Shown: piece by piece, positions 1-64,000 of the stretch
Position numbering within the stretch: position 1 is the stretch's first letter
How the letters are laid out: each line of letters starts with the position of its first letter
From: Hydrogenimonas urashimensis
GTDB taxonomy: Bacteria; Campylobacterota; Campylobacteria; Campylobacterales; Hydrogenimonadaceae
Length of the DNA: 64,000 nt
Assembly: GCF_016593255.1 (NCBI RefSeq)
Contig: NZ_AP023212.1
Coordinates: 310,001-374,000, forward strand
Direction of reading: 5' to 3'
Translations under genes and position numbers: made by a program
The notes under the pieces: model-generated
The model's database searches: none
What the model was told of the DNA's origin: nothing
Seen by the model: the letters and a program-made list of their open reading frames with translations, nothing else

Positions 1-216
1 TTCGAGTGCGTCGGTGTGCCGGTGGGGAATGATCATGAAATGGCCCGGTGTGTAGGGATATCGGTTCATAACGATAAAGCAGCGGTCGTCTCTGAAGAGT
101 ACATGGTGTTTTTCATCGCGTTCGGGATGTTCACTGATGTGGCAGAAGACGCATCCTTCGATCTTCTCTTCGTTGGTGATATAGGCGGTGCGCCAGGGTG
201 CATACAGGTGATCCAT
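1..216 (-). CDS. HIT-family nucleotide hydrolase/transferase (C-terminus outside window)
   Basis: The visible 72 residues are the N-terminal part of a histidine-triad (HIT) protein, a family that hydrolyses or transfers nucleotides such as Ap4A or AMP conjugates. The start MDHLYAPWRTAYIT, a Cys-x-x-Cys pair at residues 22 and 25 (CVFC), and the stretch NRYPYTPGHFMIIPHRHT are typical of the bacterial branch with an N-terminal zinc site. The catalytic HxHxH motif should lie beyond the window edge and is not seen. The ATG is preceded by a GAGGAGTGG ribosome-binding site, with a TATAAT box on the minus strand at 240-245. Family membership is seen; substrate is unknown. Confidence 0.85.
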   Translation of the reverse strand, partial: MDHLYAPWRTAYITNEEKIEGCVFCHISEHPERDEKHHVLFRDDRCFIVMNRYPYTPGHFMIIPHRHTDALE

Positions 217-239
217 TGCCACTCCTCGGTAAATAAAAA

Positions 240-245
240 ATTATA
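240..245 (-). promoter_or_regulatory. -10 box of the HIT gene
   Basis: A TATAAT hexamer on the minus strand, preceded by TG, lies 24 nt before the HIT start codon and its ribosome-binding site. Position and consensus match fit a housekeeping promoter; no clear -35 is present, which is common in Campylobacterota. Confidence 0.5.
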
Positions 246-319
246 CAACATCTTTTTTCAAAGAAGCTTTTAAATAAGAAAGATTAATAATAAAACTATC
301 AGCTTCGAAGGAGGCAAAG

Positions 320-520
320 ATGATAGGAGGAAAGTACAAAAACATCGCGCTCGTCACGATCGTTCTGGGCGGATTCGTGCTCTTTATGATCGTCACGACG
401 GCATGGGTCGTCTACGACGTTTCAAAAGGACGCTCCTGCGTGAAGACCTGCGAGAAAAAAGAGAAAAAGGCTAACGAAGAGACGAAGAACGCCTCGTCCC
501 CTATCCCAGCCAGTAGATGA
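320..520 (+). CDS. Small single-pass membrane protein, unknown function
   Basis: This 66-residue protein has one hydrophobic segment at about residues 8-32 and a charged tail rich in Lys and Glu with two Cys (residues 40 and 44). It starts behind a near-perfect ribosome-binding site (AAGGAGG, 6 nt before ATG), which is the main evidence that it is translated. Its 3' end overlaps the convergent dctM stop by 20 bp. I do not recognise the family. The topology suggests a small inner-membrane protein with a soluble Cys-containing tail. Confidence 0.6.
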   Translation: MIGGKYKNIALVTIVLGGFVLFMIVTTAWVVYDVSKGRSCVKTCEKKEKKANEETKNASSPIPASR

Positions 521-1796
521 TCTTCGGCCAGAACATGACGATGGCCAGCGCCGTCATCTGCAGGAGAATGAAGGGGACAACCCCCCGGTAAATCTGCCCG
601 GTCGTCACTTTGTCTCCGGCGGCCCCTTTGAGATAGAAGAGCGCGAAGCCAAAGGGCGGGGTGAGGAAGGAAGCCTGCAGGTTCATGGCGATCAAAATGG
701 CAAACCAGATGGGATCGATACCGAAAGTGGCGGCGATCGGGACCAGGATAGGCACGACGATAAAAGAGATTTCGATGAAATCGACGAAAAATCCCAGCAC
801 GAATATTACCGCCATTGTCACGAGTATGAAGGTCCATCTGCTGCCAAGCTCTTCGGTGAAGAACCGGTGGACGAAATCGCCCCCGTCGAAGGCGTTGAAG
901 ACCAGGCTGAAGGCGGTCGCGCCGATGAGGATCATGAAGATCATGGCGCTCAGTTTTACTGTCTCGATGGCGGCGTACCTGAGAATTTCGAAGTGGAAAC
1001 TTCTTTTCAGAATCGTCAGGATCACGGCACCCACGACACCGACGGCCGCCGATTCGGTGGGGCTTGCGATGCCGGCGAAGATGGAGCCGAGCACCGCAAC
1101 GATGAGAACGAGCGGTGGCAGAATCGCCATGCCCGCCCGCAGCAGAAGTCTTGCGTAAGGGATCGGCTCCCGCTCCATGGCCGGCGCGATATCGGGTTTG
1201 AGCCAGGAGAGGATGAGTATATAAAGAATATAAAGCGATGTCAGGATAACGCCGGGCATGACGGCCGCTTTGAAGAGGTCCCCGACACTGACATACATGA
1301 CGTCACCCAGAACGATCAGAACCACAGAAGGCGGGATGAGCTGTCCCAGGGTGCCGCTGGCGACGATAGCCCCGCTGGCCAGCTTCGGGTCGTAGCGGTG
1401 TTTGAGCATGATGGGCAGGGTGATAAGCCCCATCATGACGACGCTGGCTCCCACGATGCCGGTGCTGGCGGCGAGAATGGCGCCCACGAGGACCGTGGAG
1501 ATGGCGAGCCCTCCCCGAACGGGCCCGAAGAGTTTGCCCATCGATTCGAGCAGGTCTTCCGCCATTTTGGACTTTTCGAGAACAAGCCCCATGAAGATGA
1601 AAAGGGGCACCGCCATCAGGGTGAAGTTCTGCATGATACCGTAGATGCGAAAAGGAAGCAGTTCGAAAACCTGCAGACCCACATCCCACGGGAAGAGGAG
1701 TGCGAAAAGAATCGCCACCCCTCCAAAGGCGAAAGCGACGGGAATGCCCAGCAGCAAAAACACGAGGGCGGTCAGAAACATCAGCATGCCGATCAT
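501..1796 (-). CDS. dctM: TRAP transporter large permease (DctM-type)
   Basis: A 431-residue polytopic membrane protein of the DctM family, the large integral subunit of tripartite ATP-independent periplasmic transporters, which import carboxylates or related acids with a sodium gradient. Family hallmarks are the hydrophobic start followed by PVAFAFGG, the stretch MAVPLFIFMGLVLEKS, and conserved glycines such as GATAFS. Length is normal. Its ATG overlaps the dctQ stop by 4 bp, so the two permeases are co-translated. No DctP-type binding protein gene is adjacent, so the substrate cannot be inferred from context. Confidence 0.92.
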   Translation of the reverse strand: MIGMLMFLTALVFLLLGIPVAFAFGGVAILFALLFPWDVGLQVFELLPFRIYGIMQNFTLMAVPLFIFMGLVLEKSKMAEDLLESMGKLFGPVRGGLAISTVLVGAILAASTGIVGASVVMMGLITLPIMLKHRYDPKLASGAIVASGTLGQLIPPSVVLIVLGDVMYVSVGDLFKAAVMPGVILTSLYILYILILSWLKPDIAPAMEREPIPYARLLLRAGMAILPPLVLIVAVLGSIFAGIASPTESAAVGVVGAVILTILKRSFHFEILRYAAIETVKLSAMIFMILIGATAFSLVFNAFDGGDFVHRFFTEELGSRWTFILVTMAVIFVLGFFVDFIEISFIVVPILVPIAATFGIDPIWFAILIAMNLQASFLTPPFGFALFYLKGAAGDKVTTGQIYRGVVPFILLQMTALAIVMFWPKIIYWLG

Positions 1797-2326
1797 ACCC
1801 CGCCTCCTTCGAGCTCACCCAGACGATAGAAGGCTTTGACGGTTTCGCTGAGAGCCTGAAGAATCAGCAGCAAAAAAGCGAGGATAACGAAAGATTTGAT
1901 GACGTATCGGCAGCAGAGGCCCCCGGGGTCGGGGCTTCCTTCGTGTTGGATGAAACTCTGCAGAACGAAATCCCAGCTGTACCAGACCACCAGAAGCCCC
2001 AGAGGGATGACAAAAAGGAGCATCGTGAGGATGCGGACGATCTCTTTGAAACGCTGGGAGAAACGGGTGTAGAGGATGTCGACACGCACATGCTTGTCAT
2101 GCTTGAGGGCATAGGCGAGCCCTAGAAGAAAGAGGATGTCAAAAAGATGCCACTCAAGCTCCTGCAGGGCGACCGATCCTTCGTGAAAGATATAGCGCAT
2201 CGAGGCGTCGTAGACGATGAGCAGTGCCAGGAGGATGGAGGCGAAAGCCCCCGTCGCCCCCGCCCATTTGTTGATTTCGTCGATGGCGTAGGATATTCTT
2301 ATCCACAGATTCTCACGTCGTCGCAC
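1793..2326 (-). CDS. dctQ: TRAP transporter small permease (DctQ-type)
   Basis: A 177-residue protein with about four membrane segments, matching the DctQ small permease of TRAP transporters. It contains the WxxHxxDxxFLLGLAYALKHDKHVRVD pattern typical of the family, at about residues 78-105. Translation probably starts at a GTG: an AAAGGAG site lies 6 nt upstream and no better start is near. It follows murF by 14 nt in the leftward run, so transport genes appear attached to the end of an envelope operon. The partner binding protein is not in the window. Confidence 0.9.
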   Translation of the reverse strand: MRRRENLWIRISYAIDEINKWAGATGAFASILLALLIVYDASMRYIFHEGSVALQELEWHLFDILFLLGLAYALKHDKHVRVDILYTRFSQRFKEIVRILTMLLFVIPLGLLVVWYSWDFVLQSFIQHEGSPDPGGLCCRYVIKSFVILAFLLLILQALSETVKAFYRLGELEGGGV

Positions 2327-2340
2327 TTTTCGCTCCTTTT

Positions 2341-3774
2341 TCAGATGAAACTCGGTGCATCGTTGGCAAAGAGTATCAGATCGCCGGGGTGCGTCAGCTG
2401 CGCAAGTGTCTCCTCCATTTTCGATTTGTCGTCGAGATAGTGGAGTTTGTCCTCGGGGATGTACATACGGAAGGTTTCTCGATTGATCTTGCCGGTGACG
2501 ATGACAAGATCGAAAATCTCGGCAGCCCGTTTGGCGACCTTTTCGTTCTGCTCCCGGTCGCTTTCTACCAGCCCCGGCGTAATCAGGACTTTGCGTTTCG
2601 GGTAGCGGGCGACGAGATCGAAAGAGGCCAGCATCCCGTCGATATTGCCGTTGAAACTGTCGTCAAGAATTATCTTTCCGCCCGCATCGATGCGCTGAAG
2701 ACGGTGTGGAATAGGTGTAAGCCTTTTTGCATAGTCCGCCCCCTTTTCATAGGGGATGCCCAGAGCATTGGCAACGTGCAGCGCCGCCGTGACGTTGATG
2801 GCGTTGAATGCGCCGAGAACGGGAATATGCAGATGCAGAGTCCCGCTTGGCAGGGCGAGGTCGAAATCGACGCCCTCGAGCGTGGCTTTGACATCTTTGA
2901 TTTCGTCGCCGAAAAGCGTCACTTTCCCGTCCGGCTTCACTTTCGCGGATTTGTGGACCCAGGCATGGCGGAGCCGTCTGCTTGAGAGTATCTCCATTTT
3001 GGTGTTGCGGATTCGTTCGAGAGTTCTGAAATACTCGATATGCTGGGGACCGATGACACCGACCACCGCATAGTGGGGCTGGACAAATTCGGTGATTTCC
3101 GCAATATCCCCGGGACCTCTGGCTCCCATTTCGACGATATAGACTTCGGTATTTTCGGGAAGCTCTTCGTTGATGTCCTTCATGACACCGGCCAGCGTGT
3201 TGACGCTTCGCGGGGTAGCGTAGACTCTTTTTTCCTTTCCCACTATCTGGGCGATGAAGTTTTTGATGCTCGTCTTGCCGTAGCTTGCCGTGACGCCGAC
3301 GACAATCAGGTCCTCCATGCTCTGGAGTTTCCTTTTCGCTTGGACCTTGAAGCCGTGGAACATCACCTTTTCGATGAATGCGGAACCGATGGCAGCGATC
3401 GCCATGGGAAGGATGACTCCGAAAACCTCACACGCCTGTTTGGCGAGGCACAGAAGGTCCTGAAAAAGTGTGAGGGCCAGAAGAAGGGCGAAAAAACGTT
3501 TGACACGGCCCGTTATGACAAGTTTTCTGTCCAGTTTCCTGTGCCAGAGCCATAGAGTCGGCAGGTAGGCAAAGTAGAAGTAGATCCAGAAGTAAAGACC
3601 GGTGAAGTAGTAGGCGAAGAGCGGAATCAGAAAATAGATGATATGCCAGTGGTATTTCGTATGGTGCAGCACGACACGTTCGATCCTGTAGCTGTACCAC
3701 TGCAGATTGGTGATGAGATACCATCCCAGCGCCATGACCAGTAGGATATGGGAGATGAATTCGAACCAGATCAT
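2341..3774 (-). CDS. murF: UDP-N-acetylmuramoyl-tripeptide--D-alanyl-D-alanine ligase, membrane-domain type
   Basis: MurF joins D-Ala-D-Ala to the UDP-MurNAc-tripeptide in cytoplasmic peptidoglycan precursor synthesis. The 477-residue protein has a campylobacterial layout: an N-terminal region of several hydrophobic segments (about 1-140) instead of the usual UDP-binding domain, then the Mur ligase ATPase core with P-loop GVTASYGKTS and the nucleotide/metal motif EMGARGPGDI, then a C-terminal domain starting near PHRLQRID and ILDDSFNGN. I chose ATG 3774 because it overlaps the acylphosphatase stop as ATGA. A longer reading of 17 residues has no support. The D-Ala-D-Ala ligase gene lies in the same run. 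Confidence 0.9.
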   Translation of the reverse strand: MIWFEFISHILLVMALGWYLITNLQWYSYRIERVVLHHTKYHWHIIYFLIPLFAYYFTGLYFWIYFYFAYLPTLWLWHRKLDRKLVITGRVKRFFALLLALTLFQDLLCLAKQACEVFGVILPMAIAAIGSAFIEKVMFHGFKVQAKRKLQSMEDLIVVGVTASYGKTSIKNFIAQIVGKEKRVYATPRSVNTLAGVMKDINEELPENTEVYIVEMGARGPGDIAEITEFVQPHYAVVGVIGPQHIEYFRTLERIRNTKMEILSSRRLRHAWVHKSAKVKPDGKVTLFGDEIKDVKATLEGVDFDLALPSGTLHLHIPVLGAFNAINVTAALHVANALGIPYEKGADYAKRLTPIPHRLQRIDAGGKIILDDSFNGNIDGMLASFDLVARYPKRKVLITPGLVESDREQNEKVAKRAAEIFDLVIVTGKINRETFRMYIPEDKLHYLDDKSKMEETLAQLTHPGDLILFANDAPSFI

Positions 3775-4043
3775 CTGACAACCTTGAATGTAGTGAACAC
3801 AGAATCGAGTGGGATCTCTTTGCAATCGATTTCGGTGACGATCGACATCGGCGAGCCTTTCAAAAGAAGTTTTTCAAAACGTTCGAGCCTATCGGGGTTG
3901 CAGTCGACGACCGCCTCGACGTTTCCATCGGGAAGATTCTTCACGTAACCGGCAAAACCGGCTTCTCGTGCCATTTCGGCCACATGCCTTCGGTACCATA
4001 CCCCCTGGACTTTCCCTTTGACGATGCATCTATACCGTTTCAA
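3771..4043 (-). CDS. acyP: Acylphosphatase
   Basis: A 90-residue acylphosphatase, which hydrolyses carboxyl-phosphate bonds of small acyl phosphates. The signature GKVQGVWYR carries the phosphate-binding Arg (about residue 18), and GYVKNLPDGNVEAVV carries the catalytic Asn (about residue 36). Length is typical. It overlaps the upstream hydrolase by 14 bp and murF by 4 bp, so it is embedded in the envelope operon. Its physiological substrate is not indicated by context. Confidence 0.92.
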   Translation of the reverse strand: MKRYRCIVKGKVQGVWYRRHVAEMAREAGFAGYVKNLPDGNVEAVVDCNPDRLERFEKLLLKGSPMSIVTEIDCKEIPLDSVFTTFKVVR

Positions 4044-4755
4044 GAAACGCCTCCATTTTGGAAATGACAGGATGCCGGTTTTTCAAAAAGAAGTAGTGGT
4101 CGCCTTCAATGAGGGAAAATTCCGATTTCTGCATAAGTTTTGCGAGGGTCTCGCCGGTGACGGGGGGCGTGGCCGTATCCTGGGTGCCCCACAGCAGCAG
4201 TGCCGGTTTGTCGAAAGCGGCAAATTCGCTGCGGAAATCCTCGTCGACCACGTTTTTGAAGGTTTCGTACATATTCTGCGCCATTCCGGCGGCGTCGGAA
4301 GAGGCGAATATGTTTCGCAGTCTCGTTCCGCCGAATGGTTTGAGGAGTTTGAAAAGCGCGATTTTCGCCCGCACCTTGAAAGGTTTGGGCAAAACGATGC
4401 CGGCACTTGAGAGAAGAACGAGGCGCTCCGGCTTGATAAGTGTCGCCACCTTGCCGCCGAAGGAGTGGCCCACGGCGGCCTCTTTGTTTGCGCCCAGATT
4501 CTGCAGGAACAGGTCGACAATCGCCGCGTAATCCTCCGTTTGCAGCACCATATCGTTGCTGCTCTTGCCAAAACCCGGCAGGTCGATGTAGATGTGCCGC
4601 CACGCTCCGAAGGCCTGTGCGAACGGCTGTTTCATCACCTCTTTGCTGCTTCCCCATCCGTGCAAAAAGATCAGGTCGCGGTCGGCTTCGGGATTGACGA
4701 TATCGTAGGCGATGCGGAACGTTTCGCCGCGGTAACGGATCGGTTTGACGGCCAT
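4030..4755 (-). CDS. Alpha/beta hydrolase
   Basis: A 241-residue alpha/beta-hydrolase-fold enzyme. The oxyanion region is LIFLHGWGSSKE, the nucleophile elbow is GHSFGG with Ser near residue 97, a likely acid is Asp in LLWGTQDTATPP, and the catalytic His is in EGDHYFFLKNRHP. A hydrolase occupies a comparable place next to murF in Campylobacter, as far as I recall, so it is part of an old gene neighbourhood. Substrate is unknown; esterase or thioesterase activity is possible. Confidence 0.85.
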   Translation of the reverse strand: MAVKPIRYRGETFRIAYDIVNPEADRDLIFLHGWGSSKEVMKQPFAQAFGAWRHIYIDLPGFGKSSNDMVLQTEDYAAIVDLFLQNLGANKEAAVGHSFGGKVATLIKPERLVLLSSAGIVLPKPFKVRAKIALFKLLKPFGGTRLRNIFASSDAAGMAQNMYETFKNVVDEDFRSEFAAFDKPALLLWGTQDTATPPVTGETLAKLMQKSEFSLIEGDHYFFLKNRHPVISKMEAFLETV

Positions 4756-4759
4756 GACT

Positions 4760-5464
4760 CTACTCTCTCCTCAAAATCTTTTCGAAAAAAAAGTCGGCGA
4801 CGAAGCTGGTGCGGTTCTCTTTGAACCGCTTCTCGAAAGCTTTGCGTCGCTCCCGGTCCGCCCATCGCTTCGACCATTCGATGATGTCGGCACCCGGATG
4901 CTCCTTTTCGTAATCGACGAATGCTTCGAAATAGGCGGCGATAATACCCGCGCCGGAACTTTTTATGTAGCCGTAGGGCCAGAAACGCAGGTGCTTTCGC
5001 ATCGCCTCTTCGATCGGCATCTTCTCCACCCAGTGCAGGTAGAGCACCGATGCGAGTGAACTTCTGTCTGCCCCCGCCTTGCAGTGCATCAGAACAGGAA
5101 AGGAGGCTTTTTCAAACGCTTTTTTCAGAGCCTTCAATGTCGTATCGTCAGGTATTCGTCTGGAAAAGATGCTCACGTCGATCAATGGCACCCCCTTTTC
5201 GTCGCATACCCTTTTTTCGAGGGCATAAACCGGCCGGTGCGGTTTTTCGCCACGAAGGTTGATGACACTTTTGAATCCATACTCCCGAATCAGCTTTTCA
5301 AGCTGCCAGGGTGTCGGCTGGGCGGAACGGTAGATTTTCCCTTCGGCGACGGGATGAAGATTCAACCAGACGATGTTGACAAGATTGTGCTGTGAAATCA
5401 ACGCGTGATACCACGCCCGCGCTTTCTCCGCAAACGTATCGAGTCTGACCGGAGGTTTGCTCAA
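4760..5464 (-). CDS. Tyrosine/dual-specificity phosphatase family protein, TTG start
   Basis: A 234-residue phosphatase with the Cys-based loop HCKAGADRS (CX5R) near residue 123 and the typical upstream motifs KIYRSAQPTPWQLEKL and KSVINLRGEK of bacterial DSP-like enzymes. The longest open frame would run 27 residues into msbA. I place the start at TTG 5464 because it overlaps the msbA stop as TTGA and follows a GGTAGGA sequence. The protein lacks a clear signal peptide, so it is probably cytoplasmic. Target could be a phosphoprotein or a phospholipid/sugar phosphate; the sequence does not decide this. Confidence 0.82.
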   Translation of the reverse strand: MSKPPVRLDTFAEKARAWYHALISQHNLVNIVWLNLHPVAEGKIYRSAQPTPWQLEKLIREYGFKSVINLRGEKPHRPVYALEKRVCDEKGVPLIDVSIFSRRIPDDTTLKALKKAFEKASFPVLMHCKAGADRSSLASVLYLHWVEKMPIEEAMRKHLRFWPYGYIKSSGAGIIAAYFEAFVDYEKEHPGADIIEWSKRWADRERRKAFEKRFKENRTSFVADFFFEKILRRE

Positions 5465-7188
5465 GTTCCTACCCCCTTCTCTTTCCGGTAGAGGTTCTGG
5501 AAGGTCACACATCCGCGTGCGAGCTCTTCTTTGGTGCCCCGGCATACGATCTTTCCGTGCTCGAAAACGAGAATCGTGTCGGCGTTTTCGATGGTACTGA
5601 GCCTGTGGGCGACGATGAAGACGATAAGCTCATTTCTCAAAGCGTAGATCGTCTCCATGATGGCCGCTTCGCTCTTGTTGTCCAGGGCGCTGGTCGCTTC
5701 GTCGAGAATCAGGATGTCGGGCTCCTTGTAGAGGGCCCGGGCGATGGCGATGCGTTGCCGCTGACCGCCGGAGAGGTTGGTGCCTCCCTCCTGAAGGATC
5801 GTCTCTATGCCTTCCGGAAGTGTTTCGACAAAAGACCAGAGATTCGCCTTTTTCAAAGCCTCGATCGCCTTTTTGCGATCGGGCCGCGTATCGCCGTAGG
5901 CGACGTTGGCCAAAATCGTGTCGTTGGCGATATAGATGCGCTGGGTGACGATGGCGATGCGGCTTCTCAGTGATTTGAGATCGATGTCGCGCGCGTCGAT
6001 GCCGTTGATCTTCACGCTCCCTTCGGCAGGATCGTAGAAACGCAGAATCAGGTTGACCATCGAACTCTTTCCGCCGCCGCTGTCGCCCACCAGTCCGACA
6101 ACCTCCCCTTTTCTCGCCGTCATGGAGATCTCTTTCAGGGCGACTGTATCGCCGTAGCGCAGCGTGACGTTTTCAAAAGCGATCGTCTCCACATGGTCGA
6201 TACACTTTTCCCCGCTTCGGATCATCGGTTTGTATCGCAGAATCTGCTGAATCCGCTCATGGGCCGCCACGGCGTTCTGGAACTGTCCGTAAAGATTGGA
6301 GATACGACGGATCGGGTCGATCAGCAAAGAGAGTGCCGTCAAGAACGAGAAGAACTCCCCTGTCGTCATCGTCTTGTTGATAAGAACTTCGCGTCCCCCT
6401 ATGACGATGAAAATGGTGATGGCGATGGCGGCCACCAGCTCCAGAATGGGGGTCAGGGCCAGCTGAACCTTTACCGTCTTCATGTTGGTTTCGAAAAAGT
6501 CACGATTGTAGTGTTCGAAACGGACCAGTTCGTAATTCTGGGCGTTGTAGGACTGGATCATTTCGTAATTGGCGAAATTCTCCGAGAGCTGTTTCATCAA
6601 ATCAGCGTTTTTTTCCTGGGACCGGTGGGAGAGCTTTTTGAGCTTTTTGGAAAGATAGTCCACGGGCCATGCCACCATTGGGACGATGATGAGGGTATAG
6701 AGTGCGAGCTTGGGACTTTGGTAAATGACCACGCCAAGCAGGACAATCGCCGTGAGGCTTTCACGCAGGAAAGAGGCGAGCTGCGAGGAGATCGCTCCTT
6801 TGATCCGCTCGATGTCGTTGTTGATCCGGCTGATAAGCTCGCCGCTGTGAAAGGCGGCATGAAAATCCATATCAAGATGCATCATGTGCGAAAGCAGACG
6901 ATCACGAAGCTGCCGCACGATATCGTGCCCCACGTAACTCATGGCATAGCCCTGCATATAGGTGCCAAGGCCTTTGGCGACGAAAGCGGCGATGATGAAG
7001 ACGGGCACGACATAGAGCATCTGGATATCTTTTTCGATGAAGATGCGGTCCATCAATGGTTTGACCATGTAGGCGATGGCTCCCGTTGCAGCGGAGGTGA
7101 GGACCATGCCCGCAACCATGTAGGCGATCTTCTCTTTGTAGTTTCTGTAAAGAGGGAGATAGGCTGAGAAAAACTCTTTCAGACTCAA
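5461..7188 (-). CDS. msbA: MsbA-type lipid flippase ABC transporter
   Basis: A 575-residue half-transporter with six membrane segments in the first 310 residues and a C-terminal ABC ATPase: Walker A GDSGGGKSS, signature LSGGQRQR, Walker B ILILDEATSALD, and switch His in IVAHRLSTI. The architecture and envelope neighbours (murF, ddl, fapA) support the MsbA role of flipping lipid A core across the inner membrane. Other exporters of this class cannot be fully excluded from sequence alone. The start overlaps the ddl stop by 4 bp. Confidence 0.88.
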   Translation of the reverse strand: MSLKEFFSAYLPLYRNYKEKIAYMVAGMVLTSAATGAIAYMVKPLMDRIFIEKDIQMLYVVPVFIIAAFVAKGLGTYMQGYAMSYVGHDIVRQLRDRLLSHMMHLDMDFHAAFHSGELISRINNDIERIKGAISSQLASFLRESLTAIVLLGVVIYQSPKLALYTLIIVPMVAWPVDYLSKKLKKLSHRSQEKNADLMKQLSENFANYEMIQSYNAQNYELVRFEHYNRDFFETNMKTVKVQLALTPILELVAAIAITIFIVIGGREVLINKTMTTGEFFSFLTALSLLIDPIRRISNLYGQFQNAVAAHERIQQILRYKPMIRSGEKCIDHVETIAFENVTLRYGDTVALKEISMTARKGEVVGLVGDSGGGKSSMVNLILRFYDPAEGSVKINGIDARDIDLKSLRSRIAIVTQRIYIANDTILANVAYGDTRPDRKKAIEALKKANLWSFVETLPEGIETILQEGGTNLSGGQRQRIAIARALYKEPDILILDEATSALDNKSEAAIMETIYALRNELIVFIVAHRLSTIENADTILVFEHGKIVCRGTKEELARGCVTFQNLYRKEKGVGT

Positions 7189-8243
7189 TGCGCATGCCCC
7201 GTTTTCGGTCCTTTCGCACTCTGGACCCTGTCGATGTAGGCGTAGTCGGGCCTGATGTGCCTTTGTTGGGGAAGTGCGTGTCCAAGTTTTTCAATGACCT
7301 TGCCGAAATCGTCGAAGAGATAGTTCGCCATCGAACCGGGTATCGGGTTGATCTCGTTGAGCATAATATAGCCATCCTTCACGAAGAAATCGCAGCGTAT
7401 CAGCGCCCCCTCGAAGAGATGGCCGTAGATGATTTTGAAGGATTCTATCAGCTTCTGGGCAAGCTCCAGATCGACATCCGCCTCCGAGACGCTTTCGGTG
7501 CGGGAGAAGTCGAGATATTTCTGCTCGAAATCGAGAAACTCCTTCTTCTTTGGCGATTCGATGCGGCTTATGATCCATTCGTCTTGGGTTTTGCATCCGG
7601 CGATATTGTACTCTTCGATGCCCGTGATGAAAGGCTCGATCAGCACTTCGTCATCGAACTCGAAGGCGACGTCGAGAGCGAAATCCAGATCCTCTTTCCG
7701 TTTGACGATCGAAACACCGATGGAACTGCCCAGCCGAAGCGGTTTGACGATGACGGGGTAGTCGAATTTCACGGCCCGCTCCTCCTCTATGCGCACGACC
7801 TGGTATTTGACCGTACTGATGCCTATCCCCTCCGCGTAAAGTTTGGTCAGCCACTTGTTGAAGCTGAGAACCGACGCCTCTTTGCGGGGTCCGATGTAGG
7901 GGATGTCGTAAAAATCAAGCAGCGCTGCCACGGTGCCGTCTTCCCCCTCGGCGCCGTGCACCAGGTTGAGCACCGTCCCCGTTTCATCCAGCTTTTTGGA
8001 ACCGAAAAAACCTCTTTTTTCGAAGCCGCCTTTCGTGAGTGTCAGAATCTCATCTTTTTTGTACTCGCCCGAACTGAAATGGTTCGATTTCATCTTTTCG
8101 GACGGAACATGGAAAAAATTTCCCTCGGCATCGAGAAAAACGAATGTCAGACGGCCCTTTAGGACCTTTTTCAAAGCGATGGCGCTCACGATGCTTATTT
8201 CGTGCTCGTAACTGGCTCCGCCAAAGAGTATAGTCAGATTCAT
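7185..8243 (-). CDS. ddl: D-alanine--D-alanine ligase
   Basis: A 352-residue ATP-grasp ligase that makes the D-Ala-D-Ala dipeptide used by MurF. Recognisable elements are the N-terminal LTILFGGASYEHEISIVSA, the Lys/Glu-containing ATP site VIVKPLRLGSSIGVS, and the metal-binding end IMLNEINPIPGSMANYLF. Length is normal. It sits between ruvA (16 nt gap) and msbA (4 bp overlap), keeping substrate supply and use in one operon with murF. Confidence 0.95.
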   Translation of the reverse strand: MNLTILFGGASYEHEISIVSAIALKKVLKGRLTFVFLDAEGNFFHVPSEKMKSNHFSSGEYKKDEILTLTKGGFEKRGFFGSKKLDETGTVLNLVHGAEGEDGTVAALLDFYDIPYIGPRKEASVLSFNKWLTKLYAEGIGISTVKYQVVRIEEERAVKFDYPVIVKPLRLGSSIGVSIVKRKEDLDFALDVAFEFDDEVLIEPFITGIEEYNIAGCKTQDEWIISRIESPKKKEFLDFEQKYLDFSRTESVSEADVDLELAQKLIESFKIIYGHLFEGALIRCDFFVKDGYIMLNEINPIPGSMANYLFDDFGKVIEKLGHALPQQRHIRPDYAYIDRVQSAKGPKTGHAH

Positions 8244-8259
8244 AGTCTCCCGTTCTCCA

Positions 8260-8823
8260 TTATTTGCTTAATGTTTTCAAGGCCTCTTTTATGAGGCTTT
8301 CCGTGTCTTTGCCGCTGCACCGGGCAAGTGCCTTGGTGATCTGCTCTTTTTTGAAGCCCAGGCTTTCAAGAGCCATCGCCGCTTCGTTGTGTGCCCGGCT
8401 GGCCGGATTGCTCTCTTCAGCCATCTCCAGCGAGAACCCGCCCAGCTCCACGAGGATGCGGCCCGCGCTTTTGGGTCCGATGCCCGGTACGCGTTTGAGC
8501 ATTCCGACATCCTTGCTCTCGACGATCTGGGCGAAAGAGGCGGGCGTGAAAGTGGAACAGATCGCCATTGCCACCTTGGGGCCGACCCCGTTGATTTTGA
8601 TCAGCGTATCGAACATCCGCTTCTCGTTGATATCCATGAAACCGTAGAGCAGCTGGGCGTCTTCTCTGATAATATGGGCCGTATGGAGGCGCACCTCCTC
8701 GCTTTTGACGGCAGCGCTGCAGTGAAGTGAGACGAAAACCTCGTAGATGAGCCCGCCGGATGTGAGAATATGCAGATGGGTCGGGTCTTTTTTGACCACT
8801 TTTCCCGTTATGCCGACGATCAT
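8260..8823 (-). CDS. ruvA: Holliday junction branch migration protein RuvA
   Basis: A 187-residue RuvA, the tetrameric DNA-binding partner of the RuvB motor that moves Holliday junctions. It starts with the OB-fold [17 protein letters not shown], contains helix-hairpin-helix motifs ([12 protein letters not shown] and [16 protein letters not shown]), and ends with the small RuvB-contact domain ([14 protein letters not shown]). It overlaps fapA by 4 bp. The ruvA-ddl pairing is also known from Campylobacter. Confidence 0.96.
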
Positions 8824-10760
8824 TGTTCTCCTGCCTCCCTTACTGCGATCTCGTAATGCTCCTCGTCAATCTTCTTCAGGTAGATCTCCTGGTTGGAAAG
8901 ACCCGGTGTGGGCGTATACTCCAGCGTGATCTGGGGATAGAGGAGGCGGTATTGGACTGTGGTGTACTCTTTCCACTCGCCCCGGTTGACGACCGTGGCA
9001 TGGATGATCATCTCCTGATAGGCAAGAAGTCTGCTGCGAATCTCTTCGAGCCGGTTTTCCACAGCCACGATCTCTTCTTTCGCTTTTGCGATCTCTTCGT
9101 GAAGTTTCTGAAACTGCTTTATTTTCGCGATGAAGGCGGGACGGGGCTTGATGCACCGTTTTTTATCCTGAAGGATTTTCTCCTTGAGTGTCTGGACTGC
9201 CGATTCGCTTTTGTTTTTCAGTTCTTCCCTCTCTCGAAGCTTTTCTCTCAGTTTCTCGAGTTTTTTCTCGAGCTCTTCTATCTCCTCTTCCAGCGAGAGG
9301 ATCTCGTTGTGGTAGGCTTCGATTTCCGATGCATCGATGATCAGTCTGTTGTTCTCGCCGACCATCTTTCCGATCTCGATACCCGAGACGGCATAGATTT
9401 TCGCATTGGAGCCCAGCAGTTCCACCTCCACCTTCATCGCTTTGACTTCGCCTCCGATCATCTGGGACACTTTCGCCTCTTTGGCCTCGACGATCCCTCC
9501 CTCGATGCGGGTCACTTCCGCTATTTCCTTGGTTTTGAGATAGCCTCTGAGAACATTGACTTTGGCGTGGTCGGCAACGATTCGGCTGGTCTGGTGGGTC
9601 TGTCCTCCTATCACCACCTCTTCTGCCGTGATGGATGCGGATGCACCGACGTTTCCTTCGACTTTCACTTCGGTCGCTTCGACCTCGACGCCGGTCCCGA
9701 TGGCCTCTTTCATCGAATCGGTTTCGTTGACGTGCAGCTTCACTTCCGTCTCGACGCCCGCATCGATGGAGCCGGTCTTTTTGAAACTCACCTCTTCGAG
9801 CTCCATCTCTTCACGGATGTCGTAGATGTTCTCCTTGAAAACGACATAGCCGCCACGTCTGGCGCGGTAGAGAATGGAGCTTTCGGTCTCTTCCGTTTCG
9901 ATGTTCTCGCTGACGCGAAATTCCGGTTTGTGGCTCTCCTTCGGATTTTCTACGGGGATGAACTCCCCCGCGCAGTTTCTTCCCGGTGTGCCCGGTTTCG
10001 CTTTGACATATTCGATAATCACTTCGCCCTTTTCGACCGCCTGGATGAACCCCCGCTTCGAATAGTCGATACGGTCCCCCTGCTCTGCATTCTCATCTTT
10101 CAGTTTGTAATGGTAGATGAGCGCATCGTCGACGGAGGGCTGGGACGCGAAGCAGACCGCCGCATCGAACTTGAAATCTTCGGTAAGGATGTGCTGCCCC
10201 TGTACTTTTGCTTTGGCGACGAGTTCATCCAGCCTTTTTTCGATATCCAGGTCCCACAGGCCGATCAGAACCCTGGCGCGAACCATCTTCTTGTGAATAA
10301 GGTTTTTCAGCTTGGCACCGAGATCTTCCGTGTCTTTGATGATGGATCCGCTTTTGAGGGTGCAGACGATTCTGTTTTTCTCTTTGTTCGAAGCGATATG
10401 CAGTATCAGGTCACGCATCCACGGCTCATCCCTGTATTTGTGAATCTCGATCTCGTAATCCTGTTTGACGACAAAATTGGGATTGAGAAGAATTTCGGGC
10501 TTGTTGAACTTCTCCCAGTCATTGCCCTCCACTTCTATCCACTCGGTCTCTTTGCTGTCCATTTTGATATAGGTTTTGTAGTTGATGATGCGAATATCGA
10601 GAGTCTGGGAACTGATACCGTACTTCAGCGCAGTCTCCTGCAGCGTTTTGGGAACATCGTCGGTTGTTGTGACAACCGGCGTGAATTCGGCCGCCTTGCT
10701 GCCCTCTTTCTTCTCCTTTTTCTCTTTGTCGCTCTTGAATACCTTGTCAAAAAATCCCAT
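8820..10760 (-). CDS. FapA/DUF342 family protein, flagellar assembly protein A-like
   Basis: A 646-residue protein with a central beta-helical FapA (DUF342) region at about 200-470, recognisable from [16 protein letters not shown] and repeated glycine/valine strands ([18 protein letters not shown]). A long charged coiled coil follows at about 475-590. The N-terminal 100 residues are a separate alpha/beta region. Family members are linked to flagellar assembly or cell-surface polarity, but the biochemical role is not established. It is the first gene of the leftward run; an A/T-rich divergent promoter region separates it from murJ. The antisense frame happens to be stop-free. Confidence 0.82.
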
Positions 10761-10868
10761 ACCGTTCCATTTCTGTTGTTTTTCGTCGTCATTCCAAATA
10801 AAAAGAGACTCTATTTTAATATAACTATCGTTAAAATAAGATCAACTTCTTCAAAGGTTGGAAACTTC
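10761..10868. promoter_or_regulatory. Divergent promoter region between fapA and murJ
   Basis: This 108-bp A/T-rich gap must drive both the leftward operon and murJ-cysS. The plus strand has TAAAAT (near 10833) upstream of the murJ ribosome site AAAGG. The minus strand has TAAAAT/TATATT-like hexamers in the same A/T block. Exact start sites cannot be fixed by eye. Confidence 0.45.
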
Positions 10869-12278
10869 ATGCGTTTTCGGTCCATTTTCACGACGAGTGC
10901 AGGGATTCTGACATCCAGGATATTCGGCTTCGTCCGTGATCTGCTCATGGCGTCGATTCTCGGAGCCAACATCTTTTCCGACATCTTTTTCGTCGCTTTC
11001 AAACTTCCCAACCTTTTTCGCCGTATTTTCGCCGAAGGGGCGTTCGTGCAGAGTTTCCTGCCCACATTCATCGTATCGAAACACCGCAGCGTCTTCGCGA
11101 TTGCGATACTGATACGCTTCTTTCTCTTTCTCGTTGCGTCTTCCGTTCTCGTGACACTCTTCGCGGAGCCGGTGACCCGTCTCATCGCCATCGGTTTCGG
11201 CGAGGAGAGTGTCCGGGCGGCGGCACCTCTGGTGGCGATTAACTTCTATTATCTCGATCTGATCTTTCTTGTCACCTTCCTCTCGGCGCTCCTGCAGTAC
11301 AGGGAGCATTTCGCGACGACCGCCTTCGGCACGACCCTGCTGAATATCTCGATGATCACCGCTCTGCTACTTTTCCGTAACGAAGAGCCCTCCACCATCG
11401 TCTACGCGCTCAGCTACGCGGTACTGGCGGGGGGAGCGCTGCAGCTTCTTCTGCATCTTTGGATGATTCGCAAAAAAGGGCTCGATACGCTGCTTGTCGG
11501 CGGCCTGATCTATCTGCAGAGAAAGAAGGAGAGCATCCGAGAGGATATCGACCGATTCAGCCGCGCCTTTTTTCCTTCGGTACTCGGCAATTCGACGGCG
11601 CAGATCTCCTCTTTTATCGATACATGGCTCGCCTCGTTTCTGGTGAGCGGCTCCATCAGCTACCTCTTCTACGCCAATCGTCTCTTCCAGCTTCCGCTGG
11701 CACTTTTCGCCATCGCCGCCTCGACGGCCCTCTTCCCGACGATCAGCAAGCTGCTCAAAGAACAGAAAACCGGTGAAGCGAAAAGTCAGACCCGCAAGGT
11801 CTTCTGGCTACTGTTTGCCCTGTTGGGCGGTGCCTCCGCCGTGGCGGTTATTCTCTCGGAGGAGATTGTCCGACTTCTCTTCGAACGGGGCGCTTTTGGC
11901 ATCAACGATACGGAAAATACGTCGATAGTACTCGTGATGTATATCGCAGGACTGCTCCCTTTCGGTCTCGCGAAGCTCTTTTCGCTCTGGCTCTATGCGA
12001 TGCATCGCCAGGGCGAAGCCGCCTCGATCGCAGCGAAATCGCTGGGAGTCAACATTCTCTTTTCGATTCTGCTCATCGTTCCGATGGCGGCTCCGGGCCT
12101 CGCGCTGGCCAGCAGTATCAGCGGCTGGGTCCTTTTCTGGCTGACGGTCAAAGCGGTCGGGAAAGAGCTCTTTTTGGATATAATGCACGCAAAATACGCC
12201 TCCTACGCGCTGCTTTTTGTCATGTGTGCGGCAGTCGCGTCGTGGGGCCTAAAGGTAATGATCGATGGTTATTTTTGA
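10869..12278 (+). CDS. murJ: Lipid II flippase MurJ
   Basis: A 469-residue polytopic protein of the MurJ/MviN family, which flips lipid II across the inner membrane. The N-terminus MRFRSIFTTSAGILTSRIFGFVRDLLMA is diagnostic, as are the stretches SDIFFVAFKLPNLFRRIFAEGAF and RLLFERGAFG. About 13-14 hydrophobic segments can be counted. The start ATG at 10869 follows AAAGGTTGGA; the open frame continues far upstream only because the opposite strand of fapA lacks stops. It overlaps cysS by 14 bp. Confidence 0.95.
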   Translation: MRFRSIFTTSAGILTSRIFGFVRDLLMASILGANIFSDIFFVAFKLPNLFRRIFAEGAFVQSFLPTFIVSKHRSVFAIAILIRFFLFLVASSVLVTLFAEPVTRLIAIGFGEESVRAAAPLVAINFYYLDLIFLVTFLSALLQYREHFATTAFGTTLLNISMITALLLFRNEEPSTIVYALSYAVLAGGALQLLLHLWMIRKKGLDTLLVGGLIYLQRKKESIREDIDRFSRAFFPSVLGNSTAQISSFIDTWLASFLVSGSISYLFYANRLFQLPLALFAIAASTALFPTISKLLKEQKTGEAKSQTRKVFWLLFALLGGASAVAVILSEEIVRLLFERGAFGINDTENTSIVLVMYIAGLLPFGLAKLFSLWLYAMHRQGEAASIAAKSLGVNILFSILLIVPMAAPGLALASSISGWVLFWLTVKAVGKELFLDIMHAKYASYALLFVMCAAVASWGLKVMIDGYF

Positions 12279-13668
12279 TTCCGTGAAAAAAGAGAAGGTA
12301 CCTTTCGTGCCGATTCGTGACCGCGAGGTGCGGATGTATGTCTGCGGTCCCACCGTTTACGACGATGCCCATCTTGGACACGCTCGAAGCGCCATTGCGT
12401 TCGATCTGCTCCGAAGAACCCTCATGGCGCTGGGATACCATGTCACGTTCGCCAGAAACTTTACCGACATCGACGACAAAATCATCAAAAAATCACTCGA
12501 GACCGGTCAGCCGATCGAAGCGATCACAAAAAAATACACAGAGCGCTATCTGAATGATATGCATGCCCTGGGCGTTCTCGATGCCGATATCTCGCCCCGT
12601 GCGACGACCTCTTTGAATGCCATTGTCGAAATGGTCGAAAAAATCATCGAGAACGGCTGCGCCTACCAGAGCGAGGACGGCACGGTCTGGTTCGACACCT
12701 CGAAGGATGCCGAATACTGTTCCCTCTCCCACCGCTGCAGCGACGAGGAGGAGGCACAGGCCCGCATTGAACACGAAGAGGGAAAGCGCCATCCCCGCGA
12801 CTTCGCCCTCTGGAAGGCCTGCAAGGAGAACGATGTCTGCTACGACTCTCCCTTTGGCCGCGGCAGGCCGGGATGGCACATCGAATGTTCGGCGATGATC
12901 GACAGCTATCTCGCCTACAAAGACGAAGAGTACGCTATCGACATTCACGGCGGCGGCGCAGACCTCTTCTTCCCGCACCACGAAAACGAAGCGGCGCAGA
13001 CCCGATGCGCCACGCACCAGAAACTGGCCAAGTATTGGATGCACAACGGTTTCGTGAACATCAACGGCGAAAAGATGAGCAAGAGTCTGGGCAACAGCTT
13101 TTTCGTCAAGGATGCGCTGCGCTCCTATGACGGGGAGATACTCCGTTTCTATCTGCTCTCAACCCATTACCGCGCCAACTTCAACTTCAACGAAGAGGAT
13201 CTTCTGGCATCCAAGAAGCGGCTGGACAAGCTCTACCGTCTGAAAAAACGGCTCTACGGAAGCAGGGTCGGAGAGGTCGACAGCGCTTTCAAAAAAGAGA
13301 TGCTCGATGCGCTCAGCGACGATCTGAACATCTCCCGTGCCCTGGCATCCGTGGACGAAATGGTCGCCAAAGCCAACGAATCGCTCGATGCGAATCCCAA
13401 AGACAAAACCTTCAAACAGACAGTCGCTGCCAATATCGAATGGATCGACGGGGTGCTGGGCATCGGGGGCAAAGATGCCTACCGCTATTTCCAGCTGGGA
13501 ATGAGCGAAGAGGAGATCGCCCGCATCAACGAACGGATCGAAGCGAGAAACGCCGCGAAAAAGGAGCGGGATTTCGAAACGGCCGATGCGATCCGCGCCG
13601 AACTGGCCCAGATGGGCATACAACTGATGGATACGCCGCAGGGCACGGTCTGGGAGAAGTCGGAGTAG
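12265..13668 (+). CDS. cysS: Cysteinyl-tRNA synthetase
   Basis: A 467-residue class I aminoacyl-tRNA synthetase charging tRNA-Cys. The zinc-site Cys and HIGH-like motif are in [15 protein letters not shown], the zinc-binding segment is WHIECSAMI, and the KMSKS motif is [11 protein letters not shown] near residue 272. Length and C-terminal helical domain are normal. The start overlaps the end of murJ; an AAGGT lies about 10 nt upstream. Confidence 0.97.
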
Positions 13669-13675
13669 CTCCGGC

Positions 13676-15139
13676 ATGCGGGCTTTTTTTCGCCATGCCG
13701 CTGCGGCGACTCTGACCCTGTCTCTTCTTCAGGCTTCCCAGGAAACGGCATTGTCTGCCGGAAGCTGGGTCGAAAAGGGGCTGCCGACGAAAAAAACCTA
13801 CGAACTGATTATGGCGATTCGCTCGGACAGTACGATCGTGTGCGACAAAAGCCGCTACGGTCTCGGCCGCATCGACCGTTTGATGCAACGTTCACCTCTC
13901 GATCCGCAGGCGCGGGAGGAACTCGATGCCCTGTTCGAGGAAATCGACCGGCTGTACCGGCACGATCGAGGCAACGGGTGTCTCGACCCCTACACCATCT
14001 ATCCCGATGCGATCGCCATTGAAAAAAAGGAGGAGAACGAAACCGACTCCTCCCCCAACATCCTTGTCAGCAGGCTGGAAGAAGCACTGGCCTTTTACGA
14101 GACAATCGAGAGAAATGGCGGCTGGAGCGTCATCGGGGACGATTTCCATCTTCTAAAAGAAGGCGATACCCACCCTCTCGTTCCCGCCATTAAAGCACGG
14201 CTGCGGGTTACCGGCGATTACAACGCAACACTCGATTCGAATACCACTTACGACACGGTGCTTTCCGATGCCGTCAGAGTTTTCCAAAAGAGGCACGGGC
14301 TCAAACCCGACGGCATTCTGGGTCCCCGTACGCTGCAGGCGATGAACGTTCCGGTAAGCGAAAAAATCGAAAAGATAAAAATCAATATCGAACGGGCACG
14401 ATGGCTGACGACAGGAAGCAGAGATTTCGTCGCGGCCAACATCCCCGACTATACTCTGAGACTTTTCAGAAATGCCAGGCCGGCATTGACGATGAAATGC
14501 ATCGTCGGCAGAAAGGAGCGTCCCACGCCGATGCTTTCGGACAGGCTGACCTATGCGGTGCTGAATCCTTTCTGGCGGGCACCGGCGACGATCGTGGAGG
14601 AGGATATCCTCCCTAAACTCAGAGCGGGAGAGTTCGATTATCTCGAACGTGTCGGGATCGTCGTGACGAAAGCGGCCGACGGCAACGTGACGATCGATCC
14701 GCGAAGCGTCGACTGGCGACGATACACTGCCGAGAGTATGGCCTACATTTTCCTGCAGAAACCGGGTCCCCGCAACTATCTGGGTTTTGTCAAATTCATG
14801 TTTCCCAACGATTTCGATGTCTATATCCACGATACCCCCGAAGATGATCTTTTCGAAGAGAAAGAGCGCGCGAGAAGTTCCGGATGCATCCGTGCCGAAA
14901 AACCCCTCGAACTTTTTCATGCCCTGTTCGATCCCGACGGCAACGGAGAGTGGAGTTACAAGCATATCGTCAAAACCTTGCTGAAAAAAGAGGAGAGACT
15001 GGTGGGACTTCAGCATCCGCTGCCGGTCTATATCCTCTACATGACCGTCTATGTGGACGAGCAGAACCGAACCCGCTTTCTCAAAGATATTTACGGATAT
15101 GACAGGCAGATGCTTGACTATCTAAACGGACATCAATGA
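13676..15139 (+). CDS. L,D-transpeptidase with peptidoglycan-binding domain (LdtD/YcbB-like)
   Basis: A 487-residue exported enzyme predicted to form 3-3 cross-links in peptidoglycan. It has an N-terminal hydrophobic signal (about 1-28), a helical YcbB-type region, a PG-binding domain at about 160-225 (VFQKRHGLKPDGILGPRTLQAMN), and a YkuD catalytic domain at about 250-430. The active-site signature is IHDTPEDDLF followed by RSSGCIRAEKP, with Cys near residue 403. It follows cysS by 7 bp and is next to a MepK-like protein, the same pairing as E. coli ldtD-mepK. That pairing supports the function. Confidence 0.9.
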   Translation: MRAFFRHAAAATLTLSLLQASQETALSAGSWVEKGLPTKKTYELIMAIRSDSTIVCDKSRYGLGRIDRLMQRSPLDPQAREELDALFEEIDRLYRHDRGNGCLDPYTIYPDAIAIEKKEENETDSSPNILVSRLEEALAFYETIERNGGWSVIGDDFHLLKEGDTHPLVPAIKARLRVTGDYNATLDSNTTYDTVLSDAVRVFQKRHGLKPDGILGPRTLQAMNVPVSEKIEKIKINIERARWLTTGSRDFVAANIPDYTLRLFRNARPALTMKCIVGRKERPTPMLSDRLTYAVLNPFWRAPATIVEEDILPKLRAGEFDYLERVGIVVTKAADGNVTIDPRSVDWRRYTAESMAYIFLQKPGPRNYLGFVKFMFPNDFDVYIHDTPEDDLFEEKERARSSGCIRAEKPLELFHALFDPDGNGEWSYKHIVKTLLKKEERLVGLQHPLPVYILYMTVYVDEQNRTRFLKDIYGYDRQMLDYLNGHQ

Positions 15140-15141
15140 AA

Positions 15142-15170
15142 TTGGCCGAACCGTTGGTTTTTGGTACAAT
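15142..15170 (+). promoter_or_regulatory. Predicted promoter of the MepK-like gene
   Basis: A TTGGCC -35-like hexamer (15142-15147) is followed after 17 nt by TACAAT (15165-15170). It lies in the 134-bp gap before the MepK-like gene, whose upstream open frame has no ribosome-binding site. The predicted leader is about 100 nt. Confidence 0.45.
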
Positions 15171-15273
15171 TTTTGCCAAAGAGTCCGATATTTACTGCGA
15201 CACAGATGCTTGGGAGAGTTCCAAAGCCATTCAGTCTCCGACTGAGGCATGCAAAAACGCAGGAAGTGAGACG

Positions 15274-15828
15274 ATGCAGAGCAATCGAAGAGATTTTATA
15301 AAAAAAGGGATCAGCGCGTTGGCACTGTGTGCCTTTCCCCATATCGTTCTGGCAGAGAGCCGGGCCAGGAAAATCGAAAAAAGGCTCTCTTTTTACAATA
15401 TCCATACCGGCGAATTGACCACGGCGCTCTACTGGGCTGAGGGAAACTATATCGCCGAAGAGATCGATCGTCTAAACCATATTCTTCGCGATTACCGAAC
15501 CGGCGATATTCACCCGATCGATGCGAAACTTTTCGATCTGTTATACGATTTGAAAGCGCATTTTCAAAGCTGCACAAAACCCTTTCACGTCATTTCCGGA
15601 TACCGCTCTCCCAAAACCAACGCTATGCTCAGAAGAGACTCCAAAGGCGTGGCGAAACACAGCCTGCACATGGAGGGACGCGCCATCGACATCAATCTCC
15701 CGGGCATCGATCTGGCCCATCTGAGGCGGGCTGCCCGCCTGATGGGACGCGGCGGCGTCGGATACTATCCCAAATCCGGATTCGTACACGTCGACACAGG
15801 CCGTGTCCGCCAATGGTCGGGAAGCTGA
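15274..15828 (+). CDS. DUF882/MepK-like peptidoglycan peptidase, Tat-exported
   Basis: A 184-residue member of the DUF882/YcbK (peptidase M15-like) family; E. coli MepK cuts peptide cross-links in peptidoglycan. A twin-arginine signal is visible at the start (SNRRDFIKKG, then a hydrophobic stretch ending near ALA-type residues). The metal-binding pattern is SGYRSPKTN, then HSLHMEGRAIDINLP, then a late HVDTG. I chose ATG 15274 because AGGAAGTGAG precedes it and it gives the Tat signal at residue 1. The preceding gene is the cross-linking L,D-transpeptidase, so maker and cutter are adjacent. Confidence 0.88.
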   Translation: MQSNRRDFIKKGISALALCAFPHIVLAESRARKIEKRLSFYNIHTGELTTALYWAEGNYIAEEIDRLNHILRDYRTGDIHPIDAKLFDLLYDLKAHFQSCTKPFHVISGYRSPKTNAMLRRDSKGVAKHSLHMEGRAIDINLPGIDLAHLRRAARLMGRGGVGYYPKSGFVHVDTGRVRQWSGS

Positions 15829-15835
15829 CGGTCTC

Positions 15836-17785
15836 TTAGGTATTGCACGCGAGAATGGAGCAGAATCCTTCCCCCGCTCCGTCGCTTCCTCCAAAACGTG
15901 ACCAGTCGATGGCAGGCATCCGTTTGATTCTCTTCTCATAATCTTCTTTTGTAATCGGTTCGATAGGCATCTGTTCGTAAACCTCTTTCACCCCCCTTGG
16001 AAGCATTGACGCCGATTTGATGACCGGTGCGAACATCGCCAGCATATGTTCGATCTGTCCGCCCTCTTTCTCTCTGTCGAAATTGATGGTGCAGGAGACC
16101 ATATTGTCCGACCACTCCCTTTGCAGCATCGCCAGCAGAGCGAACTGTTCCCAGGCGGAAACCTGGTCCACCGAGCGTGGATTGTCATAGCGTATCGGAA
16201 ATTCGAAAACCGTGGTGTTTTCACTGTAGGCGTCGGGCATGTGAGGGACCCCCGCTTCGATCAGAAACTGCGTGATTTTTTGATTGTTTCCTACCCGAAG
16301 GCGTCGTATCGCGTAGCGGCTGACAGGAAAATGCATGCCCGGGCTCACACCTGCAAGCAGGCTGATGGTGCCGGAAGGCTTGATGGCCGTCACTTTCAGC
16401 GAAACAGGAATGCCCGCTTCCTTCGCCAGACTTTCGTTGACGGCGCGCACCTGTTTGTAGGTATCCCGCAGGATCCTGGTCATTCTGGCGACCCCGATCC
16501 TTTCGATCCAGTCGGTGATGCCCGAAATGCTCACCCCGGTACGCCGGTTGCGGGCGACCACGGCATTGGTCTCTTTCCGGTGGGTAGGCAGTAGCGAGAC
16601 GGTGATTGCGTAGAACGTGGCGAATTCGACCGCCTCTTTGAACGCCTCGTCGCTCGGACAGCGTGTCGGAAAGATTTCGGCGAGGTTGCAGAGTTCGTAA
16701 CTTTCGAGCGCGATCTCGCCGCAGGGGTTCGTGAGCCAGGCCCTGTCGGGAATCTCTTCTTTGAACCGTCCGTATTTCTGGACATTGACGAGATTGAGTA
16801 TGCCCGGCTCGCCGTTGTGGCGTATCAGTTCGGCGATTTGGGGCAATTTCACGAAATCCTCATGATGCTCCAACACGACCGAGTTGTTGGACATCCATCC
16901 GATCTCCTCCCTGTCGGGAAAGCGTTCGTAATCTTTCAGATGCAAAAACGTCTCGTCGTGGGGCGATCCCAGTGCGATCTCCGCCGATCGCCGTACATTT
17001 CCTGCGACCACGCAGACGCCGATCGCATTGAAAACGTCGGCAATGCAGCGTGTCCTGTTGATTTCACCGCGGCAGAAACGGTCCATGATGTTTTCCAGAC
17101 GGGCGTGGAGTTCCCTGAGCGGACCCGGTCCCGATGCCGTGCCTCCAAAACCGTGGATCGGCGAACCCGCAGGCCTTATTTTGGAGTAGTCGTAGCGATA
17201 GAACGGCCCATTTTTGCAGTAGCTCTCAAGCAGAAGACGGACCGACTTGATCCATCCTTCCTTGCTGTCCTCGATGACATATAGCCTGGGTGCACTCTTG
17301 TCGGGCATTCTGGCTTCTGTACTCCATGCGGTATTGAACCCCACACCGACGCCGCTCATGAGCATATCCATCGCCCACTCGGCGGAATCCACCAGATCCG
17401 ATGTGTCGACCGCACCGCAGTTGTAAAGAGGGGCACTTCCACGTTCGTAGACATAGTCGGTTCCCATGATCCAGAGTCCGCGCCCCGGAGGAAGCCAATG
17501 CATCGCAAAACAGCTTCTTGCCATACGCTGCGCAAACGTCTGCCATCGGCTTTCGTCCCATGTAAGACCCTCCTGCTTGTAATGGTTTTTCCTGATGGAG
17601 AGTATCCCCTCTACGACGCGGATGACCGTATCGGCCCAGTGCTCCTGGGTGCCGTCACGCTTTTTTCGACTGTAGGTCCGGTAATAGATCGCTTCACCGA
17701 AACCGTTGAAACCGAATCGGGGTTTTTGGCGCCGCAACCCGTTTTTGAAAGAGGCTTCGAGCTCGAAACGTTCCGTGACAATCAT
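15836..17785 (-). CDS. nrdJ: Class II (adenosylcobalamin-dependent) ribonucleotide reductase
   Basis: A 649-residue monomeric reductase that makes deoxyribonucleotides using adenosylcobalamin. Active-site features match the Lactobacillus-type enzyme: a redox Cys in PLYNCGAVDTSD, the NPCGEI radical Cys and Glu, and a second redox Cys 11 residues later (ESYELC). The C-terminal dithiol is CSILAC, just before the end. It is shorter than the roughly 740-residue Lactobacillus enzyme. It is divergent from pyrD and stands alone. A TACAAT box lies on the minus strand at 17813-17818 and AAGGA precedes the ATG. Whether it uses di- or triphosphates is not decided here. Confidence 0.9.
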   Translation of the reverse strand: MIVTERFELEASFKNGLRRQKPRFGFNGFGEAIYYRTYSRKKRDGTQEHWADTVIRVVEGILSIRKNHYKQEGLTWDESRWQTFAQRMARSCFAMHWLPPGRGLWIMGTDYVYERGSAPLYNCGAVDTSDLVDSAEWAMDMLMSGVGVGFNTAWSTEARMPDKSAPRLYVIEDSKEGWIKSVRLLLESYCKNGPFYRYDYSKIRPAGSPIHGFGGTASGPGPLRELHARLENIMDRFCRGEINRTRCIADVFNAIGVCVVAGNVRRSAEIALGSPHDETFLHLKDYERFPDREEIGWMSNNSVVLEHHEDFVKLPQIAELIRHNGEPGILNLVNVQKYGRFKEEIPDRAWLTNPCGEIALESYELCNLAEIFPTRCPSDEAFKEAVEFATFYAITVSLLPTHRKETNAVVARNRRTGVSISGITDWIERIGVARMTRILRDTYKQVRAVNESLAKEAGIPVSLKVTAIKPSGTISLLAGVSPGMHFPVSRYAIRRLRVGNNQKITQFLIEAGVPHMPDAYSENTTVFEFPIRYDNPRSVDQVSAWEQFALLAMLQREWSDNMVSCTINFDREKEGGQIEHMLAMFAPVIKSASMLPRGVKEVYEQMPIEPITKEDYEKRIKRMPAIDWSRFGGSDGAGEGFCSILACNT

Positions 17786-17945
17786 GACGATTCCTTGTGG
17801 TTTCTTTGGAATATTGTACCGAATCTGGGAGCATATTAAGTAATATCAACCCCCTTTTCCTGCGGTTGACACAGCGATTAAAGGGGAATTTGACACTTTT
17901 TTTGTATAATCAATCCCAATTTACAGAAAATTGGACGACAACCGA
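17786..17945. promoter_or_regulatory. Divergent promoters of nrdJ and pyrD
   Basis: The 160-bp gap holds a leftward TACAAT (minus strand, 17813-17818) for nrdJ and a rightward TATAAT (17905-17910) preceded by a T-rich run for pyrD. Two TTGACA copies (17866-17871 and 17890-17895) lie upstream of TATAAT, at 33 and 9 nt spacing, so neither is a standard -35. No cobalamin-riboswitch signature was recognised before nrdJ. Confidence 0.5.
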
Positions 17946-19001
17946 ATGGATTATGAAAAAATCAAACCGCTCTTTTTCCGTCTCGATCCGGAAACGGCGC
18001 ACCATCTCGTGACCGCGTTTCTGCAGATCGGTGAATGGGTCCCGCAGATCTTCAACCCCTGGATAGAACGCCATTTCATCGACGATCCGAGGCTGAAACA
18101 GGAGATTTTTGGACGCACTTTCCCCAACCCCGTGGGGCTCGCGGCCGGTTTTGACAAGGATGCGGATCTGATACGGTCGATGACCGCTCTGGGTTTCGGT
18201 TTTACCGAAGTGGGCACGGTCACACCCAGGCCGCAGCCGGGCAATCCGCGTCCGAGACTTTGGCGTCACGTCTCGGAAGAGGCGCTTCAGAATGCGATGG
18301 GTTTTAATAACAAAGGCAGCTACCATATGCAGATGAAGCTCAAAAAACGCTACCCTTACGTGACGCCTGTGGGGGTGAATATCGGGAAGAACAAAGTGAC
18401 CCCCGAAAGGGAGGCACTGAAGGATTACGAGCACGGCATCAAAGCTTTCAGAAACCTCTGCGACTACCTGGTGATCAATATCTCTTCTCCCAACACTCCG
18501 GGACTGCGTGATCTGCAAAACGAGGCTTTCATCCATGCGCTTTTTGACATGGGCAAGAACCTTACCGACAAACCGATTCTTCTGAAAATCGCCCCCGACA
18601 TGCCCAAAGAGGCGGCAGTCGCACTCTGCGCAAGGGCGGTCGAAGCGGGTGCGGACGGGATCATAGCGACCAATACCAGCATCGACTATTCTCTCGTAAA
18701 GGAGCCCAAAGAGGCGGGCGGCATCAGCGGACGCGTCATACGGGATAAGAGTTTCGAGATATTCGACGCAATCGCCGACGAGCTTTTCGGAAAAACGGTG
18801 CTTGTCAGTGTGGGGGGAATCGACAGCGGTTACGAGGCCTACCGCCGGATCAAAGCCGGCGCCACGCTGGTGCAGCTGCTCACGGGGCTTATCTTCAAAG
18901 GCCCTGAACTGGTCGGCAATATCAACCGGACCCTGCTTCGGCTTCTTGAAAACGACGGTTTCGCGAACATCTCAGAAGCGATAGGAGCCGACCGAAAATG
19001 A
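17946..19001 (+). CDS. pyrD: Dihydroorotate dehydrogenase (quinone)
   Basis: A 351-residue class 2 dihydroorotate dehydrogenase, oxidising dihydroorotate to orotate in pyrimidine synthesis with electrons to the quinone pool. It has the N-terminal helical quinone-contact region (FRLDPETAHHLVTAFL), the FMN site FPNPVGLAAGFDKDADL, the catalytic Ser region NISSPNTPGLR, and GGISG near 264. I prefer ATG 17946 over a TTG five codons upstream because GGACGAC precedes the ATG. The downstream protease gene begins close by or overlaps. Confidence 0.95.
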   Translation: MDYEKIKPLFFRLDPETAHHLVTAFLQIGEWVPQIFNPWIERHFIDDPRLKQEIFGRTFPNPVGLAAGFDKDADLIRSMTALGFGFTEVGTVTPRPQPGNPRPRLWRHVSEEALQNAMGFNNKGSYHMQMKLKKRYPYVTPVGVNIGKNKVTPEREALKDYEHGIKAFRNLCDYLVINISSPNTPGLRDLQNEAFIHALFDMGKNLTDKPILLKIAPDMPKEAAVALCARAVEAGADGIIATNTSIDYSLVKEPKEAGGISGRVIRDKSFEIFDAIADELFGKTVLVSVGGIDSGYEAYRRIKAGATLVQLLTGLIFKGPELVGNINRTLLRLLENDGFANISEAIGADRK

Positions 19002-19063
19002 GACCTTTTCTCAAGCTGTTCACTCTTTACTGTTCACTCTTCACCATCTTCACAGGAGTTCTG

Positions 19064-20326
19064 ATGGCAAACAATCTGCCCAAATACTATACAAAGACCT
19101 TGAAAAACGGTCTTGAAGTGGTTGTCATCCCGCTCAAAAACGAGAGTGGGGTCATAACGACCGATATCTTCTACAGAGTCGGAAGCCGCAACGAAGTGAT
19201 GGGCAAAAGCGGCATCGCCCATATGCTCGAACATATGAACTTCAAATCGACCGGGAACATGGCAGCCGGTGAATTCGACAAAATCGTCAAGCGCATGGGC
19301 GGCATCGACAACGCCTCGACCGGGTTCGACTACACCCACTACTTCATCAAGAGCGCCTCCCGCCATCTTGAGAGGTCGCTGGAGCTCTTCGCCGACATGA
19401 TGGCGAATCTGAGCCTCAAAGACGAAGAGTTCCAGCCCGAACGCAAAGTGGTCGCCGAAGAGCGCCGATGGCGAACCGACAACAATCCGGTGGGCTATCT
19501 CTATTTCCGCCTTTTCAACAACGCCTTCATCTATCACCCCTACCACTGGACACCCATCGGTTTCATGAATGACATTCTCAACTGGTCGATCGATGATATC
19601 CGTACTTTTCACAAGACCTATTACCAGCCGCAGAACGCCATTATCGTCGTGGCGGGCGATATAGAACCGCAAAAAGTGTTTGAGGCGGCGAAAAAACATT
19701 TCGGCAAAATCGAAAACTGCTGTGACATTCCGAAACTGCACCAGGTCGAACCGGCGCCTGACGGGCCCAAGCGGGTCGTCATACACAAAGAGAGCGAAGT
19801 GGATATCGTGGCGATCTCCTTTCCCATCCCCAACTTCCGGCATCCCGACCAGCCGGCGCTCTCAGCCCTGAGCGAACTGCTGAGCCACGGAAAGAGCAGC
19901 CGGCTTATCGAGGATCTGGTCGACAAAAAGAAGATGGTCAACCAGATCTATGCCTATAACATGGAACTGAAAGATCCGGGAATCTTCCTCTTCCTGGCGG
20001 TTTGCAACCCCGGCGTCAAAGCCGAAGATGTGGAAAAGGAGTTCTGGGCGCAGATCGAGCGGATCAAAAAGGAGGGCGTCAGCGAAGAGGAGCTTGAGAA
20101 GGTGAAGGTCAACACCCGGGCCGATTTTATCTTCAGTATGGAGAACTCCAGCAATGTCGCCGATTTTTTCGGAGGTTATCTTGCCCGCGGCGATATCGGG
20201 CCGCTCCTGCATTACGAGGAGAATATCGAAAAACTGAAACCGGACATGGTCCGGGAAGTCGCGAACCGCTATCTCGACAAAAAGAGATCCGTGACAGTGA
20301 TTTTACGAAAAGGTGAGACGAAATGA
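19064..20326 (+). CDS. M16 family zinc peptidase
   Basis: A 420-residue pitrilysin/insulinase-family (M16) metalloprotease. The inverted zinc motif HxxEH is HMLEHM, with the downstream Glu in [11 protein letters not shown], and the C-terminal half is the second M16 fold. I start at ATG 19064 because AGGAG sits 6 nt upstream. An alternative ATG at 18998 overlaps the pyrD stop as ATGA and would add 22 residues resembling a signal peptide, so cytoplasmic versus periplasmic location is open. Its last codon overlaps dapA by 4 bp. Confidence 0.88.
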
Positions 20327-21213
20327 GTGAAACGATTATCGGGGCCATGACGGCGCTTGTAACCCCTTTCAAAAACGGTGAGGTCGATCACGCACAGTAT
20401 GCGAAACTGATCGAAAGACAGATCGCCAACGGCATCGACGCAGTGGTTCCTGTGGGAACGACGGGCGAGAGTGCGACCCTCAGCCACGACGAGCACAAGG
20501 AGTGCATCGAAACGGCGGTCAGCGTCTGCCGAGGCACAAAAGTGAAGGTGGTCGCAGGTGCGGGAAGCAACTCGACGCGGGAAGCGGTCGATTTGGCCAG
20601 ATTCGCGGAAAAGGCGGGAGCCGACGCCATTCTCTCCGTCTGTCCCTACTACAACAAACCGACCCAGGAGGGGATTTTCCAGCACTACAGAACAATCGCC
20701 GAATCGATCGAGATTCCCGTCATGCTCTACAATGTGCCGGGACGCACCGCCCTGGACATCGCGCCCGATACCGTTTTCCGCCTCTTTGACGAAGTGGCGA
20801 ACGTCTATGCCATCAAAGAGGCGACGGGATCGATGGAACGCACCCTCCATCTGAAGGCCAAACGCCCGCTGCTTGCCGTTATCAGCGGTGATGACGCGAT
20901 CAATTACCCGATCATGGCGACCGGCGGAAACGGATGCATCTCCGTCACCTCCAATCTGCTGCCCAATCTCATCGCCGATCTGATCCACTCGGCGCAGGAA
21001 GAGGATTATGCTTCGTCCAAGGTGATAAGCGATCGGCTTTACGACATCAACAAAGTTCTCTTCATCGAGAGCAATCCCATTCCGATCAAAGCGGCAATGT
21101 ATATCGTGGGCCTTATCGATACCCTCGAATATCGCCTGCCACTGACACCACCGACAGCGGAGCATATGCGCCAGATAGAAACGGTGGTGAAGCAGTACGA
21201 GATACCGGCATGA
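20323..21213 (+). CDS. dapA: 4-hydroxy-tetrahydrodipicolinate synthase
   Basis: A 296-residue class I aldolase-type enzyme condensing pyruvate with aspartate semialdehyde, the first step of the diaminopimelate/lysine pathway. The TTGES motif (about 46-50), the catalytic Tyr in [11 protein letters not shown], and the Schiff-base Lys in YAIKEATGS (about 167) are all present. It overlaps the M16 gene as ATGA. dapD for a later step of the same pathway is at 58.7-59.9 kb. Confidence 0.97.
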
Positions 21214-21304
21214 GACCGTAAATCGGAAACGGGTGTCTCTGCGGTGCCTGAACCAAAAAAGAGATTTCAAACATCAGACGTCAAACGACGAATAAAGGAA
21301 TATC

Positions 21305-22090
21305 ATGAGTCAATGTGAAAGTATGAAAGGCAAAGTTCTCGTCATCAGCGGTGCCACGCGCGGCATCGGAAAAGCGATTCTCTACCGTTTTGCAAAAGCG
21401 GGAGCGGACGTGGCGTTCACCTACAACTCGAACGCCGAAGAGGCCGAAAAGATTGCTGAAGATGTCAAAGCGAAATATGGCATCCGCGCCGTACCCTATC
21501 AGCTCAACATTCTCGAACCCGAAACCTACAAAGATCTCTTTAAACAGATCGACGAGGATTTCGAACGGGTCGATTACTTCATCTCCAACGCCATTATCTC
21601 GGGGCGTGCCGTCGTCGGTGGTTTCGGACCTTTTATGCGACTCAAACCCAAAGGGCTCTGCAACATCTACACCGCGACCGTCAGCGCTTTTGTCGTCGGC
21701 GCCCAGGAGGCGGCGAAACGGATGGAGAAGACGGGCGGCGGCAGCATCATCTCCCTCAGTTCCACAGGGAACCTTGTCTACACGCCCAACTACGCCGGCC
21801 ACGGCACCAACAAAGCGGCCGTTGAGACGATGGTCAAATATGCCGCGGCGGAGCTCGGCGAAAAAGGCATCCGCGTCAACGCCGTCAGCGGCGGTCCCAT
21901 CGATACCGATGCCCTGAAGAAATTTCCCAACTACGAAGAGGTGAAGGCGGAAGTGGTGGCGCGTTCGCCTCTCAACCGTATGGGAGAGCCCGAAGATCTC
22001 GCCGGGATGTGCTGGTTCCTCTGTACCGATGAATGCTCGTGGCTGACGGGACAGACCATCGTCATCGACGGGGGTACGAGCTTTCAATGA
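21305..22090 (+). CDS. Short-chain dehydrogenase of the enoyl-ACP reductase (FabI/FabL) type
   Basis: A 261-residue Rossmann-fold SDR. The cofactor motif is SGATRGIGKAI. Instead of the usual YxxxK, the active site reads Y-x6-K (NYAGHGTNKAA), the spacing characteristic of enoyl-ACP reductases FabI and FabL. The C-terminus LTGQTIVIDGGTS is typical of SDRs. A role in fatty-acid elongation is plausible, and the downstream pgsA is a lipid gene, but an NAD(P)-dependent reductase of another substrate is possible. An AAAGGA site precedes the ATG by 6 nt. Confidence 0.82.
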   Translation: MSQCESMKGKVLVISGATRGIGKAILYRFAKAGADVAFTYNSNAEEAEKIAEDVKAKYGIRAVPYQLNILEPETYKDLFKQIDEDFERVDYFISNAIISGRAVVGGFGPFMRLKPKGLCNIYTATVSAFVVGAQEAAKRMEKTGGGSIISLSSTGNLVYTPNYAGHGTNKAAVETMVKYAAAELGEKGIRVNAVSGGPIDTDALKKFPNYEEVKAEVVARSPLNRMGEPEDLAGMCWFLCTDECSWLTGQTIVIDGGTSFQ

Positions 22091-22635
22091 CGAAAGGGGC
22101 CTTGAACCTACCCAACATCCTCGCATTTTCGCGGCTGCTCATGGCGCCGCTTATGCTCTGGCTCCTTGCCTACAGAGAGACCCCTCTCCTTCAGGGCATC
22201 CATTCCAGCTGGCTCGACTATTACGCGGCACTCGTTTTCGTTCTTGCCAGCGTCACCGACTTTTTCGACGGCTATGTCGCACGCCTGTGCGATCAGATTA
22301 CGCCTCTGGGCAAGATTATCGACCCTCTGGCCGATAAAATGCTCACCCTGGCTGCCTTTTTGGGGCTGGTCGTATTGGGACGTGCCGACGTTTTCGCCAT
22401 TTTTCTCATTCTCAGCCGCGAGTTCTTCATCACGGGGCTTCGTGTCGTGATTGTCGGTGAAGGGAAGGATGTCAGCGCCTCCTGGATGGGAAAGGTCAAG
22501 ACAGTGGCCCAGATGTTCGCCATCGGTTTTCTGACGATGGACTGGCCCGGCGGGACACTGCTGCTCTGGGTCGCCGTGGCGATTACACTTTATAGTGGGT
22601 ACGAATATGTACGCGACTACGCGAGGGGGAAATAG
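22087..22635 (+). CDS. pgsA: CDP-diacylglycerol--glycerol-3-phosphate 3-phosphatidyltransferase
   Basis: A 182-residue CDP-alcohol phosphatidyltransferase making phosphatidylglycerol phosphate. The catalytic metal motif is complete: DFFDGYVARLCDQITPLGKI followed by IDPLADK, matching D-x2-D-G-x2-A-R-x8-G-x3-D-x3-D. Several membrane segments are visible. The start at 22087 overlaps the SDR stop as ATGA; the longer upstream reading is out-of-frame SDR sequence. rseP follows with no gap. Confidence 0.94.
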   Translation: MTKGALNLPNILAFSRLLMAPLMLWLLAYRETPLLQGIHSSWLDYYAALVFVLASVTDFFDGYVARLCDQITPLGKIIDPLADKMLTLAAFLGLVVLGRADVFAIFLILSREFFITGLRVVIVGEGKDVSASWMGKVKTVAQMFAIGFLTMDWPGGTLLLWVAVAITLYSGYEYVRDYARGK

Positions 22636-23691
22636 ATGGGTATGATCGTCTCCCTTCTCGTCCTCTCCTTTCTGATCTTTTTCCATGAACTGGGCCATTT
22701 CCTCTTCGCCCGTCTTTTCGGTGTGCATGTGGAGCGTTTTTCCATCGGTTTTGGCAAAGTGATCGCTTCAAAAACGGTCGACGGCACCGAATATGCGCTC
22801 AGTGCCGTGCCCCTTGGCGGCTACGTGAAGATGAAGGGGCAGGACGACACCGATCCGACAAAAGTCAGCCACGATCCGGACAGTTACAATGTCAAACCCC
22901 CGTGGCAGCGGATTTTGATACTTCTCGGCGGTCCCCTTTTCAACTTTCTCCTTGCCTTTTTTCTCTATTATGCCATCGCGTTGATGGGGGCGAACGCCTA
23001 CAAACCCGTCATCGGCATGGTGCAGGAGAATTCGCCGGCCGATCTGGCGGGACTGCAAAAAGGGGACCGCATCATCGCCATCAACGACGAAAAGATCAGG
23101 ATATGGGACCAGCTCAGCGATATCATCTCCCACTCCAGCGGTTCTTTGCAGATGCTTGTGGAGCACAACGGCACGCTTCGTTCCGTCGTCGTCTCGCCCC
23201 GGATTCTTGAGGCCAAAAACATTTTCGGCGAAACGGTGAAGCGACGAATGGTGGGTATCGGGCCCAGCGGCGATATCGTGAAAGTGAAGTACGATCCCGT
23301 GCACGCCTTTGCCTACGCCTGGAAAAAGACGGTGGAAGCGAGCATGATGATTGTCATCAGCGTCGAAAAGCTGATTGAGGGGGTCGTCCCCGCGAAGGAA
23401 ATGGGCGGTGTCATCGCCATCGTCCAGGTGACAGCCGACGCGGCACAACACGGCGTGGTGGCGCTTTTTGCCCTGACAGCGCTCATTTCGGTGAATTTGG
23501 GGGTTTTGAACCTGCTGCCGATACCGGCACTCGACGGCGGACACATCATCTTCACCCTTTACGAGATGATTTTCCGCCGCCCTCCCAACGAAGAGATAGT
23601 TTACCGTCTCACTCTGGTGGGATGGGGACTGCTCCTTTCTCTCATGGTCTTTACCATCTACAACGACATTGCAAGGATTACACATGGATAG
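22636..23691 (+). CDS. rseP: Site-2 protease RseP family
   Basis: A 351-residue intramembrane zinc metalloprotease. The zinc motif HELGH is in the first helix (FFHELGHFLFARLFG), a PDZ domain is at about 125-205 (ENSPADLAGLQKGDRIIAIN), and the third ligand is in LNLLPIPALDGGH. The start follows the pgsA stop directly. In other bacteria RseP cuts anti-sigma factors and leftover signal peptides; no anti-sigma partner is nearby. The stop overlaps yggS by 8 bp. Confidence 0.95.
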   Translation: MGMIVSLLVLSFLIFFHELGHFLFARLFGVHVERFSIGFGKVIASKTVDGTEYALSAVPLGGYVKMKGQDDTDPTKVSHDPDSYNVKPPWQRILILLGGPLFNFLLAFFLYYAIALMGANAYKPVIGMVQENSPADLAGLQKGDRIIAINDEKIRIWDQLSDIISHSSGSLQMLVEHNGTLRSVVVSPRILEAKNIFGETVKRRMVGIGPSGDIVKVKYDPVHAFAYAWKKTVEASMMIVISVEKLIEGVVPAKEMGGVIAIVQVTADAAQHGVVALFALTALISVNLGVLNLLPIPALDGGHIIFTLYEMIFRRPPNEEIVYRLTLVGWGLLLSLMVFTIYNDIARITHG

Positions 23692-24361
23692 AGCACAGAT
23701 GCAAAAACGTCTCGATCAGTTGGTATGGCGTGTCGAAGAGGCGCGCATAAGGCGCAGCGAACACCACATCGTCAAAATCGTCGCAGTCAGCAAATATGCC
23801 ACAGAAGAGCAGGTCCGGATGCTCTACGATCTGGGTCAGCGGGCCTTCGGCGAAAACAGGGTCCAGATGCTTCAGGAGCGCACGGAGCATCTGGAGGATC
23901 TGCCGATCGAGTGGCATTTCATCGGTCGGCTTCAGAAAAACAAGATCAACCATCTGATCCGGGCCAATCCGTTCATGATGCAGTCGCTCGATTCTCTGGA
24001 ACTCGCCGAAGCGATGCAGAAGCGCCTGGCGGAGCAAAATGTCACGATGGAATGCCTGATGCAGATCAACAGCGCCCGGGAGGAGTCCAAAACGGGTGTC
24101 GATCCCGACGAAGCGGTGGAGATCTATACGGCGATCAAAGAGAGATGTCCCAACATCGATCTGCGCGGTGTCATGACCATCGGTGCCCATACCGAAGAGA
24201 AGGCGCTGGTCCGCAAAAGTTTCGAGACCACCTACGACATTTTCGACAGACTCAAAAAGGACGGGGCACAGATTTGCTCCATGGGAATGAGCCACGACTT
24301 CGAGCTGGCCATCGAGTGCGGTTCCAACATGATCCGCATCGGGTCGTTGCTGTTCAAATAG
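23684..24361 (+). CDS. yggS: YggS-family pyridoxal-phosphate homeostasis protein
   Basis: A 225-residue single-domain PLP-binding TIM-barrel protein with the PLP Lys in KIVAVSKYATEEQV (about residue 36) and the signatures FGENRVQ, WHFIGRLQKNKI and MGMSHDFELAIECGSNMIRIG. The family maintains PLP balance rather than catalysing a known reaction. I chose ATG 23684 (AAGGATTACAC before it), five codons inside the longest frame. It ends the rightward operon starting at pyrD. Confidence 0.93.
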   Translation: MDRAQMQKRLDQLVWRVEEARIRRSEHHIVKIVAVSKYATEEQVRMLYDLGQRAFGENRVQMLQERTEHLEDLPIEWHFIGRLQKNKINHLIRANPFMMQSLDSLELAEAMQKRLAEQNVTMECLMQINSAREESKTGVDPDEAVEIYTAIKERCPNIDLRGVMTIGAHTEEKALVRKSFETTYDIFDRLKKDGAQICSMGMSHDFELAIECGSNMIRIGSLLFK

Positions 24362-24397
24362 ATTGCCGGCGGGGGCAGCGGGCCTTTCGAATCGTCG

Positions 24398-24446
24398 TTT
24401 TTCTATGGTATAAAGAGTATCGCTTAAATCTGTCGAGGAGGAAGCC
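24398..24446 (+). promoter_or_regulatory. Promoter and ribosome site of the phosphoribosyltransferase gene
   Basis: An extended -10 TGGTATAAA (hexamer at 24409-24414) follows a T-rich stretch, and CGAGGAGGAAG sits just before the ATG. It separates this gene from the pyrD-yggS operon. Confidence 0.45.
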
Positions 24447-25097
24447 ATGGTGTTTAGAGACAGAAAAGATGCGGGCGAACATCTGGCCCGCGCGCTCATG
24501 CGTTACAAAAGCGAACATCCGCTGGTTCTGGCCATACCCCGCGGAGGTACGGAGGTCGGATACGAAGTGGCCAAAGCGCTGGATGCCGATTTCGACCTGC
24601 TCATCGCCCGCAAACTCCCCTTCCCCGAAAATCCCGAATCGGGTTTCGGCGCCATCGCCGAAGACGGGTCTTTCTACATCATTCCCTACTATGCCGAAAT
24701 ACTCGATCAATCGCTTATCGAAAGCATCGCCGCGTATCAGAAGGAGGAGATTGTACGGCGTATACGCACATTGCGCGGCGGCAGACCCATCACGCCGGTT
24801 GCGGGAAGAACCGTCATTCTTGTCGACGACGGTATCGCCATGGGTTCGACGATGCATGCCGCCATCGAATTTTGCAAACATCAGCAGGCGGCGAAAATCG
24901 TCGTGGCGGCGCCTGTCGGAAGCCCACGGGTGAAAGCGGAACTTCAGAAGATTGTGGACGATGTGGTCATTCTCTCCACCCCGCCCTGGTTCAGAGCCGT
25001 CGCCGATGCCTATGAAAACTGGTACGACGTGAGCGACGAAGAGGTATTGGAAATCATGGCGCGATGGCGCCGATTCAAGGCAGCAGAGAGAATTTGA
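24447..25097 (+). CDS. Phosphoribosyltransferase-domain protein
   Basis: A 216-residue type I PRTase fold. The PRPP-binding loop is VILVDDGIAMGSTMHAA at about 127-143 and the N-terminal part carries LAIPRGGTEVGYEVAKAL. Proteins of this group are often annotated as erythromycin-esterase-linked or generic phosphoribosyltransferases and are sometimes fused to dienelactone-hydrolase domains; a separate hydrolase of that kind lies at 55.1-55.8 kb. The base substrate is unknown. Its 3' end overlaps a convergent gene by 23 bp. Confidence 0.82.
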   Translation: MVFRDRKDAGEHLARALMRYKSEHPLVLAIPRGGTEVGYEVAKALDADFDLLIARKLPFPENPESGFGAIAEDGSFYIIPYYAEILDQSLIESIAAYQKEEIVRRIRTLRGGRPITPVAGRTVILVDDGIAMGSTMHAAIEFCKHQQAAKIVVAAPVGSPRVKAELQKIVDDVVILSTPPWFRAVADAYENWYDVSDEEVLEIMARWRRFKAAERI

Positions 25098-25677
25098 GAG
25101 CGAGTCCCTCTTTGGTTTCGAAAATTTCCGCGTAAGTGGAGACGGGCGGTTTCTGTTTTGCGAGCGCATTGCCGAGAGATTTGGCGACATGGTGGAAGTT
25201 ACGGTGCATGGGAAGGACGATATACCGCACGCTTCCTTCTTTGAGCTCTTTAGCGAGCCTATCGATGAGAAGATAGTAGACCGCCTTGTTGACACCACGC
25301 TGAATGACATAGTTTTGCATCAGTCGCATATTTTTCAGCCATGCTTCCTTTTCCGCAGCGTCGAGAAGTCCATTGTTTTCCGTACGCTCTTTCAGCACAC
25401 TCATCCGATTTCTCACCGCTTCGGCGGCATTTTCCATCCGACTCTCCACGCCGGGGTCGATTTTGCGCACCTTTTCGAGTATCGTCGCGCCATCAAGCGG
25501 CTCTTTTTTGATGCCGAATCGCAATATCCCCTCCTGCGGTACGCGCCTATCGAGGGCTTCGACAAGCTGAATAAGCGTGTCGAGGTAGATATACCTGTCA
25601 TCTTTCGCGTAATCGAACACAACCCCATGGCCGGAACAGACAGGTTTTGGACCGGCATATTCGAGTCTGTAGCTCAT
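25075..25677 (-). CDS. Conserved-looking protein of unknown function
   Basis: A 200-residue soluble protein, mixed alpha/beta, starting MSYRLEYAGPKPVCSGHG. It has a Cys/His pair near the start (CSGHG), a charged helical middle (about 75-125) and a hydrophobic-alternating segment SVRYIVLPMHRNFHHVAK near 150. I do not recognise a family. It overlaps the upstream membrane-protein gene by 4 bp (ATGA), so the pair is translationally coupled. Confidence 0.65.
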   Translation of the reverse strand: MSYRLEYAGPKPVCSGHGVVFDYAKDDRYIYLDTLIQLVEALDRRVPQEGILRFGIKKEPLDGATILEKVRKIDPGVESRMENAAEAVRNRMSVLKERTENNGLLDAAEKEAWLKNMRLMQNYVIQRGVNKAVYYLLIDRLAKELKEGSVRYIVLPMHRNFHHVAKSLGNALAKQKPPVSTYAEIFETKEGLALKFSLLP

Positions 25678-26342
25678 AGCTCCTCCACATCATGATATCG
25701 GCTGGTGGCATGATAGCGCAAAAAGAAAAGAATGCCGATACCATACCCCCCGCCAAAGAGAAAGAGAGGAAAGTCTCTTGGAACATCGCCGTCGAGTACT
25801 TTCATTCCGGGGATAATGAAGGAGAGAATGATGATTGCGGCCGCGACCGACTCGGCCGCAATGAAGCTTCTGTCGTAGCGGTAGAAACGTCTTCGTCGAT
25901 TGCTTCTCAAAATCCAAAAGCCAAAAAGAAGCATCGAGGCCGCCACCAGCATCGGTGCCCAGACGGGTCCTGCCCAAGGCAGCGGAATCAGAAAGAGAAT
26001 ATCCCATGTCTGAAGAGAGGAAGGCCAGTCAAGAAGGAGTTTGAGAAAAACGTAGTAGAAGATGTCCCAGATACCGAAAAGGACGAGAAAAGCGGCGATT
26101 CGGTTTTGGAGACGGCGGCAGGCAAGTGACGCCGTGGCCCACAGGATGACAAGGGTTGCCGCTTCGCGGATCACCTCTGTCAGAAAAATTTTGGGCTCGA
26201 TCGGAACGAGCGGAAAGGCGAACCCGTTGGGATAGTAGATTTTACGCAGATAGACGACAACGGAACTCTCGATATAGGCGAAAGCGACACCCCATACCAA
26301 GAGCCAGATTGTCTGTTTGGCAAATTTAGAATCTGTAAGCAT
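25674..26342 (-). CDS. Polytopic membrane protein of unknown function
   Basis: A 222-residue integral membrane protein with about six hydrophobic segments and short charged loops (a NRRRRF loop near 150). I start at ATG 26342, although a GTG at 26360 would add six residues; neither has a strong ribosome site. It overlaps the lipoprotein gene by 17 bp and the downstream unknown gene by 4 bp, so the three form one operon. No family is recognised. Confidence 0.65.
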   Translation of the reverse strand: MLTDSKFAKQTIWLLVWGVAFAYIESSVVVYLRKIYYPNGFAFPLVPIEPKIFLTEVIREAATLVILWATASLACRRLQNRIAAFLVLFGIWDIFYYVFLKLLLDWPSSLQTWDILFLIPLPWAGPVWAPMLVAASMLLFGFWILRSNRRRRFYRYDRSFIAAESVAAAIIILSFIIPGMKVLDGDVPRDFPLFLFGGGYGIGILFFLRYHATSRYHDVEEL

Positions 26343-26928
26343 CGATCTGCGCACGGACACTCTCTACCAGCGACTCGAGTGTCTCCTGAAGAAATTCCCG
26401 CACACTCTTTTCATTCGCGAAAGGCGGGACCCATTTTTTCTGTGTCAGACCCACATGTTTGGTGATCTTTTTTTTGCCCTGCTCAATCAGAAGCGTTACA
26501 CGGGCGGTCGCTTCGAGATTCTCTTTTGTCAACTCGTCGTGGTTGAGTCTTGCATTGAGTCTGTCGATGAAAATGGAGATTTTGGCGACGTTGGCATTCT
26601 TCACGTTGTGGGTGACGACTTTGCACCCTTCCGTATCGAGTGCCTTGATGATTGACTCTTTGAACCAACTGTCGACAGGATGGGAGATCGTGACGGTGGT
26701 GACGATTTTTCCGTCCTTGACGATTCTGCCTACGACCCCTTTTTGTTTTCTTACATCCTTGACACCGGCAAGGTAGATGGTGCCATTCTTCTGGTAGACG
26801 GCGGGATCGGGTGTGAAAGGAGCGAGCGAAATGATCGCCTGAGGCTTCTGCGAACAGCCTCCGAGTCCCACAAGGATTGAGAAAGTCATTATGCATACTG
26901 TCAGTAATGATCGAATCATTTGTATCAA
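26326..26928 (-). CDS. YajG-like lipoprotein
   Basis: A 200-residue lipoprotein with a type II signal peptide: a hydrophobic stretch ends in the lipobox LGGC at residues 22-25. The body resembles YajG-family outer-membrane lipoproteins (PFTPDPAVYQKNGTIYLAGVKDVR near the start of the mature part, a repeated beta/alpha pattern after it). The function of that family is not established. It is the first gene of a three-gene leftward operon, preceded by AGGTTG 7 nt before the ATG. Confidence 0.7.
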   Translation of the reverse strand: MIQMIRSLLTVCIMTFSILVGLGGCSQKPQAIISLAPFTPDPAVYQKNGTIYLAGVKDVRKQKGVVGRIVKDGKIVTTVTISHPVDSWFKESIIKALDTEGCKVVTHNVKNANVAKISIFIDRLNARLNHDELTKENLEATARVTLLIEQGKKKITKHVGLTQKKWVPPFANEKSVREFLQETLESLVESVRAQIDAYRF

Positions 26929-27033
26929 CCTGTTGTGAAATAGAGCCGCAATGATAGCATTTGGAATTTTAAAAACGGATATCGTGAAACATCGGTTAAA
27001 AAATGGACAATGGCGGCCTTGTATATGTATGCT

Positions 27034-27687
27034 CTATTGCTCGTCAAGGGTTCTTTCGCCTGCGATTTCTTCCGAAGCGCCCCGGGAAATCTTCATAATG
27101 TAGAGTGCGAGCATCGAGACCTGATAGGGGGCAAGACGGCTGTAGGCGGGCATTCGGCCGAGTATGCCGAATTTCCCGTTTTTCAAAATGGCCGCAACCG
27201 TTACAAGATCAAAATGGCGAATATTGGGTGCCCGATATCGGATGCCCCTGCCCTCTCGGCCATGACACCGGGCGCAATGCGCTTTTTCGTACAATGCCGC
27301 TCCCTCGTGGGTTTCGGGAAAGCCGGAAGCCACATAGTCGGCGATCGCTTCGGCACGTATTCTGTCCGGTACCATGGGGGGCATGCCGCCGGGATAGCTG
27401 TGAACGAAATTGCGGGCGCCTTTTTGGATATTCAGCAAAGCCCGTTCGCTGGAAATCCGTCGGGTAAGGTCGGCAGCGAACCCCTGACGTCCCCTGCCGT
27501 CTTTGCCGTGGCAGAAAGCGCACTTTTTCATAAAGAGCGTTTTCCCCATCTGCGCGAGACGCTCTTTGTCGATTTTGTTCATGATCGTATCGAGTGCCGC
27601 CAGATACCGCTTTTCACGCGCCAGGGAAAAATCCTCCGCACGGAGGGAGAGAATCAGCAAAAGAAGAAGCCAAACCGTCCGTTTCAT
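27034..27687 (-). CDS. Periplasmic dihaem cytochrome c
   Basis: A 217-residue exported cytochrome with an N-terminal signal peptide (about 1-17) and two haem-binding motifs, CAFCH (about 56-60) and CARCH (about 138-142), each followed by the GKDGRG or GREGRG loop of class I cytochromes. Candidate Met ligands are GGMPPM and LGRMPAYS. It could pass electrons between quinol-oxidising complexes and a terminal reductase or oxidase. A TAAACT -10 box ends 7 nt before the ATG, and a perfect FNR-type palindrome sits at -41.5, so oxygen or nitrosative control is likely. Confidence 0.9.
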   Translation of the reverse strand: MKRTVWLLLLLILSLRAEDFSLAREKRYLAALDTIMNKIDKERLAQMGKTLFMKKCAFCHGKDGRGRQGFAADLTRRISSERALLNIQKGARNFVHSYPGGMPPMVPDRIRAEAIADYVASGFPETHEGAALYEKAHCARCHGREGRGIRYRAPNIRHFDLVTVAAILKNGKFGILGRMPAYSRLAPYQVSMLALYIMKISRGASEEIAGERTLDEQ

Positions 27688-27748
27688 ACCGGATAGTTTA
27701 ATACACCCAAAAATAAATTTTATTGATATATATCAAACCGTCCGTTTC
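27671..27748. repeat. 15-bp direct repeat around the cytochrome c start
   Basis: CAAACCGTCCGTTTC occurs at 27671-27685 (covering the start of the cytochrome coding region) and again at 27734-27748, next to the FNR-type box. The copies are 63 bp apart. It could be an operator pair or a small duplication of the gene start. Confidence 0.6.
27723..27736. promoter_or_regulatory. Perfect FNR-type binding site upstream of the cytochrome c gene
   Basis: TTGATATATATCAA matches the FNR/CRP-superfamily consensus TTGAT-N4-ATCAA exactly. With a -10 hexamer TAAACT at 27700-27695 (minus strand), the inferred start of transcription is 27688 and the box centre is at -41.5, the standard place for class II activation. 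Confidence 0.75.
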
Positions 27749-27879
27749 GTGAGAAATGCAGGGAGAGTATTGGCGGAAGCGTGTTTACGAAAAAGCTTCG
27801 GTCCGCCCGTGGCTTGAAGATGGATCAAGAGCATCGCCGTCCATAAATATCTAGATGCCACCATGCTCAGCGATTTGGG

Positions 27880-27892
27880 TACAATTTCACGA
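27880..27892 (+). promoter_or_regulatory. -10 box placing transcription at the ATG (leaderless candidate)
   Basis: TACAAT at 27880-27885 is followed by 6 nt and then the ATG at 27892. A start 7 nt downstream of the box would be the A of ATG. No ribosome-binding site is present. Confidence 0.5.
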
Positions 27893-28464
27893 TGAAAAAA
27901 GGATCGACATCTCTTGGAAAATGCCCGGAATGCGGTGAGAGGATTGTCAAAAGAGAGGGCTTCTACGGATGCGAAGGTTTTCGTGACGGCTGTGCTTTCA
28001 CCCTCCCCTTTGGCGCGCTTGCCTCGATTGGACACTACTCCCTTTCCGCTGGAGAGGTGCGACGACTGCTCAAAGGTCCTGCTAGACTCCGTTTCAAAAT
28101 GGCCAACGGCACTGAGCGCATGTTCACGGTCGAACTCAAAAAAATCGAAGGCAGGTGGCGCCCATGGATCGATTACGAAGCCGGAAGCGAACTCGAAATT
28201 CTGGGTGCATGCCCCCTCTGCGGTGCCGATGTCGTCGAAAGTCCGCTCAGCTACGGCTGTTCGAAATGGGAGGATGGGTGCGAATTTGCCATTTTCAAAA
28301 ATTCGATTAAGCGTTTCGGCGGTAAAATGCTCAGCAAGCAAAAAGCGAAAGAGCTGCTTTCAAAAGGGATCACCACCGTTACTATCCGCGGATTTGACGG
28401 GAAGCAGAGAAAAGTCCCGCTTCGGCTCGATACCGAGTATGGATGCAGAATAATTTTCGATTAA
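27892..28464 (+). CDS. Two-zinc-ribbon protein resembling a topoisomerase C-terminal tail
   Basis: A 190-residue protein made of two repeats, each a C4 zinc ribbon of the topoisomerase I/III tail type followed by a small alpha/beta module. The first ribbon reads CPECG, then YGCEGFRDGC; the second reads CPLCG, then YGCSKWEDGC. Each repeat continues with a GA/S-x-x-I or G-K-x-L-S segment and a basic strand. It lacks any topoisomerase catalytic domain, so it is a free-standing nucleic-acid-binding protein or regulator. The ATG lies 6 nt after a TACAAT box without a ribosome site. Confidence 0.8.
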   Translation: MKKGSTSLGKCPECGERIVKREGFYGCEGFRDGCAFTLPFGALASIGHYSLSAGEVRRLLKGPARLRFKMANGTERMFTVELKKIEGRWRPWIDYEAGSELEILGACPLCGADVVESPLSYGCSKWEDGCEFAIFKNSIKRFGGKMLSKQKAKELLSKGITTVTIRGFDGKQRKVPLRLDTEYGCRIIFD

Positions 28465-28475
28465 GGAGATGGATG

Positions 28476-28910
28476 ATGTCGCTTGAACCGGCATACGGCG
28501 AAATCCGTGAAACGCTCAAAGCAAAGGCCGCTTCCAGCGGGAATGACGAAGCGGTCAAGACCCTTCTGGCTCTTGAGAGGCTTCTTGGCGAACTCGATGA
28601 GAACGGTCTGATGGGAATGATCGATCTTGATCCCTATTTCGGCGAAACTTCCCTTCCGCTCAAAGAGGAGACCGATCTGCTGGCCGAAAAATATCCGGAA
28701 GATTTCGCTTTTTTCAAAAACCTGATGGATGACCTTCAGGAGGAGATCGAGATCCATTTCGAAGTAACCGACCTGTACGAAGACGAAGAGTTCGAGCAGT
28801 TCGAGGAGGATGTGCGTATCATTAAATCGCACTACACCGAAAGTTTCAATACCGAATACCGCGCCGCCATGGATGCGTTCGCCAAAAAGGTACTGCAAGA
28901 GCTGGGCTGA
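28476..28910 (+). CDS. Small acidic protein of unknown function
   Basis: A 144-residue strongly acidic, helical protein (segments such as EDEEFEQFEEDVRI). I chose ATG 28476 because AAGGAG lies 7 nt upstream; the frame is open further back into the preceding gene. It follows the zinc-ribbon gene by 11 bp and is probably co-transcribed. No family recognised; the charge and the basic zinc-ribbon neighbour could suggest interaction, which is inference only. Confidence 0.65.
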   Translation: MSLEPAYGEIRETLKAKAASSGNDEAVKTLLALERLLGELDENGLMGMIDLDPYFGETSLPLKEETDLLAEKYPEDFAFFKNLMDDLQEEIEIHFEVTDLYEDEEFEQFEEDVRIIKSHYTESFNTEYRAAMDAFAKKVLQELG

Positions 28911-28913
28911 ATA

Positions 28914-31286
28914 TCAGCCAAGAACCAGCTTTTTGAGTTGGTCGCCTTCGATGACCTCCTCCTTAAGGAGCTTTTTGGCGATCCTTTCGATCGTTTTCCA
29001 CTCCGTTTCGACAATCTCCTCGGCTCTTTTCGTCCCTTTATCAATCCAGGCTCTGACGCGTGATTCGATCGTCTCCTTGAAAAGGGTGTGGCTGACGTTT
29101 TGCAACAGGATCTCCACATGGAGATTGAACAGTTCTTCATCCATCCCGAACTGCGCCACGGCACTGTAGGCATAGAGCGAGGCTTCCTGCAGGTCGTTGT
29201 AGGCACCGGTTTCCAGCCCTTTCTCTTTGCCGAATTTTTTGATCGTGGCGAGTCGGCCTGCCAGCAGTACCGCGATGTTGGCCTCGATCTCCTCTTTGCT
29301 CATGTTGGTTTCGATGGCGTCTTCCATGTAGGAGACCAGTCCGAGCGCTTCGCTTCGGGGAATCACGGTCACCTGTTCGATCTCCACATCGGGAAGCAGA
29401 CGCAAGGAGGCGACAGCATGGGCCGCTTCATGCCAGGCACTCTTTTTCAGATCCTCCTCAAAGTTTTTGAACCGTTTCTTTTCGAGTTTGTGGCCGTATT
29501 TGATCGTATTGATGCGATCGATGACGATCTCCTCGCTCAATTTCTCTTTGCCTGCCCTCAGCGCGTCCAGCGCCGCCTCTTTGGCGATGCGTTCCAGTTC
29601 GTACCCGTTCATGCCGGACATGTAGCGGGTGATGCGGTCGATGTCGATTCCCTCTTCATGGGGCTTTTCAAGTATCTTTTCGGCAAAAAAGCGCCGCGCT
29701 TCCCGGTCGAGTTCGGGAACTTCGACACTCTGGTCGATTCGGCCGGGATGGGTCAGATCTTCGGGTACCTCCTGCAGGTCACGCGCCGTAGCGATTGTGA
29801 AGATGTAGTTGTCCGGTTCGGCGGGGGCGCGGTCGATCATGTCGCAGAGCGTACCGGTGGGGATATGGGTGTAATTCCCTTCGATCACCCCTTTGGTATC
29901 GACGCCTTCTAGCACCACGATGACAGGGGCCGCGATCCTGGCCCGGCTGTAGACCTCCTGAATCAGCACTTCGTCAAATAGATCGACACTGCGGAGGTAG
30001 ATGTAGGGAAGCCCCGCCTCCTTGGCGAATGCCTTGACGAGCATCGTCTTTCCCACACCTTCTGGCCCGTAGAGGAGCAGCCCCTTTGGCAGTGTAATAC
30101 GGAAGTGTTTGAGCCCCTTTTCGTTCTGCAGCACTTTGATGATGGACCTAAGCTCCTTTTTGACGCGAATCTGCCCCGCCACGTCGCCGAATCCGATATG
30201 TGACGCGCGTATCGAGAGTCTGTCGGCATAAGCGGAGCGCTGCTCGGGACGCTGCGGTTCGATTTCTTTGAGGGCATCGATAAGAAGCGTCGTTTCTCTT
30301 TTTCCCTCCCTGGTTTTCCATGTCAGTTCGAAATGGCGCTCGAATTTGATGAAATATTTCAGATCGAACGAGAGATCGAAAAAACCGCTCAGCCACCTGC
30401 GCGCTTTGGGAGAGAGCGCAATGATGCACTTTCCAGCCCTCTGGCACTGAAGCGAGAGCCGGTCTGTCAACAGTGCGGGAAGTTTGTGGGCGATCCGTTT
30501 GGCGTTGAGATAGGGAGAAAAACCGAGTAGCAGCGCCAGTGCCACCTCTTTGGGATCGCGTATCTCGATCTCCGTAAGCGAAACGCTGTTGAGCTGCGCC
30601 ACGGTTCGATTCATGATTCGTTCCGTAATGCTCCAGAGCGCTTTGAGATCGAGAAGGTAAAAGAGCGTCAGATCCCCTTCGCTCAGAACGTTGAGCAGTT
30701 CGGCATCGAAAAGCGCCACCATATTGCCCACTTCATCGGGGGCGGCCACTTTTGAGATATCTTCATAGAATTTTCCTTGGCGCAGCAGCGGGTTGTCATA
30801 AAAGGCGTCGACAAAGGATCGTTCGTACCAGGAGGGGTCCCCCAGAGTGAAGGTAAAGAGAAAGAGCGCCTGGCGGTAGCGTCTCTGATCGTCCGGAGCC
30901 CCGTCGGAGACGATGGCCGCTATCGCCCGCTGGATGGAGTGATCCGCTTTTTCGATCTCTTCGAAAACGACGACGCCGTTGGGATGTTCGTTGATCCACC
31001 GTTCCAGCACGCCGTGCTTTCCCACAAGTCGTTCGATGTCGTCGGCATAGGCATATTCGCCCATATGAAGAATCAGCGTCTCCCGCTGCAGGTAGCGTCC
31101 GACGATCACGGCGGCGAAATTCTTTCCGCAGGCGGGCGGGCCCGCCAGGGCGATCGCTCCTTCCACGCCGTCGAAAAGTCTGACCCGCCCGACTCTTTCG
31201 ACCGCGAGGCTGAGAAATGCTATCGCCCTCTCCTGTCCGACAATCTCTTTTTTCGCATATCTTTCAAATGAATTGACACTACTCAT
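28914..31286 (-). CDS. Double AAA+ protein with FtsH-type (M41) zinc protease domain
   Basis: A 790-residue protein without membrane segments. Residues about 1-200 resemble a Clp/HSP100-type AAA+ module, but Walker A is GPPACGKN (Asn for Ser/Thr) and Walker B is VVVFEEIEKAD. Residues about 355-590 are an FtsH-like AAA+ module with normal Walker A GPEGVGKT, altered Walker B VIVVLEGVD (usual Asp-Glu replaced by Glu-Gly), and an Arg finger in HPGRID. Residues about 595-790 are an M41 protease with zinc motif HEAAH and the third-ligand Asp in TGAYNDLQEAS. The protease site looks intact while both ATPase sites are unusual. It overlaps truD by 4 bp. Confidence 0.88.
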   Translation of the reverse strand: MSSVNSFERYAKKEIVGQERAIAFLSLAVERVGRVRLFDGVEGAIALAGPPACGKNFAAVIVGRYLQRETLILHMGEYAYADDIERLVGKHGVLERWINEHPNGVVVFEEIEKADHSIQRAIAAIVSDGAPDDQRRYRQALFLFTFTLGDPSWYERSFVDAFYDNPLLRQGKFYEDISKVAAPDEVGNMVALFDAELLNVLSEGDLTLFYLLDLKALWSITERIMNRTVAQLNSVSLTEIEIRDPKEVALALLLGFSPYLNAKRIAHKLPALLTDRLSLQCQRAGKCIIALSPKARRWLSGFFDLSFDLKYFIKFERHFELTWKTREGKRETTLLIDALKEIEPQRPEQRSAYADRLSIRASHIGFGDVAGQIRVKKELRSIIKVLQNEKGLKHFRITLPKGLLLYGPEGVGKTMLVKAFAKEAGLPYIYLRSVDLFDEVLIQEVYSRARIAAPVIVVLEGVDTKGVIEGNYTHIPTGTLCDMIDRAPAEPDNYIFTIATARDLQEVPEDLTHPGRIDQSVEVPELDREARRFFAEKILEKPHEEGIDIDRITRYMSGMNGYELERIAKEAALDALRAGKEKLSEEIVIDRINTIKYGHKLEKKRFKNFEEDLKKSAWHEAAHAVASLRLLPDVEIEQVTVIPRSEALGLVSYMEDAIETNMSKEEIEANIAVLLAGRLATIKKFGKEKGLETGAYNDLQEASLYAYSAVAQFGMDEELFNLHVEILLQNVSHTLFKETIESRVRAWIDKGTKRAEEIVETEWKTIERIAKKLLKEEVIEGDQLKKLVLG

Positions 31287-32371
31287 AGCTTCTCTTTCAA
31301 AGGTCTGTTGGCGATCATTTCAAGCAACACAGTGGCATAGGAGCCTTTGGGCAGAGTAAAGTGCAGCTCGTAATGCCACTCCTCTTTTTTGTAAACGCCT
31401 TCGATCGCTTCCGGCCATATCCAGGCATACCGCCGGCCGCCCTGGGCCGGGACCTCCCTTAAAAACTCCTTTTCGATCTCCCACGCAAGTCCCGTCGCCT
31501 GTTTGGCTTTGAGCCCCGGAAGAATACCCGTAGGACTTATCTCACGGGCCTGAAAGCGGGCCGCGTCTTCGTGAATGTTGGATACGGTGAAGAGTCTGCC
31601 GTGGGGATAGTGCTGGGCCAAGTCGCCGGGAAGAAGTTTGAAGAAGTGGGGCTCTTTGTGAATCTGCCGTATCACTTCGTCGTTCCAGACGAACACCTCT
31701 TTCAGCTCTTTGGGCTTGAACGCATCGAAAAGCCTGGAAATTTCGATCCGCTTGCTCAGCCACATATTGAATAGGTGCGACTGATAGGCGCTCATCAGAA
31801 AATCGCGCTTTTTGCGGTGGCGCATTCTCTTTTTCCCCTCGATGATCTCCCTGGCGATTTCGAAATTGTCCCCCTCTTTGCCGAATCGCTGCCAGCCGAA
31901 ATAGTTGGGTGATCCATTCGCTTCTATCCACTTCAGAAGCGAATCGATTTTCGCCGCATCAGTGGGGCTCACCTTTTTTAGACGGATGAAGAAGCGGTTG
32001 CCTTTCAGATGGCCGATACGCAGTTTGTTTCCGTGACGGGTCGTTTCGAGTATTTTAATCTGTTTGTGGGAGAAGTTTTTCAACGCCTCTTCATGCTTTT
32101 TGGGAATGGAAAGGTACTGCACGGTCATGGCTTCTTTGTCCTTGAGGCCGGCATATCCGATATCTTTGACTTTCAACCCGAGAGTCGAACTGAGTGTTTC
32201 GAGCATCTGCCAGGTCGTCAAACCCTTTTTCCTGATTTTGATTACAAGATGCTCGCCTTCCCCCGAAAAGTCGTATAGGGGAATCTCCGTCACGACGAAA
32301 TCGGTGGGATTTTGCCGAAAATAAAACTCTATGGGAGTATGGCTCAATGGATAGAGTCTGTCTACTTTCAT
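31283..32371 (-). CDS. truD: tRNA pseudouridine(13) synthase TruD
   Basis: A 362-residue TruD-family pseudouridine synthase, which isomerises U13 in the D-arm of certain tRNAs. The catalytic Asp is in DIGYAGLKDKEAMTVQY, with NRFFIRL, NYFGWQRFG and FLMSAYQSHLFN as further family blocks. I start at ATG 32371 (MKVDRLYP); upstream lies TATACT exactly 6 nt before it and no ribosome site. The stop overlaps the AAA+/M41 gene start by 4 bp. Confidence 0.93.
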   Translation of the reverse strand: MKVDRLYPLSHTPIEFYFRQNPTDFVVTEIPLYDFSGEGEHLVIKIRKKGLTTWQMLETLSSTLGLKVKDIGYAGLKDKEAMTVQYLSIPKKHEEALKNFSHKQIKILETTRHGNKLRIGHLKGNRFFIRLKKVSPTDAAKIDSLLKWIEANGSPNYFGWQRFGKEGDNFEIAREIIEGKKRMRHRKKRDFLMSAYQSHLFNMWLSKRIEISRLFDAFKPKELKEVFVWNDEVIRQIHKEPHFFKLLPGDLAQHYPHGRLFTVSNIHEDAARFQAREISPTGILPGLKAKQATGLAWEIEKEFLREVPAQGGRRYAWIWPEAIEGVYKKEEWHYELHFTLPKGSYATVLLEMIANRPLKEKL

Positions 32372-32388
32372 GGACGAAGTATAACGCA

Positions 32389-32412
32389 AAAAGGGCCGGT
32401 AACGACCCTTTT
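32389..32412 (-). terminator. Terminator after the porin gene
   Basis: On the minus strand, AAAAGGGTCG and CGGCCCTTTTT form a stem with one mismatch around a TTAC loop, ending in a T run. It lies 14 bp beyond the porin stop and overlaps the truD promoter. Confidence 0.65.
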
Positions 32413-32425
32413 GGAAGAAGTTCTA

Positions 32426-33841
32426 TCAGAAAGTGACGCCGCCGATGAGGCGCAGCGCCCAGGTGTTGGGTTCGTGATCCAGATCCACATGTTCGTAGGT
32501 CCCGGTGAAATAGACCCCACCCTCGTTCTTGTAGGAAAGACGCAGGCCCAGCAGCTGCATTTTGCTTTGGGGCTCGTCCGACGCGGTTTTGGAATACTTG
32601 CCATCGAGGTCGAAATAGGTATATCGCACCCCGCCCCACAGACCCCCCGCACCCAGTTTGCCCATGTCGTATCCCAACTGGAGTTTGTAGGAGTTGGCGT
32701 TGCGCAGACTGCCCGCCTCGAAGAAGTGGAAAATCATGCCATTGGCGAAATAGGGATAGCCGCCCCAGGCGCCGAGGGTGTCCCCTGTCCCCGGCCCGTC
32801 GCTGTAGAAACTCGCACCCGTGGCGAAATCGAAGCCGTTGTCGAAGCTGCCGTCAAACCGCAGCGAGAAGATGTTGTAGTCGATCCCTTCGAATCTGGAG
32901 TCGGGATCGGCAGGGTCGAGACGTTTTCCTACCCAGTCCGACATTTTGCCCACATCGGTGAAGTCGATGAACTGCAGACCGAAATCGTAATCGAGACTCT
33001 CCCATCGGTCGGTGAAATCGTACTGCGCGAAGAAGGTGTTGTACATGTCGTTGCCGTAATAGTCCCAGAGCTGAAGGTTGTGATGTTCTATGTTGTAGAC
33101 ACCGGCGACGGTGTAGACCCCCTCGTCGCCGATGTCGTCCTTGATGATTCCTGGCAGAAAACTCGCTTCGGACATCGAGGCGTACTCTTCGCTTCCGTTT
33201 CTGGCGCCGCTGTCCCAGGGACCGGCCATTTTGTAGAAGTAGGCGACGCCAAGTTTGAGATGGTCGATCTGTTTGTTGACGTAGTAGGCTGCCTGGAACG
33301 TGTCGGCCAGCATATACCAGTCGTCGGCGTCGATCATCGGAGTGACGATCTCTTTGGCGCCGATGGCCGCTTCATGGTCGCCGTTTTTATATTGCACATA
33401 GGCTTCCTGTAAAATGGCGTAGGATTTGTTGTCGGTTCCCAGAACGAAGGTACGGGATTCGTCGTCGGGGTCGTTGAGCCCGAAATCGGTGGCGCCGGCG
33501 ACCGTCACTTTGCCCGACCATCCGTTGAAATCGGGAGACTCCAGCGATACTTTGGGAATGAGATACAATCCCCTGGAATCGGTATGCCCTTTGTTGACGT
33601 TTGGGTTGGCCGGGTACGGGTTGGAGTAGTCGTAATCGACCCACCCTGCCCGCATATCGCCCGATATTTTCCACCCCGTGTCGTAAAGGAAGATACCTTC
33701 CGGTTTGCGGTTGAGAAGCGGCTCGTAGCTATGGTCGTCATCCACCACCTCTGCCGAGGGGATAGCGATAGGTTCCGCTGCCTGCGCCGAAACCACCATC
33801 AAGAGAGCGGCTGTCGATACAGCAAAGTGTATGCGTCTCAT
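32426..33841 (-). CDS. Outer-membrane porin, OprD-like
   Basis: A 471-residue exported beta-barrel protein. It has a cleavable signal peptide ending near SAQA, alternating aromatic strands throughout (for example FGLQFIDFTD and YKLQLGYDMG), and the C-terminal Phe expected of outer-membrane barrels (GGVTF). It resembles campylobacterial OprD-type porins. It follows glsA by 9 bp on the same strand and ends in a hairpin terminator, so it probably supplies the periplasm with substrate for the exported glutaminase. Confidence 0.82.
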   Translation of the reverse strand: MRRIHFAVSTAALLMVVSAQAAEPIAIPSAEVVDDDHSYEPLLNRKPEGIFLYDTGWKISGDMRAGWVDYDYSNPYPANPNVNKGHTDSRGLYLIPKVSLESPDFNGWSGKVTVAGATDFGLNDPDDESRTFVLGTDNKSYAILQEAYVQYKNGDHEAAIGAKEIVTPMIDADDWYMLADTFQAAYYVNKQIDHLKLGVAYFYKMAGPWDSGARNGSEEYASMSEASFLPGIIKDDIGDEGVYTVAGVYNIEHHNLQLWDYYGNDMYNTFFAQYDFTDRWESLDYDFGLQFIDFTDVGKMSDWVGKRLDPADPDSRFEGIDYNIFSLRFDGSFDNGFDFATGASFYSDGPGTGDTLGAWGGYPYFANGMIFHFFEAGSLRNANSYKLQLGYDMGKLGAGGLWGGVRYTYFDLDGKYSKTASDEPQSKMQLLGLRLSYKNEGGVYFTGTYEHVDLDHEPNTWALRLIGGVTF

Positions 33842-33850
33842 CTACTCTCC

Positions 33851-34885
33851 TTACTGGGCATAGGGGTTGAGCCCCAGCTTCTCGATGATGTAGATGGTCG
33901 CTTTCTGGGCACGGACACTGTTGCCGTATTTGTCCAGCGGCGGGGAGACGACGCCGATGGCCAATTTGCCCGGAATCACCGTCAGCAAGCCGCCTCCGAC
34001 ACCGCTCTTGGCGGGAGCCCCCGTCTCGTAGAGCCAGTCGCCGGCATTGTCGTAGAGTCCCGCGGTGGCCATGACCGCCAGCAGTTTGGGCACGTAGGCC
34101 GCTTTGAGTACCCGCTTGCCGGTGATGGGGTTGACACCGTGATTGGCCAGTGTCGCTCCCATCACGCCCAGGTCGTGGGCGTTGACGTTGACGGAACACT
34201 GCTTGGTGTAGACCGTGGTCGCCTCCAGCGGGTCGGAGCCCATACGGCCGTAGGCATCGAGAATTTTCGAAATCGCCTGGTTGCGCTTGTTGTCATTGAC
34301 TTCGGAGATATAGACCTCTTCGTTGAAAGCCAGTTCATTCCCCGCGTAATCGTCCATATTCTTCTTGATCTTCGCCCAACGCTCCTTGGAGTCTTTCGCC
34401 CTCACCCAGCTGGTCGCCTGGATGGCTCCGGCGTTGACGAAGGGGTTCGAAGCGCTGCCGTCATGCAGTTCGATGGCGATGATGGAGTTGAAAGGCAGTC
34501 CCGTAGCGTTGGCACCGATTTTTTCCTGCAGAAACTTCGCACCATGCTCCTGCATCACCAGCGAGGCGGTGAAGACTTTGGAGATGGACTGAATCGATAC
34601 TGCCGATTTCGTGTCGCCCGCTTCGATCACCTTTCCGTCGCGGGTCACGACCGTGATGCCGAAAATTTTGGGATCAACTTTGGCCAGGGCCTTGATATAG
34701 TCGGCGTTTTTTCCGCTGTTGTCGTTTTTGAACTTTTCGTACGCCTCCTTAACCACCTGTTTGATTCCGGTTTCCGAGAGGGTATGCAACCCCGAAACGT
34801 CTCTCGCAAAAAGAGCGCTCCCCGAAAAGAGTACCAGTACCATGGCGAAAAATGCCAAAAAACCTCTACGTCCCGATGCACCCAT
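33851..34885 (-). CDS. glsA: Glutaminase A with signal peptide
   Basis: A 344-residue serine-dependent glutaminase converting glutamine to glutamate and ammonia. The SxxK pair is SIQSISKVF, with N-terminal SDxSxK-like context; further family blocks are GLPFNSI, NPFVNAGAI and KSGVGGGL. Residues 1-28 form a cleavable signal peptide (basic start, hydrophobic core, ALFA end), which is unusual for GlsA and points to a periplasmic enzyme. AAAGGAGT precedes the ATG. It shares an operon with a porin and is divergent from a DASS anion transporter. Confidence 0.92.
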   Translation of the reverse strand: MGASGRRGFLAFFAMVLVLFSGSALFARDVSGLHTLSETGIKQVVKEAYEKFKNDNSGKNADYIKALAKVDPKIFGITVVTRDGKVIEAGDTKSAVSIQSISKVFTASLVMQEHGAKFLQEKIGANATGLPFNSIIAIELHDGSASNPFVNAGAIQATSWVRAKDSKERWAKIKKNMDDYAGNELAFNEEVYISEVNDNKRNQAISKILDAYGRMGSDPLEATTVYTKQCSVNVNAHDLGVMGATLANHGVNPITGKRVLKAAYVPKLLAVMATAGLYDNAGDWLYETGAPAKSGVGGGLLTVIPGKLAIGVVSPPLDKYGNSVRAQKATIYIIEKLGLNPYAQ

Positions 34886-35010
34886 TCTTTACTCCTTTGA
34901 ATAGTTTCGTGATGCGACACACCCGAATGAGAGATTCTACAATCAAAAAACTTAATGGCTACAAAATGTTTCTTTGTGTTAAAATATGGAATCTTTTCGG
35001 GGAGTCGATT

Positions 35011-36447
35011 TTGCATTCCAAAACATCCGTCCATCGACGCAAACTTAAATGGAATGATAAGAAGCTCATTCTATGGGCTCTTACGCTCTTGCTGGGCATT
35101 CTTCTTTGGTTTTCGCCTCCTCCCCGGGGACTTACACCCGAAGCCTGGCGCCTTTTCGCCATCTTTTTTACCACCATTTTCTCCATCATCGCGGGGTTGA
35201 TGCCCATTCTCGTCGCCTCCATTCTGGCCATTGCCGTCACTGTGCTTTCGGGATTGCTGACGCCGGAGCAGGCGTACGAGGGGTATTCGCAGGGTTTCAT
35301 TCTGCTCATCGTCGTGGCTTTTCTGGTCTCCCAGGCGGTGGTGAAATCGGGCCTGGGTAAGCGTATCGCCCTGCACATCATCGCCAGATTCGGACGTTCG
35401 ACCCTGGGGCTCGCCTACTCCATGATGGCCACGGATTTGCTGATCGCTCCGGCCTTTCCCTCCAACACGGCGCGCTCCGGCGTGCTCTTTCCCATCGTCC
35501 AGTCCCTGGCGCATGACAGCGGCTCCAAAGTGGCCGACGGAACCCGAAAGAGACTGGGGGCCTATTTGATGATGAACATGATGGTGAGCCTCTCCATCAG
35601 CTCCAGTCTCTGGTTCACCGCCATGGCCGCCAACCCGTTGGGGGCCCAGATGGCGAAGAAGTTCGGTGTGGACATAACGTTTGGCAACTGGCTGCTGGCC
35701 GCATGCGTACCGGCCCTTACGGCATTCGCGCTGGCGCCCCTGGTGCTGATGAAAATCTTTCCGCCCGAAGTGAAGAAAACGCCCAGCGCCCCCGAGCAGG
35801 CGAAAAAGGCGCTTGAAAAGATGGGCCCCGTTCATAGAAACGAATGGATAACAGGCGTCGTCTTTGTCGCTATGGTGATTTTATGGGCCCTTTCGGGCCT
35901 CTTTCCCATCGACAAAACCGCCGTCGCTTTCGCCGGGCTCGGCGTTTTGATGGTGGCTCACATCTTCACGATGGCCGATATGCGCCACCAGGGCGAAGCG
36001 CTAAGCACGCTCATCTGGTTTTCGGCGCTCTACACCCTCAGCTCCTATCTGGACAAATTCGGTTTCATGGGATATGTGGGCGGGCATATCGCCCATGCCG
36101 TCGAAAGCTTCTCGTGGCCCCTGGTCTATGTCATACTCATTCTCGTTTACGTCTTCATCCACTACCTTTTCGTCTCCCAGACGGCCCAGATGCTAGCGCT
36201 CTACGCCATATTCCTGGAAGTGGGTGTCAACGCCGGCGTACCGGCCTACCTGATGGCCTTCATGCTACTTTTCGCCACCAACTTCAACGCCATCATCACC
36301 CCCCAGGGCTCCAGTGCCAACGTCCTTTTCGTCAGTTCCGAATACATGACATCCAAAGAGCTCTACAAAAACGGCTTCTGGATGACCCTTTTCAATACGG
36401 CCCTTTTTATGGGTCTGGGAACCTTTTGGATTTTGCTGGTTTTCTAA
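35011..36447 (+). CDS. DASS-family anion (dicarboxylate) symporter, TTG start
   Basis: A 478-residue, roughly 12-segment membrane protein of the divalent anion:sodium symporter (CitT/SdcS) family. The two substrate-binding hairpins carry SNTARSG (first half) and QGSSANV (second half). I place the start at TTG 35011, with GGGGAG 6 nt upstream and the family-typical length; the open frame upstream has ATGs (for example 34966) but no ribosome site. It faces away from the glutaminase/porin operon, suggesting a linked uptake route for glutamate or another dicarboxylate. Confidence 0.85.
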   Translation: MHSKTSVHRRKLKWNDKKLILWALTLLLGILLWFSPPPRGLTPEAWRLFAIFFTTIFSIIAGLMPILVASILAIAVTVLSGLLTPEQAYEGYSQGFILLIVVAFLVSQAVVKSGLGKRIALHIIARFGRSTLGLAYSMMATDLLIAPAFPSNTARSGVLFPIVQSLAHDSGSKVADGTRKRLGAYLMMNMMVSLSISSSLWFTAMAANPLGAQMAKKFGVDITFGNWLLAACVPALTAFALAPLVLMKIFPPEVKKTPSAPEQAKKALEKMGPVHRNEWITGVVFVAMVILWALSGLFPIDKTAVAFAGLGVLMVAHIFTMADMRHQGEALSTLIWFSALYTLSSYLDKFGFMGYVGGHIAHAVESFSWPLVYVILILVYVFIHYLFVSQTAQMLALYAIFLEVGVNAGVPAYLMAFMLLFATNFNAIITPQGSSANVLFVSSEYMTSKELYKNGFWMTLFNTALFMGLGTFWILLVF

Positions 36448-36452
36448 CATAG

Positions 36453-36477
36453 CGTAGCATCAGTCGCTGATGTTGCG
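36453..36477. terminator. Hairpin between convergent DASS transporter and thiL
   Basis: CGTAGCATCAG and CTGATGTTGCG pair over 11 bp (two G-U pairs on the plus strand) around a TCG loop. There is no T run, so it is a hairpin in the termination zone, not a proven intrinsic terminator. Confidence 0.4.
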
Positions 36478-36499
36478 GTAATCAATTCAGGGAAACCGA

Positions 36500-37321
36500 T
36501 TAGAAGTGGTGCGCTCTGCAGGGATTTCTGTAGGGCTTTTTTATCGCTTTCGCAAATACCGTCAGGGGAGTTCGTGTCATTTTGGCTATGTTTCGGATCG
36601 CTTTTTCATGACGGGGATCGAAGGCAAAGAGTATCTCGAACTCCTCCCCGCTGCATCCTATGCGTTTGGGAATCGGCTGAAAAAAATCGAAACCGAGTTT
36701 GTTGGCGCGATGCAGCTTTTCCAGGTCGTGAAAAAGTCCGTCGGAGATATCCATGGCTGCATGCATAAATTTCGCCGCTTTGAAAAAGAAAGTCTCCCGA
36801 AGCACAGGATGGATGAAACGGGACGAAGGCGATACCGTCCCGCCGCGCAGCAGGCGTTTGAGATCCCGCAGGCTGCCGCCGGGTTTTCCGGTGTATGCCA
36901 GCAGGTCGTGCTCTTTCAACCCGTCGCGCCGGATGGGACGGTCGCATTCGGCAAGTATTGTGATCGAAATGTCGAGTTTGACGTTGGCGATCGTGTCACC
37001 CCCAATAATCGTGATGCCGTAGGCCTTCGCCGTTTCCTGCAATCCCCGGGCAAGCTCTTTGAGTTCACTGCGCGAGTACGTTTTGGGTATCGCGACGGTC
37101 AAAAGTGCGTATTTGGGCCGCCCGTTCATAACGATGGCGTCGGAAATGTTTACAATCATCGCCTTTCGGCCGATTTCATAGAGGCTCATCCATTCTCTTT
37201 TGAAATGGACATTTTCGAAAAAAGCGTCCTGACTGATGCACATATTATTTAATATGGCCGCATCGTCGCCGATATAGGGGCTTTTGGAAAAACAGCCGAT
37301 GAAGTAATCCTCTTTGTTCAT
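36500..37321 (-). CDS. thiL: Thiamine-monophosphate kinase
   Basis: A 273-residue PurM/ThiL-fold kinase that phosphorylates thiamine phosphate to thiamine diphosphate. Family blocks are IGDDAAIL, NISDAIVMNGRPKYALLTVAIP, GGDTI, and DISDGLFHDL. It is shorter than the roughly 320-residue enzymes of enterics, but campylobacterial forms are short. A TATAAT box ends 7 nt before the ATG without a ribosome site. It is divergent from frdC, and their promoters are mirror-related. Confidence 0.85.
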   Translation of the reverse strand: MNKEDYFIGCFSKSPYIGDDAAILNNMCISQDAFFENVHFKREWMSLYEIGRKAMIVNISDAIVMNGRPKYALLTVAIPKTYSRSELKELARGLQETAKAYGITIIGGDTIANVKLDISITILAECDRPIRRDGLKEHDLLAYTGKPGGSLRDLKRLLRGGTVSPSSRFIHPVLRETFFFKAAKFMHAAMDISDGLFHDLEKLHRANKLGFDFFQPIPKRIGCSGEEFEILFAFDPRHEKAIRNIAKMTRTPLTVFAKAIKKPYRNPCRAHHF

Positions 37322-37323
37322 GA

Positions 37324-37368
37324 GTGCGATTATATCGCATATTAATTTTTTATATGGGATAATCGCAC
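37324..37368. promoter_or_regulatory. Mirror-image thiL/frdCAB promoter pair
   Basis: GTGCGATTAT at 37324-37333 and its exact reverse complement ATAATCGCAC at 37359-37368 contain the -10 boxes of thiL (TATAAT, minus strand, 37329-37334) and frdC (TGGGATAAT, hexamer 37358-37363). The arms are 10 bp, with centres 35 bp apart. Confidence 0.6.
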
Positions 37369-37395
37369 CTTTGTTTGGAATAAGGAAACCGTAAT

Positions 37396-38103
37396 ATGTC
37401 GAAACTGCACCACAGCCGTATACCCGCCTATCTCGACGTTACCCAGAGTGTGACGGGACTTTTGCTCGCACTCTTCATCGTCGCGCATATCATTTTCGAA
37501 GCCTCTATTCTACTGGGCCCCGGCGCCATGGAGAAGATGACCCTCTTTTTCGAGGGCTACTATCTTTTCGGAGAGAGACACCCGATCATCATCACGATTC
37601 TTGGCATCATCATCTCCGCCCTGTTTCTTGTCCATGCGGCGCTTGCAATACGAAAAATTCCCTCGACATGGCATCAATACCGGACATTCAGAAAACATAT
37701 GAAACGCTTCAGGCATGACGATACGACACTCTGGATGGTTCAGGTCGTGACGGGATTTGCGATGTTCTATCTCGGGTCGGTCCATATCTACATGATGATG
37801 GCCAATCCCTCGAAGATCGGCCCCTATCTCTCTGCTCAGCGTGTCGTCGAAGGGTGGATGTGGCCGCTCTATCTCGCCCTGCTCTTCTGCGTTGTCCTCC
37901 ATGCGTTTATCGGTCTCTATCGGCTGGCTCTTAAATGGGGATGGTTCGAGGGAAGCAACTACCGTCAAAGCAGAAGAATCATGAAACGGATCATGCGGGC
38001 GGCCATTCTTATTTATATCGTTATCGGTCTTGCGTCGCTGGGAACCTACGTTTCCATCGGGCTCGATGCCGGTCAAAAGAGAATCGAAAAGGCACAGCAG
38101 TGA
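37396..38103 (+). CDS. frdC: Fumarate reductase dihaem cytochrome b subunit
   Basis: A 235-residue membrane subunit with five helices and His residues placed for two haem b groups ([30 protein letters not shown]). It matches the FrdC of Wolinella-type quinol:fumarate reductases, which passes electrons from menaquinol to FrdAB on the cytoplasmic side. AAGGAAACC precedes the ATG. It is first in the frdCAB operon; its stop overlaps the GTG start of frdA. Confidence 0.95.
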
Positions 38104-40112
38104 GAATTATCTATACCGATGTTCTGGTCGTAGGCGGCGGATTGGCGGGACTTCGTGTCGCCACGGGTGTGCAGGAGCGGGGTCACCGTACCATCGTTTT
38201 GACACTGGTACCGCCCAAACGCTCCCACTCCGCCGCGGCTCAGGGGGGTATGCAGGCCTCCCTGGGAAACTGCGCCATGGGATGGGGCGACAACGAGGAC
38301 ATCCATTTCGAAGATACGGTCAAAGGGAGTGACTGGGGTGCCGACCAGGAGGTGGTGCGGATGTTCGTCAACACCGCCCCCAAGGCGATCCGTCAGCTGA
38401 CCCAATACGGGGTCCCCTGGAACCGCGTGCGCAAAGGAAAACACGAAGCGATTATCAATGCCGAAAAGGTCGTCATCGAAGAGAGAGAGGAGGCCCACGG
38501 ACTCATTACGGCCCGTGACTTCGGCGGAACAAAGAAGTGGCGCACCTGCTACACTTCCGATGGGACAGGCCACAGCATGCTCTACGCCATGGATAACAAA
38601 GCCCATGAGGAGAGTGTAAAAATCCACGAACGGATGGAAGCGGTATCGATCATCCACCGGCACGGCCGATGCTACGGTGTCGTAGCGCGAAACCTCATGA
38701 CCGGCGAAATCATCGCCTATATCGCCAAGGCAACGACGATCGCTACGGGAGGATACGGTCGGATTTACGAAGTCTCCACCAATGCGATCATCTGCCAGGG
38801 AACGGGCCAGGCGATCGCGCTGGAGAGCGGCATCGCCACTCTGGGCAACATGGAGGCGGTCCAGTTCCATCCGACAGCCATCGTACCCGTGGGAATTTTG
38901 ACGACGGAAGGGTGTCGAGGCGACGGAGGCATACTCCGGGATGTGGACGGTTATCGCTTCATGCCCGACTACGAGTCGGAGAAGAAGGAGCTCGCTTCCC
39001 GGGACGTGGTGAGCCGTCGTATGATCGAACATATCCGCAAAGGCAAGGGCGTTCCCTCCCGCTACGGCGACCATCTCTGGCTTGATATCACGATTCTGGG
39101 GCGGGAGCATATCGAAAAAAATCTACGGGAAGTGAAGGATATCTGCGAAAATTTCCTCGGGATCGATCCCGCCGTCGACTGGATTCCCGTGCGTCCGACA
39201 CAGCACTACTCGATGGGAGGCATCCGCACCAAACATACCGGCGAGTCCCAGACGCTCAAAGGGCTCTATGCCTGTGGTGAAGCGGCTTGCTGGGATCTGC
39301 ACGGATTCAACCGCCTGGGCGGCAACTCCGTCAGCGAAACGGTGGTTTCCGGTATGCTCGTGGCCGAGTATATCTCCGATTTCTGCGATTCTCCCCAAAG
39401 CCATATCGGCATCTCTACGGGTGCCATCGAAGAGTTTGTACGTATCGAGGAGGAGAAGATTCGCCGCCTTCTGAACAACGAGGGCGGGGAAGATGCCTAT
39501 GTGCTGCGCCGCGCCATGGAGAAGATAATGATGGAGAAGGTCGGTATCTTCCGAAACGGCAAGGACCTGGCGGATGCGGTCGAACAGCTCGAGCAGCTCC
39601 ACATACGAAGCAAAAACATTTCGGTATTCCGTTCCAAATCCTATGCCGCCAATCCGGCTCTGGTGGTGGCCTACCGGACCCAGAAGATGATCAAAGTGGC
39701 ACTGACCGTCGCCTACGGCGCGCTGCTTCGCACCGAAAGCCGTGGTGCCCATGCCCGGGAAGACTATCCGATGCGCGACGATGTCAACTGGCTCAAGCGC
39801 ACCATCACATCCTGGCCCGATCCCGAACAGACACTTCCCACGGTCACCTACGAACCCATCGACATCATGAACATGGAACTGCCGCCGGGTTGGCGGGGAT
39901 ATGGCAAAAAAAACATCATAGAGAATCCCGACAGCGCGATCCAGCAGGCGAAAATCGATGCGATAAGGAACGAACTGATCAAAAAAGGGGCATCCCGTTT
40001 CGACATCCAGAAGGCGTTGATGCCTTTCGAGCATCTGCTTCCCGAACGGTATCGGGGACGAAACGAGAGACTCTACGAAAGATTCGACGAACCGAAGGAA
40101 AACCATGAATGA
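38100..40112 (+). CDS. frdA: Fumarate reductase flavoprotein subunit, GTG start
   Basis: A 670-residue flavoprotein reducing fumarate to succinate. The FAD site is [17 protein letters not shown], the covalent-FAD His region is [17 protein letters not shown], and the catalytic region includes [14 protein letters not shown] and RLGGNSVSE. The start is GTG 38100 overlapping the frdC TGA; the longer open frame upstream lies inside frdC out of frame. In organisms fixing CO2 by the reductive TCA cycle the same complex supplies succinate. It overlaps frdB by 8 bp. Confidence 0.96.
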
Positions 40113-40890
40113 GCAAAGTCCGAGAAAACTGACCATCAACATTTTGCGCTACGACCCTCACGTCAAAGGGGACAAGCCCCACGTCGACACGTTCGAGATC
40201 GAAGAGGCGCCCGGCATGACGCTCTTCATCGTTCTCAACGATATCAGAGAGCATCACGACGCCTCGCTGAAATTCGATTTCGTCTGCCGCGCCGGCATCT
40301 GCGGAAGCTGCGGCATGCTGATCAACGGCAGGCCCGGGCTCGCCTGCAGCACCCTCACTTCCAAACTGCCCGATGTGATCAACCTCGCCCCCCTGCCCGT
40401 TTTCGAGCTTATCGGCGACCTCTCCGTCTACAATGGCAAATGGATGCGGGGGATGAACGAACGTCTCGAGACCTGGATCCACCAGAAAGAGAAGGAGATG
40501 AGAGACATAAACCGCATCGAAGAGCCGATGGATCCCGATCTTTCCGAAGAGATCTACGAACTCGACCGCTGCATCGAGTGCGGTTGCTGCGTCGCAGGAT
40601 GCGGCACCCTCCAGATGAACGAAAACTTCGTCGGGGCCGTGGGACTCAACAAAATTGCACGCTACAGGCTCGATCCCCGTGACGAGCGGGAAGACGCTGA
40701 CTATTACGAACTGATAGGTGACGAAGACGGTGTATTCGGCTGTATGACTCTGCTCGGATGCGAAGATGTCTGCCCCAAAAAGCTTCCTCTGCAGTCCAAA
40801 ATCGCCTATCTGCGCAGGCAGATGGTCAAAATCGGATTGACGAAAGATATCCACAAATGCGACTGTCTGGAGCACGACGAGGAGTATTGA
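40105..40890 (+). CDS. frdB: Fumarate reductase iron-sulfur subunit
   Basis: A 261-residue subunit carrying three clusters. The [2Fe-2S] ligands are in [21 protein letters not shown]'s first and last Cys (about residues 56-76), the second set is [11 protein letters not shown], and the third set is [10 protein letters not shown]. It links FrdA to the cytochrome b subunit. GAAGGA lies just before the ATG inside the end of frdA. Confidence 0.95.
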
Positions 40891-41020
40891 AACCGGCGTG
40901 AAGCGGGAAATGAAAGAGGCAGACCCGCTCTCTTGCCATCCTCTGCCCCTTTCTGTAACATTCGCGCAAAGTCTCACTTTTTCTCTCTGACAGATTAAAC
41001 TATTTTATAGCCTAAACATG

Positions 41021-41026
41021 TATAAT
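41021..41026 (+). promoter_or_regulatory. -10 box of the sdhABE operon
   Basis: TATAAT preceded by TG, in the 171-bp gap after frdB, about 35 nt before the sdhA start. It indicates that sdhABE has its own promoter. A GGCAGA/TCTGCC pair around 40917-40953 may form a loose hairpin after frdB. Confidence 0.5.
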
Positions 41027-41061
41027 TGACCTATCTATGCCATAAAAAGGATGCGTCTAAC

Positions 41062-42780
41062 ATGAGTGTACAGATACATAAATACGATGTAGTGATTGTC
41101 GGTGCCGGTCTCGCCGGTCTGGCAGCCGCACGCGAACTCCAGCGCGCGGGCAAACAGGTCGCCGTACTGACGAAGCTCCATCCGCTTCGCAGTCACTCCG
41201 GCGCGGCGCAGGGCGGTGTCAACGCGGCGCTGAGCGAAGACGATGACATCGAACTGCATATGTTCGATACAGTCAAGGGAAGCGACTACCTGGCCGATCA
41301 GGACGCCGTCGAACTGATGTGCTCCAAAGCACCGGAAACGATCCGCTGGATCGCCAACGCCGGCGCGGCGTTCAGTCGAAAAGAGGACGGCACCATCGCC
41401 CAGCGCCCCTTCGGAGGGCAGTCCAAGCCGCGCGCCTGCTACGCCAAGGACCGCACGGGTTTGACGCTCCTTCAAACCATCTACGAGCAGGCCGACCGCG
41501 AAAATGTCACTTTTTTCGATGAATGGTACGTGGCCGACATCGTGTATGAAGATGGTGTTGTCAAAGGGGTCGTTGCCTACAATATCCGTAATCTCGAACC
41601 GGCTATTTTCAACGCCAAAGCGGTCATGTTCGCCACTGGCGGCTACGCACGCGCTTTTAAAATCAGCTCCAATGCCCATGCCAACACGGGCGACGGTCTC
41701 TCCATCGTCGCGCGCCACGGCCTTCCGCTGGAAGATATGGAGTTCGTCCAGTTCCACCCGACCGGACTGGCCGGCAGCGGCATTCTCATCTCCGAAGCAG
41801 CGCGGGGCGAGGGCGGGCGCCTCTACAACAGCGAGGGCGAGCGGTTTATGGAAAAATACGCACCCGAAAAGATGGAACTGGCCCCCCGCGACGTCGTCAG
41901 CCGCGCGATCACCAAAGAGATTCTCGAAGGGCGCGGTGTCGGACCGAACCGTGACGCGGTCGCCATCGACCTGACGCATCTGGGCGAAAAAATCATCATG
42001 GAAAGATTGCCGGAACTGCGTGACCTGGCGATCACCTTCCTGGGGCAGGACATGATCAAGGAGCCGATCCATATCGCCGCGACGGCCCACTACTCCATGG
42101 GCGGCATCCCTGTGGATATCGACGGGCACGTCAAGAAAAACCCCAATGAAATCGTCCGCGGTTTCTATGCCGCCGGCGAGTGTGCCTGTGTCAGTGTCCA
42201 CGGCGCCAACCGTCTGGGCGCAAACTCCCTGCTCGAAGCGCTCTTCTTCGGACGCCATGTGGGGCAGCATATTGTCGAAGATCTTGAAAACGGCAATCTC
42301 GAGTGTCACGCCGTCAGTGAATCCAACGCGCAGACCATGCTCGAAGAGATCGCCTTCTGCATGAACAACAACGGCACCGAAAGCGTTCCCCAGCTTCGCA
42401 AAGAACTTCAAGAAAGCATGATGATGAACGCAGGCGTTTTCCGAACCGAAGAGACGATGCTCAGACAGCGCGAAATACTCAAAGAGCTTCGGACGCGATA
42501 CAGAAATATCCGCATCGACGACAAGAGCAAGATTTTCAATACCGATCTTCAGGAAGCGATCGAATTCGGTCATATGCTCGACTACTCCACCTTCATTGTC
42601 GAGGGCGCGATCGCGCGCAAAGAGAGCCGCGGAGCCCATTTCCGTGAAGATTACCAGAAACGTGATGATGAAAAATTCCTCAAACACACCTTTGCGACCA
42701 TGAACGAAGACGGTTCGATCACCATCGAATACGGTGATGTCACACTCGGCAAATTCGAGCCGCAAGAGCGAAAATATTAA
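41062..42780 (+). CDS. sdhA: Succinate dehydrogenase/fumarate reductase flavoprotein, SdhABE type
   Basis: A 572-residue flavoprotein. FAD motifs are [20 protein letters not shown] and [16 protein letters not shown]; the active-site region has [10 protein letters not shown] and [12 protein letters not shown]. It starts at ATG 41062 after AAAGGATG; the longer frame adds 12 residues without support. Unlike the periplasmic methylmenaquinol:fumarate reductase MfrA of Wolinella and Campylobacter, it has no twin-arginine signal, so it should act in the cytoplasm. It is followed by sdhB and the CCG-domain subunit. Confidence 0.92.
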
Positions 42781-42789
42781 GGATTGGGT

Positions 42790-43773
42790 ATGAGTACTGA
42801 ACGCATTACAAAAAAACTGACTTTCAAAACTTTCCGCTTCAATGCGGAGACCGATTTTCTGCCCTACTTCAAGACCTACGAGATGGAGGTGGGCAAGGAT
42901 GAACTGGTGCTTGACATCCTCAACCGAATCAAATGGGAGTTCGATGGAAGTTTCAGCTACCGAAGGAGCTGCCGGCACGGTATCTGCGGAAGCTGTTCGA
43001 TCAAGGTGAACGGCAAACCGGTCCTTTCGTGCAAGCAGAACGTGTGGGAACTGGTGGATATTTTCAAAACCGATACGCTCCTGCTTGAGCCCCAGAGCAC
43101 CAAACGTGTCGTCAAAGACATGATTATCGACAAAAGCGATTTCTGGAGCAAACACGATAAACTCAAGCCCTATCTCGAAGCCGAAATCGACGAAAACCCT
43201 GCAGAGGAGATCAGGGTCTCTCCGAAAGAGGCGGAAGAGCTTCTGGAAGCGGACTACTGTATCCAGTGCGGCAACTGCTACTACGCCTGCCCGGTCGTCG
43301 AAGTCAACGAAGAGTATTTCGGACCGGCCCAGTTCGCCAAAGCCTACCGATTCAACGCGGATGTACGAGACACCGCCAAGAAAGAGCGCCTCGAAGCGGT
43401 ACGTGAAATGGGCCCCGGCGTCTGGGATTGTGTCAAATGTTTCGAATGTGCCGAAGCGTGTCCCAAAGATGTCAATCCTATCGAGAAGATCACAAAACTG
43501 CACAACCAGATTTTCGAAGAGGGTATGGCACAGAACAATGTGGCCACACGTCACGCGGTCGGATTCAAACACTCCATCGTCAAGCATGGAATTCTCGACG
43601 AGGGAGAACTGGTTCGCTACAGCGAAGGGAACATCGGTGTGCTCAAGCATCTACCGGAGGCGATCGCAATGTTCAAAAAGGGCAAAATCGTCATGCCCTG
43701 GAATATGCCCAAATCCAAAAAACTCGATGAGATCAAAACTCTGGTCAAATCTTCATCGAAAGTCAAATTTTAA
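42790..43773 (+). CDS. sdhB: Succinate dehydrogenase iron-sulfur subunit, SdhABE type
   Basis: A 327-residue iron-sulfur protein. The [2Fe-2S] Cys are in CRHGICGSCSIKVNGKPVLSC's ends, then CIQCGNCYYAC and CVKCFECAEACPKD provide the other clusters. The C-terminus is about 70 residues longer than FrdB, typical of the type E (SdhABE) form. I start at ATG 42790 with AAGGA 6 nt upstream rather than TTG 42784. It connects SdhA to the CCG-domain subunit. Confidence 0.93.
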   Translation: MSTERITKKLTFKTFRFNAETDFLPYFKTYEMEVGKDELVLDILNRIKWEFDGSFSYRRSCRHGICGSCSIKVNGKPVLSCKQNVWELVDIFKTDTLLLEPQSTKRVVKDMIIDKSDFWSKHDKLKPYLEAEIDENPAEEIRVSPKEAEELLEADYCIQCGNCYYACPVVEVNEEYFGPAQFAKAYRFNADVRDTAKKERLEAVREMGPGVWDCVKCFECAEACPKDVNPIEKITKLHNQIFEEGMAQNNVATRHAVGFKHSIVKHGILDEGELVRYSEGNIGVLKHLPEAIAMFKKGKIVMPWNMPKSKKLDEIKTLVKSSSKVKF

Positions 43774-43785
43774 GGGGGAGAAAAA

Positions 43786-44745
43786 ATGGCTGAACTCAAA
43801 TATGCACTCTATACCGGATGTACGGCGAGAGAATCGACCCCCGAACTGCTGATGTCGACAATGGCGGTCGCAAAAAAACTCGGGATCGAACTGGTGCTTC
43901 TGGACGAAGCGAGCTGCTGCGGCGCGAGCCATCTGCAGGATTTCGATGATTTCCTCTCACTGGTTCTCAATGCACGGAATATCTGCTATGCGGAAAAAGA
44001 GGGGCTGGACATGGTGACCATCTGCAATACGTGCCAGCTCAATACCGTTATGACGAAAGAGCGCCTCGACAGTGACGAAGACCTGAAGTCGCAGGTCAAC
44101 GAAAAACTGGCGGAAGTCGGGCTGGAGTATAAAGGCACAAGCTCTGTCCGCCACTTCCTTTATGCGATTATCGACGATTACGGTCTGGATAGACTGGCTG
44201 AAAAGGTCGAAAAACCGCTCAGCGACTTCAACATCGCGGCGTTCTATGGCTGCCACAATATCCGTCCGAGCCATATCCACCATAAACATAACAGTAAAGT
44301 CATCGAAGAGGATGTGGGTGAAGGAGGCGGCGAAGAGGCTTTCACTACCGAGCCGCTTCTCTCCAAATACAACGACAACGAAAATCCCTACAATCCCACT
44401 TCGCTCGATCGACTCATCGAAGCGCTGAAGGGCAAAAGTGTCGATTACGAAAGCAAAAACAAGTGCTGCGGATTCCATGCCGACCTCCAGGCGCCCAAAA
44501 CGGCGAACCGTCTGACAGGAACCGCCCTGCTTGACGCCATCGACAACGATGCCGACATGATGGTCACTCCCTGCCCGCTCTGCCATTTGAATATGGATGT
44601 CAAACAGCATGCGGTCGCCAAAGAGATGGGTCGCGACATCGCGCTCCCTGTTCTTCATCTGCCCCAGCTTGTCGGACTCGCTTTGGGAATCGATCCGAAA
44701 GAACTCGGACTTCAGCACAACGTGGCACCGGTCGAATTCGTCTGA
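43786..44745 (+). CDS. sdhE: SdhE/MfrE-type CCG-domain subunit
   Basis: A 319-residue heterodisulfide-reductase-B-like subunit with two Cys-rich CCG domains: CCGASH near residue 45 with CNTCQ, and CCGFHA with TPCPLCHLN near the end. In type E succinate:quinone oxidoreductases this subunit replaces cytochrome b for membrane attachment and quinone contact. It lacks membrane helices, so docking must be by an amphipathic surface. AAGGGGGAG precedes the ATG. Confidence 0.92.
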   Translation: MAELKYALYTGCTARESTPELLMSTMAVAKKLGIELVLLDEASCCGASHLQDFDDFLSLVLNARNICYAEKEGLDMVTICNTCQLNTVMTKERLDSDEDLKSQVNEKLAEVGLEYKGTSSVRHFLYAIIDDYGLDRLAEKVEKPLSDFNIAAFYGCHNIRPSHIHHKHNSKVIEEDVGEGGGEEAFTTEPLLSKYNDNENPYNPTSLDRLIEALKGKSVDYESKNKCCGFHADLQAPKTANRLTGTALLDAIDNDADMMVTPCPLCHLNMDVKQHAVAKEMGRDIALPVLHLPQLVGLALGIDPKELGLQHNVAPVEFV

Positions 44746-44750
44746 GTAGA

Positions 44751-44817
44751 CCTTCCCGGGGACTCCCGCCCCCGCCATAGCGGGTGTGTCCCGGAAATAT
44801 CTTTTTATTTAATTAAA
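44751..44817 (+). terminator. Terminator-like hairpin after sdhABE
   Basis: A GC-rich inverted repeat (outer arms TTCCCGGGGAC and GTCCCGGAA with a bulge, inner CCCG/CGGG) is followed by an A/T-rich tail with a T run (ctttttattt). It lies directly beyond the sdhE stop. Confidence 0.6.
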
Positions 44818-44914
44818 TTATACTTAAGCGATCCATCAAATCGGACAAAATCTCTCTTCTTTAACATCACACATGATAGAATTGTTGCAACACATCAAAG
44901 AAAAGGAGGCCAAC

Positions 44915-45295
44915 ATGCCCAAGGTAAACCGATATGTTGACATCGATACAGTAGAAAGAGAAGCGAAAAAAGACTACATCGATCGGCATTCTCCGTTCGT
45001 TCACTGTGAGACGACTGCCGAGAAGGGAAAACCTTTCCCTGTCAAAGTCAAGGTAGGCAACGAATACACCCATCCGGATGATTTCGACCACTACATCGCA
45101 TACGTCCAGCTCTGGAACGGTGAAACCCTTCTGGGACAGGCAACATTCACTCCGGGAACTCTCGGTAACGAAAAAGGCCATGTCGAAGTCGATTTTCATA
45201 TCGTTCCTATGAAAAATATGACGCTGACTGCCATGAGCTATTGCACGAAGCATGGTCTCTGGGAGAGCGATCCGGTCAAAGTCGAAGTAAAATAA
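44915..45295 (+). CDS. Superoxide reductase (class II desulfoferrodoxin/neelaredoxin type)
   Basis: A 126-residue one-domain superoxide reductase, reducing superoxide to hydrogen peroxide. The mononuclear iron ligands can be placed: His25 (DRHSPF), His53 and His59 (THPDDFDH), Cys110 and His113 (YCTKHGLW). The usual Glu-Lys before the first His is Asp-Arg here. The start ATG 44915 has AAGGAGG 6 nt upstream; the longer frame has no support. It stands alone, with its own terminator, and suits a microaerobic anaerobe. Confidence 0.9.
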   Translation: MPKVNRYVDIDTVEREAKKDYIDRHSPFVHCETTAEKGKPFPVKVKVGNEYTHPDDFDHYIAYVQLWNGETLLGQATFTPGTLGNEKGHVEVDFHIVPMKNMTLTAMSYCTKHGLWESDPVKVEVK

Positions 45296-45312
45296 ATCAT
45301 TTCGCAAAAATC

Positions 45313-45346
45313 CGTGAGCCGGAAAATAGGATCTATTCCGGCTCAA
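45313..45346 (+). terminator. Terminator of the superoxide reductase gene
   Basis: GAGCCGGAA and TTCCGGCTC form a perfect 9-bp stem about 20 nt after the stop, with an 11-nt A/T-rich loop. The following sequence is A-rich, then T-containing, so termination efficiency is uncertain. Confidence 0.6.
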
Positions 45347-45366
45347 ATCTTACAAAGAGGCAAATA

Positions 45367-45417
45367 ATGCCGATAATGTTTCCAGGAACAGTTGCAGGAG
45401 ATTTGCAAATCTCCTAA
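45367..45417 (+). CDS. Possible 16-codon peptide containing a 20-bp palindrome
   Basis: ATG 45367 opens a frame of 16 codons (MPIMFPGTVAGDLQIS) preceded by AAAGAGG. Its last codons lie within a perfect 20-bp palindrome. It may be a leader peptide, a chance frame or a degraded gene end. Weak evidence only. Confidence 0.2.
   Translation: MPIMFPGTVAGDLQIS
45396..45415. repeat. Perfect 20-bp palindrome
   Basis: AGGAGATTTGCAAATCTCCT is exactly its own reverse complement. It is between the superoxide reductase and UDG genes. As there is no loop, it is more like a dimeric protein-binding site than an RNA hairpin. Confidence 0.7.
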
Positions 45418-45430
45418 CAAATTTGCACCG

Positions 45431-45469
45431 GAAGGGATGCGCGGCATCCCTTCTATAACCTCTTTTTAA
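45431..45469 (+). terminator. Intrinsic terminator-like hairpin before the UDG gene
   Basis: GAAGGGATGC, loop GCG, GCATCCCTTC form a perfect 10-bp stem (45431-45453), followed within 8 nt by CTCTTTTTAA. It would end transcripts from the left. Confidence 0.7.
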
Positions 45470-45493
45470 CCCCATTTGATCTAAACTTCCCCT

Positions 45494-46150
45494 ATGAATC
45501 GACTCTACAATGCACTGCAGCTCAAACGTCTCCGCCAGCTCAAACAACTGGGGTTCAGGTACGTACCTCTCATCGAGAAACGAAGCGCTTCCGACCTGGT
45601 TCTTCCCGACGACCTGAAGGCACTGGAACAGATCGTTTCGCAGTGTCAGCTCTGTCCCCTCAGCAAAACGCGGACCAAAACGGTCTTCGGAGAAGGCAAT
45701 CCCCGCGCAGCGCTGATGTTCGTGGGGGAAGGTCCGGGCGCCCAGGAGGATATAAGTGGTCGCCCTTTCGTCGGACGTGCTGGCGAACTTTTGACGAAAA
45801 TGATAGAAAACGTTCTCGAAATTCCCCGCAGTGAAGTCTATATAGCCAACATCGTCAAATGCAGACCCCCCAACAACCGCGTACCCACGCCCGAAGAGGC
45901 CTATACCTGCCTTCCCTATCTTCACAAACAGATTGAACTGGTTCAGCCCAAAGTCATCGCGGCACTCGGGGCCACGGCATACCACTATCTCACAGGCGAC
46001 AGGACCGGTATCACAAAAATTCGCGGAACGGTTATGGACATGGGGACCTTCAAGCTGGTTCCCACCTATCATCCGAGCTATCTGCTCCGCAATCCATCCG
46101 CCAAAAAAGAGTCTTATCAGGATCTGCTGACCATCAAGGGTTTACTATGA
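45494..46150 (+). CDS. Uracil-DNA glycosylase family 4 (iron-sulfur type)
   Basis: A 218-residue uracil-DNA glycosylase of family 4, removing uracil from DNA. The [4Fe-4S] Cys pair CQLC (about residues 51-54) and later Cys in VKCRPPNNR and TCLPYL are present, with the active-site motif GEGPGAQED and GRPFVGRAG, and the intercalation region HPSYLLRN. TAAACT ends exactly 6 nt before the ATG and no ribosome site is seen, so the mRNA may be leaderless. It overlaps the next gene by 4 bp. Confidence 0.92.
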   Translation: MNRLYNALQLKRLRQLKQLGFRYVPLIEKRSASDLVLPDDLKALEQIVSQCQLCPLSKTRTKTVFGEGNPRAALMFVGEGPGAQEDISGRPFVGRAGELLTKMIENVLEIPRSEVYIANIVKCRPPNNRVPTPEEAYTCLPYLHKQIELVQPKVIAALGATAYHYLTGDRTGITKIRGTVMDMGTFKLVPTYHPSYLLRNPSAKKESYQDLLTIKGLL

Positions 46151-47436
46151 AAAAGATTTTCTATCTTGTTTTACTTTTTTTGCCACTTTCGCTTTATGCC
46201 CAGAGCCAGCTGCTCTCGCCCATTCCTCTTCCTTCGCAAATCATTATAGATCTCGATACGACCCCCTATGACGATGCGATGCTTGAAGAGGCACTGGCGC
46301 AGGGTCAGATTTTTACGTTCCTGGCCAAATCTGGCCAGACCGAAAATCCGGACATTCTTGCTAAGCGCCGCAGCTACATGGCACTTTTCAATCTCAAAGG
46401 AAGGATATACGGACAATCGGCCTTCAGGATAGCGTTTCTGGTTTCCAAAAAAGTGATCGGCAAGTATGCCGTATCCACCACCCATTCGGCACTGGCCTAT
46501 CTTCTCAATCGCGGCATTCCGTTCGAAATGGACGTCTTTTCGATGCCGGATGAATCCACCGAGGCACTCCAGAATGCAGTGGGGAAGATCGCGACGAAAG
46601 AACCCTATGATCTGATTGTCGCACCGGTGACGAGAAGCGGGGCGGAGTATCTGTGCAATCAGATTCTTCCGGCCAGACTCTACATTCCCACACTGCACAA
46701 GAGCCGAATCGACTGTATCAACGAAAACGTGTTTTTCGGTGGAATAGACTATACCCGGCAGATCGAGACATTGAGCTATCTGGTAGAGTCGAACGCGACA
46801 ACGATCACCGTTTCGGACAAATCGGGACTTTCCAAAATGCTGTCGGAAACCGTTGCGCAGTTTGTTGATATCAACGATTCCATCGAACTGACAAAAAACG
46901 GTTATTACAAGGATCTTATTTCAAGACACGAAGATCTCAACCAATCGACGATCTACCTGAATACGCCAGTCGTGAAAAGCAGTCTTTTTCTCTCGCAGCT
47001 GACACTTGCGGATTTCAAACCCGCACTCATACTGAGCACCCAGATCAACTACTCTCCCCTGCTTCTGACACTCACGCAGTATCACGACAGAGAAAACATG
47101 ATCCTTGCAAACTCCGTCGGAACTCTCGATCCGTTTCTGACGGAGAATGTCGCATTGGTCAACCAGGATGTCCGTTTCAACTGGCTCAATTACGCCACGG
47201 TCGTCGGCATCGACAGCTTTTTCAATCTGAAAACAGCAGAACCCAGGCTCTCCAGAGAGCCCTTTGCAAATCGCTCTCTCGATTATGAAATACGTCTTTA
47301 CGAAGCGGGACTATACCGGTTCATCCCGCGCGAAATCCCCTACCCTGAGGTAGAAGAGATCCTACAACCCTACGAAGAAGAGGAGCAGAGCCCTGCTCCC
47401 TACTCGCCACTCTCCCAGGCTGATACGAGCCGGTAG
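46147..47436 (+). CDS. Exported protein of unknown function
   Basis: A 429-residue protein with a clear signal peptide (MKKIFYLVLLFLPLSLYAQS). The mature part alternates alpha and beta elements (for example YDLIVAPVTRSGAEYL and ATTITVSDKSGLSKML), reminiscent of periplasmic-binding-protein type I folds, though I cannot assign one. It ends in a Glu/Pro-rich tail. It is coupled to the UDG gene by ATGA overlap and its 3' end overlaps the convergent thioesterase gene by 37 bp. Confidence 0.75.
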   Translation: MKKIFYLVLLFLPLSLYAQSQLLSPIPLPSQIIIDLDTTPYDDAMLEEALAQGQIFTFLAKSGQTENPDILAKRRSYMALFNLKGRIYGQSAFRIAFLVSKKVIGKYAVSTTHSALAYLLNRGIPFEMDVFSMPDESTEALQNAVGKIATKEPYDLIVAPVTRSGAEYLCNQILPARLYIPTLHKSRIDCINENVFFGGIDYTRQIETLSYLVESNATTITVSDKSGLSKMLSETVAQFVDINDSIELTKNGYYKDLISRHEDLNQSTIYLNTPVVKSSLFLSQLTLADFKPALILSTQINYSPLLLTLTQYHDRENMILANSVGTLDPFLTENVALVNQDVRFNWLNYATVVGIDSFFNLKTAEPRLSREPFANRSLDYEIRLYEAGLYRFIPREIPYPEVEEILQPYEEEEQSPAPYSPLSQADTSR

Positions 47437-47780
47437 ATTTTCTCAGGAATCTTTACCGGTCTGCCTTGATGGAGGTAGGCAAGTTTTATCTTCATTTCGA
47501 AAAGAAGGGAAGCTTCTTTTTTCACACGTTGAAGCAAAACGATCGAAGCGCTTCTTTTTTCCAACAACTCTGTTTCAATTGTCAGAATATCTCCCAAAGA
47601 GGCTGGTGAAAGATACTTCGCCTCCAGCTCTTTGACAACGAAATAGCCGCTTGCGCTTTGCGGTGTTTCACCCGCTTCGAAGAAGACTTCGCTTCTCGCC
47701 CGCTCGCAGTATTTCAGATAGTTGGCGTAATAGACGATACCGGCCGCATCGGTGTCCTCGTAATAGACACGTATCTTCAT
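47400..47780 (-). CDS. ybgC: YbgC-family acyl-CoA thioesterase
   Basis: A 126-residue hot-dog-fold thioesterase with the YbgC signature YYEDTDAAGIVYYANYLKYCERAR. The Asp is kept, and a Tyr is found where I recall His in the E. coli protein (VYHASY). Members hydrolyse short acyl-CoA or acyl-ACP and are often near tol-pal genes, which are not seen here. It is the last gene of a leftward ribBA / DUF481-like / ybgC run. Confidence 0.88.
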   Translation of the reverse strand: MKIRVYYEDTDAAGIVYYANYLKYCERARSEVFFEAGETPQSASGYFVVKELEAKYLSPASLGDILTIETELLEKRSASIVLLQRVKKEASLLFEMKIKLAYLHQGRPVKIPEKIYRLVSAWESGE

Positions 47781-47804
47781 ACTCTTTTTCTCCTTGAAGA
47801 GCCT

Positions 47805-49064
47805 TCAGTAATGAATGCTGAAATAAAGATCGGTGGTGGTTTTGTTGTTGCCAACTTCAGGGACCGGATTGTCATCATTGACGACGCGGTAGACCCATTT
47901 GAGAGACAGCATCGTGCTAATGGGAATCTCTATGGTAAATGTCATCCGTGACAGCCAGTCGTTGGCGGGATCGGAAAAAGAGGGCATATAGAAGATGCTG
48001 CCCGTCATGATGAGTTCTTTGATGAGCCACAGATTTTTCAGATGGTCCCTGGCGCTGATACCGAGAAAAACGGCACCGTAATCGTTGCTACTGACAAATT
48101 CCTCACCCGGAGGCACATCATAGGGATAGAAAGATTCGTACACATAGCCGCCGCCGCCTTTGAGCTGTATCCATGTATCTTTGTCGAAAATGAAACGGTA
48201 TCCGTATCCCAAAGCGGGATAGAGACGATATTCGATGCCGCGGGGTTGGTCGAAATCGTACCCTAGTTGCATGAACCAAAAGCGCTTTTCATCGAGAAGA
48301 TAGTTTTCTTCACCGCTGACATGGAGCTCTTTTTTGTCGAGGCTCTTGATATCGCCTTCGGGTTTGGAAGTGGTTGTCGTCTCGTAAGCGTAGTGAATAT
48401 CCAGAAGCTGGCGCTGATTCATTTTTTTGCGCGTCAAGTGATAATCGATCGTGATCTTCCTGTTGTATTTGACACCCGTTTCCGTTTCGATGCCGATATC
48501 GATGCTTCCGCGGGTATAGGGAAACCTGTTTCTCAAACGGTTTTCTATTGTATTGTTCTCCTTGACGGAAAGAATAAGTCGATCGATATTCTCTATTTTG
48601 ATGATCTCCTTGATATCGTGGTGCAGAATGATCAAGAAGGCATGATCCTTGATGCCGATGATGCGCCCCGTCGTCTCTTTGCCATTGTAGAATATATGGT
48701 ATTCGTGTTCGGTGGTGATCTGTTCGATGTTTCTGTAGTCGATGCGTATGCTGCCACTGCCGTAAACCAGCGAAAACTGCACATATTTGCTGGTCAGTTC
48801 GGTAATTCTTCCCTGCAGCACGGTTCCTTTCACCACGATCGTATCGATCTTTTTGGCTTTTTCTTTGAGTTTGAGTTCCTCTTTCTGGCGGGAACCTTCG
48901 GCCTTTTTTTCCAGCTGTTTCTGCTTGGCCCTGACAATATCCTTTTTCGTCACTTCATCGAGACGCTCACCGGGTTTGAGCTTTCGTCCAACCGGCTGTG
49001 TTGTATTGCTTTCTGTGCCATACAGCATAGTCAGAGCCAAAAATATGCTAAAAAGCCGCTTCAT
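47805..49064 (-). CDS. Exported DUF481-like outer-membrane protein
   Basis: A 419-residue exported protein. After a signal peptide and a Lys/Glu-rich helical linker (about 30-75) comes a small beta domain around TIVVKGTVLQGRITELTSKY. The C-terminal part (about 175-419) has alternating aromatic strands (FWFMQLGYDFDQ, YPALGYGYRF) and resembles the DUF481 beta-barrel family (YdiY-like), ending in a Tyr. Function is unknown. It lies 2 nt after the ribBA stop. Confidence 0.72.
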   Translation of the reverse strand: MKRLFSIFLALTMLYGTESNTTQPVGRKLKPGERLDEVTKKDIVRAKQKQLEKKAEGSRQKEELKLKEKAKKIDTIVVKGTVLQGRITELTSKYVQFSLVYGSGSIRIDYRNIEQITTEHEYHIFYNGKETTGRIIGIKDHAFLIILHHDIKEIIKIENIDRLILSVKENNTIENRLRNRFPYTRGSIDIGIETETGVKYNRKITIDYHLTRKKMNQRQLLDIHYAYETTTTSKPEGDIKSLDKKELHVSGEENYLLDEKRFWFMQLGYDFDQPRGIEYRLYPALGYGYRFIFDKDTWIQLKGGGGYVYESFYPYDVPPGEEFVSSNDYGAVFLGISARDHLKNLWLIKELIMTGSIFYMPSFSDPANDWLSRMTFTIEIPISTMLSLKWVYRVVNDDNPVPEVGNNKTTTDLYFSIHY

Positions 49065-49066
49065 GC

Positions 49067-50092
49067 CTACAGTTCGATCTCTTCGACAATATCCAGACCG
49101 AAGCCTCCGAGGCCGACAAACTCTCTTCCCTTGCTGGAGACGAGCAGACGGATGTTTTTGATACCGAGTTCGGCCAGTATCTGTGCCCCTATGCCGTACT
49201 CTTTCATCGTGTCACTCGCCACCGTGTCATCAGTGTCTACAAAGATGATCGTTCCGCCGTTGCGTTTGAGATAGTCGATGGATTTGATGAGCTGCCGGTA
49301 TTTTTGCTGGTTCAAAAAGAGATCGACATCCCTGCCGATATTGTGAAATTTGACATTTTCTGCCTCGTGGAGCTTGTAGAAAACGATGGCTGTATGCTCC
49401 TTGCCTTCATGGTCCGTGAATACCTTCTTCTCGACATTCGTGTCGAAAAACTTGATCGTTTCCTCCTCTTTGAGACGCACAAGGCGTTCGTTCCTTAGCC
49501 TGTACTCCACCAGATCCGATATATAGACAATATTGAGGCCGTGTTCTTTCGCGAAAATCTCCAGATCGTCCCGGCGTGCCATCTGGCCGTCTTCGCGCAT
49601 GATTTCGCAAATGACAGCACTGGGTGCCAGACCGGCGAGTCGGCAAAGATCCACGGAGCCTTCTGTATGACCCGTACGCACCAAGACTCCGCCCTCTTTC
49701 GCGATAAGAGGAAATATGTGGCCGGGACGCACCAGATCCTCCGGGGAACTGATGGGACTCGCGAGAAGTCTTATTGTCATGTCTCTTTCGTAGGCCGAAA
49801 TGCCCGTCGTCGCCTCTCTTGCATCCACCGACACCGTGAATGCGGTTTCGTGCTGCGAATCGTTGTGCTGCACCATGGGTCGAAGATCAAGTCTTTCGGC
49901 AATCTCCCTGGAGATTGCCACACAGATGAGCCCCTTCGCCTCCGTTGCCATGAAGTTGACATGTTCGGGAGTGGAAAATGTGGCTGCATAGACCAGATCT
50001 CCCTCATTCTCTCTGTCTTCGTCGTCGATCATAACGACCATCTTTCCATGTTTGATATCTTCTATTGCCTGTTGTACACGTTTGATTGGCAT
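49067..50092 (-). CDS. ribB: 3,4-dihydroxy-2-butanone 4-phosphate synthase with degenerate GTP cyclohydrolase II domain
   Basis: A 341-residue two-domain protein of riboflavin synthesis. The N-terminal RibB domain (about 1-203) is intact: MIDDEDRENEGDLVYAA, GHIFPLIAKEGGVLVRTGHTE and CEIMREDG. The C-terminal RibA-like domain (about 210-341) lacks the zinc motif SECLTGD...CDC and the catalytic Arg/Tyr region of active cyclohydrolases, so it should not make the pyrimidine precursor. A separate RibA is expected elsewhere. A TATAAT box and AGGACG precede the ATG. Confidence 0.92.
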   Translation of the reverse strand: MPIKRVQQAIEDIKHGKMVVMIDDEDRENEGDLVYAATFSTPEHVNFMATEAKGLICVAISREIAERLDLRPMVQHNDSQHETAFTVSVDAREATTGISAYERDMTIRLLASPISSPEDLVRPGHIFPLIAKEGGVLVRTGHTEGSVDLCRLAGLAPSAVICEIMREDGQMARRDDLEIFAKEHGLNIVYISDLVEYRLRNERLVRLKEEETIKFFDTNVEKKVFTDHEGKEHTAIVFYKLHEAENVKFHNIGRDVDLFLNQQKYRQLIKSIDYLKRNGGTIIFVDTDDTVASDTMKEYGIGAQILAELGIKNIRLLVSSKGREFVGLGGFGLDIVEEIEL

Positions 50093-50140
50093 GATCTTTG
50101 TCGTCCTGTCATTAAATTTGAAAAATTATATCCTAAAAAC

Positions 50141-50169
50141 TTGACAACGGCCTGCTTTTGCATTATAAT
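50141..50169 (+). promoter_or_regulatory. Consensus promoter of the tRNA-Gln/tRNA-fMet operon
   Basis: TTGACA (50141-50146), a 17-nt spacer and TATAAT (50164-50169) match the sigma-70 consensus perfectly, 35 nt before tRNA-Gln. It is the strongest promoter visible in the window. Confidence 0.85.
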
Positions 50170-50204
50170 TCTGCCCGTAAACAGCCAACAGGCTCCTCAG
50201 AGTC

Positions 50205-50279
50205 TGGGGTGTCGCCAAGTGGTAAGGCAGCAGGTTTTGGTCCTGCCATTCGGGGGTTCGAGTCCCTCCACCCCATCCA
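50205..50279 (+). tRNA. tRNA-Gln (anticodon TTG)
   Basis: The cloverleaf folds with acceptor TGGGGTG/CACCCCA, anticodon stem GCAGG/CCTGC and loop TTTTGGT giving anticodon TTG, T-loop GGTTCGAGTCC, and an encoded CCA. It shares a promoter with the initiator tRNA 14 nt downstream. Confidence 0.95.
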
Positions 50280-50293
50280 CTACACTCTTCTGT

Positions 50294-50370
<77 letters not shown>

Positions 50371-50652
50371 ACTCACACAAAATCGACATCTTCCAAATAC
50401 TTAAAATCCAATCCGAAAAACATCGTGTTTATCGCCTGTTTCAACGCTTTTGCTCTTCGACATGGCACTCCAAAAATCAGAAGAATAGATAACTTTATTC
50501 AATTGTTTCGAAGGAATGCTTCAAATATTTATATTGTTTATGAAAAAATCTTTTTTTGAAAAGTAAAATTTACTCTTTTGGGGCAATTTTAAGAATTGCT
50601 TCAATGAAAGCACAATAGAATGAAGTGTCAGATAATAAAAGAAGGAGAAATT
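50371..50652. other. A/T-rich gap before sqr
   Basis: No gene is visible in these 282 bp. Several T and A runs and a CAATT/AATTG inverted repeat (near 50583-50598) precede the sqr start. A TAGAAT at about 50615 is a candidate -10, but no -35 is convincing. Confidence 0.4.
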
Positions 50653-52113
50653 ATGGCAAGAGTTGTCGTACTTGGCGCCGGTGTCTCAGGACATACAGCC
50701 GCCACTTTTTTGCGGGACTGGCTCGGGTCCGAGCATGAAGTCGTTGTCGTTACACCCAACAGCAAATGGAACTGGATCCCTTCCAATATCTGGGTGGGCT
50801 GCGGCGAAATGGAAAAAGAAGATGTTGTTTTCGAACTGGCTCCTGTTTATGAAAAGGCAGGAATCGACTATCGTCAGGCCAAAGCGGTTTCGATTCATCC
50901 CGAAGGCGGAGAGAACGAGGAGAAGCCCTACGTCACAATCGAATATACCGGTCAGGGCAAAGAGGGTCAGAGCGAGACCGTAACATACGACTACCTGATC
51001 AATGCGACTGGTCCGAAGCTCAATTTTGGTGCGACGGAAGGTCTTGGACCTGACAACGGCTACACCGTTTCAGTCTGTACGGCCGATCATGCAGTGCATG
51101 CCAATGAGGAGCTCCAGAAATGCATCGCCAAAATGAAAGCGGGTGAGCGCCAGAAAATCGTAATCGGAACCGGTCACGGTATGTGTACGTGCCAGGGTGC
51201 CGCATTCGAATATGTCTTTAACGTCGAGTTCGAACTCAACAAAGCCGGTGTCCGTGACATGGCGGACATTACGTGGATTTCAAACGAATCTTTCCTGGGA
51301 GACTTTGGAATCGGCGGTCTGCACCTCAAACGTGGAGGTTATGCGGCCAGTTCACGACTCTTTGCCGAATCCCTCTACGCAGAAAAGGGTATTCCCTGGG
51401 TCATTGGTGCGCACGTCAACAAAGTCGAGCCCGGAAAAATCCATTACGAACAGCTTGACGGAAGCACGGGCGAACTCGAATTCGATTTCTCCATGCTCAT
51501 TCCTCCTTTTGCTGGTGTCGGCCTGAAAGCTTATGCCAAAGACGGAAGCGATATGACTGACAAACTCTTCGCTCCCAACGGCTTCCTGAAAGTCGATGCC
51601 GACTACACCGCCAAACCCTACGAAGAGTGGAAAGCGAGTGACTGGCCGAGAACCTATCAAAACCCTGATTATCCGAACATTTTCGCCGTCGGTATCGCAT
51701 TTGCTCCGCCGCATCTTATCTCCAAGCCGATGAAAAGCCCCAACGGCACACCGATCAACCCGACTCCGCCGAGAACAGGTATGCCTTCGGGTATCATCGG
51801 CAAAACGGTCGCCATGTCCATCCGTGACATGATCACAAAAGGTGCCGACAAACCGACACATCATGCATCAATGGCCGAAATGGGTGCAGCATGTGTTGCT
51901 TCGGCGGGTAAAGACCCGATCCACGGTATGGCAGCGGCACTGACTGTCTATCCTGTCGTTCCCGATTTTGACAAATATCCCGGTATCGGACGCGACCTCG
52001 ATTATACATTCGGTGAAATCGGACTGGCTGGCCACTGGATTAAACATATCCTGCATCATATGTTTATCTACAAAGCGAAACTTAAGCCAGGCTGGACACT
52101 CATTCCCGAATAA
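50653..52113 (+). CDS. sqr: Sulfide:quinone oxidoreductase
   Basis: A 486-residue flavoprotein of the SQR/flavocytochrome c sulfide dehydrogenase group, oxidising sulfide and reducing the quinone pool at the membrane. FAD motifs are VVVLGAGVSGHTAATFL and YLINATGPKLNFG; Cys residues in SVCTADHAVH, GMCTCQGAAFEY and AACVASAGKD are candidate redox Cys. I start at ATG 50653 (GAAGGAG 7 nt upstream). The C-terminus (HHMFIYKAKLKPGW) suits membrane attachment. A 54-residue membrane peptide gene follows by 21 nt. Confidence 0.9.
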   Translation: MARVVVLGAGVSGHTAATFLRDWLGSEHEVVVVTPNSKWNWIPSNIWVGCGEMEKEDVVFELAPVYEKAGIDYRQAKAVSIHPEGGENEEKPYVTIEYTGQGKEGQSETVTYDYLINATGPKLNFGATEGLGPDNGYTVSVCTADHAVHANEELQKCIAKMKAGERQKIVIGTGHGMCTCQGAAFEYVFNVEFELNKAGVRDMADITWISNESFLGDFGIGGLHLKRGGYAASSRLFAESLYAEKGIPWVIGAHVNKVEPGKIHYEQLDGSTGELEFDFSMLIPPFAGVGLKAYAKDGSDMTDKLFAPNGFLKVDADYTAKPYEEWKASDWPRTYQNPDYPNIFAVGIAFAPPHLISKPMKSPNGTPINPTPPRTGMPSGIIGKTVAMSIRDMITKGADKPTHHASMAEMGAACVASAGKDPIHGMAAALTVYPVVPDFDKYPGIGRDLDYTFGEIGLAGHWIKHILHHMFIYKAKLKPGWTLIPE

Positions 52114-52134
52114 AAAAAAGAAGGAGATAGATTT

Positions 52135-52299
52135 ATGGAACATATCGAAAAGAACATCAAACCTTACGAACCGAGTTTTACGACGATGGTGCCTACCAAC
52201 GTCGTACGTTTTTTCAGAACCTGCCTGATTTGGCAGTTCATCCGCTTTATCATCATCAACATCAAAATGCTTCAGGTGGTTCGCAAGAGCCACCACTGA
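52135..52299 (+). CDS. 54-residue membrane-associated peptide next to sqr
   Basis: This short gene starts MEHIEKNIKPYEPSFTTMV and has one hydrophobic or amphipathic helix with aromatic residues (about 22-46, NVVRFFRTCLIWQFIRFIII and onward), ending basic (VVRKSHH). AAGGAG lies 7 nt before ATG 52135. It is 21 nt after sqr and is followed by a strong hairpin, so it is translated with sqr. It might anchor the oxidoreductase at the membrane or be a small accessory subunit. No family is recognised. Confidence 0.78.
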   Translation: MEHIEKNIKPYEPSFTTMVPTNVVRFFRTCLIWQFIRFIIINIKMLQVVRKSHH

Positions 52300-52304
52300 C
52301 ACTT

Positions 52305-52325
52305 CCCGCGCTTTTTCGGCGCGGG
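52305..52325 (+). terminator. Hairpin after the sqr operon
   Basis: CCCGCGC and GCGCGGG form a perfect 7-bp GC stem around TTTTTCG, 6 nt after the small gene. There is no T run behind it, so it may be a terminator or a processing hairpin. Confidence 0.55.
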
Positions 52326-52368
52326 TTCCCCAAAAACATTTTCATATCATTTCCAAAAGGGTTTTCAA

Positions 52369-53196
52369 ATGTCCGTCAAAAAAGAGCTTATCGTCTATCC
52401 TGACGAACGAATCCATATTCCGTGCAGCGACGTAAGAAACTTTGACGATACTCTTTTTGAAGTGATCGAAATGATGAAAGAGGTCATCGAAGAGAACGAT
52501 GCCGAGGGATTGGCAGCTATTCAGACCGGTTATCCCTATAATATTGTCATCGTCAGGTTGGATAACGGTTCGTATCTGGAACTGATCAATCCGCGAATTT
52601 TGCGATACGAAGGAAAAACGACCGCCAAAGAGAAGACACTGTACTATCCGGATATCGAAATAGAGGTGCCCCGTTACGAAAAAATAAAACTGATCTATGA
52701 AGATCGATACGGCAAACAACACCATATGGAAGCGGAAGGCAAACTCGCGCGGGTTATTCAGCGAAAAATCGATTATACTTTCGGCGGAACCTTCCTTACG
52801 AAAGTCAAAAAAGAGATTAAAGAAGCGGTCGAAAAAGCGTTGGCGGAGAACGGTCTGGTACCGGAAGTCGAACTTTGCCCCACTTTTTCCAAACGGGTCT
52901 ATTTCCTCAGCGTCGCCGACAAACTTCTCTTTTTTATGTTCCTGACACTTTTTGCCAAACTTTTCAATCCTTCTATTGAAACCCTGGCAACCTTCTACAC
53001 TTTCGACAAAATAGGGGGATTGGCTGTCGTTTTTTTGATGATCGGCTATTTCATCTATGGTCGGTGGGAAGCGAAAAAGTACACAAGCTGCACCAGCTGT
53101 CAGGTGGGCAATATGATCGGCTCCATGGCAAAACGCCTTATCGCCGCTATCGTCATCGGCACCGCCACCTATTTTCTCGTCAATCCGGCCATGTAA
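52369..53196 (+). CDS. Membrane-anchored degenerate peptide deformylase
   Basis: A 275-residue protein. Residues 1-170 align with peptide deformylase: the start VYPDERI, the first motif EGLAAIQTG with its Gln, and LELINPRIL are kept. The second motif (normally EGCLS) is KEKTLYYP, and the third (HExxDH) is QRKIDYTF, so the metal ligands Cys, His and His and the catalytic Glu are all replaced. Residues about 185-275 contain three membrane segments and a CTSC pair in a loop. It cannot be a normal deformylase; a binding or scaffold role on the cytoplasmic face is more likely. It lies just after the sqr operon (AAAAGG before the ATG). Confidence 0.85.
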   Translation: MSVKKELIVYPDERIHIPCSDVRNFDDTLFEVIEMMKEVIEENDAEGLAAIQTGYPYNIVIVRLDNGSYLELINPRILRYEGKTTAKEKTLYYPDIEIEVPRYEKIKLIYEDRYGKQHHMEAEGKLARVIQRKIDYTFGGTFLTKVKKEIKEAVEKALAENGLVPEVELCPTFSKRVYFLSVADKLLFFMFLTLFAKLFNPSIETLATFYTFDKIGGLAVVFLMIGYFIYGRWEAKKYTSCTSCQVGNMIGSMAKRLIAAIVIGTATYFLVNPAM

Positions 53197-53322
53197 CGAT
53201 GGGTCTTTTTTCGAGTTGGCTGTGGCCATCTCTTCCAAGCATTGCCTATTCTATAATGCTGAGGCCGTACACGGTTTTTTGATATGTCCAAATTTTTTCA
53301 TGCCTCTTTAAACCTACTGCAC

Positions 53323-53335
53323 TACAATGGTTTCA
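53323..53335 (+). promoter_or_regulatory. -10 box placing transcription at the msrA ATG
   Basis: TACAAT (53323-53328) is followed by 6 nt and ATG 53335, with no ribosome site between. This is the same layout as at 27880-27892. Confidence 0.45.
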
Positions 53336-53925
53336 TGAAGCATATCACAACACTCCTGGCCATTTTATGGCTGGGTATACAAGGATTCGCCATGGAACCT
53401 AAGTATGAAAAAGCGACGCTGGGCGGCGGCTGTTTCTGGTGCCTGGAAGCGGTTTTCGAACAGGTCAAAGGGGTCGTAGATGTCGTAAGTGGCTATGCCG
53501 GAGGCCATGTGGAAAAACCGACCTACCAGCAGGTCTGCACCGGGTCCACGGGCCATGCCGAAGTGGTGCAGATCACCTACGATCCCTCCATCGTCAGTTA
53601 CGAAGCGCTGTTGGATATTTTCTGGACCATTCACGACCCCACGACGCTCAACCGCCAGGGCGCCGATGTGGGTACCCAATACCGTTCCGTCATCTTCTAC
53701 CATAATGAAAACCAAAAGGAGATGGCACAACGATCCAAAGCCCAGGCCCAACAACGTTTCAATGCCCCCATCGTCACCGCAATCGCACCGTTGGACAAGT
53801 TCTGGCCCGCCGAGGCGTACCATCAGGACTATTTCAGAAAAAATCCCTCCCATGGATACTGTCACGCGGTCGTGGCACCCAAAGTGAAGAAGTTCAAAAC
53901 GCATTTCAAGGAGATGGCCAAATGA
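53335..53925 (+). CDS. msrA: Exported peptide-methionine (S)-S-oxide reductase
   Basis: A 196-residue MsrA with a signal peptide (MKHITTLLAILWLGIQGFA), repairing oxidised methionine in periplasmic proteins. The catalytic Cys is in LGGGCFWCLEAVFE; GHAEVVQITYDP and the late HGYC are family blocks. ATG 53335 gives the signal peptide at residue 1; the open frame extends 17 codons upstream without a ribosome site. Its stop overlaps the small RHH gene as ATGA. Confidence 0.92.
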   Translation: MKHITTLLAILWLGIQGFAMEPKYEKATLGGGCFWCLEAVFEQVKGVVDVVSGYAGGHVEKPTYQQVCTGSTGHAEVVQITYDPSIVSYEALLDIFWTIHDPTTLNRQGADVGTQYRSVIFYHNENQKEMAQRSKAQAQQRFNAPIVTAIAPLDKFWPAEAYHQDYFRKNPSHGYCHAVVAPKVKKFKTHFKEMAK

Positions 53926-54095
53926 GTGAAAAGATGATCGAACTGGAAGTCAAAGTGACGATGGACGAGATGAAAAAGATCGGTGAGTTCTGCCGGCAAG
54001 AGGGTGTCAACTTTTCCGAGTGGATGCGTAGACTCGCACTCAGGGAGATTGAGCGCAGAAACCAGGAGAAAAAAGAGGAGGAGAAACCGGCCTAA
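53922..54095 (+). CDS. Small ribbon-helix-helix-like protein
   Basis: A 57-residue protein, starting MSEKMIELEVKVTMDEMKKI, with a beta strand (IELEVKVT), a helix, and a second helix (NFSEWMRRLALREIER), the spacing of ribbon-helix-helix DNA-binding proteins. It ends in a Lys/Glu tail. AAGGAG lies 8 nt before the ATG, which overlaps the msrA stop. It could regulate its own operon. Its last 4 bp overlap a convergent gene. Confidence 0.72.
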   Translation: MSEKMIELEVKVTMDEMKKIGEFCRQEGVNFSEWMRRLALREIERRNQEKKEEEKPA

Positions 54096-54328
54096 GAGAG
54101 TTTGAACTCCGCCTCCGCGGATTCGGCAGCCGTGATGCCTTTGAAGGTGAGCTCCCCGCCCTCTTTGATGAAGCCCCCGTTTTTAAGAGCGCGGGCCAGT
54201 CGTTTTCCCTCTTTCATCGTAAAGACGCGACTGTTTTCCAGCATCAGCAGGATCTCCCGCAGACTCTCTCCCTCCTCCTTTTTGAGCAGGGCCAGCAAAA
54301 TCACCTTCTCTTCAATCGTCATGGTCAA
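54092..54328 (-). CDS. Small protein, possible winged-helix fold
   Basis: A 78-residue helical protein: EEKVILLALLKKEEGESLREILLML, then NSRVFTMKEGKRLARALKNGGFIK and a short strand (GELTFKGIT). This helix-helix-helix-strand order is suggestive of a small winged helix. AAAGG precedes the ATG by 11 nt. No family recognised. Confidence 0.6.
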   Translation of the reverse strand: MTMTIEEKVILLALLKKEEGESLREILLMLENSRVFTMKEGKRLARALKNGGFIKEGGELTFKGITAAESAEAEFKLS

Positions 54329-54391
54329 ACTACCTTTAAAAGTGGGACTCGTTTTGTAAACCCATGGAAGTATAGCATACCGAGGCTCGCA

Positions 54392-55012
54392 TCAGACGTG
54401 ATCGTTGTCGTCCTGGGCCCTGAAAACCGATGCGGGCACCGCGGCACATACAAGTCCTATTCCCCACCCGGCCAGTACGTCGGTGAACCAGTGCAGATGC
54501 AGATAGATTCTTGAAAAGCCTATCAGCAGGGGCCAGGCAAGAAGTATCCAAAAAAGTGACCACCGGTGCTTTATGCGTACAGTAGAGAGCAGAAAGATCG
54601 CCAGGGAGGCGGCGATGGCCATCGAAAGGGTTGCGTGCCACGACGGAAACGCGAAACTATCAAGTGAAAGCATCGCATCGGCGGGCCGTTCGCGTCCTAT
54701 CATTTCCTTTAGCGCGGTGGCGCTCAATGCCGCTACAAAGAGACTGAAGAGATACCAGAAAAGTTCCCGTATTCTTCCCGCGTTCAGAAAAAGGATCCCG
54801 ATAACGACGGAAAAAAGCATGACCGCCGGCATGCTCCCCAGACGGGTAATGGCTATCATCGCTCTGTCCCAAAACGGAGACCGCCACCCGCTGGCAACCT
54901 CCAGAACCACGCCGTCGATGTGGCCGGGTTCAGAGAGATAGAGAAAAAAAGCGATTAGAAAAAGAGACAATCCTGTTACTGCGAAGGCGAGAGAAAGGGT
55001 GCTTCTACGCAC
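54392..55012 (-). CDS. PAP2-family membrane phosphatase
   Basis: A 206-residue membrane phosphatase with the three PAP2 motifs: KEMIGRERP, PSWHATLS (Trp where Gly is usual, PSGH), and SRIYLHLHWFTDVLAGW. About six membrane segments put the active site on the periplasmic side. Typical substrates are undecaprenyl diphosphate or lipid A/phosphatidylglycerol phosphate; it cannot be narrowed here. It is a single gene. Confidence 0.88.
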   Translation of the reverse strand: MRRSTLSLAFAVTGLSLFLIAFFLYLSEPGHIDGVVLEVASGWRSPFWDRAMIAITRLGSMPAVMLFSVVIGILFLNAGRIRELFWYLFSLFVAALSATALKEMIGRERPADAMLSLDSFAFPSWHATLSMAIAASLAIFLLSTVRIKHRWSLFWILLAWPLLIGFSRIYLHLHWFTDVLAGWGIGLVCAAVPASVFRAQDDNDHV

Positions 55013-55086
55013 GGCAAACCTTATTCATTCTTTTGGCACGAGAGCCAAAGCGACGCATCTTTCGACTACAGCGCTTTGGGAACGTG

Positions 55087-55752
55087 TTACCCTGTCTCTT
55101 TGCCCAGATGCATCAAAAACCAGTCTCTCGCCAGTCTGGCGACCTCTTCGAGAGTGCCCGGCTCTTCGAAGAGATGGGTCGCGCCGGGTATCAACACCAT
55201 TTTCTTTTCGCACCGAAGCTTGCGGTAGGCCTTTTCATTAAGCTCCACGACGATGTCGTCATTACTCCCTACTATCAGTAGTGTCGGGGCGGTGACTCGT
55301 TCCAGAATCCCTTCGGCCATATCGGGCCGTCCGCCGCGGGAGACGATGGCGTCAATCCGGTGGTTTCCGAGCACCGACGCTTTGAGCGCCGCCGCCGATC
55401 CGGTACTGGCTCCGAAATAACCCAGGTCGAGAGGCTGCAGTTTGGGCTGCGCTTTGACCCATTCCGTTGCCAGAATCAGCCGGGAGGCGAGCAGGTCGAT
55501 ATCGAAGACATTGCGACGGTCGATTTCCTCCTCCCTCATCAGCAGATCGAAAAGGAGTGTGGCAAAGCCGGCCTCATGCAATACGGAGGCGACATAGTTG
55601 TTGCGGGAACTGAACCTGCTGCTGCCACTGCCGTGTGCGAAGAGTACGATCGACTCCGCCCCTTCCGGCACGGCGAGAAAACCGCCGACCCGCACATTTT
55701 CCGCTTCGATCCAGATTTCTCTTTGCATGTTTCTAAAAGTTTCGTAACTCAT
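55087..55752 (-). CDS. Dienelactone hydrolase-like alpha/beta hydrolase
   Basis: A 221-residue alpha/beta hydrolase. The nucleophile elbow is GASTGSAAAL (Ser near 117), the oxyanion region is VLFAHGSGSSRFSSRN, the acid is in LLIVGSNDDIV, and the His is in IPGATHLFEEPG. GAAGGAG is 5 nt before the ATG. Such proteins are often fused to phosphoribosyltransferase domains like that encoded at 24.4 kb. The substrate is unknown. Confidence 0.85.
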   Translation of the reverse strand: MSYETFRNMQREIWIEAENVRVGGFLAVPEGAESIVLFAHGSGSSRFSSRNNYVASVLHEAGFATLLFDLLMREEEIDRRNVFDIDLLASRLILATEWVKAQPKLQPLDLGYFGASTGSAAALKASVLGNHRIDAIVSRGGRPDMAEGILERVTAPTLLIVGSNDDIVVELNEKAYRKLRCEKKMVLIPGATHLFEEPGTLEEVARLARDWFLMHLGKETG

Positions 55753-55928
55753 GCCATCTCCTTCGGTTTCGTCGACCCTGTGCGGCCGCCATCCGACGCC
55801 TTGATTGTTTCCGCCCTCCTGTGGAGATAGAAAAGCTGCAAAACAAAGCTTTCATCTGCCTTCGTGAAGGTTCTTGTCTCATGCGCGCTGCGGGGCCGAC
55901 CTTTTTACATTGTACCGAATGTTGCGTA

Positions 55929-56261
55929 CTATTTGAAACGGTAGCCCAACGCTTTCAGAATATTCCGGAGAGCATCGGCCTGTTCACCCTGCAGTTGTAT
56001 CCATCCCCTTTTGAAAGTTCCGCCGCTTCCAAGGCTCTTTTTGATCTTTGCCAAAAGCGCGTGGGCATCCGATTTTTCCAGATAAAATTCCCCTACGAGC
56101 GTAACAGGTTTGCCGCGGCGCTTTTCGCGCCGAAAAACGAGCCGGTGTTCATGCGGCGGCAGAGTTTCGCTCTGTTCTTTCGCCTCTTTCGCCCTGTTAT
56201 CGGCTTTCCAACCCTCGTCGAAAGATCCAAACTCGATGTCGAGTTTCACGCCCCGCCCCAT
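55929..56261 (-). CDS. SUI1/eIF1-like (YciH family) translation factor
   Basis: A 110-residue protein with a C-terminal SUI1 fold: RREKRRGKPVTLVGEF, then LLAKIKKSLGSGGTFKRG, then IQLQGEQADALRNILKALGY. The GSGG-containing core is diagnostic. The bacterial proteins may influence start-site fidelity. The start overlaps the stop of the ABC-F gene by one base (TGATG), so two genes related to translation are coupled. Confidence 0.88.
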   Translation of the reverse strand: MGRGVKLDIEFGSFDEGWKADNRAKEAKEQSETLPPHEHRLVFRREKRRGKPVTLVGEFYLEKSDAHALLAKIKKSLGSGGTFKRGWIQLQGEQADALRNILKALGYRFK

Positions 56262-57871
56262 CAGACGCTCGCCGTCTCTCCGATGGACTCGGCATACTCT
56301 TCGTAATTGCCTTTGAAATCGACGATGTCGCCGTCGGGCTTGATTTCGATAATCCGGTTGGCGAAAGCGTCGATCAGTTCCCGGTCGTGGGTAACGCAGA
56401 TGACGTTGCCCTTGAAGTTGTAGAGCGCTTCACCCAGGGCGATGATCGCTTCCAGATCAAGATGGTTGGTGGGTTCGTCGAGGACCAGGAAGTTGCCCTG
56501 CTCCAGCATCATTTTGGAGAGCATCATCCGGTGCTTCTCGCCTCCGCTGATCTTTTCGATACTTTTTTCCTGTTCCTCGCCGCTGAAAAGCATCCGGCCC
56601 AGACAGTTTCGAATTTCCGAAATGTCCGCCTCCCGGTCGTGGTTGCGCAGCCACTCGTAGAGAGTTTCGGTTCCCTTGATGCGGTCCGTCGTATCCTGGG
56701 GAAAGTAGCTGGGCTCCACCGTGGCTCCCCATCGGATTTCGCCACCGTCTGGTTTGAGGCCGTCGTCCATGATCATCTTCAGCAGCGTCGTCTTACCCAC
56801 GCCATTGGGGCCAATCAGCGCGATCTTGTCGCCGGGGTTGACTTTAAGGTCGAGATTTTCGAAAACCACATGGTCACCGAAGGCTTTGGAAAGGTTTTCG
56901 ATCTCCAGTGCCTCCTTGCCGATCTCCCGACGCTGCCTGAAAACAATGGATGGATCGCGCCGGCTTGAGGTCTGCAGCGCGGAAAGATCGAGTTTTTCGA
57001 GCTGTTTGCGCCGGCTGGTGGCCTGTTTGGCTTTGGAAGCGTTGGCGCTGAAGCGTTCGATGAACTTTTCGAGCTGCTCTTTCTCCTTGAGCTTCTTCGC
57101 CCGCTCCATCTCCCGCTGTTTTTGCAACAGGTTGGAGGCGATGTACCAGTCGTCGTAGTTGCCGGTGAACTCCCGGATCGTCTTGAAGTCGAGATCGAGG
57201 ATATGGGTGACGACGCTGTTGAGGAAGTGGCGGTCGTGGGAGATGACGATCATCGTTCCCTCGTGACGTTTGAGCTGCTCTTCGAGCCAGGCGATGGCGT
57301 GGATGTCCAGGTTGTTGGTGGGCTCGTCGAGAAAAAGGATGTCGGGTTTGGGGAAAAGCACCTGTGCTAGCAGTACTTTGAATTTGTCGGCGCTGGGCAG
57401 CGTGCTCATGAGTTCCGTATGCTGGCTTTCGGGAAATCCTAGCTCTTCGAGAATCTTCTTGATGCGCACATCATACTCGTACATCGGATCCTCTTCGACA
57501 CAGATCATCTCCAGCTCACCCAGACGTTCGTTGACTTTGTCGTCGTCGAAGTTGCCTTCCATGTAAAGTTTCTCTTTCTCTTTGATGGCTTCAAAGAGAC
57601 GCTTGTTGCCGTAAAGCACCGCATCGGCGATGGTGAAATCCTCGAAGGCGTACTGGTTTTGACCAAGTACACCCACTTTCAGGCCGTTTCCGATGATGAT
57701 TTCGCCGCTTGTGGCATCCTCTTCGCCGGCGACGATTCTGAGAAAGGTGCTTTTGCCGGCTCCGTTGGCTCCGATGAGTCCGTACCGCTTGCCGGCGTCG
57801 AGTTTGATGTTGACGTTTTCAAACAGCACCCGGCCGCCAAAACGTTTTGTCAGGTTGAGAGTCTGCAGCAT
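56261..57871 (-). CDS. ABC-F family ATPase (YbiT-like ribosome factor)
   Basis: A 536-residue soluble protein with two ABC ATPase domains joined by a charged linker (about 240-300), the ABC-F architecture of ribosome-associated factors. First domain: Walker A GANGAGKST, Walker B ILFLDEPTNNLD, but the signature is LPSADKF instead of LSGGxK. Second domain: Walker A GPNGVGKTT, signature KISGGEKHR, Walker B FLVLDEPTNHLD. The closest named type by length and motifs is YbiT. It is coupled to the SUI1 gene downstream. Confidence 0.9.
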   Translation of the reverse strand: MLQTLNLTKRFGGRVLFENVNIKLDAGKRYGLIGANGAGKSTFLRIVAGEEDATSGEIIIGNGLKVGVLGQNQYAFEDFTIADAVLYGNKRLFEAIKEKEKLYMEGNFDDDKVNERLGELEMICVEEDPMYEYDVRIKKILEELGFPESQHTELMSTLPSADKFKVLLAQVLFPKPDILFLDEPTNNLDIHAIAWLEEQLKRHEGTMIVISHDRHFLNSVVTHILDLDFKTIREFTGNYDDWYIASNLLQKQREMERAKKLKEKEQLEKFIERFSANASKAKQATSRRKQLEKLDLSALQTSSRRDPSIVFRQRREIGKEALEIENLSKAFGDHVVFENLDLKVNPGDKIALIGPNGVGKTTLLKMIMDDGLKPDGGEIRWGATVEPSYFPQDTTDRIKGTETLYEWLRNHDREADISEIRNCLGRMLFSGEEQEKSIEKISGGEKHRMMLSKMMLEQGNFLVLDEPTNHLDLEAIIALGEALYNFKGNVICVTHDRELIDAFANRIIEIKPDGDIVDFKGNYEEYAESIGETASV

Positions 57872-57874
57872 AAA

Positions 57875-58237
57875 TCAGTTTCCTTTGACGAGCTCTAACA
57901 CTTTTTGCGGCGGGCGGCCCAGCACCGCTTTGCCCCCTTTGACGACGATGGGCCGCTCGATAAGTCTGGGATGTTCCGCCATCGCTTCGATCAGCTTTTC
58001 GTCGTCATCCACATCTTTTAGTCCCAGCTCTTTGTAGAGTTTCTCTTTGGTGCGCATGATTTCACGCGGTTTTGCCCCGATCATTTCGAGAACTTTCCTG
58101 ATCTCCTCTTTGGTCGGATGCTCGTCCAGATATTTGTAGACTTCGGGCTCGATCCCCTCTTCCTGAAGCAGCTTCAGCGCTTCACGGGATTTTGAGCATC
58201 GGGGGTTGTGCCAGATAATGACCTCTTCATTTGCCAT
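57875..58237 (-). CDS. ArsC-family reductase (arsenate reductase-like)
   Basis: A 120-residue thioredoxin-fold protein of the glutaredoxin-linked ArsC family. The catalytic Cys is in NPRCSKSREAL and the Arg triad element is HPRLIERPIVV. Length is typical. No arsenite efflux gene is nearby, so a role in arsenate resistance is only probable; related YffB/Spx-like proteins have other roles. The stop lies 4 bp before the ABC-F start. Confidence 0.85.
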   Translation of the reverse strand: MANEEVIIWHNPRCSKSREALKLLQEEGIEPEVYKYLDEHPTKEEIRKVLEMIGAKPREIMRTKEKLYKELGLKDVDDDEKLIEAMAEHPRLIERPIVVKGGKAVLGRPPQKVLELVKGN

Positions 58238-58266
58238 TGCTAAATCCTTATGGTAAAGTTTTCTCT

Positions 58267-58593
58267 ATGGATGAAATAACCGGATACGAAGAGAAACCGA
58301 CAATCGACCTGCTGCCTCCCCTGAAGCCAAAATGCCTCATGCTGGTGCGCCTGCTGCACGTCCTGTTTCTCTTCGTACCCATTCTGCTCGGCATTTGGTT
58401 CGCCGATCTTTTTGGCTGGTTCTACGGTTTGCTGCTCTGGATAGCCGCGGTTTTCGCCGCGATGATCATTCTGAGCAAACTCAAGCTCGCCTATATTCCG
58501 TTCAACCAGCACGAACTCTCCCACTCCACCGCCGCGATATTGAAATGGTATGTCTATCGGGAGTTTTGCGGGGACGGGAGTACAGGTTCGTGA
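58267..58593 (+). CDS. Small two-segment membrane protein
   Basis: A 108-residue protein with two hydrophobic segments (about 24-50 and 52-72) and a hydrophilic C-terminus. ATG 58267 lies 7 nt after an extended -10-like TGGTAAAGT and has no ribosome site; a longer frame starts inside the divergent ArsC gene. I do not recognise a family. Confidence 0.55.
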   Translation: MDEITGYEEKPTIDLLPPLKPKCLMLVRLLHVLFLFVPILLGIWFADLFGWFYGLLLWIAAVFAAMIILSKLKLAYIPFNQHELSHSTAAILKWYVYREFCGDGSTGS

Positions 58594-58681
58594 AAATGTG
58601 GAGCCGGACACACTCACACGCCAAAGAGGGCTCCATACAGCGCTGAGTATTCACCATGCATCGATTCTTGCATCGCGGAAA

Positions 58682-59890
58682 TCAATGCAGTTCCTCGTTC
58701 AGCTTCACTTCCCGTCGGCTTCGCATGGCGATCATGCGGCCTGTCGTACTCTCCTGGCGGAAATGGATACCGTTTTTGCCGGCCAGTTCGACGCCTTTGA
58801 AGATATTCTCCTCTTCGACCGGAACATCCCATTCGGGATTGACCTCTTTGATCTTCTCGAGCTCCGCGCCGCTGATAACGAATTTGGTCCCTTCCAGTAC
58901 CGCGATGCCCGCATCGACGATACAGCCGTCGCCCAGAGGGATGCCCGTAACGCTGTTGGCACCCAGCAGTACGTTTTCACCAATCGTGACCGGATTGCCG
59001 TTGGTGCCGCTGAGTACTCCCAGTATTGAAGCGCCGCCGCCCACATCGCTGCCAGGCCCGACAATAGCGGAGCTGGAAATGCGGCCTTCCACCATGACCG
59101 CACCGGTGGTTCCGGCGTTGAAGTTGATGTAGCTCGCACCCGGCATCACCGTCGTTCCCGGTGCAAGCTGGGCCCCCATGCGAACCTTGGCGCTGTCGAG
59201 AATGCGGGTATTGTCCGCCGGAATGATGTGCTGCAGATAACGGGGGAATTTGTCGACGCTTTCAATCTCCGGATAAGCGCCGTTGAGTTTGAGATCGATT
59301 TCGTTGTCACGCAGCCATTCGAGTTCGAACGGTTCGTTGCCGAACCAGGCACAGTTGTGCAGAATGCCGAATGCCCCGTTGAGGTTGACGCTTCGAAGCG
59401 CCGCTTTGCCCAAAGAGAGGGCGTAAAGTTTCAGATAGACCGCTTCAACGCTCTTTGGAGCCGCATCTTCGAACAGAAAGACCACCCTGTAATTGTCCTC
59501 GAGCATCTCCGCTTCGGCGATGCCTGCAAGGTTGGCGATGACCTGCACGTTTTTGTGCGCTTCCCCTTTCGCTTCCGCGATATAGGGTGCGAATATGTTG
59601 ATGGCGTTGATGATGAAAGCGTCACTCACTGTAAAAACCTGCTCCGTTGCGCCGAAATCGATGGTTTCGCCGCTCTCCTGCAGAGCCGCTGCAAAAACCG
59701 CCGCCGAACCGTAATTCTCGTTCCAGTTGATCAGAGGGTAGACCGCCTGAAGAATCTTGTCGTGATTCTTCTGTCCGCGGTCAACGCGACAAATACCGAA
59801 TGCCACCGGTCGTCTGTAGCCCTCCTGACCTTCCGTATTCTCGACAAAACTTTTAAATGCCTCTTTCGATTCAATCTGCTCTATGGCCAT
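58682..59890 (-). CDS. dapD: Tetrahydrodipicolinate N-succinyltransferase, long form
   Basis: A 402-residue DapD, transferring succinyl from succinyl-CoA in the diaminopimelate pathway. The C-terminal half is a left-handed beta-helix with repeated hexapeptides (VRMGAQLAPGTTVMPGASYINF, then GGGASILGVLSGTNGNPV) typical of the enzyme. It is the long form seen in Campylobacterota. A TATAAT box (minus strand, 59921-59926) and GGAGAGA precede the ATG. It complements dapA at 20.3 kb. Confidence 0.93.
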   Translation of the reverse strand: MAIEQIESKEAFKSFVENTEGQEGYRRPVAFGICRVDRGQKNHDKILQAVYPLINWNENYGSAAVFAAALQESGETIDFGATEQVFTVSDAFIINAINIFAPYIAEAKGEAHKNVQVIANLAGIAEAEMLEDNYRVVFLFEDAAPKSVEAVYLKLYALSLGKAALRSVNLNGAFGILHNCAWFGNEPFELEWLRDNEIDLKLNGAYPEIESVDKFPRYLQHIIPADNTRILDSAKVRMGAQLAPGTTVMPGASYINFNAGTTGAVMVEGRISSSAIVGPGSDVGGGASILGVLSGTNGNPVTIGENVLLGANSVTGIPLGDGCIVDAGIAVLEGTKFVISGAELEKIKEVNPEWDVPVEEENIFKGVELAGKNGIHFRQESTTGRMIAMRSRREVKLNEELH

Positions 59891-59948
59891 GCTCTCTCCT
59901 GCAAAAATATAATAGTCGCGATTATACTTAAAAAAATCTGATAACGTA

Positions 59949-59977
59949 TTGAATTTTTCACTCTATTGCGGTAAAAT
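59949..59977 (+). promoter_or_regulatory. Promoter of tRNA-Thr
   Basis: TTGAAT (59949-59954), a 17-nt spacer and TAAAAT (59972-59977) lie 13 nt before the tRNA. Confidence 0.65.
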
Positions 59978-59990
59978 TTCTCCCGCAAAC

Positions 59991-60067
59991 GCTGATGTAG
60001 CTCAGCCGGCTAGAGCACTTGATTCGTAATCAAGAGGTCGCGGGTTCGAGTCCCGCCATCAGCTCCA
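59991..60067 (+). tRNA. tRNA-Thr (anticodon CGT)
   Basis: The cloverleaf has acceptor GCTGATG/CATCAGC, anticodon stem CTTGA/TCAAG with loop TTCGTAA (anticodon CGT), T-arm GCGGGTTCGAGTCCCGC, and an encoded CCA. Its last 25 nt are repeated 176 bp downstream. Confidence 0.95.
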
Positions 60068-60245
60068 CTACATTGAAAATAACCTTCCAAGCAAAATCCA
60101 CACAATAAAACATTTCACCACCCGCTTCGCTCGACGTTCACTGCTTCACTTCGTTCCGACCGTGCCGTCGTGCGGGGCTGAAAACGCCAAGCAGTTGGCG
60201 TTTTCATCATGCCCCTCCGGTTCGAGTCCCGCCATCAGCTCCACT
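60043..60245 (+). repeat. 27-bp direct repeat of the tRNA-Thr 3' end (att-like scar)
   Basis: The segment 60043-60069, which runs from the T-arm through CCA plus two bases, recurs exactly at 60219-60245. The repeat unit is 176 bp and the spacer has no gene. Duplication of a tRNA 3' end is the usual footprint of an integrase attachment site. Confidence 0.8.
60180..60205 (+). terminator. Perfect 11-bp hairpin inside the tRNA-repeat spacer
   Basis: GAAAACGCCAA, loop GCAG, TTGGCGTTTTC. The stem is perfect and ends in TTTTC, so it could act as an intrinsic terminator in either direction. Confidence 0.6.
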
Positions 60246-60313
60246 GTTATTCCCACAAAACAGAACCGGAATTTGGCAGCAGGTCAGGTCCACTTCAGAA
60301 AAAACAAACTCCT

Positions 60314-60655
60314 CTATATCATCTCCAAACTCATGAGGTACATATCTTCTCCATCTACCACTTTCGTGGCCAAACTTCCGCATTTCGGACAAGCCATGGC
60401 CAGCTCTTTCAGACTGCTTTCGTTTTTGCAATCGTGACAGTAGATCACCAGGGGCTGGATGTTCATGACAAACTCCGCCTCCTCGCAAATGGTTCCCTCT
60501 TTGAAAGTATCGAAAGCGGTCTGAAGCAGGTCCGGTTCCACGCCGCTGAGCACTCCGATCTTGGTGACGACCTTGACGATCTTTTGGGCCCTATGCTTTG
60601 TGGCATGCTCTTCGCACTGATTCAGCAACGCCTGGACGATCGAATATTCATGCAT
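60314..60655 (-). CDS. hypA: Hydrogenase nickel-insertion protein HypA
   Basis: A 113-residue HypA, delivering nickel to NiFe hydrogenase (and, in some relatives, to urease). The nickel-binding N-terminus MHEYSIV and the zinc motifs CHDC and CPKCG are present. I use ATG 60655 so that His2 and Glu3 follow the start, with AGGA 7 nt upstream; a second ATG at 60658 is possible. It is the last gene of the hyp run. Confidence 0.94.
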
Positions 60656-62373
60656 CATTTTTCCTGGTTATTGGATACAAAATCATCTCTTTCTCCTTGC
60701 CTCTTAACTCTTACCTTAACCCTGTGTCTTGCGATCCTTGTCGGTGCTCTGGAAGGACAGACTTTGTAGACGAAATCGTGACGCAGACGGTGAAAGTCGC
60801 TGTTTGGGTCCCAAAACTCCGGATACATCCGCTTCAGCTCCGCCTCCTTGCAGGCATCGATAAGCTCTCTCTCCGCCTCCAGCCGGTCTCTTTTGGCATC
60901 CAGCAGGTCGTAGTAGCGCTCCTCGTCAGTAAGAAGTTCCCGGCACCACTTTTTAAGAGAAGTTTCGTAAGCTTCGGCGGTAAAAACCGCATCGACCATC
61001 CCAAACCTTTTCGCTCTTTTGGCGCTGAGGGGCAGGCAGGCTTCGGTCACTTCTTTCGCTTTTGCCTCCCCTACCCTCCGTGGCAGGGTATAGGTATGGT
61101 ATTCGCTGCCACTGAGTCCCATGGTTTTGTAGTGGGGGTTGAGCACCACCCCCTCTCTGGCCACAACAAAATCGCAGGCCAAACCCAGAAAAACCCCGCC
61201 GGCACCGGCGTTGGCCCCGAAGCTAGCTACGGTTAGAATGTCGTCAGAAAAGAGGATCGATTCGATGAGGTTGTTCATGGCGTTGATGTTGCTCCAGCCG
61301 TCTTCACCCTGTTTTTTGCTCTCTTCCAGAATGGTCAGGTGGATGCCGTTGCTGAAGAAGTTCGGCCCGCCGGTGAGCACGAGTAAATCCACCTCGTCGC
61401 GCAGCGTTTTGATGGCGTATTTGAGGCGTATGCACTGTTCGGCGCTCATGGCGCCGTTGTAGAAGTCAAATCCCAAATATCCGATACGGCCTTCTTGGAC
61501 GAAGGTGATCTCCTTGAATGTTTCCAAATGCGGGTCGACATAGAGCGGAATGCGATGCTCCTTGATGCCTTTGAGCCGATTTTTGAGCACATAGGTCGCC
61601 GGAAGTTTGAAGCGATGGGACTCTTTGAGATGGCTTATCCAGACCGCGCCATCGACGGTTCCCAGGCAGATTGCGCCGTTACGTTTGGCCAGAACCTCTT
61701 TGGGGGCTCCTCGCAGTCTCCGTTCGGGGTGGGCTCCGTAGAGAGTGACCTCCAGTCCCAAAAGCGAGTCTTTGACCCCGGGATGGTTGTCAGAAGCGTT
61801 GATTTTTCGAACAATGGTTGCGGTATCGTCCTGCGACCAGTCGATGGCTCGATCCACCTGACGCACAGGGGCGTGCATCGGCTTTAGAGGATTTTGGGGT
61901 TTGGGATGAAAGGCGGGGTTTTCGAATTTCTCCAGTATTTCTTCAATTAAACACAATGTCGCCAGCCCCACCTCCGATCGGTAGATGCGCCCTTTGGGGC
62001 TTGTGGAAGGCATTTTAAAGCCTTTCGATGCCCAGATGGGCCCGGCATCCATCGCCTCTTCCGCCTGGAGAAGGGTGACGCCCCATTCGGTTTCTTTTCG
62101 CAGAATCGCCCAATCAAGCGAGCTGGGCCCACGGTCGCCGGGAGGACCGGGATGGACGATAAGGGTGGGGATGTTTCGCCAGATGGTTTCGGGCACCTTT
62201 TGCGTCAGATAGGGGCAGAGAATCAGTGAGGGTTTCCAAAGCGCCACCGCCTCCTCCATCAACCGGGGCGATCGGGCATACTCCACGCTCACCTCATGGC
62301 CCAGATCCTCCAAGCGGCAAAAGACCTGCTGTGTCAGGGAGTTGAAGGTGCTTACCAGCAGGAGAATGCGCAT
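60655..62373 (-). CDS. hypX: Hydrogenase maturation factor HypX/HoxX
   Basis: A 572-residue two-domain protein. The N-terminal part (about 1-270) resembles formyl-tetrahydrofolate transferases ([19 protein letters not shown]); the C-terminal part (about 285-530) is an enoyl-CoA hydratase-like domain ([35 protein letters not shown]). HypX makes the active-site CO ligand from formyl-THF in the presence of oxygen. It sits between hypE (2 nt gap) and hypA (1-4 bp overlap). Confidence 0.92.
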
Positions 62374-62375
62374 TC

Positions 62376-63377
62376 TCAGCAGATCCTCGGCAACAGTTCT
62401 CCCGTGGGCCAGTCAAGAAAGCGTCGGGTTCCCCAGGGGCTGTTGAGCACCACCTTGCCTGGATAGTCGCCCTTTACCTCTCCGATTCGCATCGCCATTT
62501 CACCGCCCGGGAAAGCTTCGAGAATTTCCAAGACCAAAGGTACGTCGGCAGGGTCAAGCGCCATGACGAAGGTGCCCTCGTTGGCCAAAAAGGCGGGTTC
62601 GAACCCCAGCAGTTCGCAAATGCCCCGCACTTCGTCGCTCACGGGGATCTCCTCTTCCTCGATTTCGATGCAAAGGTTATTGGCATCCGCCCATTCGTTG
62701 AGCACCGCAGCCAGCCCGCCCCTGGTGGCATCCCGCAGGGCGTGGGGCATGATGCCCGCATCCAGCAGCGACGCCACGTGGGGCCATAGAGAGGCGCAGT
62801 CACTTTTCAGTGCACTTTGAAGCTCCATCCCCTCCCTGGCGGCGAAGATCGCCGCGCCATGACGCCCGATATCGCGGCTGACGACGATGGCGTCTCCCTG
62901 GCGGATTTCGTTTATACCGATCCCCTCGCACTGCCGTTCCCCGATGCCGCTGGTGGTGATGAAAAGGCCGTCCACACTTCCCTTGGGCACCACTTTCGTA
63001 TCGCCGCTGACGATAATCGCCCCGTTGAGGGCCAACTCCTTTTTGACGGAACGGACGATCTTCTCGAGACTTCGCATCTCCAAGCCCTCTTCGATCACCA
63101 CCGAAAGAGAGAGATAGCGCGGCTTCCCCCCCATCATCGCCAGGTCGTTGCAGGTGCCGCAGACGCTCAGTTTGCCGATGTCACCCCCCGGGAAAAAGAG
63201 GGGCGTGACGGTGAAACTGTCGGTGGTGAAGGCGGGGCGCTGCAATGTTTCCAAGATCGCCGCATCTTCACCGCGGTCTAGAATTTCGTTGCCAAAATGA
63301 CGCCAGAAAACCTCTTTGATCAATGCATGATTCTCCGCTCCGCCGTTGCCCTGGGCCAGAGTAATGGTCTTTTTCAT
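62376..63377 (-). CDS. hypE: Hydrogenase maturation factor HypE
   Basis: A 333-residue PurM-fold protein that carries the thiocyanate/cyanide group for the hydrogenase active site. The N-terminus ITLAQGNGGAENHALI, FTTDSFTV, and the C-terminal PRIC, whose Cys is carbamoylated by HypF, are diagnostic. I chose ATG 63377 (GGAG 9 nt upstream); ATG 63392 is an alternative adding five residues. Confidence 0.95.
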   Translation of the reverse strand: MKKTITLAQGNGGAENHALIKEVFWRHFGNEILDRGEDAAILETLQRPAFTTDSFTVTPLFFPGGDIGKLSVCGTCNDLAMMGGKPRYLSLSVVIEEGLEMRSLEKIVRSVKKELALNGAIIVSGDTKVVPKGSVDGLFITTSGIGERQCEGIGINEIRQGDAIVVSRDIGRHGAAIFAAREGMELQSALKSDCASLWPHVASLLDAGIMPHALRDATRGGLAAVLNEWADANNLCIEIEEEEIPVSDEVRGICELLGFEPAFLANEGTFVMALDPADVPLVLEILEAFPGGEMAMRIGEVKGDYPGKVVLNSPWGTRRFLDWPTGELLPRIC

Positions 63378-63402
63378 CCAACGATGCTCCATAGCTTTAT
63401 TA

Positions 63403-64000
63403 TCATTTCAGCAAATCCCCATATTTGTAGTAAGCGGCGCAGGCGCCTTCGCTGCTGACCATACAGCTTCCCAGAGGTTTTGAGGGGGTGCAGGCGGTGC
63501 CGAAGACCTGGCATTCGGTGGGCTCGGCCATGCCCCGTAATATATCGCCGCAGATACAGAGTTTATGGTCTTCGATCTCTTCGACCGGCAGGATATCGGC
63601 ATAGACTCTCTCCGCATCGAGATGGGCATACGCCTCCCGAAGTTTCAAGGCGCTATGGGGGATATTTCCCAACCCCCGCCATTTGAAAAGCCCCCGTTTT
63701 TCGAAAATCTTCTCGATCTGTTTTTGGGCTGTGAGATTGCCCTCCATCGTCACGCTGCGCCTGTACTGAATCTCCAGCGCGCAGCGGTTTTGAACGAATT
63801 GTCGTACCAGCATCCAAACCCCTTCCATCACATCCACCGGCTCGAAGCCGCTGACCACCACCGGCCGACCGTAGCGCTTGGGGAACTCTTTGTAGATTTT
63901 GGCGCCGGCGATCACGCTGACATGGCTGGGGCCGATGAAAGCGTCGATGCGGTTGTTGTAACTGTCGATATGCTCGTCACGGCTGTCGATGAGTTCGCGC
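63403..64000 (-). CDS. hypD: Hydrogenase maturation factor HypD (N-terminus outside window)
   Basis: The C-terminal 199 residues of HypD, the iron-sulfur scaffold that builds Fe(CN)2CO with HypC and HypE. The GPSHVSVIAG segment, VVSGFEPVDVMEGVWMLVRQ, and the Cys-rich end (CICGDILRG, then CTPSKPLGSCMVSSEGACAAYY) are all conserved. The gene continues beyond the right edge. It is followed by hypE after 25 nt. Confidence 0.95.
   Translation of the reverse strand, partial: RELIDSRDEHIDSYNNRIDAFIGPSHVSVIAGAKIYKEFPKRYGRPVVVSGFEPVDVMEGVWMLVRQFVQNRCALEIQYRRSVTMEGNLTAQKQIEKIFEKRGLFKWRGLGNIPHSALKLREAYAHLDAERVYADILPVEEIEDHKLCICGDILRGMAEPTECQVFGTACTPSKPLGSCMVSSEGACAAYYKYGDLLK

Follow-up and report, generated by a model that had tools for sequence, protein, structure and literature searches.

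A membrane-bound pseudo-peptide deformylase encoded beside sqr, a candidate partner of sulfide:quinone reductase in Campylobacterota

Results

Organization of the locus

The window analysed here, a stretch of 64,000 nucleotides, comes from a Hydrogenimonas-like member of the Campylobacterota whose complete genome measures 2.3 Mb. The gene under study encodes a protein in which a domain of the peptide deformylase (PDF) family is followed by a C-terminal membrane module, and it lies downstream of sqr, the gene for sulfide:quinone reductase (SQR), on the same strand (Table 1). In the original prediction, the gene had been placed directly behind sqr. It does keep company with sqr, but it is not its immediate neighbour, because a conserved small ORF lies between the two. 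Neither this small gene nor the third conserved cysteine of the pseudo-PDF, C170, had been noted in that prediction.

Table 1. Positions of the genes and features of the sqr cassette in the window
Feature	Position	Strand	Basis
sqr, sulfide:quinone reductase, 486 aa, starts MARVVVLGAG, no apparent signal peptide	50653..52113	+	phmmer to 3hyv, E 1.5e-43
Small protein, 54 aa, probably membrane-associated, RTCLIWQFIRFIIINIKML and C-terminal KSHH	52135..52299	+	Conserved beside this sqr type; no Pfam/NCBIfam match
Pseudo-peptide-deformylase membrane protein, 275 aa, ATG start	52369..53196	+	ORF, Pfam, alignment, model
Pseudo-PDF domain, residues 5-149	52381..52815	+	PF01327 Pep_deformylase, E 2.3e-33
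Remnant of motif II EGCL, E88-K-T90-L; catalytic Cys replaced by Thr90, Glu88 invariant in the pseudo-PDF family	52630..52641	+	Alignment
Remnant of motif III QHExDH, Q131-R-K-I-D-Y136	52759..52776	+	Alignment
Third conserved cysteine, C170-P171, just N-terminal of the first membrane segment	52876..52881	+	C170 in 105/107 homologues
Membrane module, three predicted membrane segments	52891..53193	+	Hydrophobicity; stand-alone form in one genome (L171)
C241-T-S-C244, loop joining segments 2 and 3, predicted cytoplasmic face	53089..53100	+	107/107 homologues; loop charge
MsrA with signal-like start, 3' of the cassette	53284-53925	+	

On the opposite strand, an ORF of 298 aa (52342-53238, minus strand) spans the pseudo-PDF gene from end to end and exceeds the pseudo-PDF ORF in length, and it could be picked wrongly by gene callers that favour long ORFs. 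It was rejected as the real gene, since nothing supports it and since the pseudo-PDF reading frame is conserved and has the dN/dS values given below; conservation among homologues and dN/dS likewise led us to reject the reading of 52369-53196 as a pseudogene. The msrA gene had been proposed to share in a common sulfur or redox theme. It follows the cassette in the window's genus only, Hydrogenimonas, and is present after sqr there even where the pseudo-PDF gene is missing, so that we do not regard it as a member of the system.

A deformylase fold with a replaced and conserved active site

The 275-aa protein has the PDF fold that had been predicted for it, as indicated by its match to PF01327 (Table 1) and by an AlphaFold2 model which matches the crystal structures of several PDFs, among them that of H. 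pylori (2ew5, E 6e-11), with TM-scores of about 0.6-0.74 when normalized to the target length. The model, built from an alignment of 15 sequences, is of moderate confidence (mean pLDDT 72), and the regions around the cysteines (156-173 and 240-244) have a pLDDT below 50. The score against the NCBIfam equivalog model TIGR00079 is 85.3 bits, under the cut-off of 103.95 bits. By sequence, the best solved relative is the B. cereus PDF 1ws0 (E 4.6e-23). In the alignment with this enzyme, EGCLSFP stands opposite EKTLYYP and QHEIDH opposite QRKIDY, and all four active-site residues of PDF (Cys, His, Glu, and His) are replaced; the exchange of Cys for Thr and of HExDH for RKIDY had been read correctly from the window. 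A separate canonical PDF of 175 aa, with EGCLS and HEMDH, is encoded in the same genome (C1:1630240) and shares 36% identity with the pseudo-PDF.

To describe the family, 107 distinct full-length homologues from Campylobacterota were collected from 299 genomes of the order and 14 named contigs. None of the four catalytic residues is kept in 100 of them, and one is kept in the other 7; the loss of the ligands is therefore a property of the whole family. In motif I (GxGLAAxQ), the L, A, and Q are mostly retained, the first glycine is gone, and the second is often alanine. In motif II (EGCLS), the glutamate is retained, and nearly all homologues have T, D, or S at the position of the metal-binding cysteine. 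In place of motif III (HExxH), homologues have RKxDY or a similar sequence, and both histidines never occur together.

The positions of the former active site are nevertheless far from variable in comparison with the rest of the domain. Among the non-redundant sequences, E88 and D135 are invariant, and R132 (75/86), K133 (71/86), and Y92 (67/86) are found in most; the corresponding entropies are 0 for E88 and D135, 0.64 for R132, 0.96 for Y92, and 0.97 for K133, against a domain median of 1.84. Because these positions are more conserved than the median of the domain, the former catalytic pocket (E88, QRKxDY) is remodelled and conserved, not decayed. Pairwise dN/dS within the genus ranges from 0.04 to 0.24 in the few pairs for which it could be computed, which indicates purifying selection on the gene. 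Its motifs II and III disqualify it as a deformylase enzyme, and the protein is best described as a PDF-family pseudoenzyme and a candidate partner of SQR.

The membrane module and its cysteine triad

Three C-terminal membrane segments with a CTSC loop had been proposed, and three hydrophobic segments are indeed found near residues 177-196, 212-231, and 256-275, the latter two flanking C241-T-S-C244. The membrane part is present in all 107 full-length homologues and colinear in more than 100, and for this reason its explanation as a frame error was rejected. Both loop cysteines are conserved without exception (107/107), and C170 is present in all homologues except two. Averaged over the family, the charge is +1.8 before segment 1, -0.3 in the loop that joins segments 1 and 2, and +2.0 in the cysteine loop; given these values, the positive-inside rule predicts that the pseudo-PDF domain and the cysteine loop are cytoplasmic.

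Searches of Pfam and NCBIfam with the membrane module yielded no known family beyond a sub-threshold match to the FeoB-associated Cys-rich membrane protein family (PF12669), and profile searches of the PDB gave nothing convincing. Of 19 rows, 7 matched PF12669 weakly, at E 0.0072 at best, the window protein scoring 14.2-14.6 bits against a cut-off of 27. The two have in common a membrane helix followed by a cysteine-containing tail, but the window protein lies below the family cut-off and only one segment is matched, and the resemblance is probably an architectural likeness.

One genome (G143) encodes the membrane module as a stand-alone protein of 98 aa with CTGC and without a PDF domain. Its gene is the third, after sqr and the small gene, and lies 199-495 past the sqr stop codon (L171; G143:C59:16565-16843). 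As this module occurs alone behind sqr and the small gene, the cysteine-bearing membrane module may be the core that is tied to SQR, with the PDF part added to it, or lost in this one genome.

The sqr cassette and its small gene

The order sqr, small gene, pseudo-PDF gene, on one strand and within 1.5 kb, was found at 86 fetched loci representing 81 distinct SQR sequences. The cassette spans many families, and the genes outside it vary between loci. The small protein of about 55 aa is encoded beside this type of sqr at nearly every locus examined, whether the pseudo-PDF is present or absent. A scan of the intergenic gaps of the cassette for promoters and terminators gave results no better than those for shuffled sequence. 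The pseudo-PDF gene does not adjoin sqr in one genome group (f6 and some f5), in G102/G159, and in the case of second copies in f16; in one unlinked genome group, in which sqr and the pseudo-PDF gene are apart, both genes are still present. Second copies away from sqr were seen in some f16 genomes (L072, L079, L082, and L084). In f15 genomes (L169 and L170), no pseudo-PDF gene is present, and behind sqr and the small gene come a thioredoxin-like gene, one for a protein of 126 aa, and one resembling thioredoxin reductase.

The SQR begins right at an FAD-binding Rossmann motif (PF07992), has no apparent signal peptide and no TAT signal, and contains three redox cysteines that align with those of the A. 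aeolicus SQR 3hyv and are conserved in all 81 linked homologues. Its closest solved relatives are the A. aeolicus and A. ferrooxidans enzymes. According to a review, most sequenced Epsilonproteobacteria have SQRs of types II, IV, and VI, type II SQRs of this group bear TAT motifs, and types I and IV form one clade (PMC4584964). We tentatively assign the SQR of the window to type IV.

Co-occurrence and co-divergence with SQR

According to a hand tally of the search output, 94 genomes carry the long-form pseudo-PDF, and 92 of these also have this SQR, compared with 65 of 205 genomes without the pseudo-PDF. The two genomes that have the pseudo-PDF and not this SQR are G151 (80% complete) and G259 (57% complete). 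Since 65 genomes have the SQR and the small protein without the pseudo-PDF, the pseudo-PDF is not required by every SQR of this type.

Distances between SQR sequences and between pseudo-PDF sequences are correlated (Mantel r 0.81, a value reached by none of 999 permutations), a correlation that would equally be expected from plain vertical inheritance of both genes. The mean distance is 0.62 for the pseudo-PDF versus 0.23 for SQR, the pseudo-PDF being the faster-evolving protein. When the presence of the pseudo-PDF was mapped on the SQR tree, seven changes were obtained, indicating that it was gained or lost several times. Some columns of the SQR alignment track the presence of the pseudo-PDF, but they follow the tree.

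Discussion

Taken together, the family-wide loss of the ligands, the conserved membrane segments and CxxC, and the company of sqr make a role in sulfide physiology, as first suggested for this gene, well founded. On balance, we favour the interpretation that the pseudo-PDF protein is a dedicated membrane partner of one SQR type in Campylobacterota. The partnership with SQR is well supported by genomics; the chemistry and the docking are inferred. SQR, the small protein of about 55 aa, and the pseudo-PDF probably form one physical complex on the inner membrane. The membrane module would be its working core, with C170, C241, and C244 predicted on the cytoplasmic face. In the pseudo-PDF domain, metal and catalysis have given way to conserved polar residues (E88, T/S/D90, Y92, R132, and K133); that this site serves for docking, binding a stretch of peptide from SQR or from the small protein, is about as likely as not. 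Thiol or sulfur chemistry by the cysteine triad is a plausible but somewhat doubtful element, in which the triad would either take sulfane sulfur from SQR or set its redox state. The most specific version, a sulfur-handling subunit whose cytoplasmic cysteine triad gets sulfane sulfur or electrons from SQR while the dead PDF clamps SQR and the 55-aa peptide, we put forward only tentatively.

The main rival to a dedicated partner is a factor for assembly or anchoring, which would help SQR to fold, bring it to the correct membrane face or fix it there, the cysteines then forming a structural or metal site instead of carrying out sulfur chemistry. An SQR that starts at its Rossmann motif and lacks a signal peptide would suit such a factor; the type II SQRs of these bacteria have a TAT motif instead (PMC4584964), and three cysteines could bind metal. 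However, 65 SQR-positive genomes do without the pseudo-PDF. In addition, we know of no link of PDF folds to protein export, and we judge this explanation possible, though unlikely. A co-translational role is improbable. Such a factor would dock at the ribosomal tunnel exit and recruit to the membrane those ribosomes that translate SQR or the small protein; the C-terminal helix of the E. coli PDF binds the ribosome, and the pseudo-PDF retains the fold, followed in the model by a predicted helix at 148-160, but across the family the region 143-170 lacks a basic character, its net charge averaging +0.3 (range -3 to +4). Least probable of all, to the point of being hardly credible, is a deformylase that has kept its activity through an altered mechanism, a possibility raised for certain type 3 PDFs. 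Activity is known from some PDFs whose motifs are altered, for example the T. brucei enzyme (PMC12690207), but here all metal ligands and the catalytic glutamate are gone in 100 of 107 homologues, the rest keep at most one of the four residues, and the genome already has a canonical PDF.

The pseudo-PDF protein can be compared with several known systems. It resembles canonical PDF (PF01327, TIGR00079) in its fold, its N-terminal YP, its NP, and the positions of Glu88, Arg102, Gln131, and Asp135; unlike canonical PDF, it has lost the active-site Cys/His/Glu/His, sits under the equivalog cut-off, and has gained a membrane module with a cysteine triad. Type 3 PDFs are accessory forms, weak or inactive, in which motifs I and II are altered (PMC12690207). 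Like them, the pseudo-PDF is a second copy with altered motifs I and II in a genome with a canonical PDF, but, judged by their description, it differs in having also lost motif III, in being membrane-bound, and in being tied to sqr. The account of type 3 PDFs does not mention Campylobacter, sulfide, or transmembrane (PMC12690207). With type I/IV SQRs and their gene neighbourhoods, the present locus shares a neighbouring enzyme with three redox cysteines. In the Sulfurimonas and Sulfurovum papers searched, deformylase is not mentioned, and the literature searched contains neither a deformylase near sqr nor a membrane-bound dead PDF with a cysteine triad tied to sqr.

Campylobacterota are dominant at many vents and in many sulfidic sediments, and sulfide enters their metabolism through SQR, an enzyme that is taken to act alone. 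If this SQR does have two unrecognised membrane partners, activity values obtained without them may be an incomplete measure, and the reason why one genome holds several SQR types would become testable. The pseudo-PDF also clearly exemplifies how an essential enzyme, once dead, can be turned into a membrane protein. In public annotation, such proteins are called peptide deformylase, as in Sulfurovum mangrovi, and can thereby mislead surveys of accessory deformylases; the small protein, which has no match in Pfam or NCBIfam, is annotated as 'hypothetical protein' in the same organism. Sulfurovum mangrovi was also the single match in a search of plasmids, its copy lying on a 396 kb plasmid record (L206, 3995-4810), where the annotation gives two 'peptide deformylase' genes in the same frame, as though a stop codon divided them.
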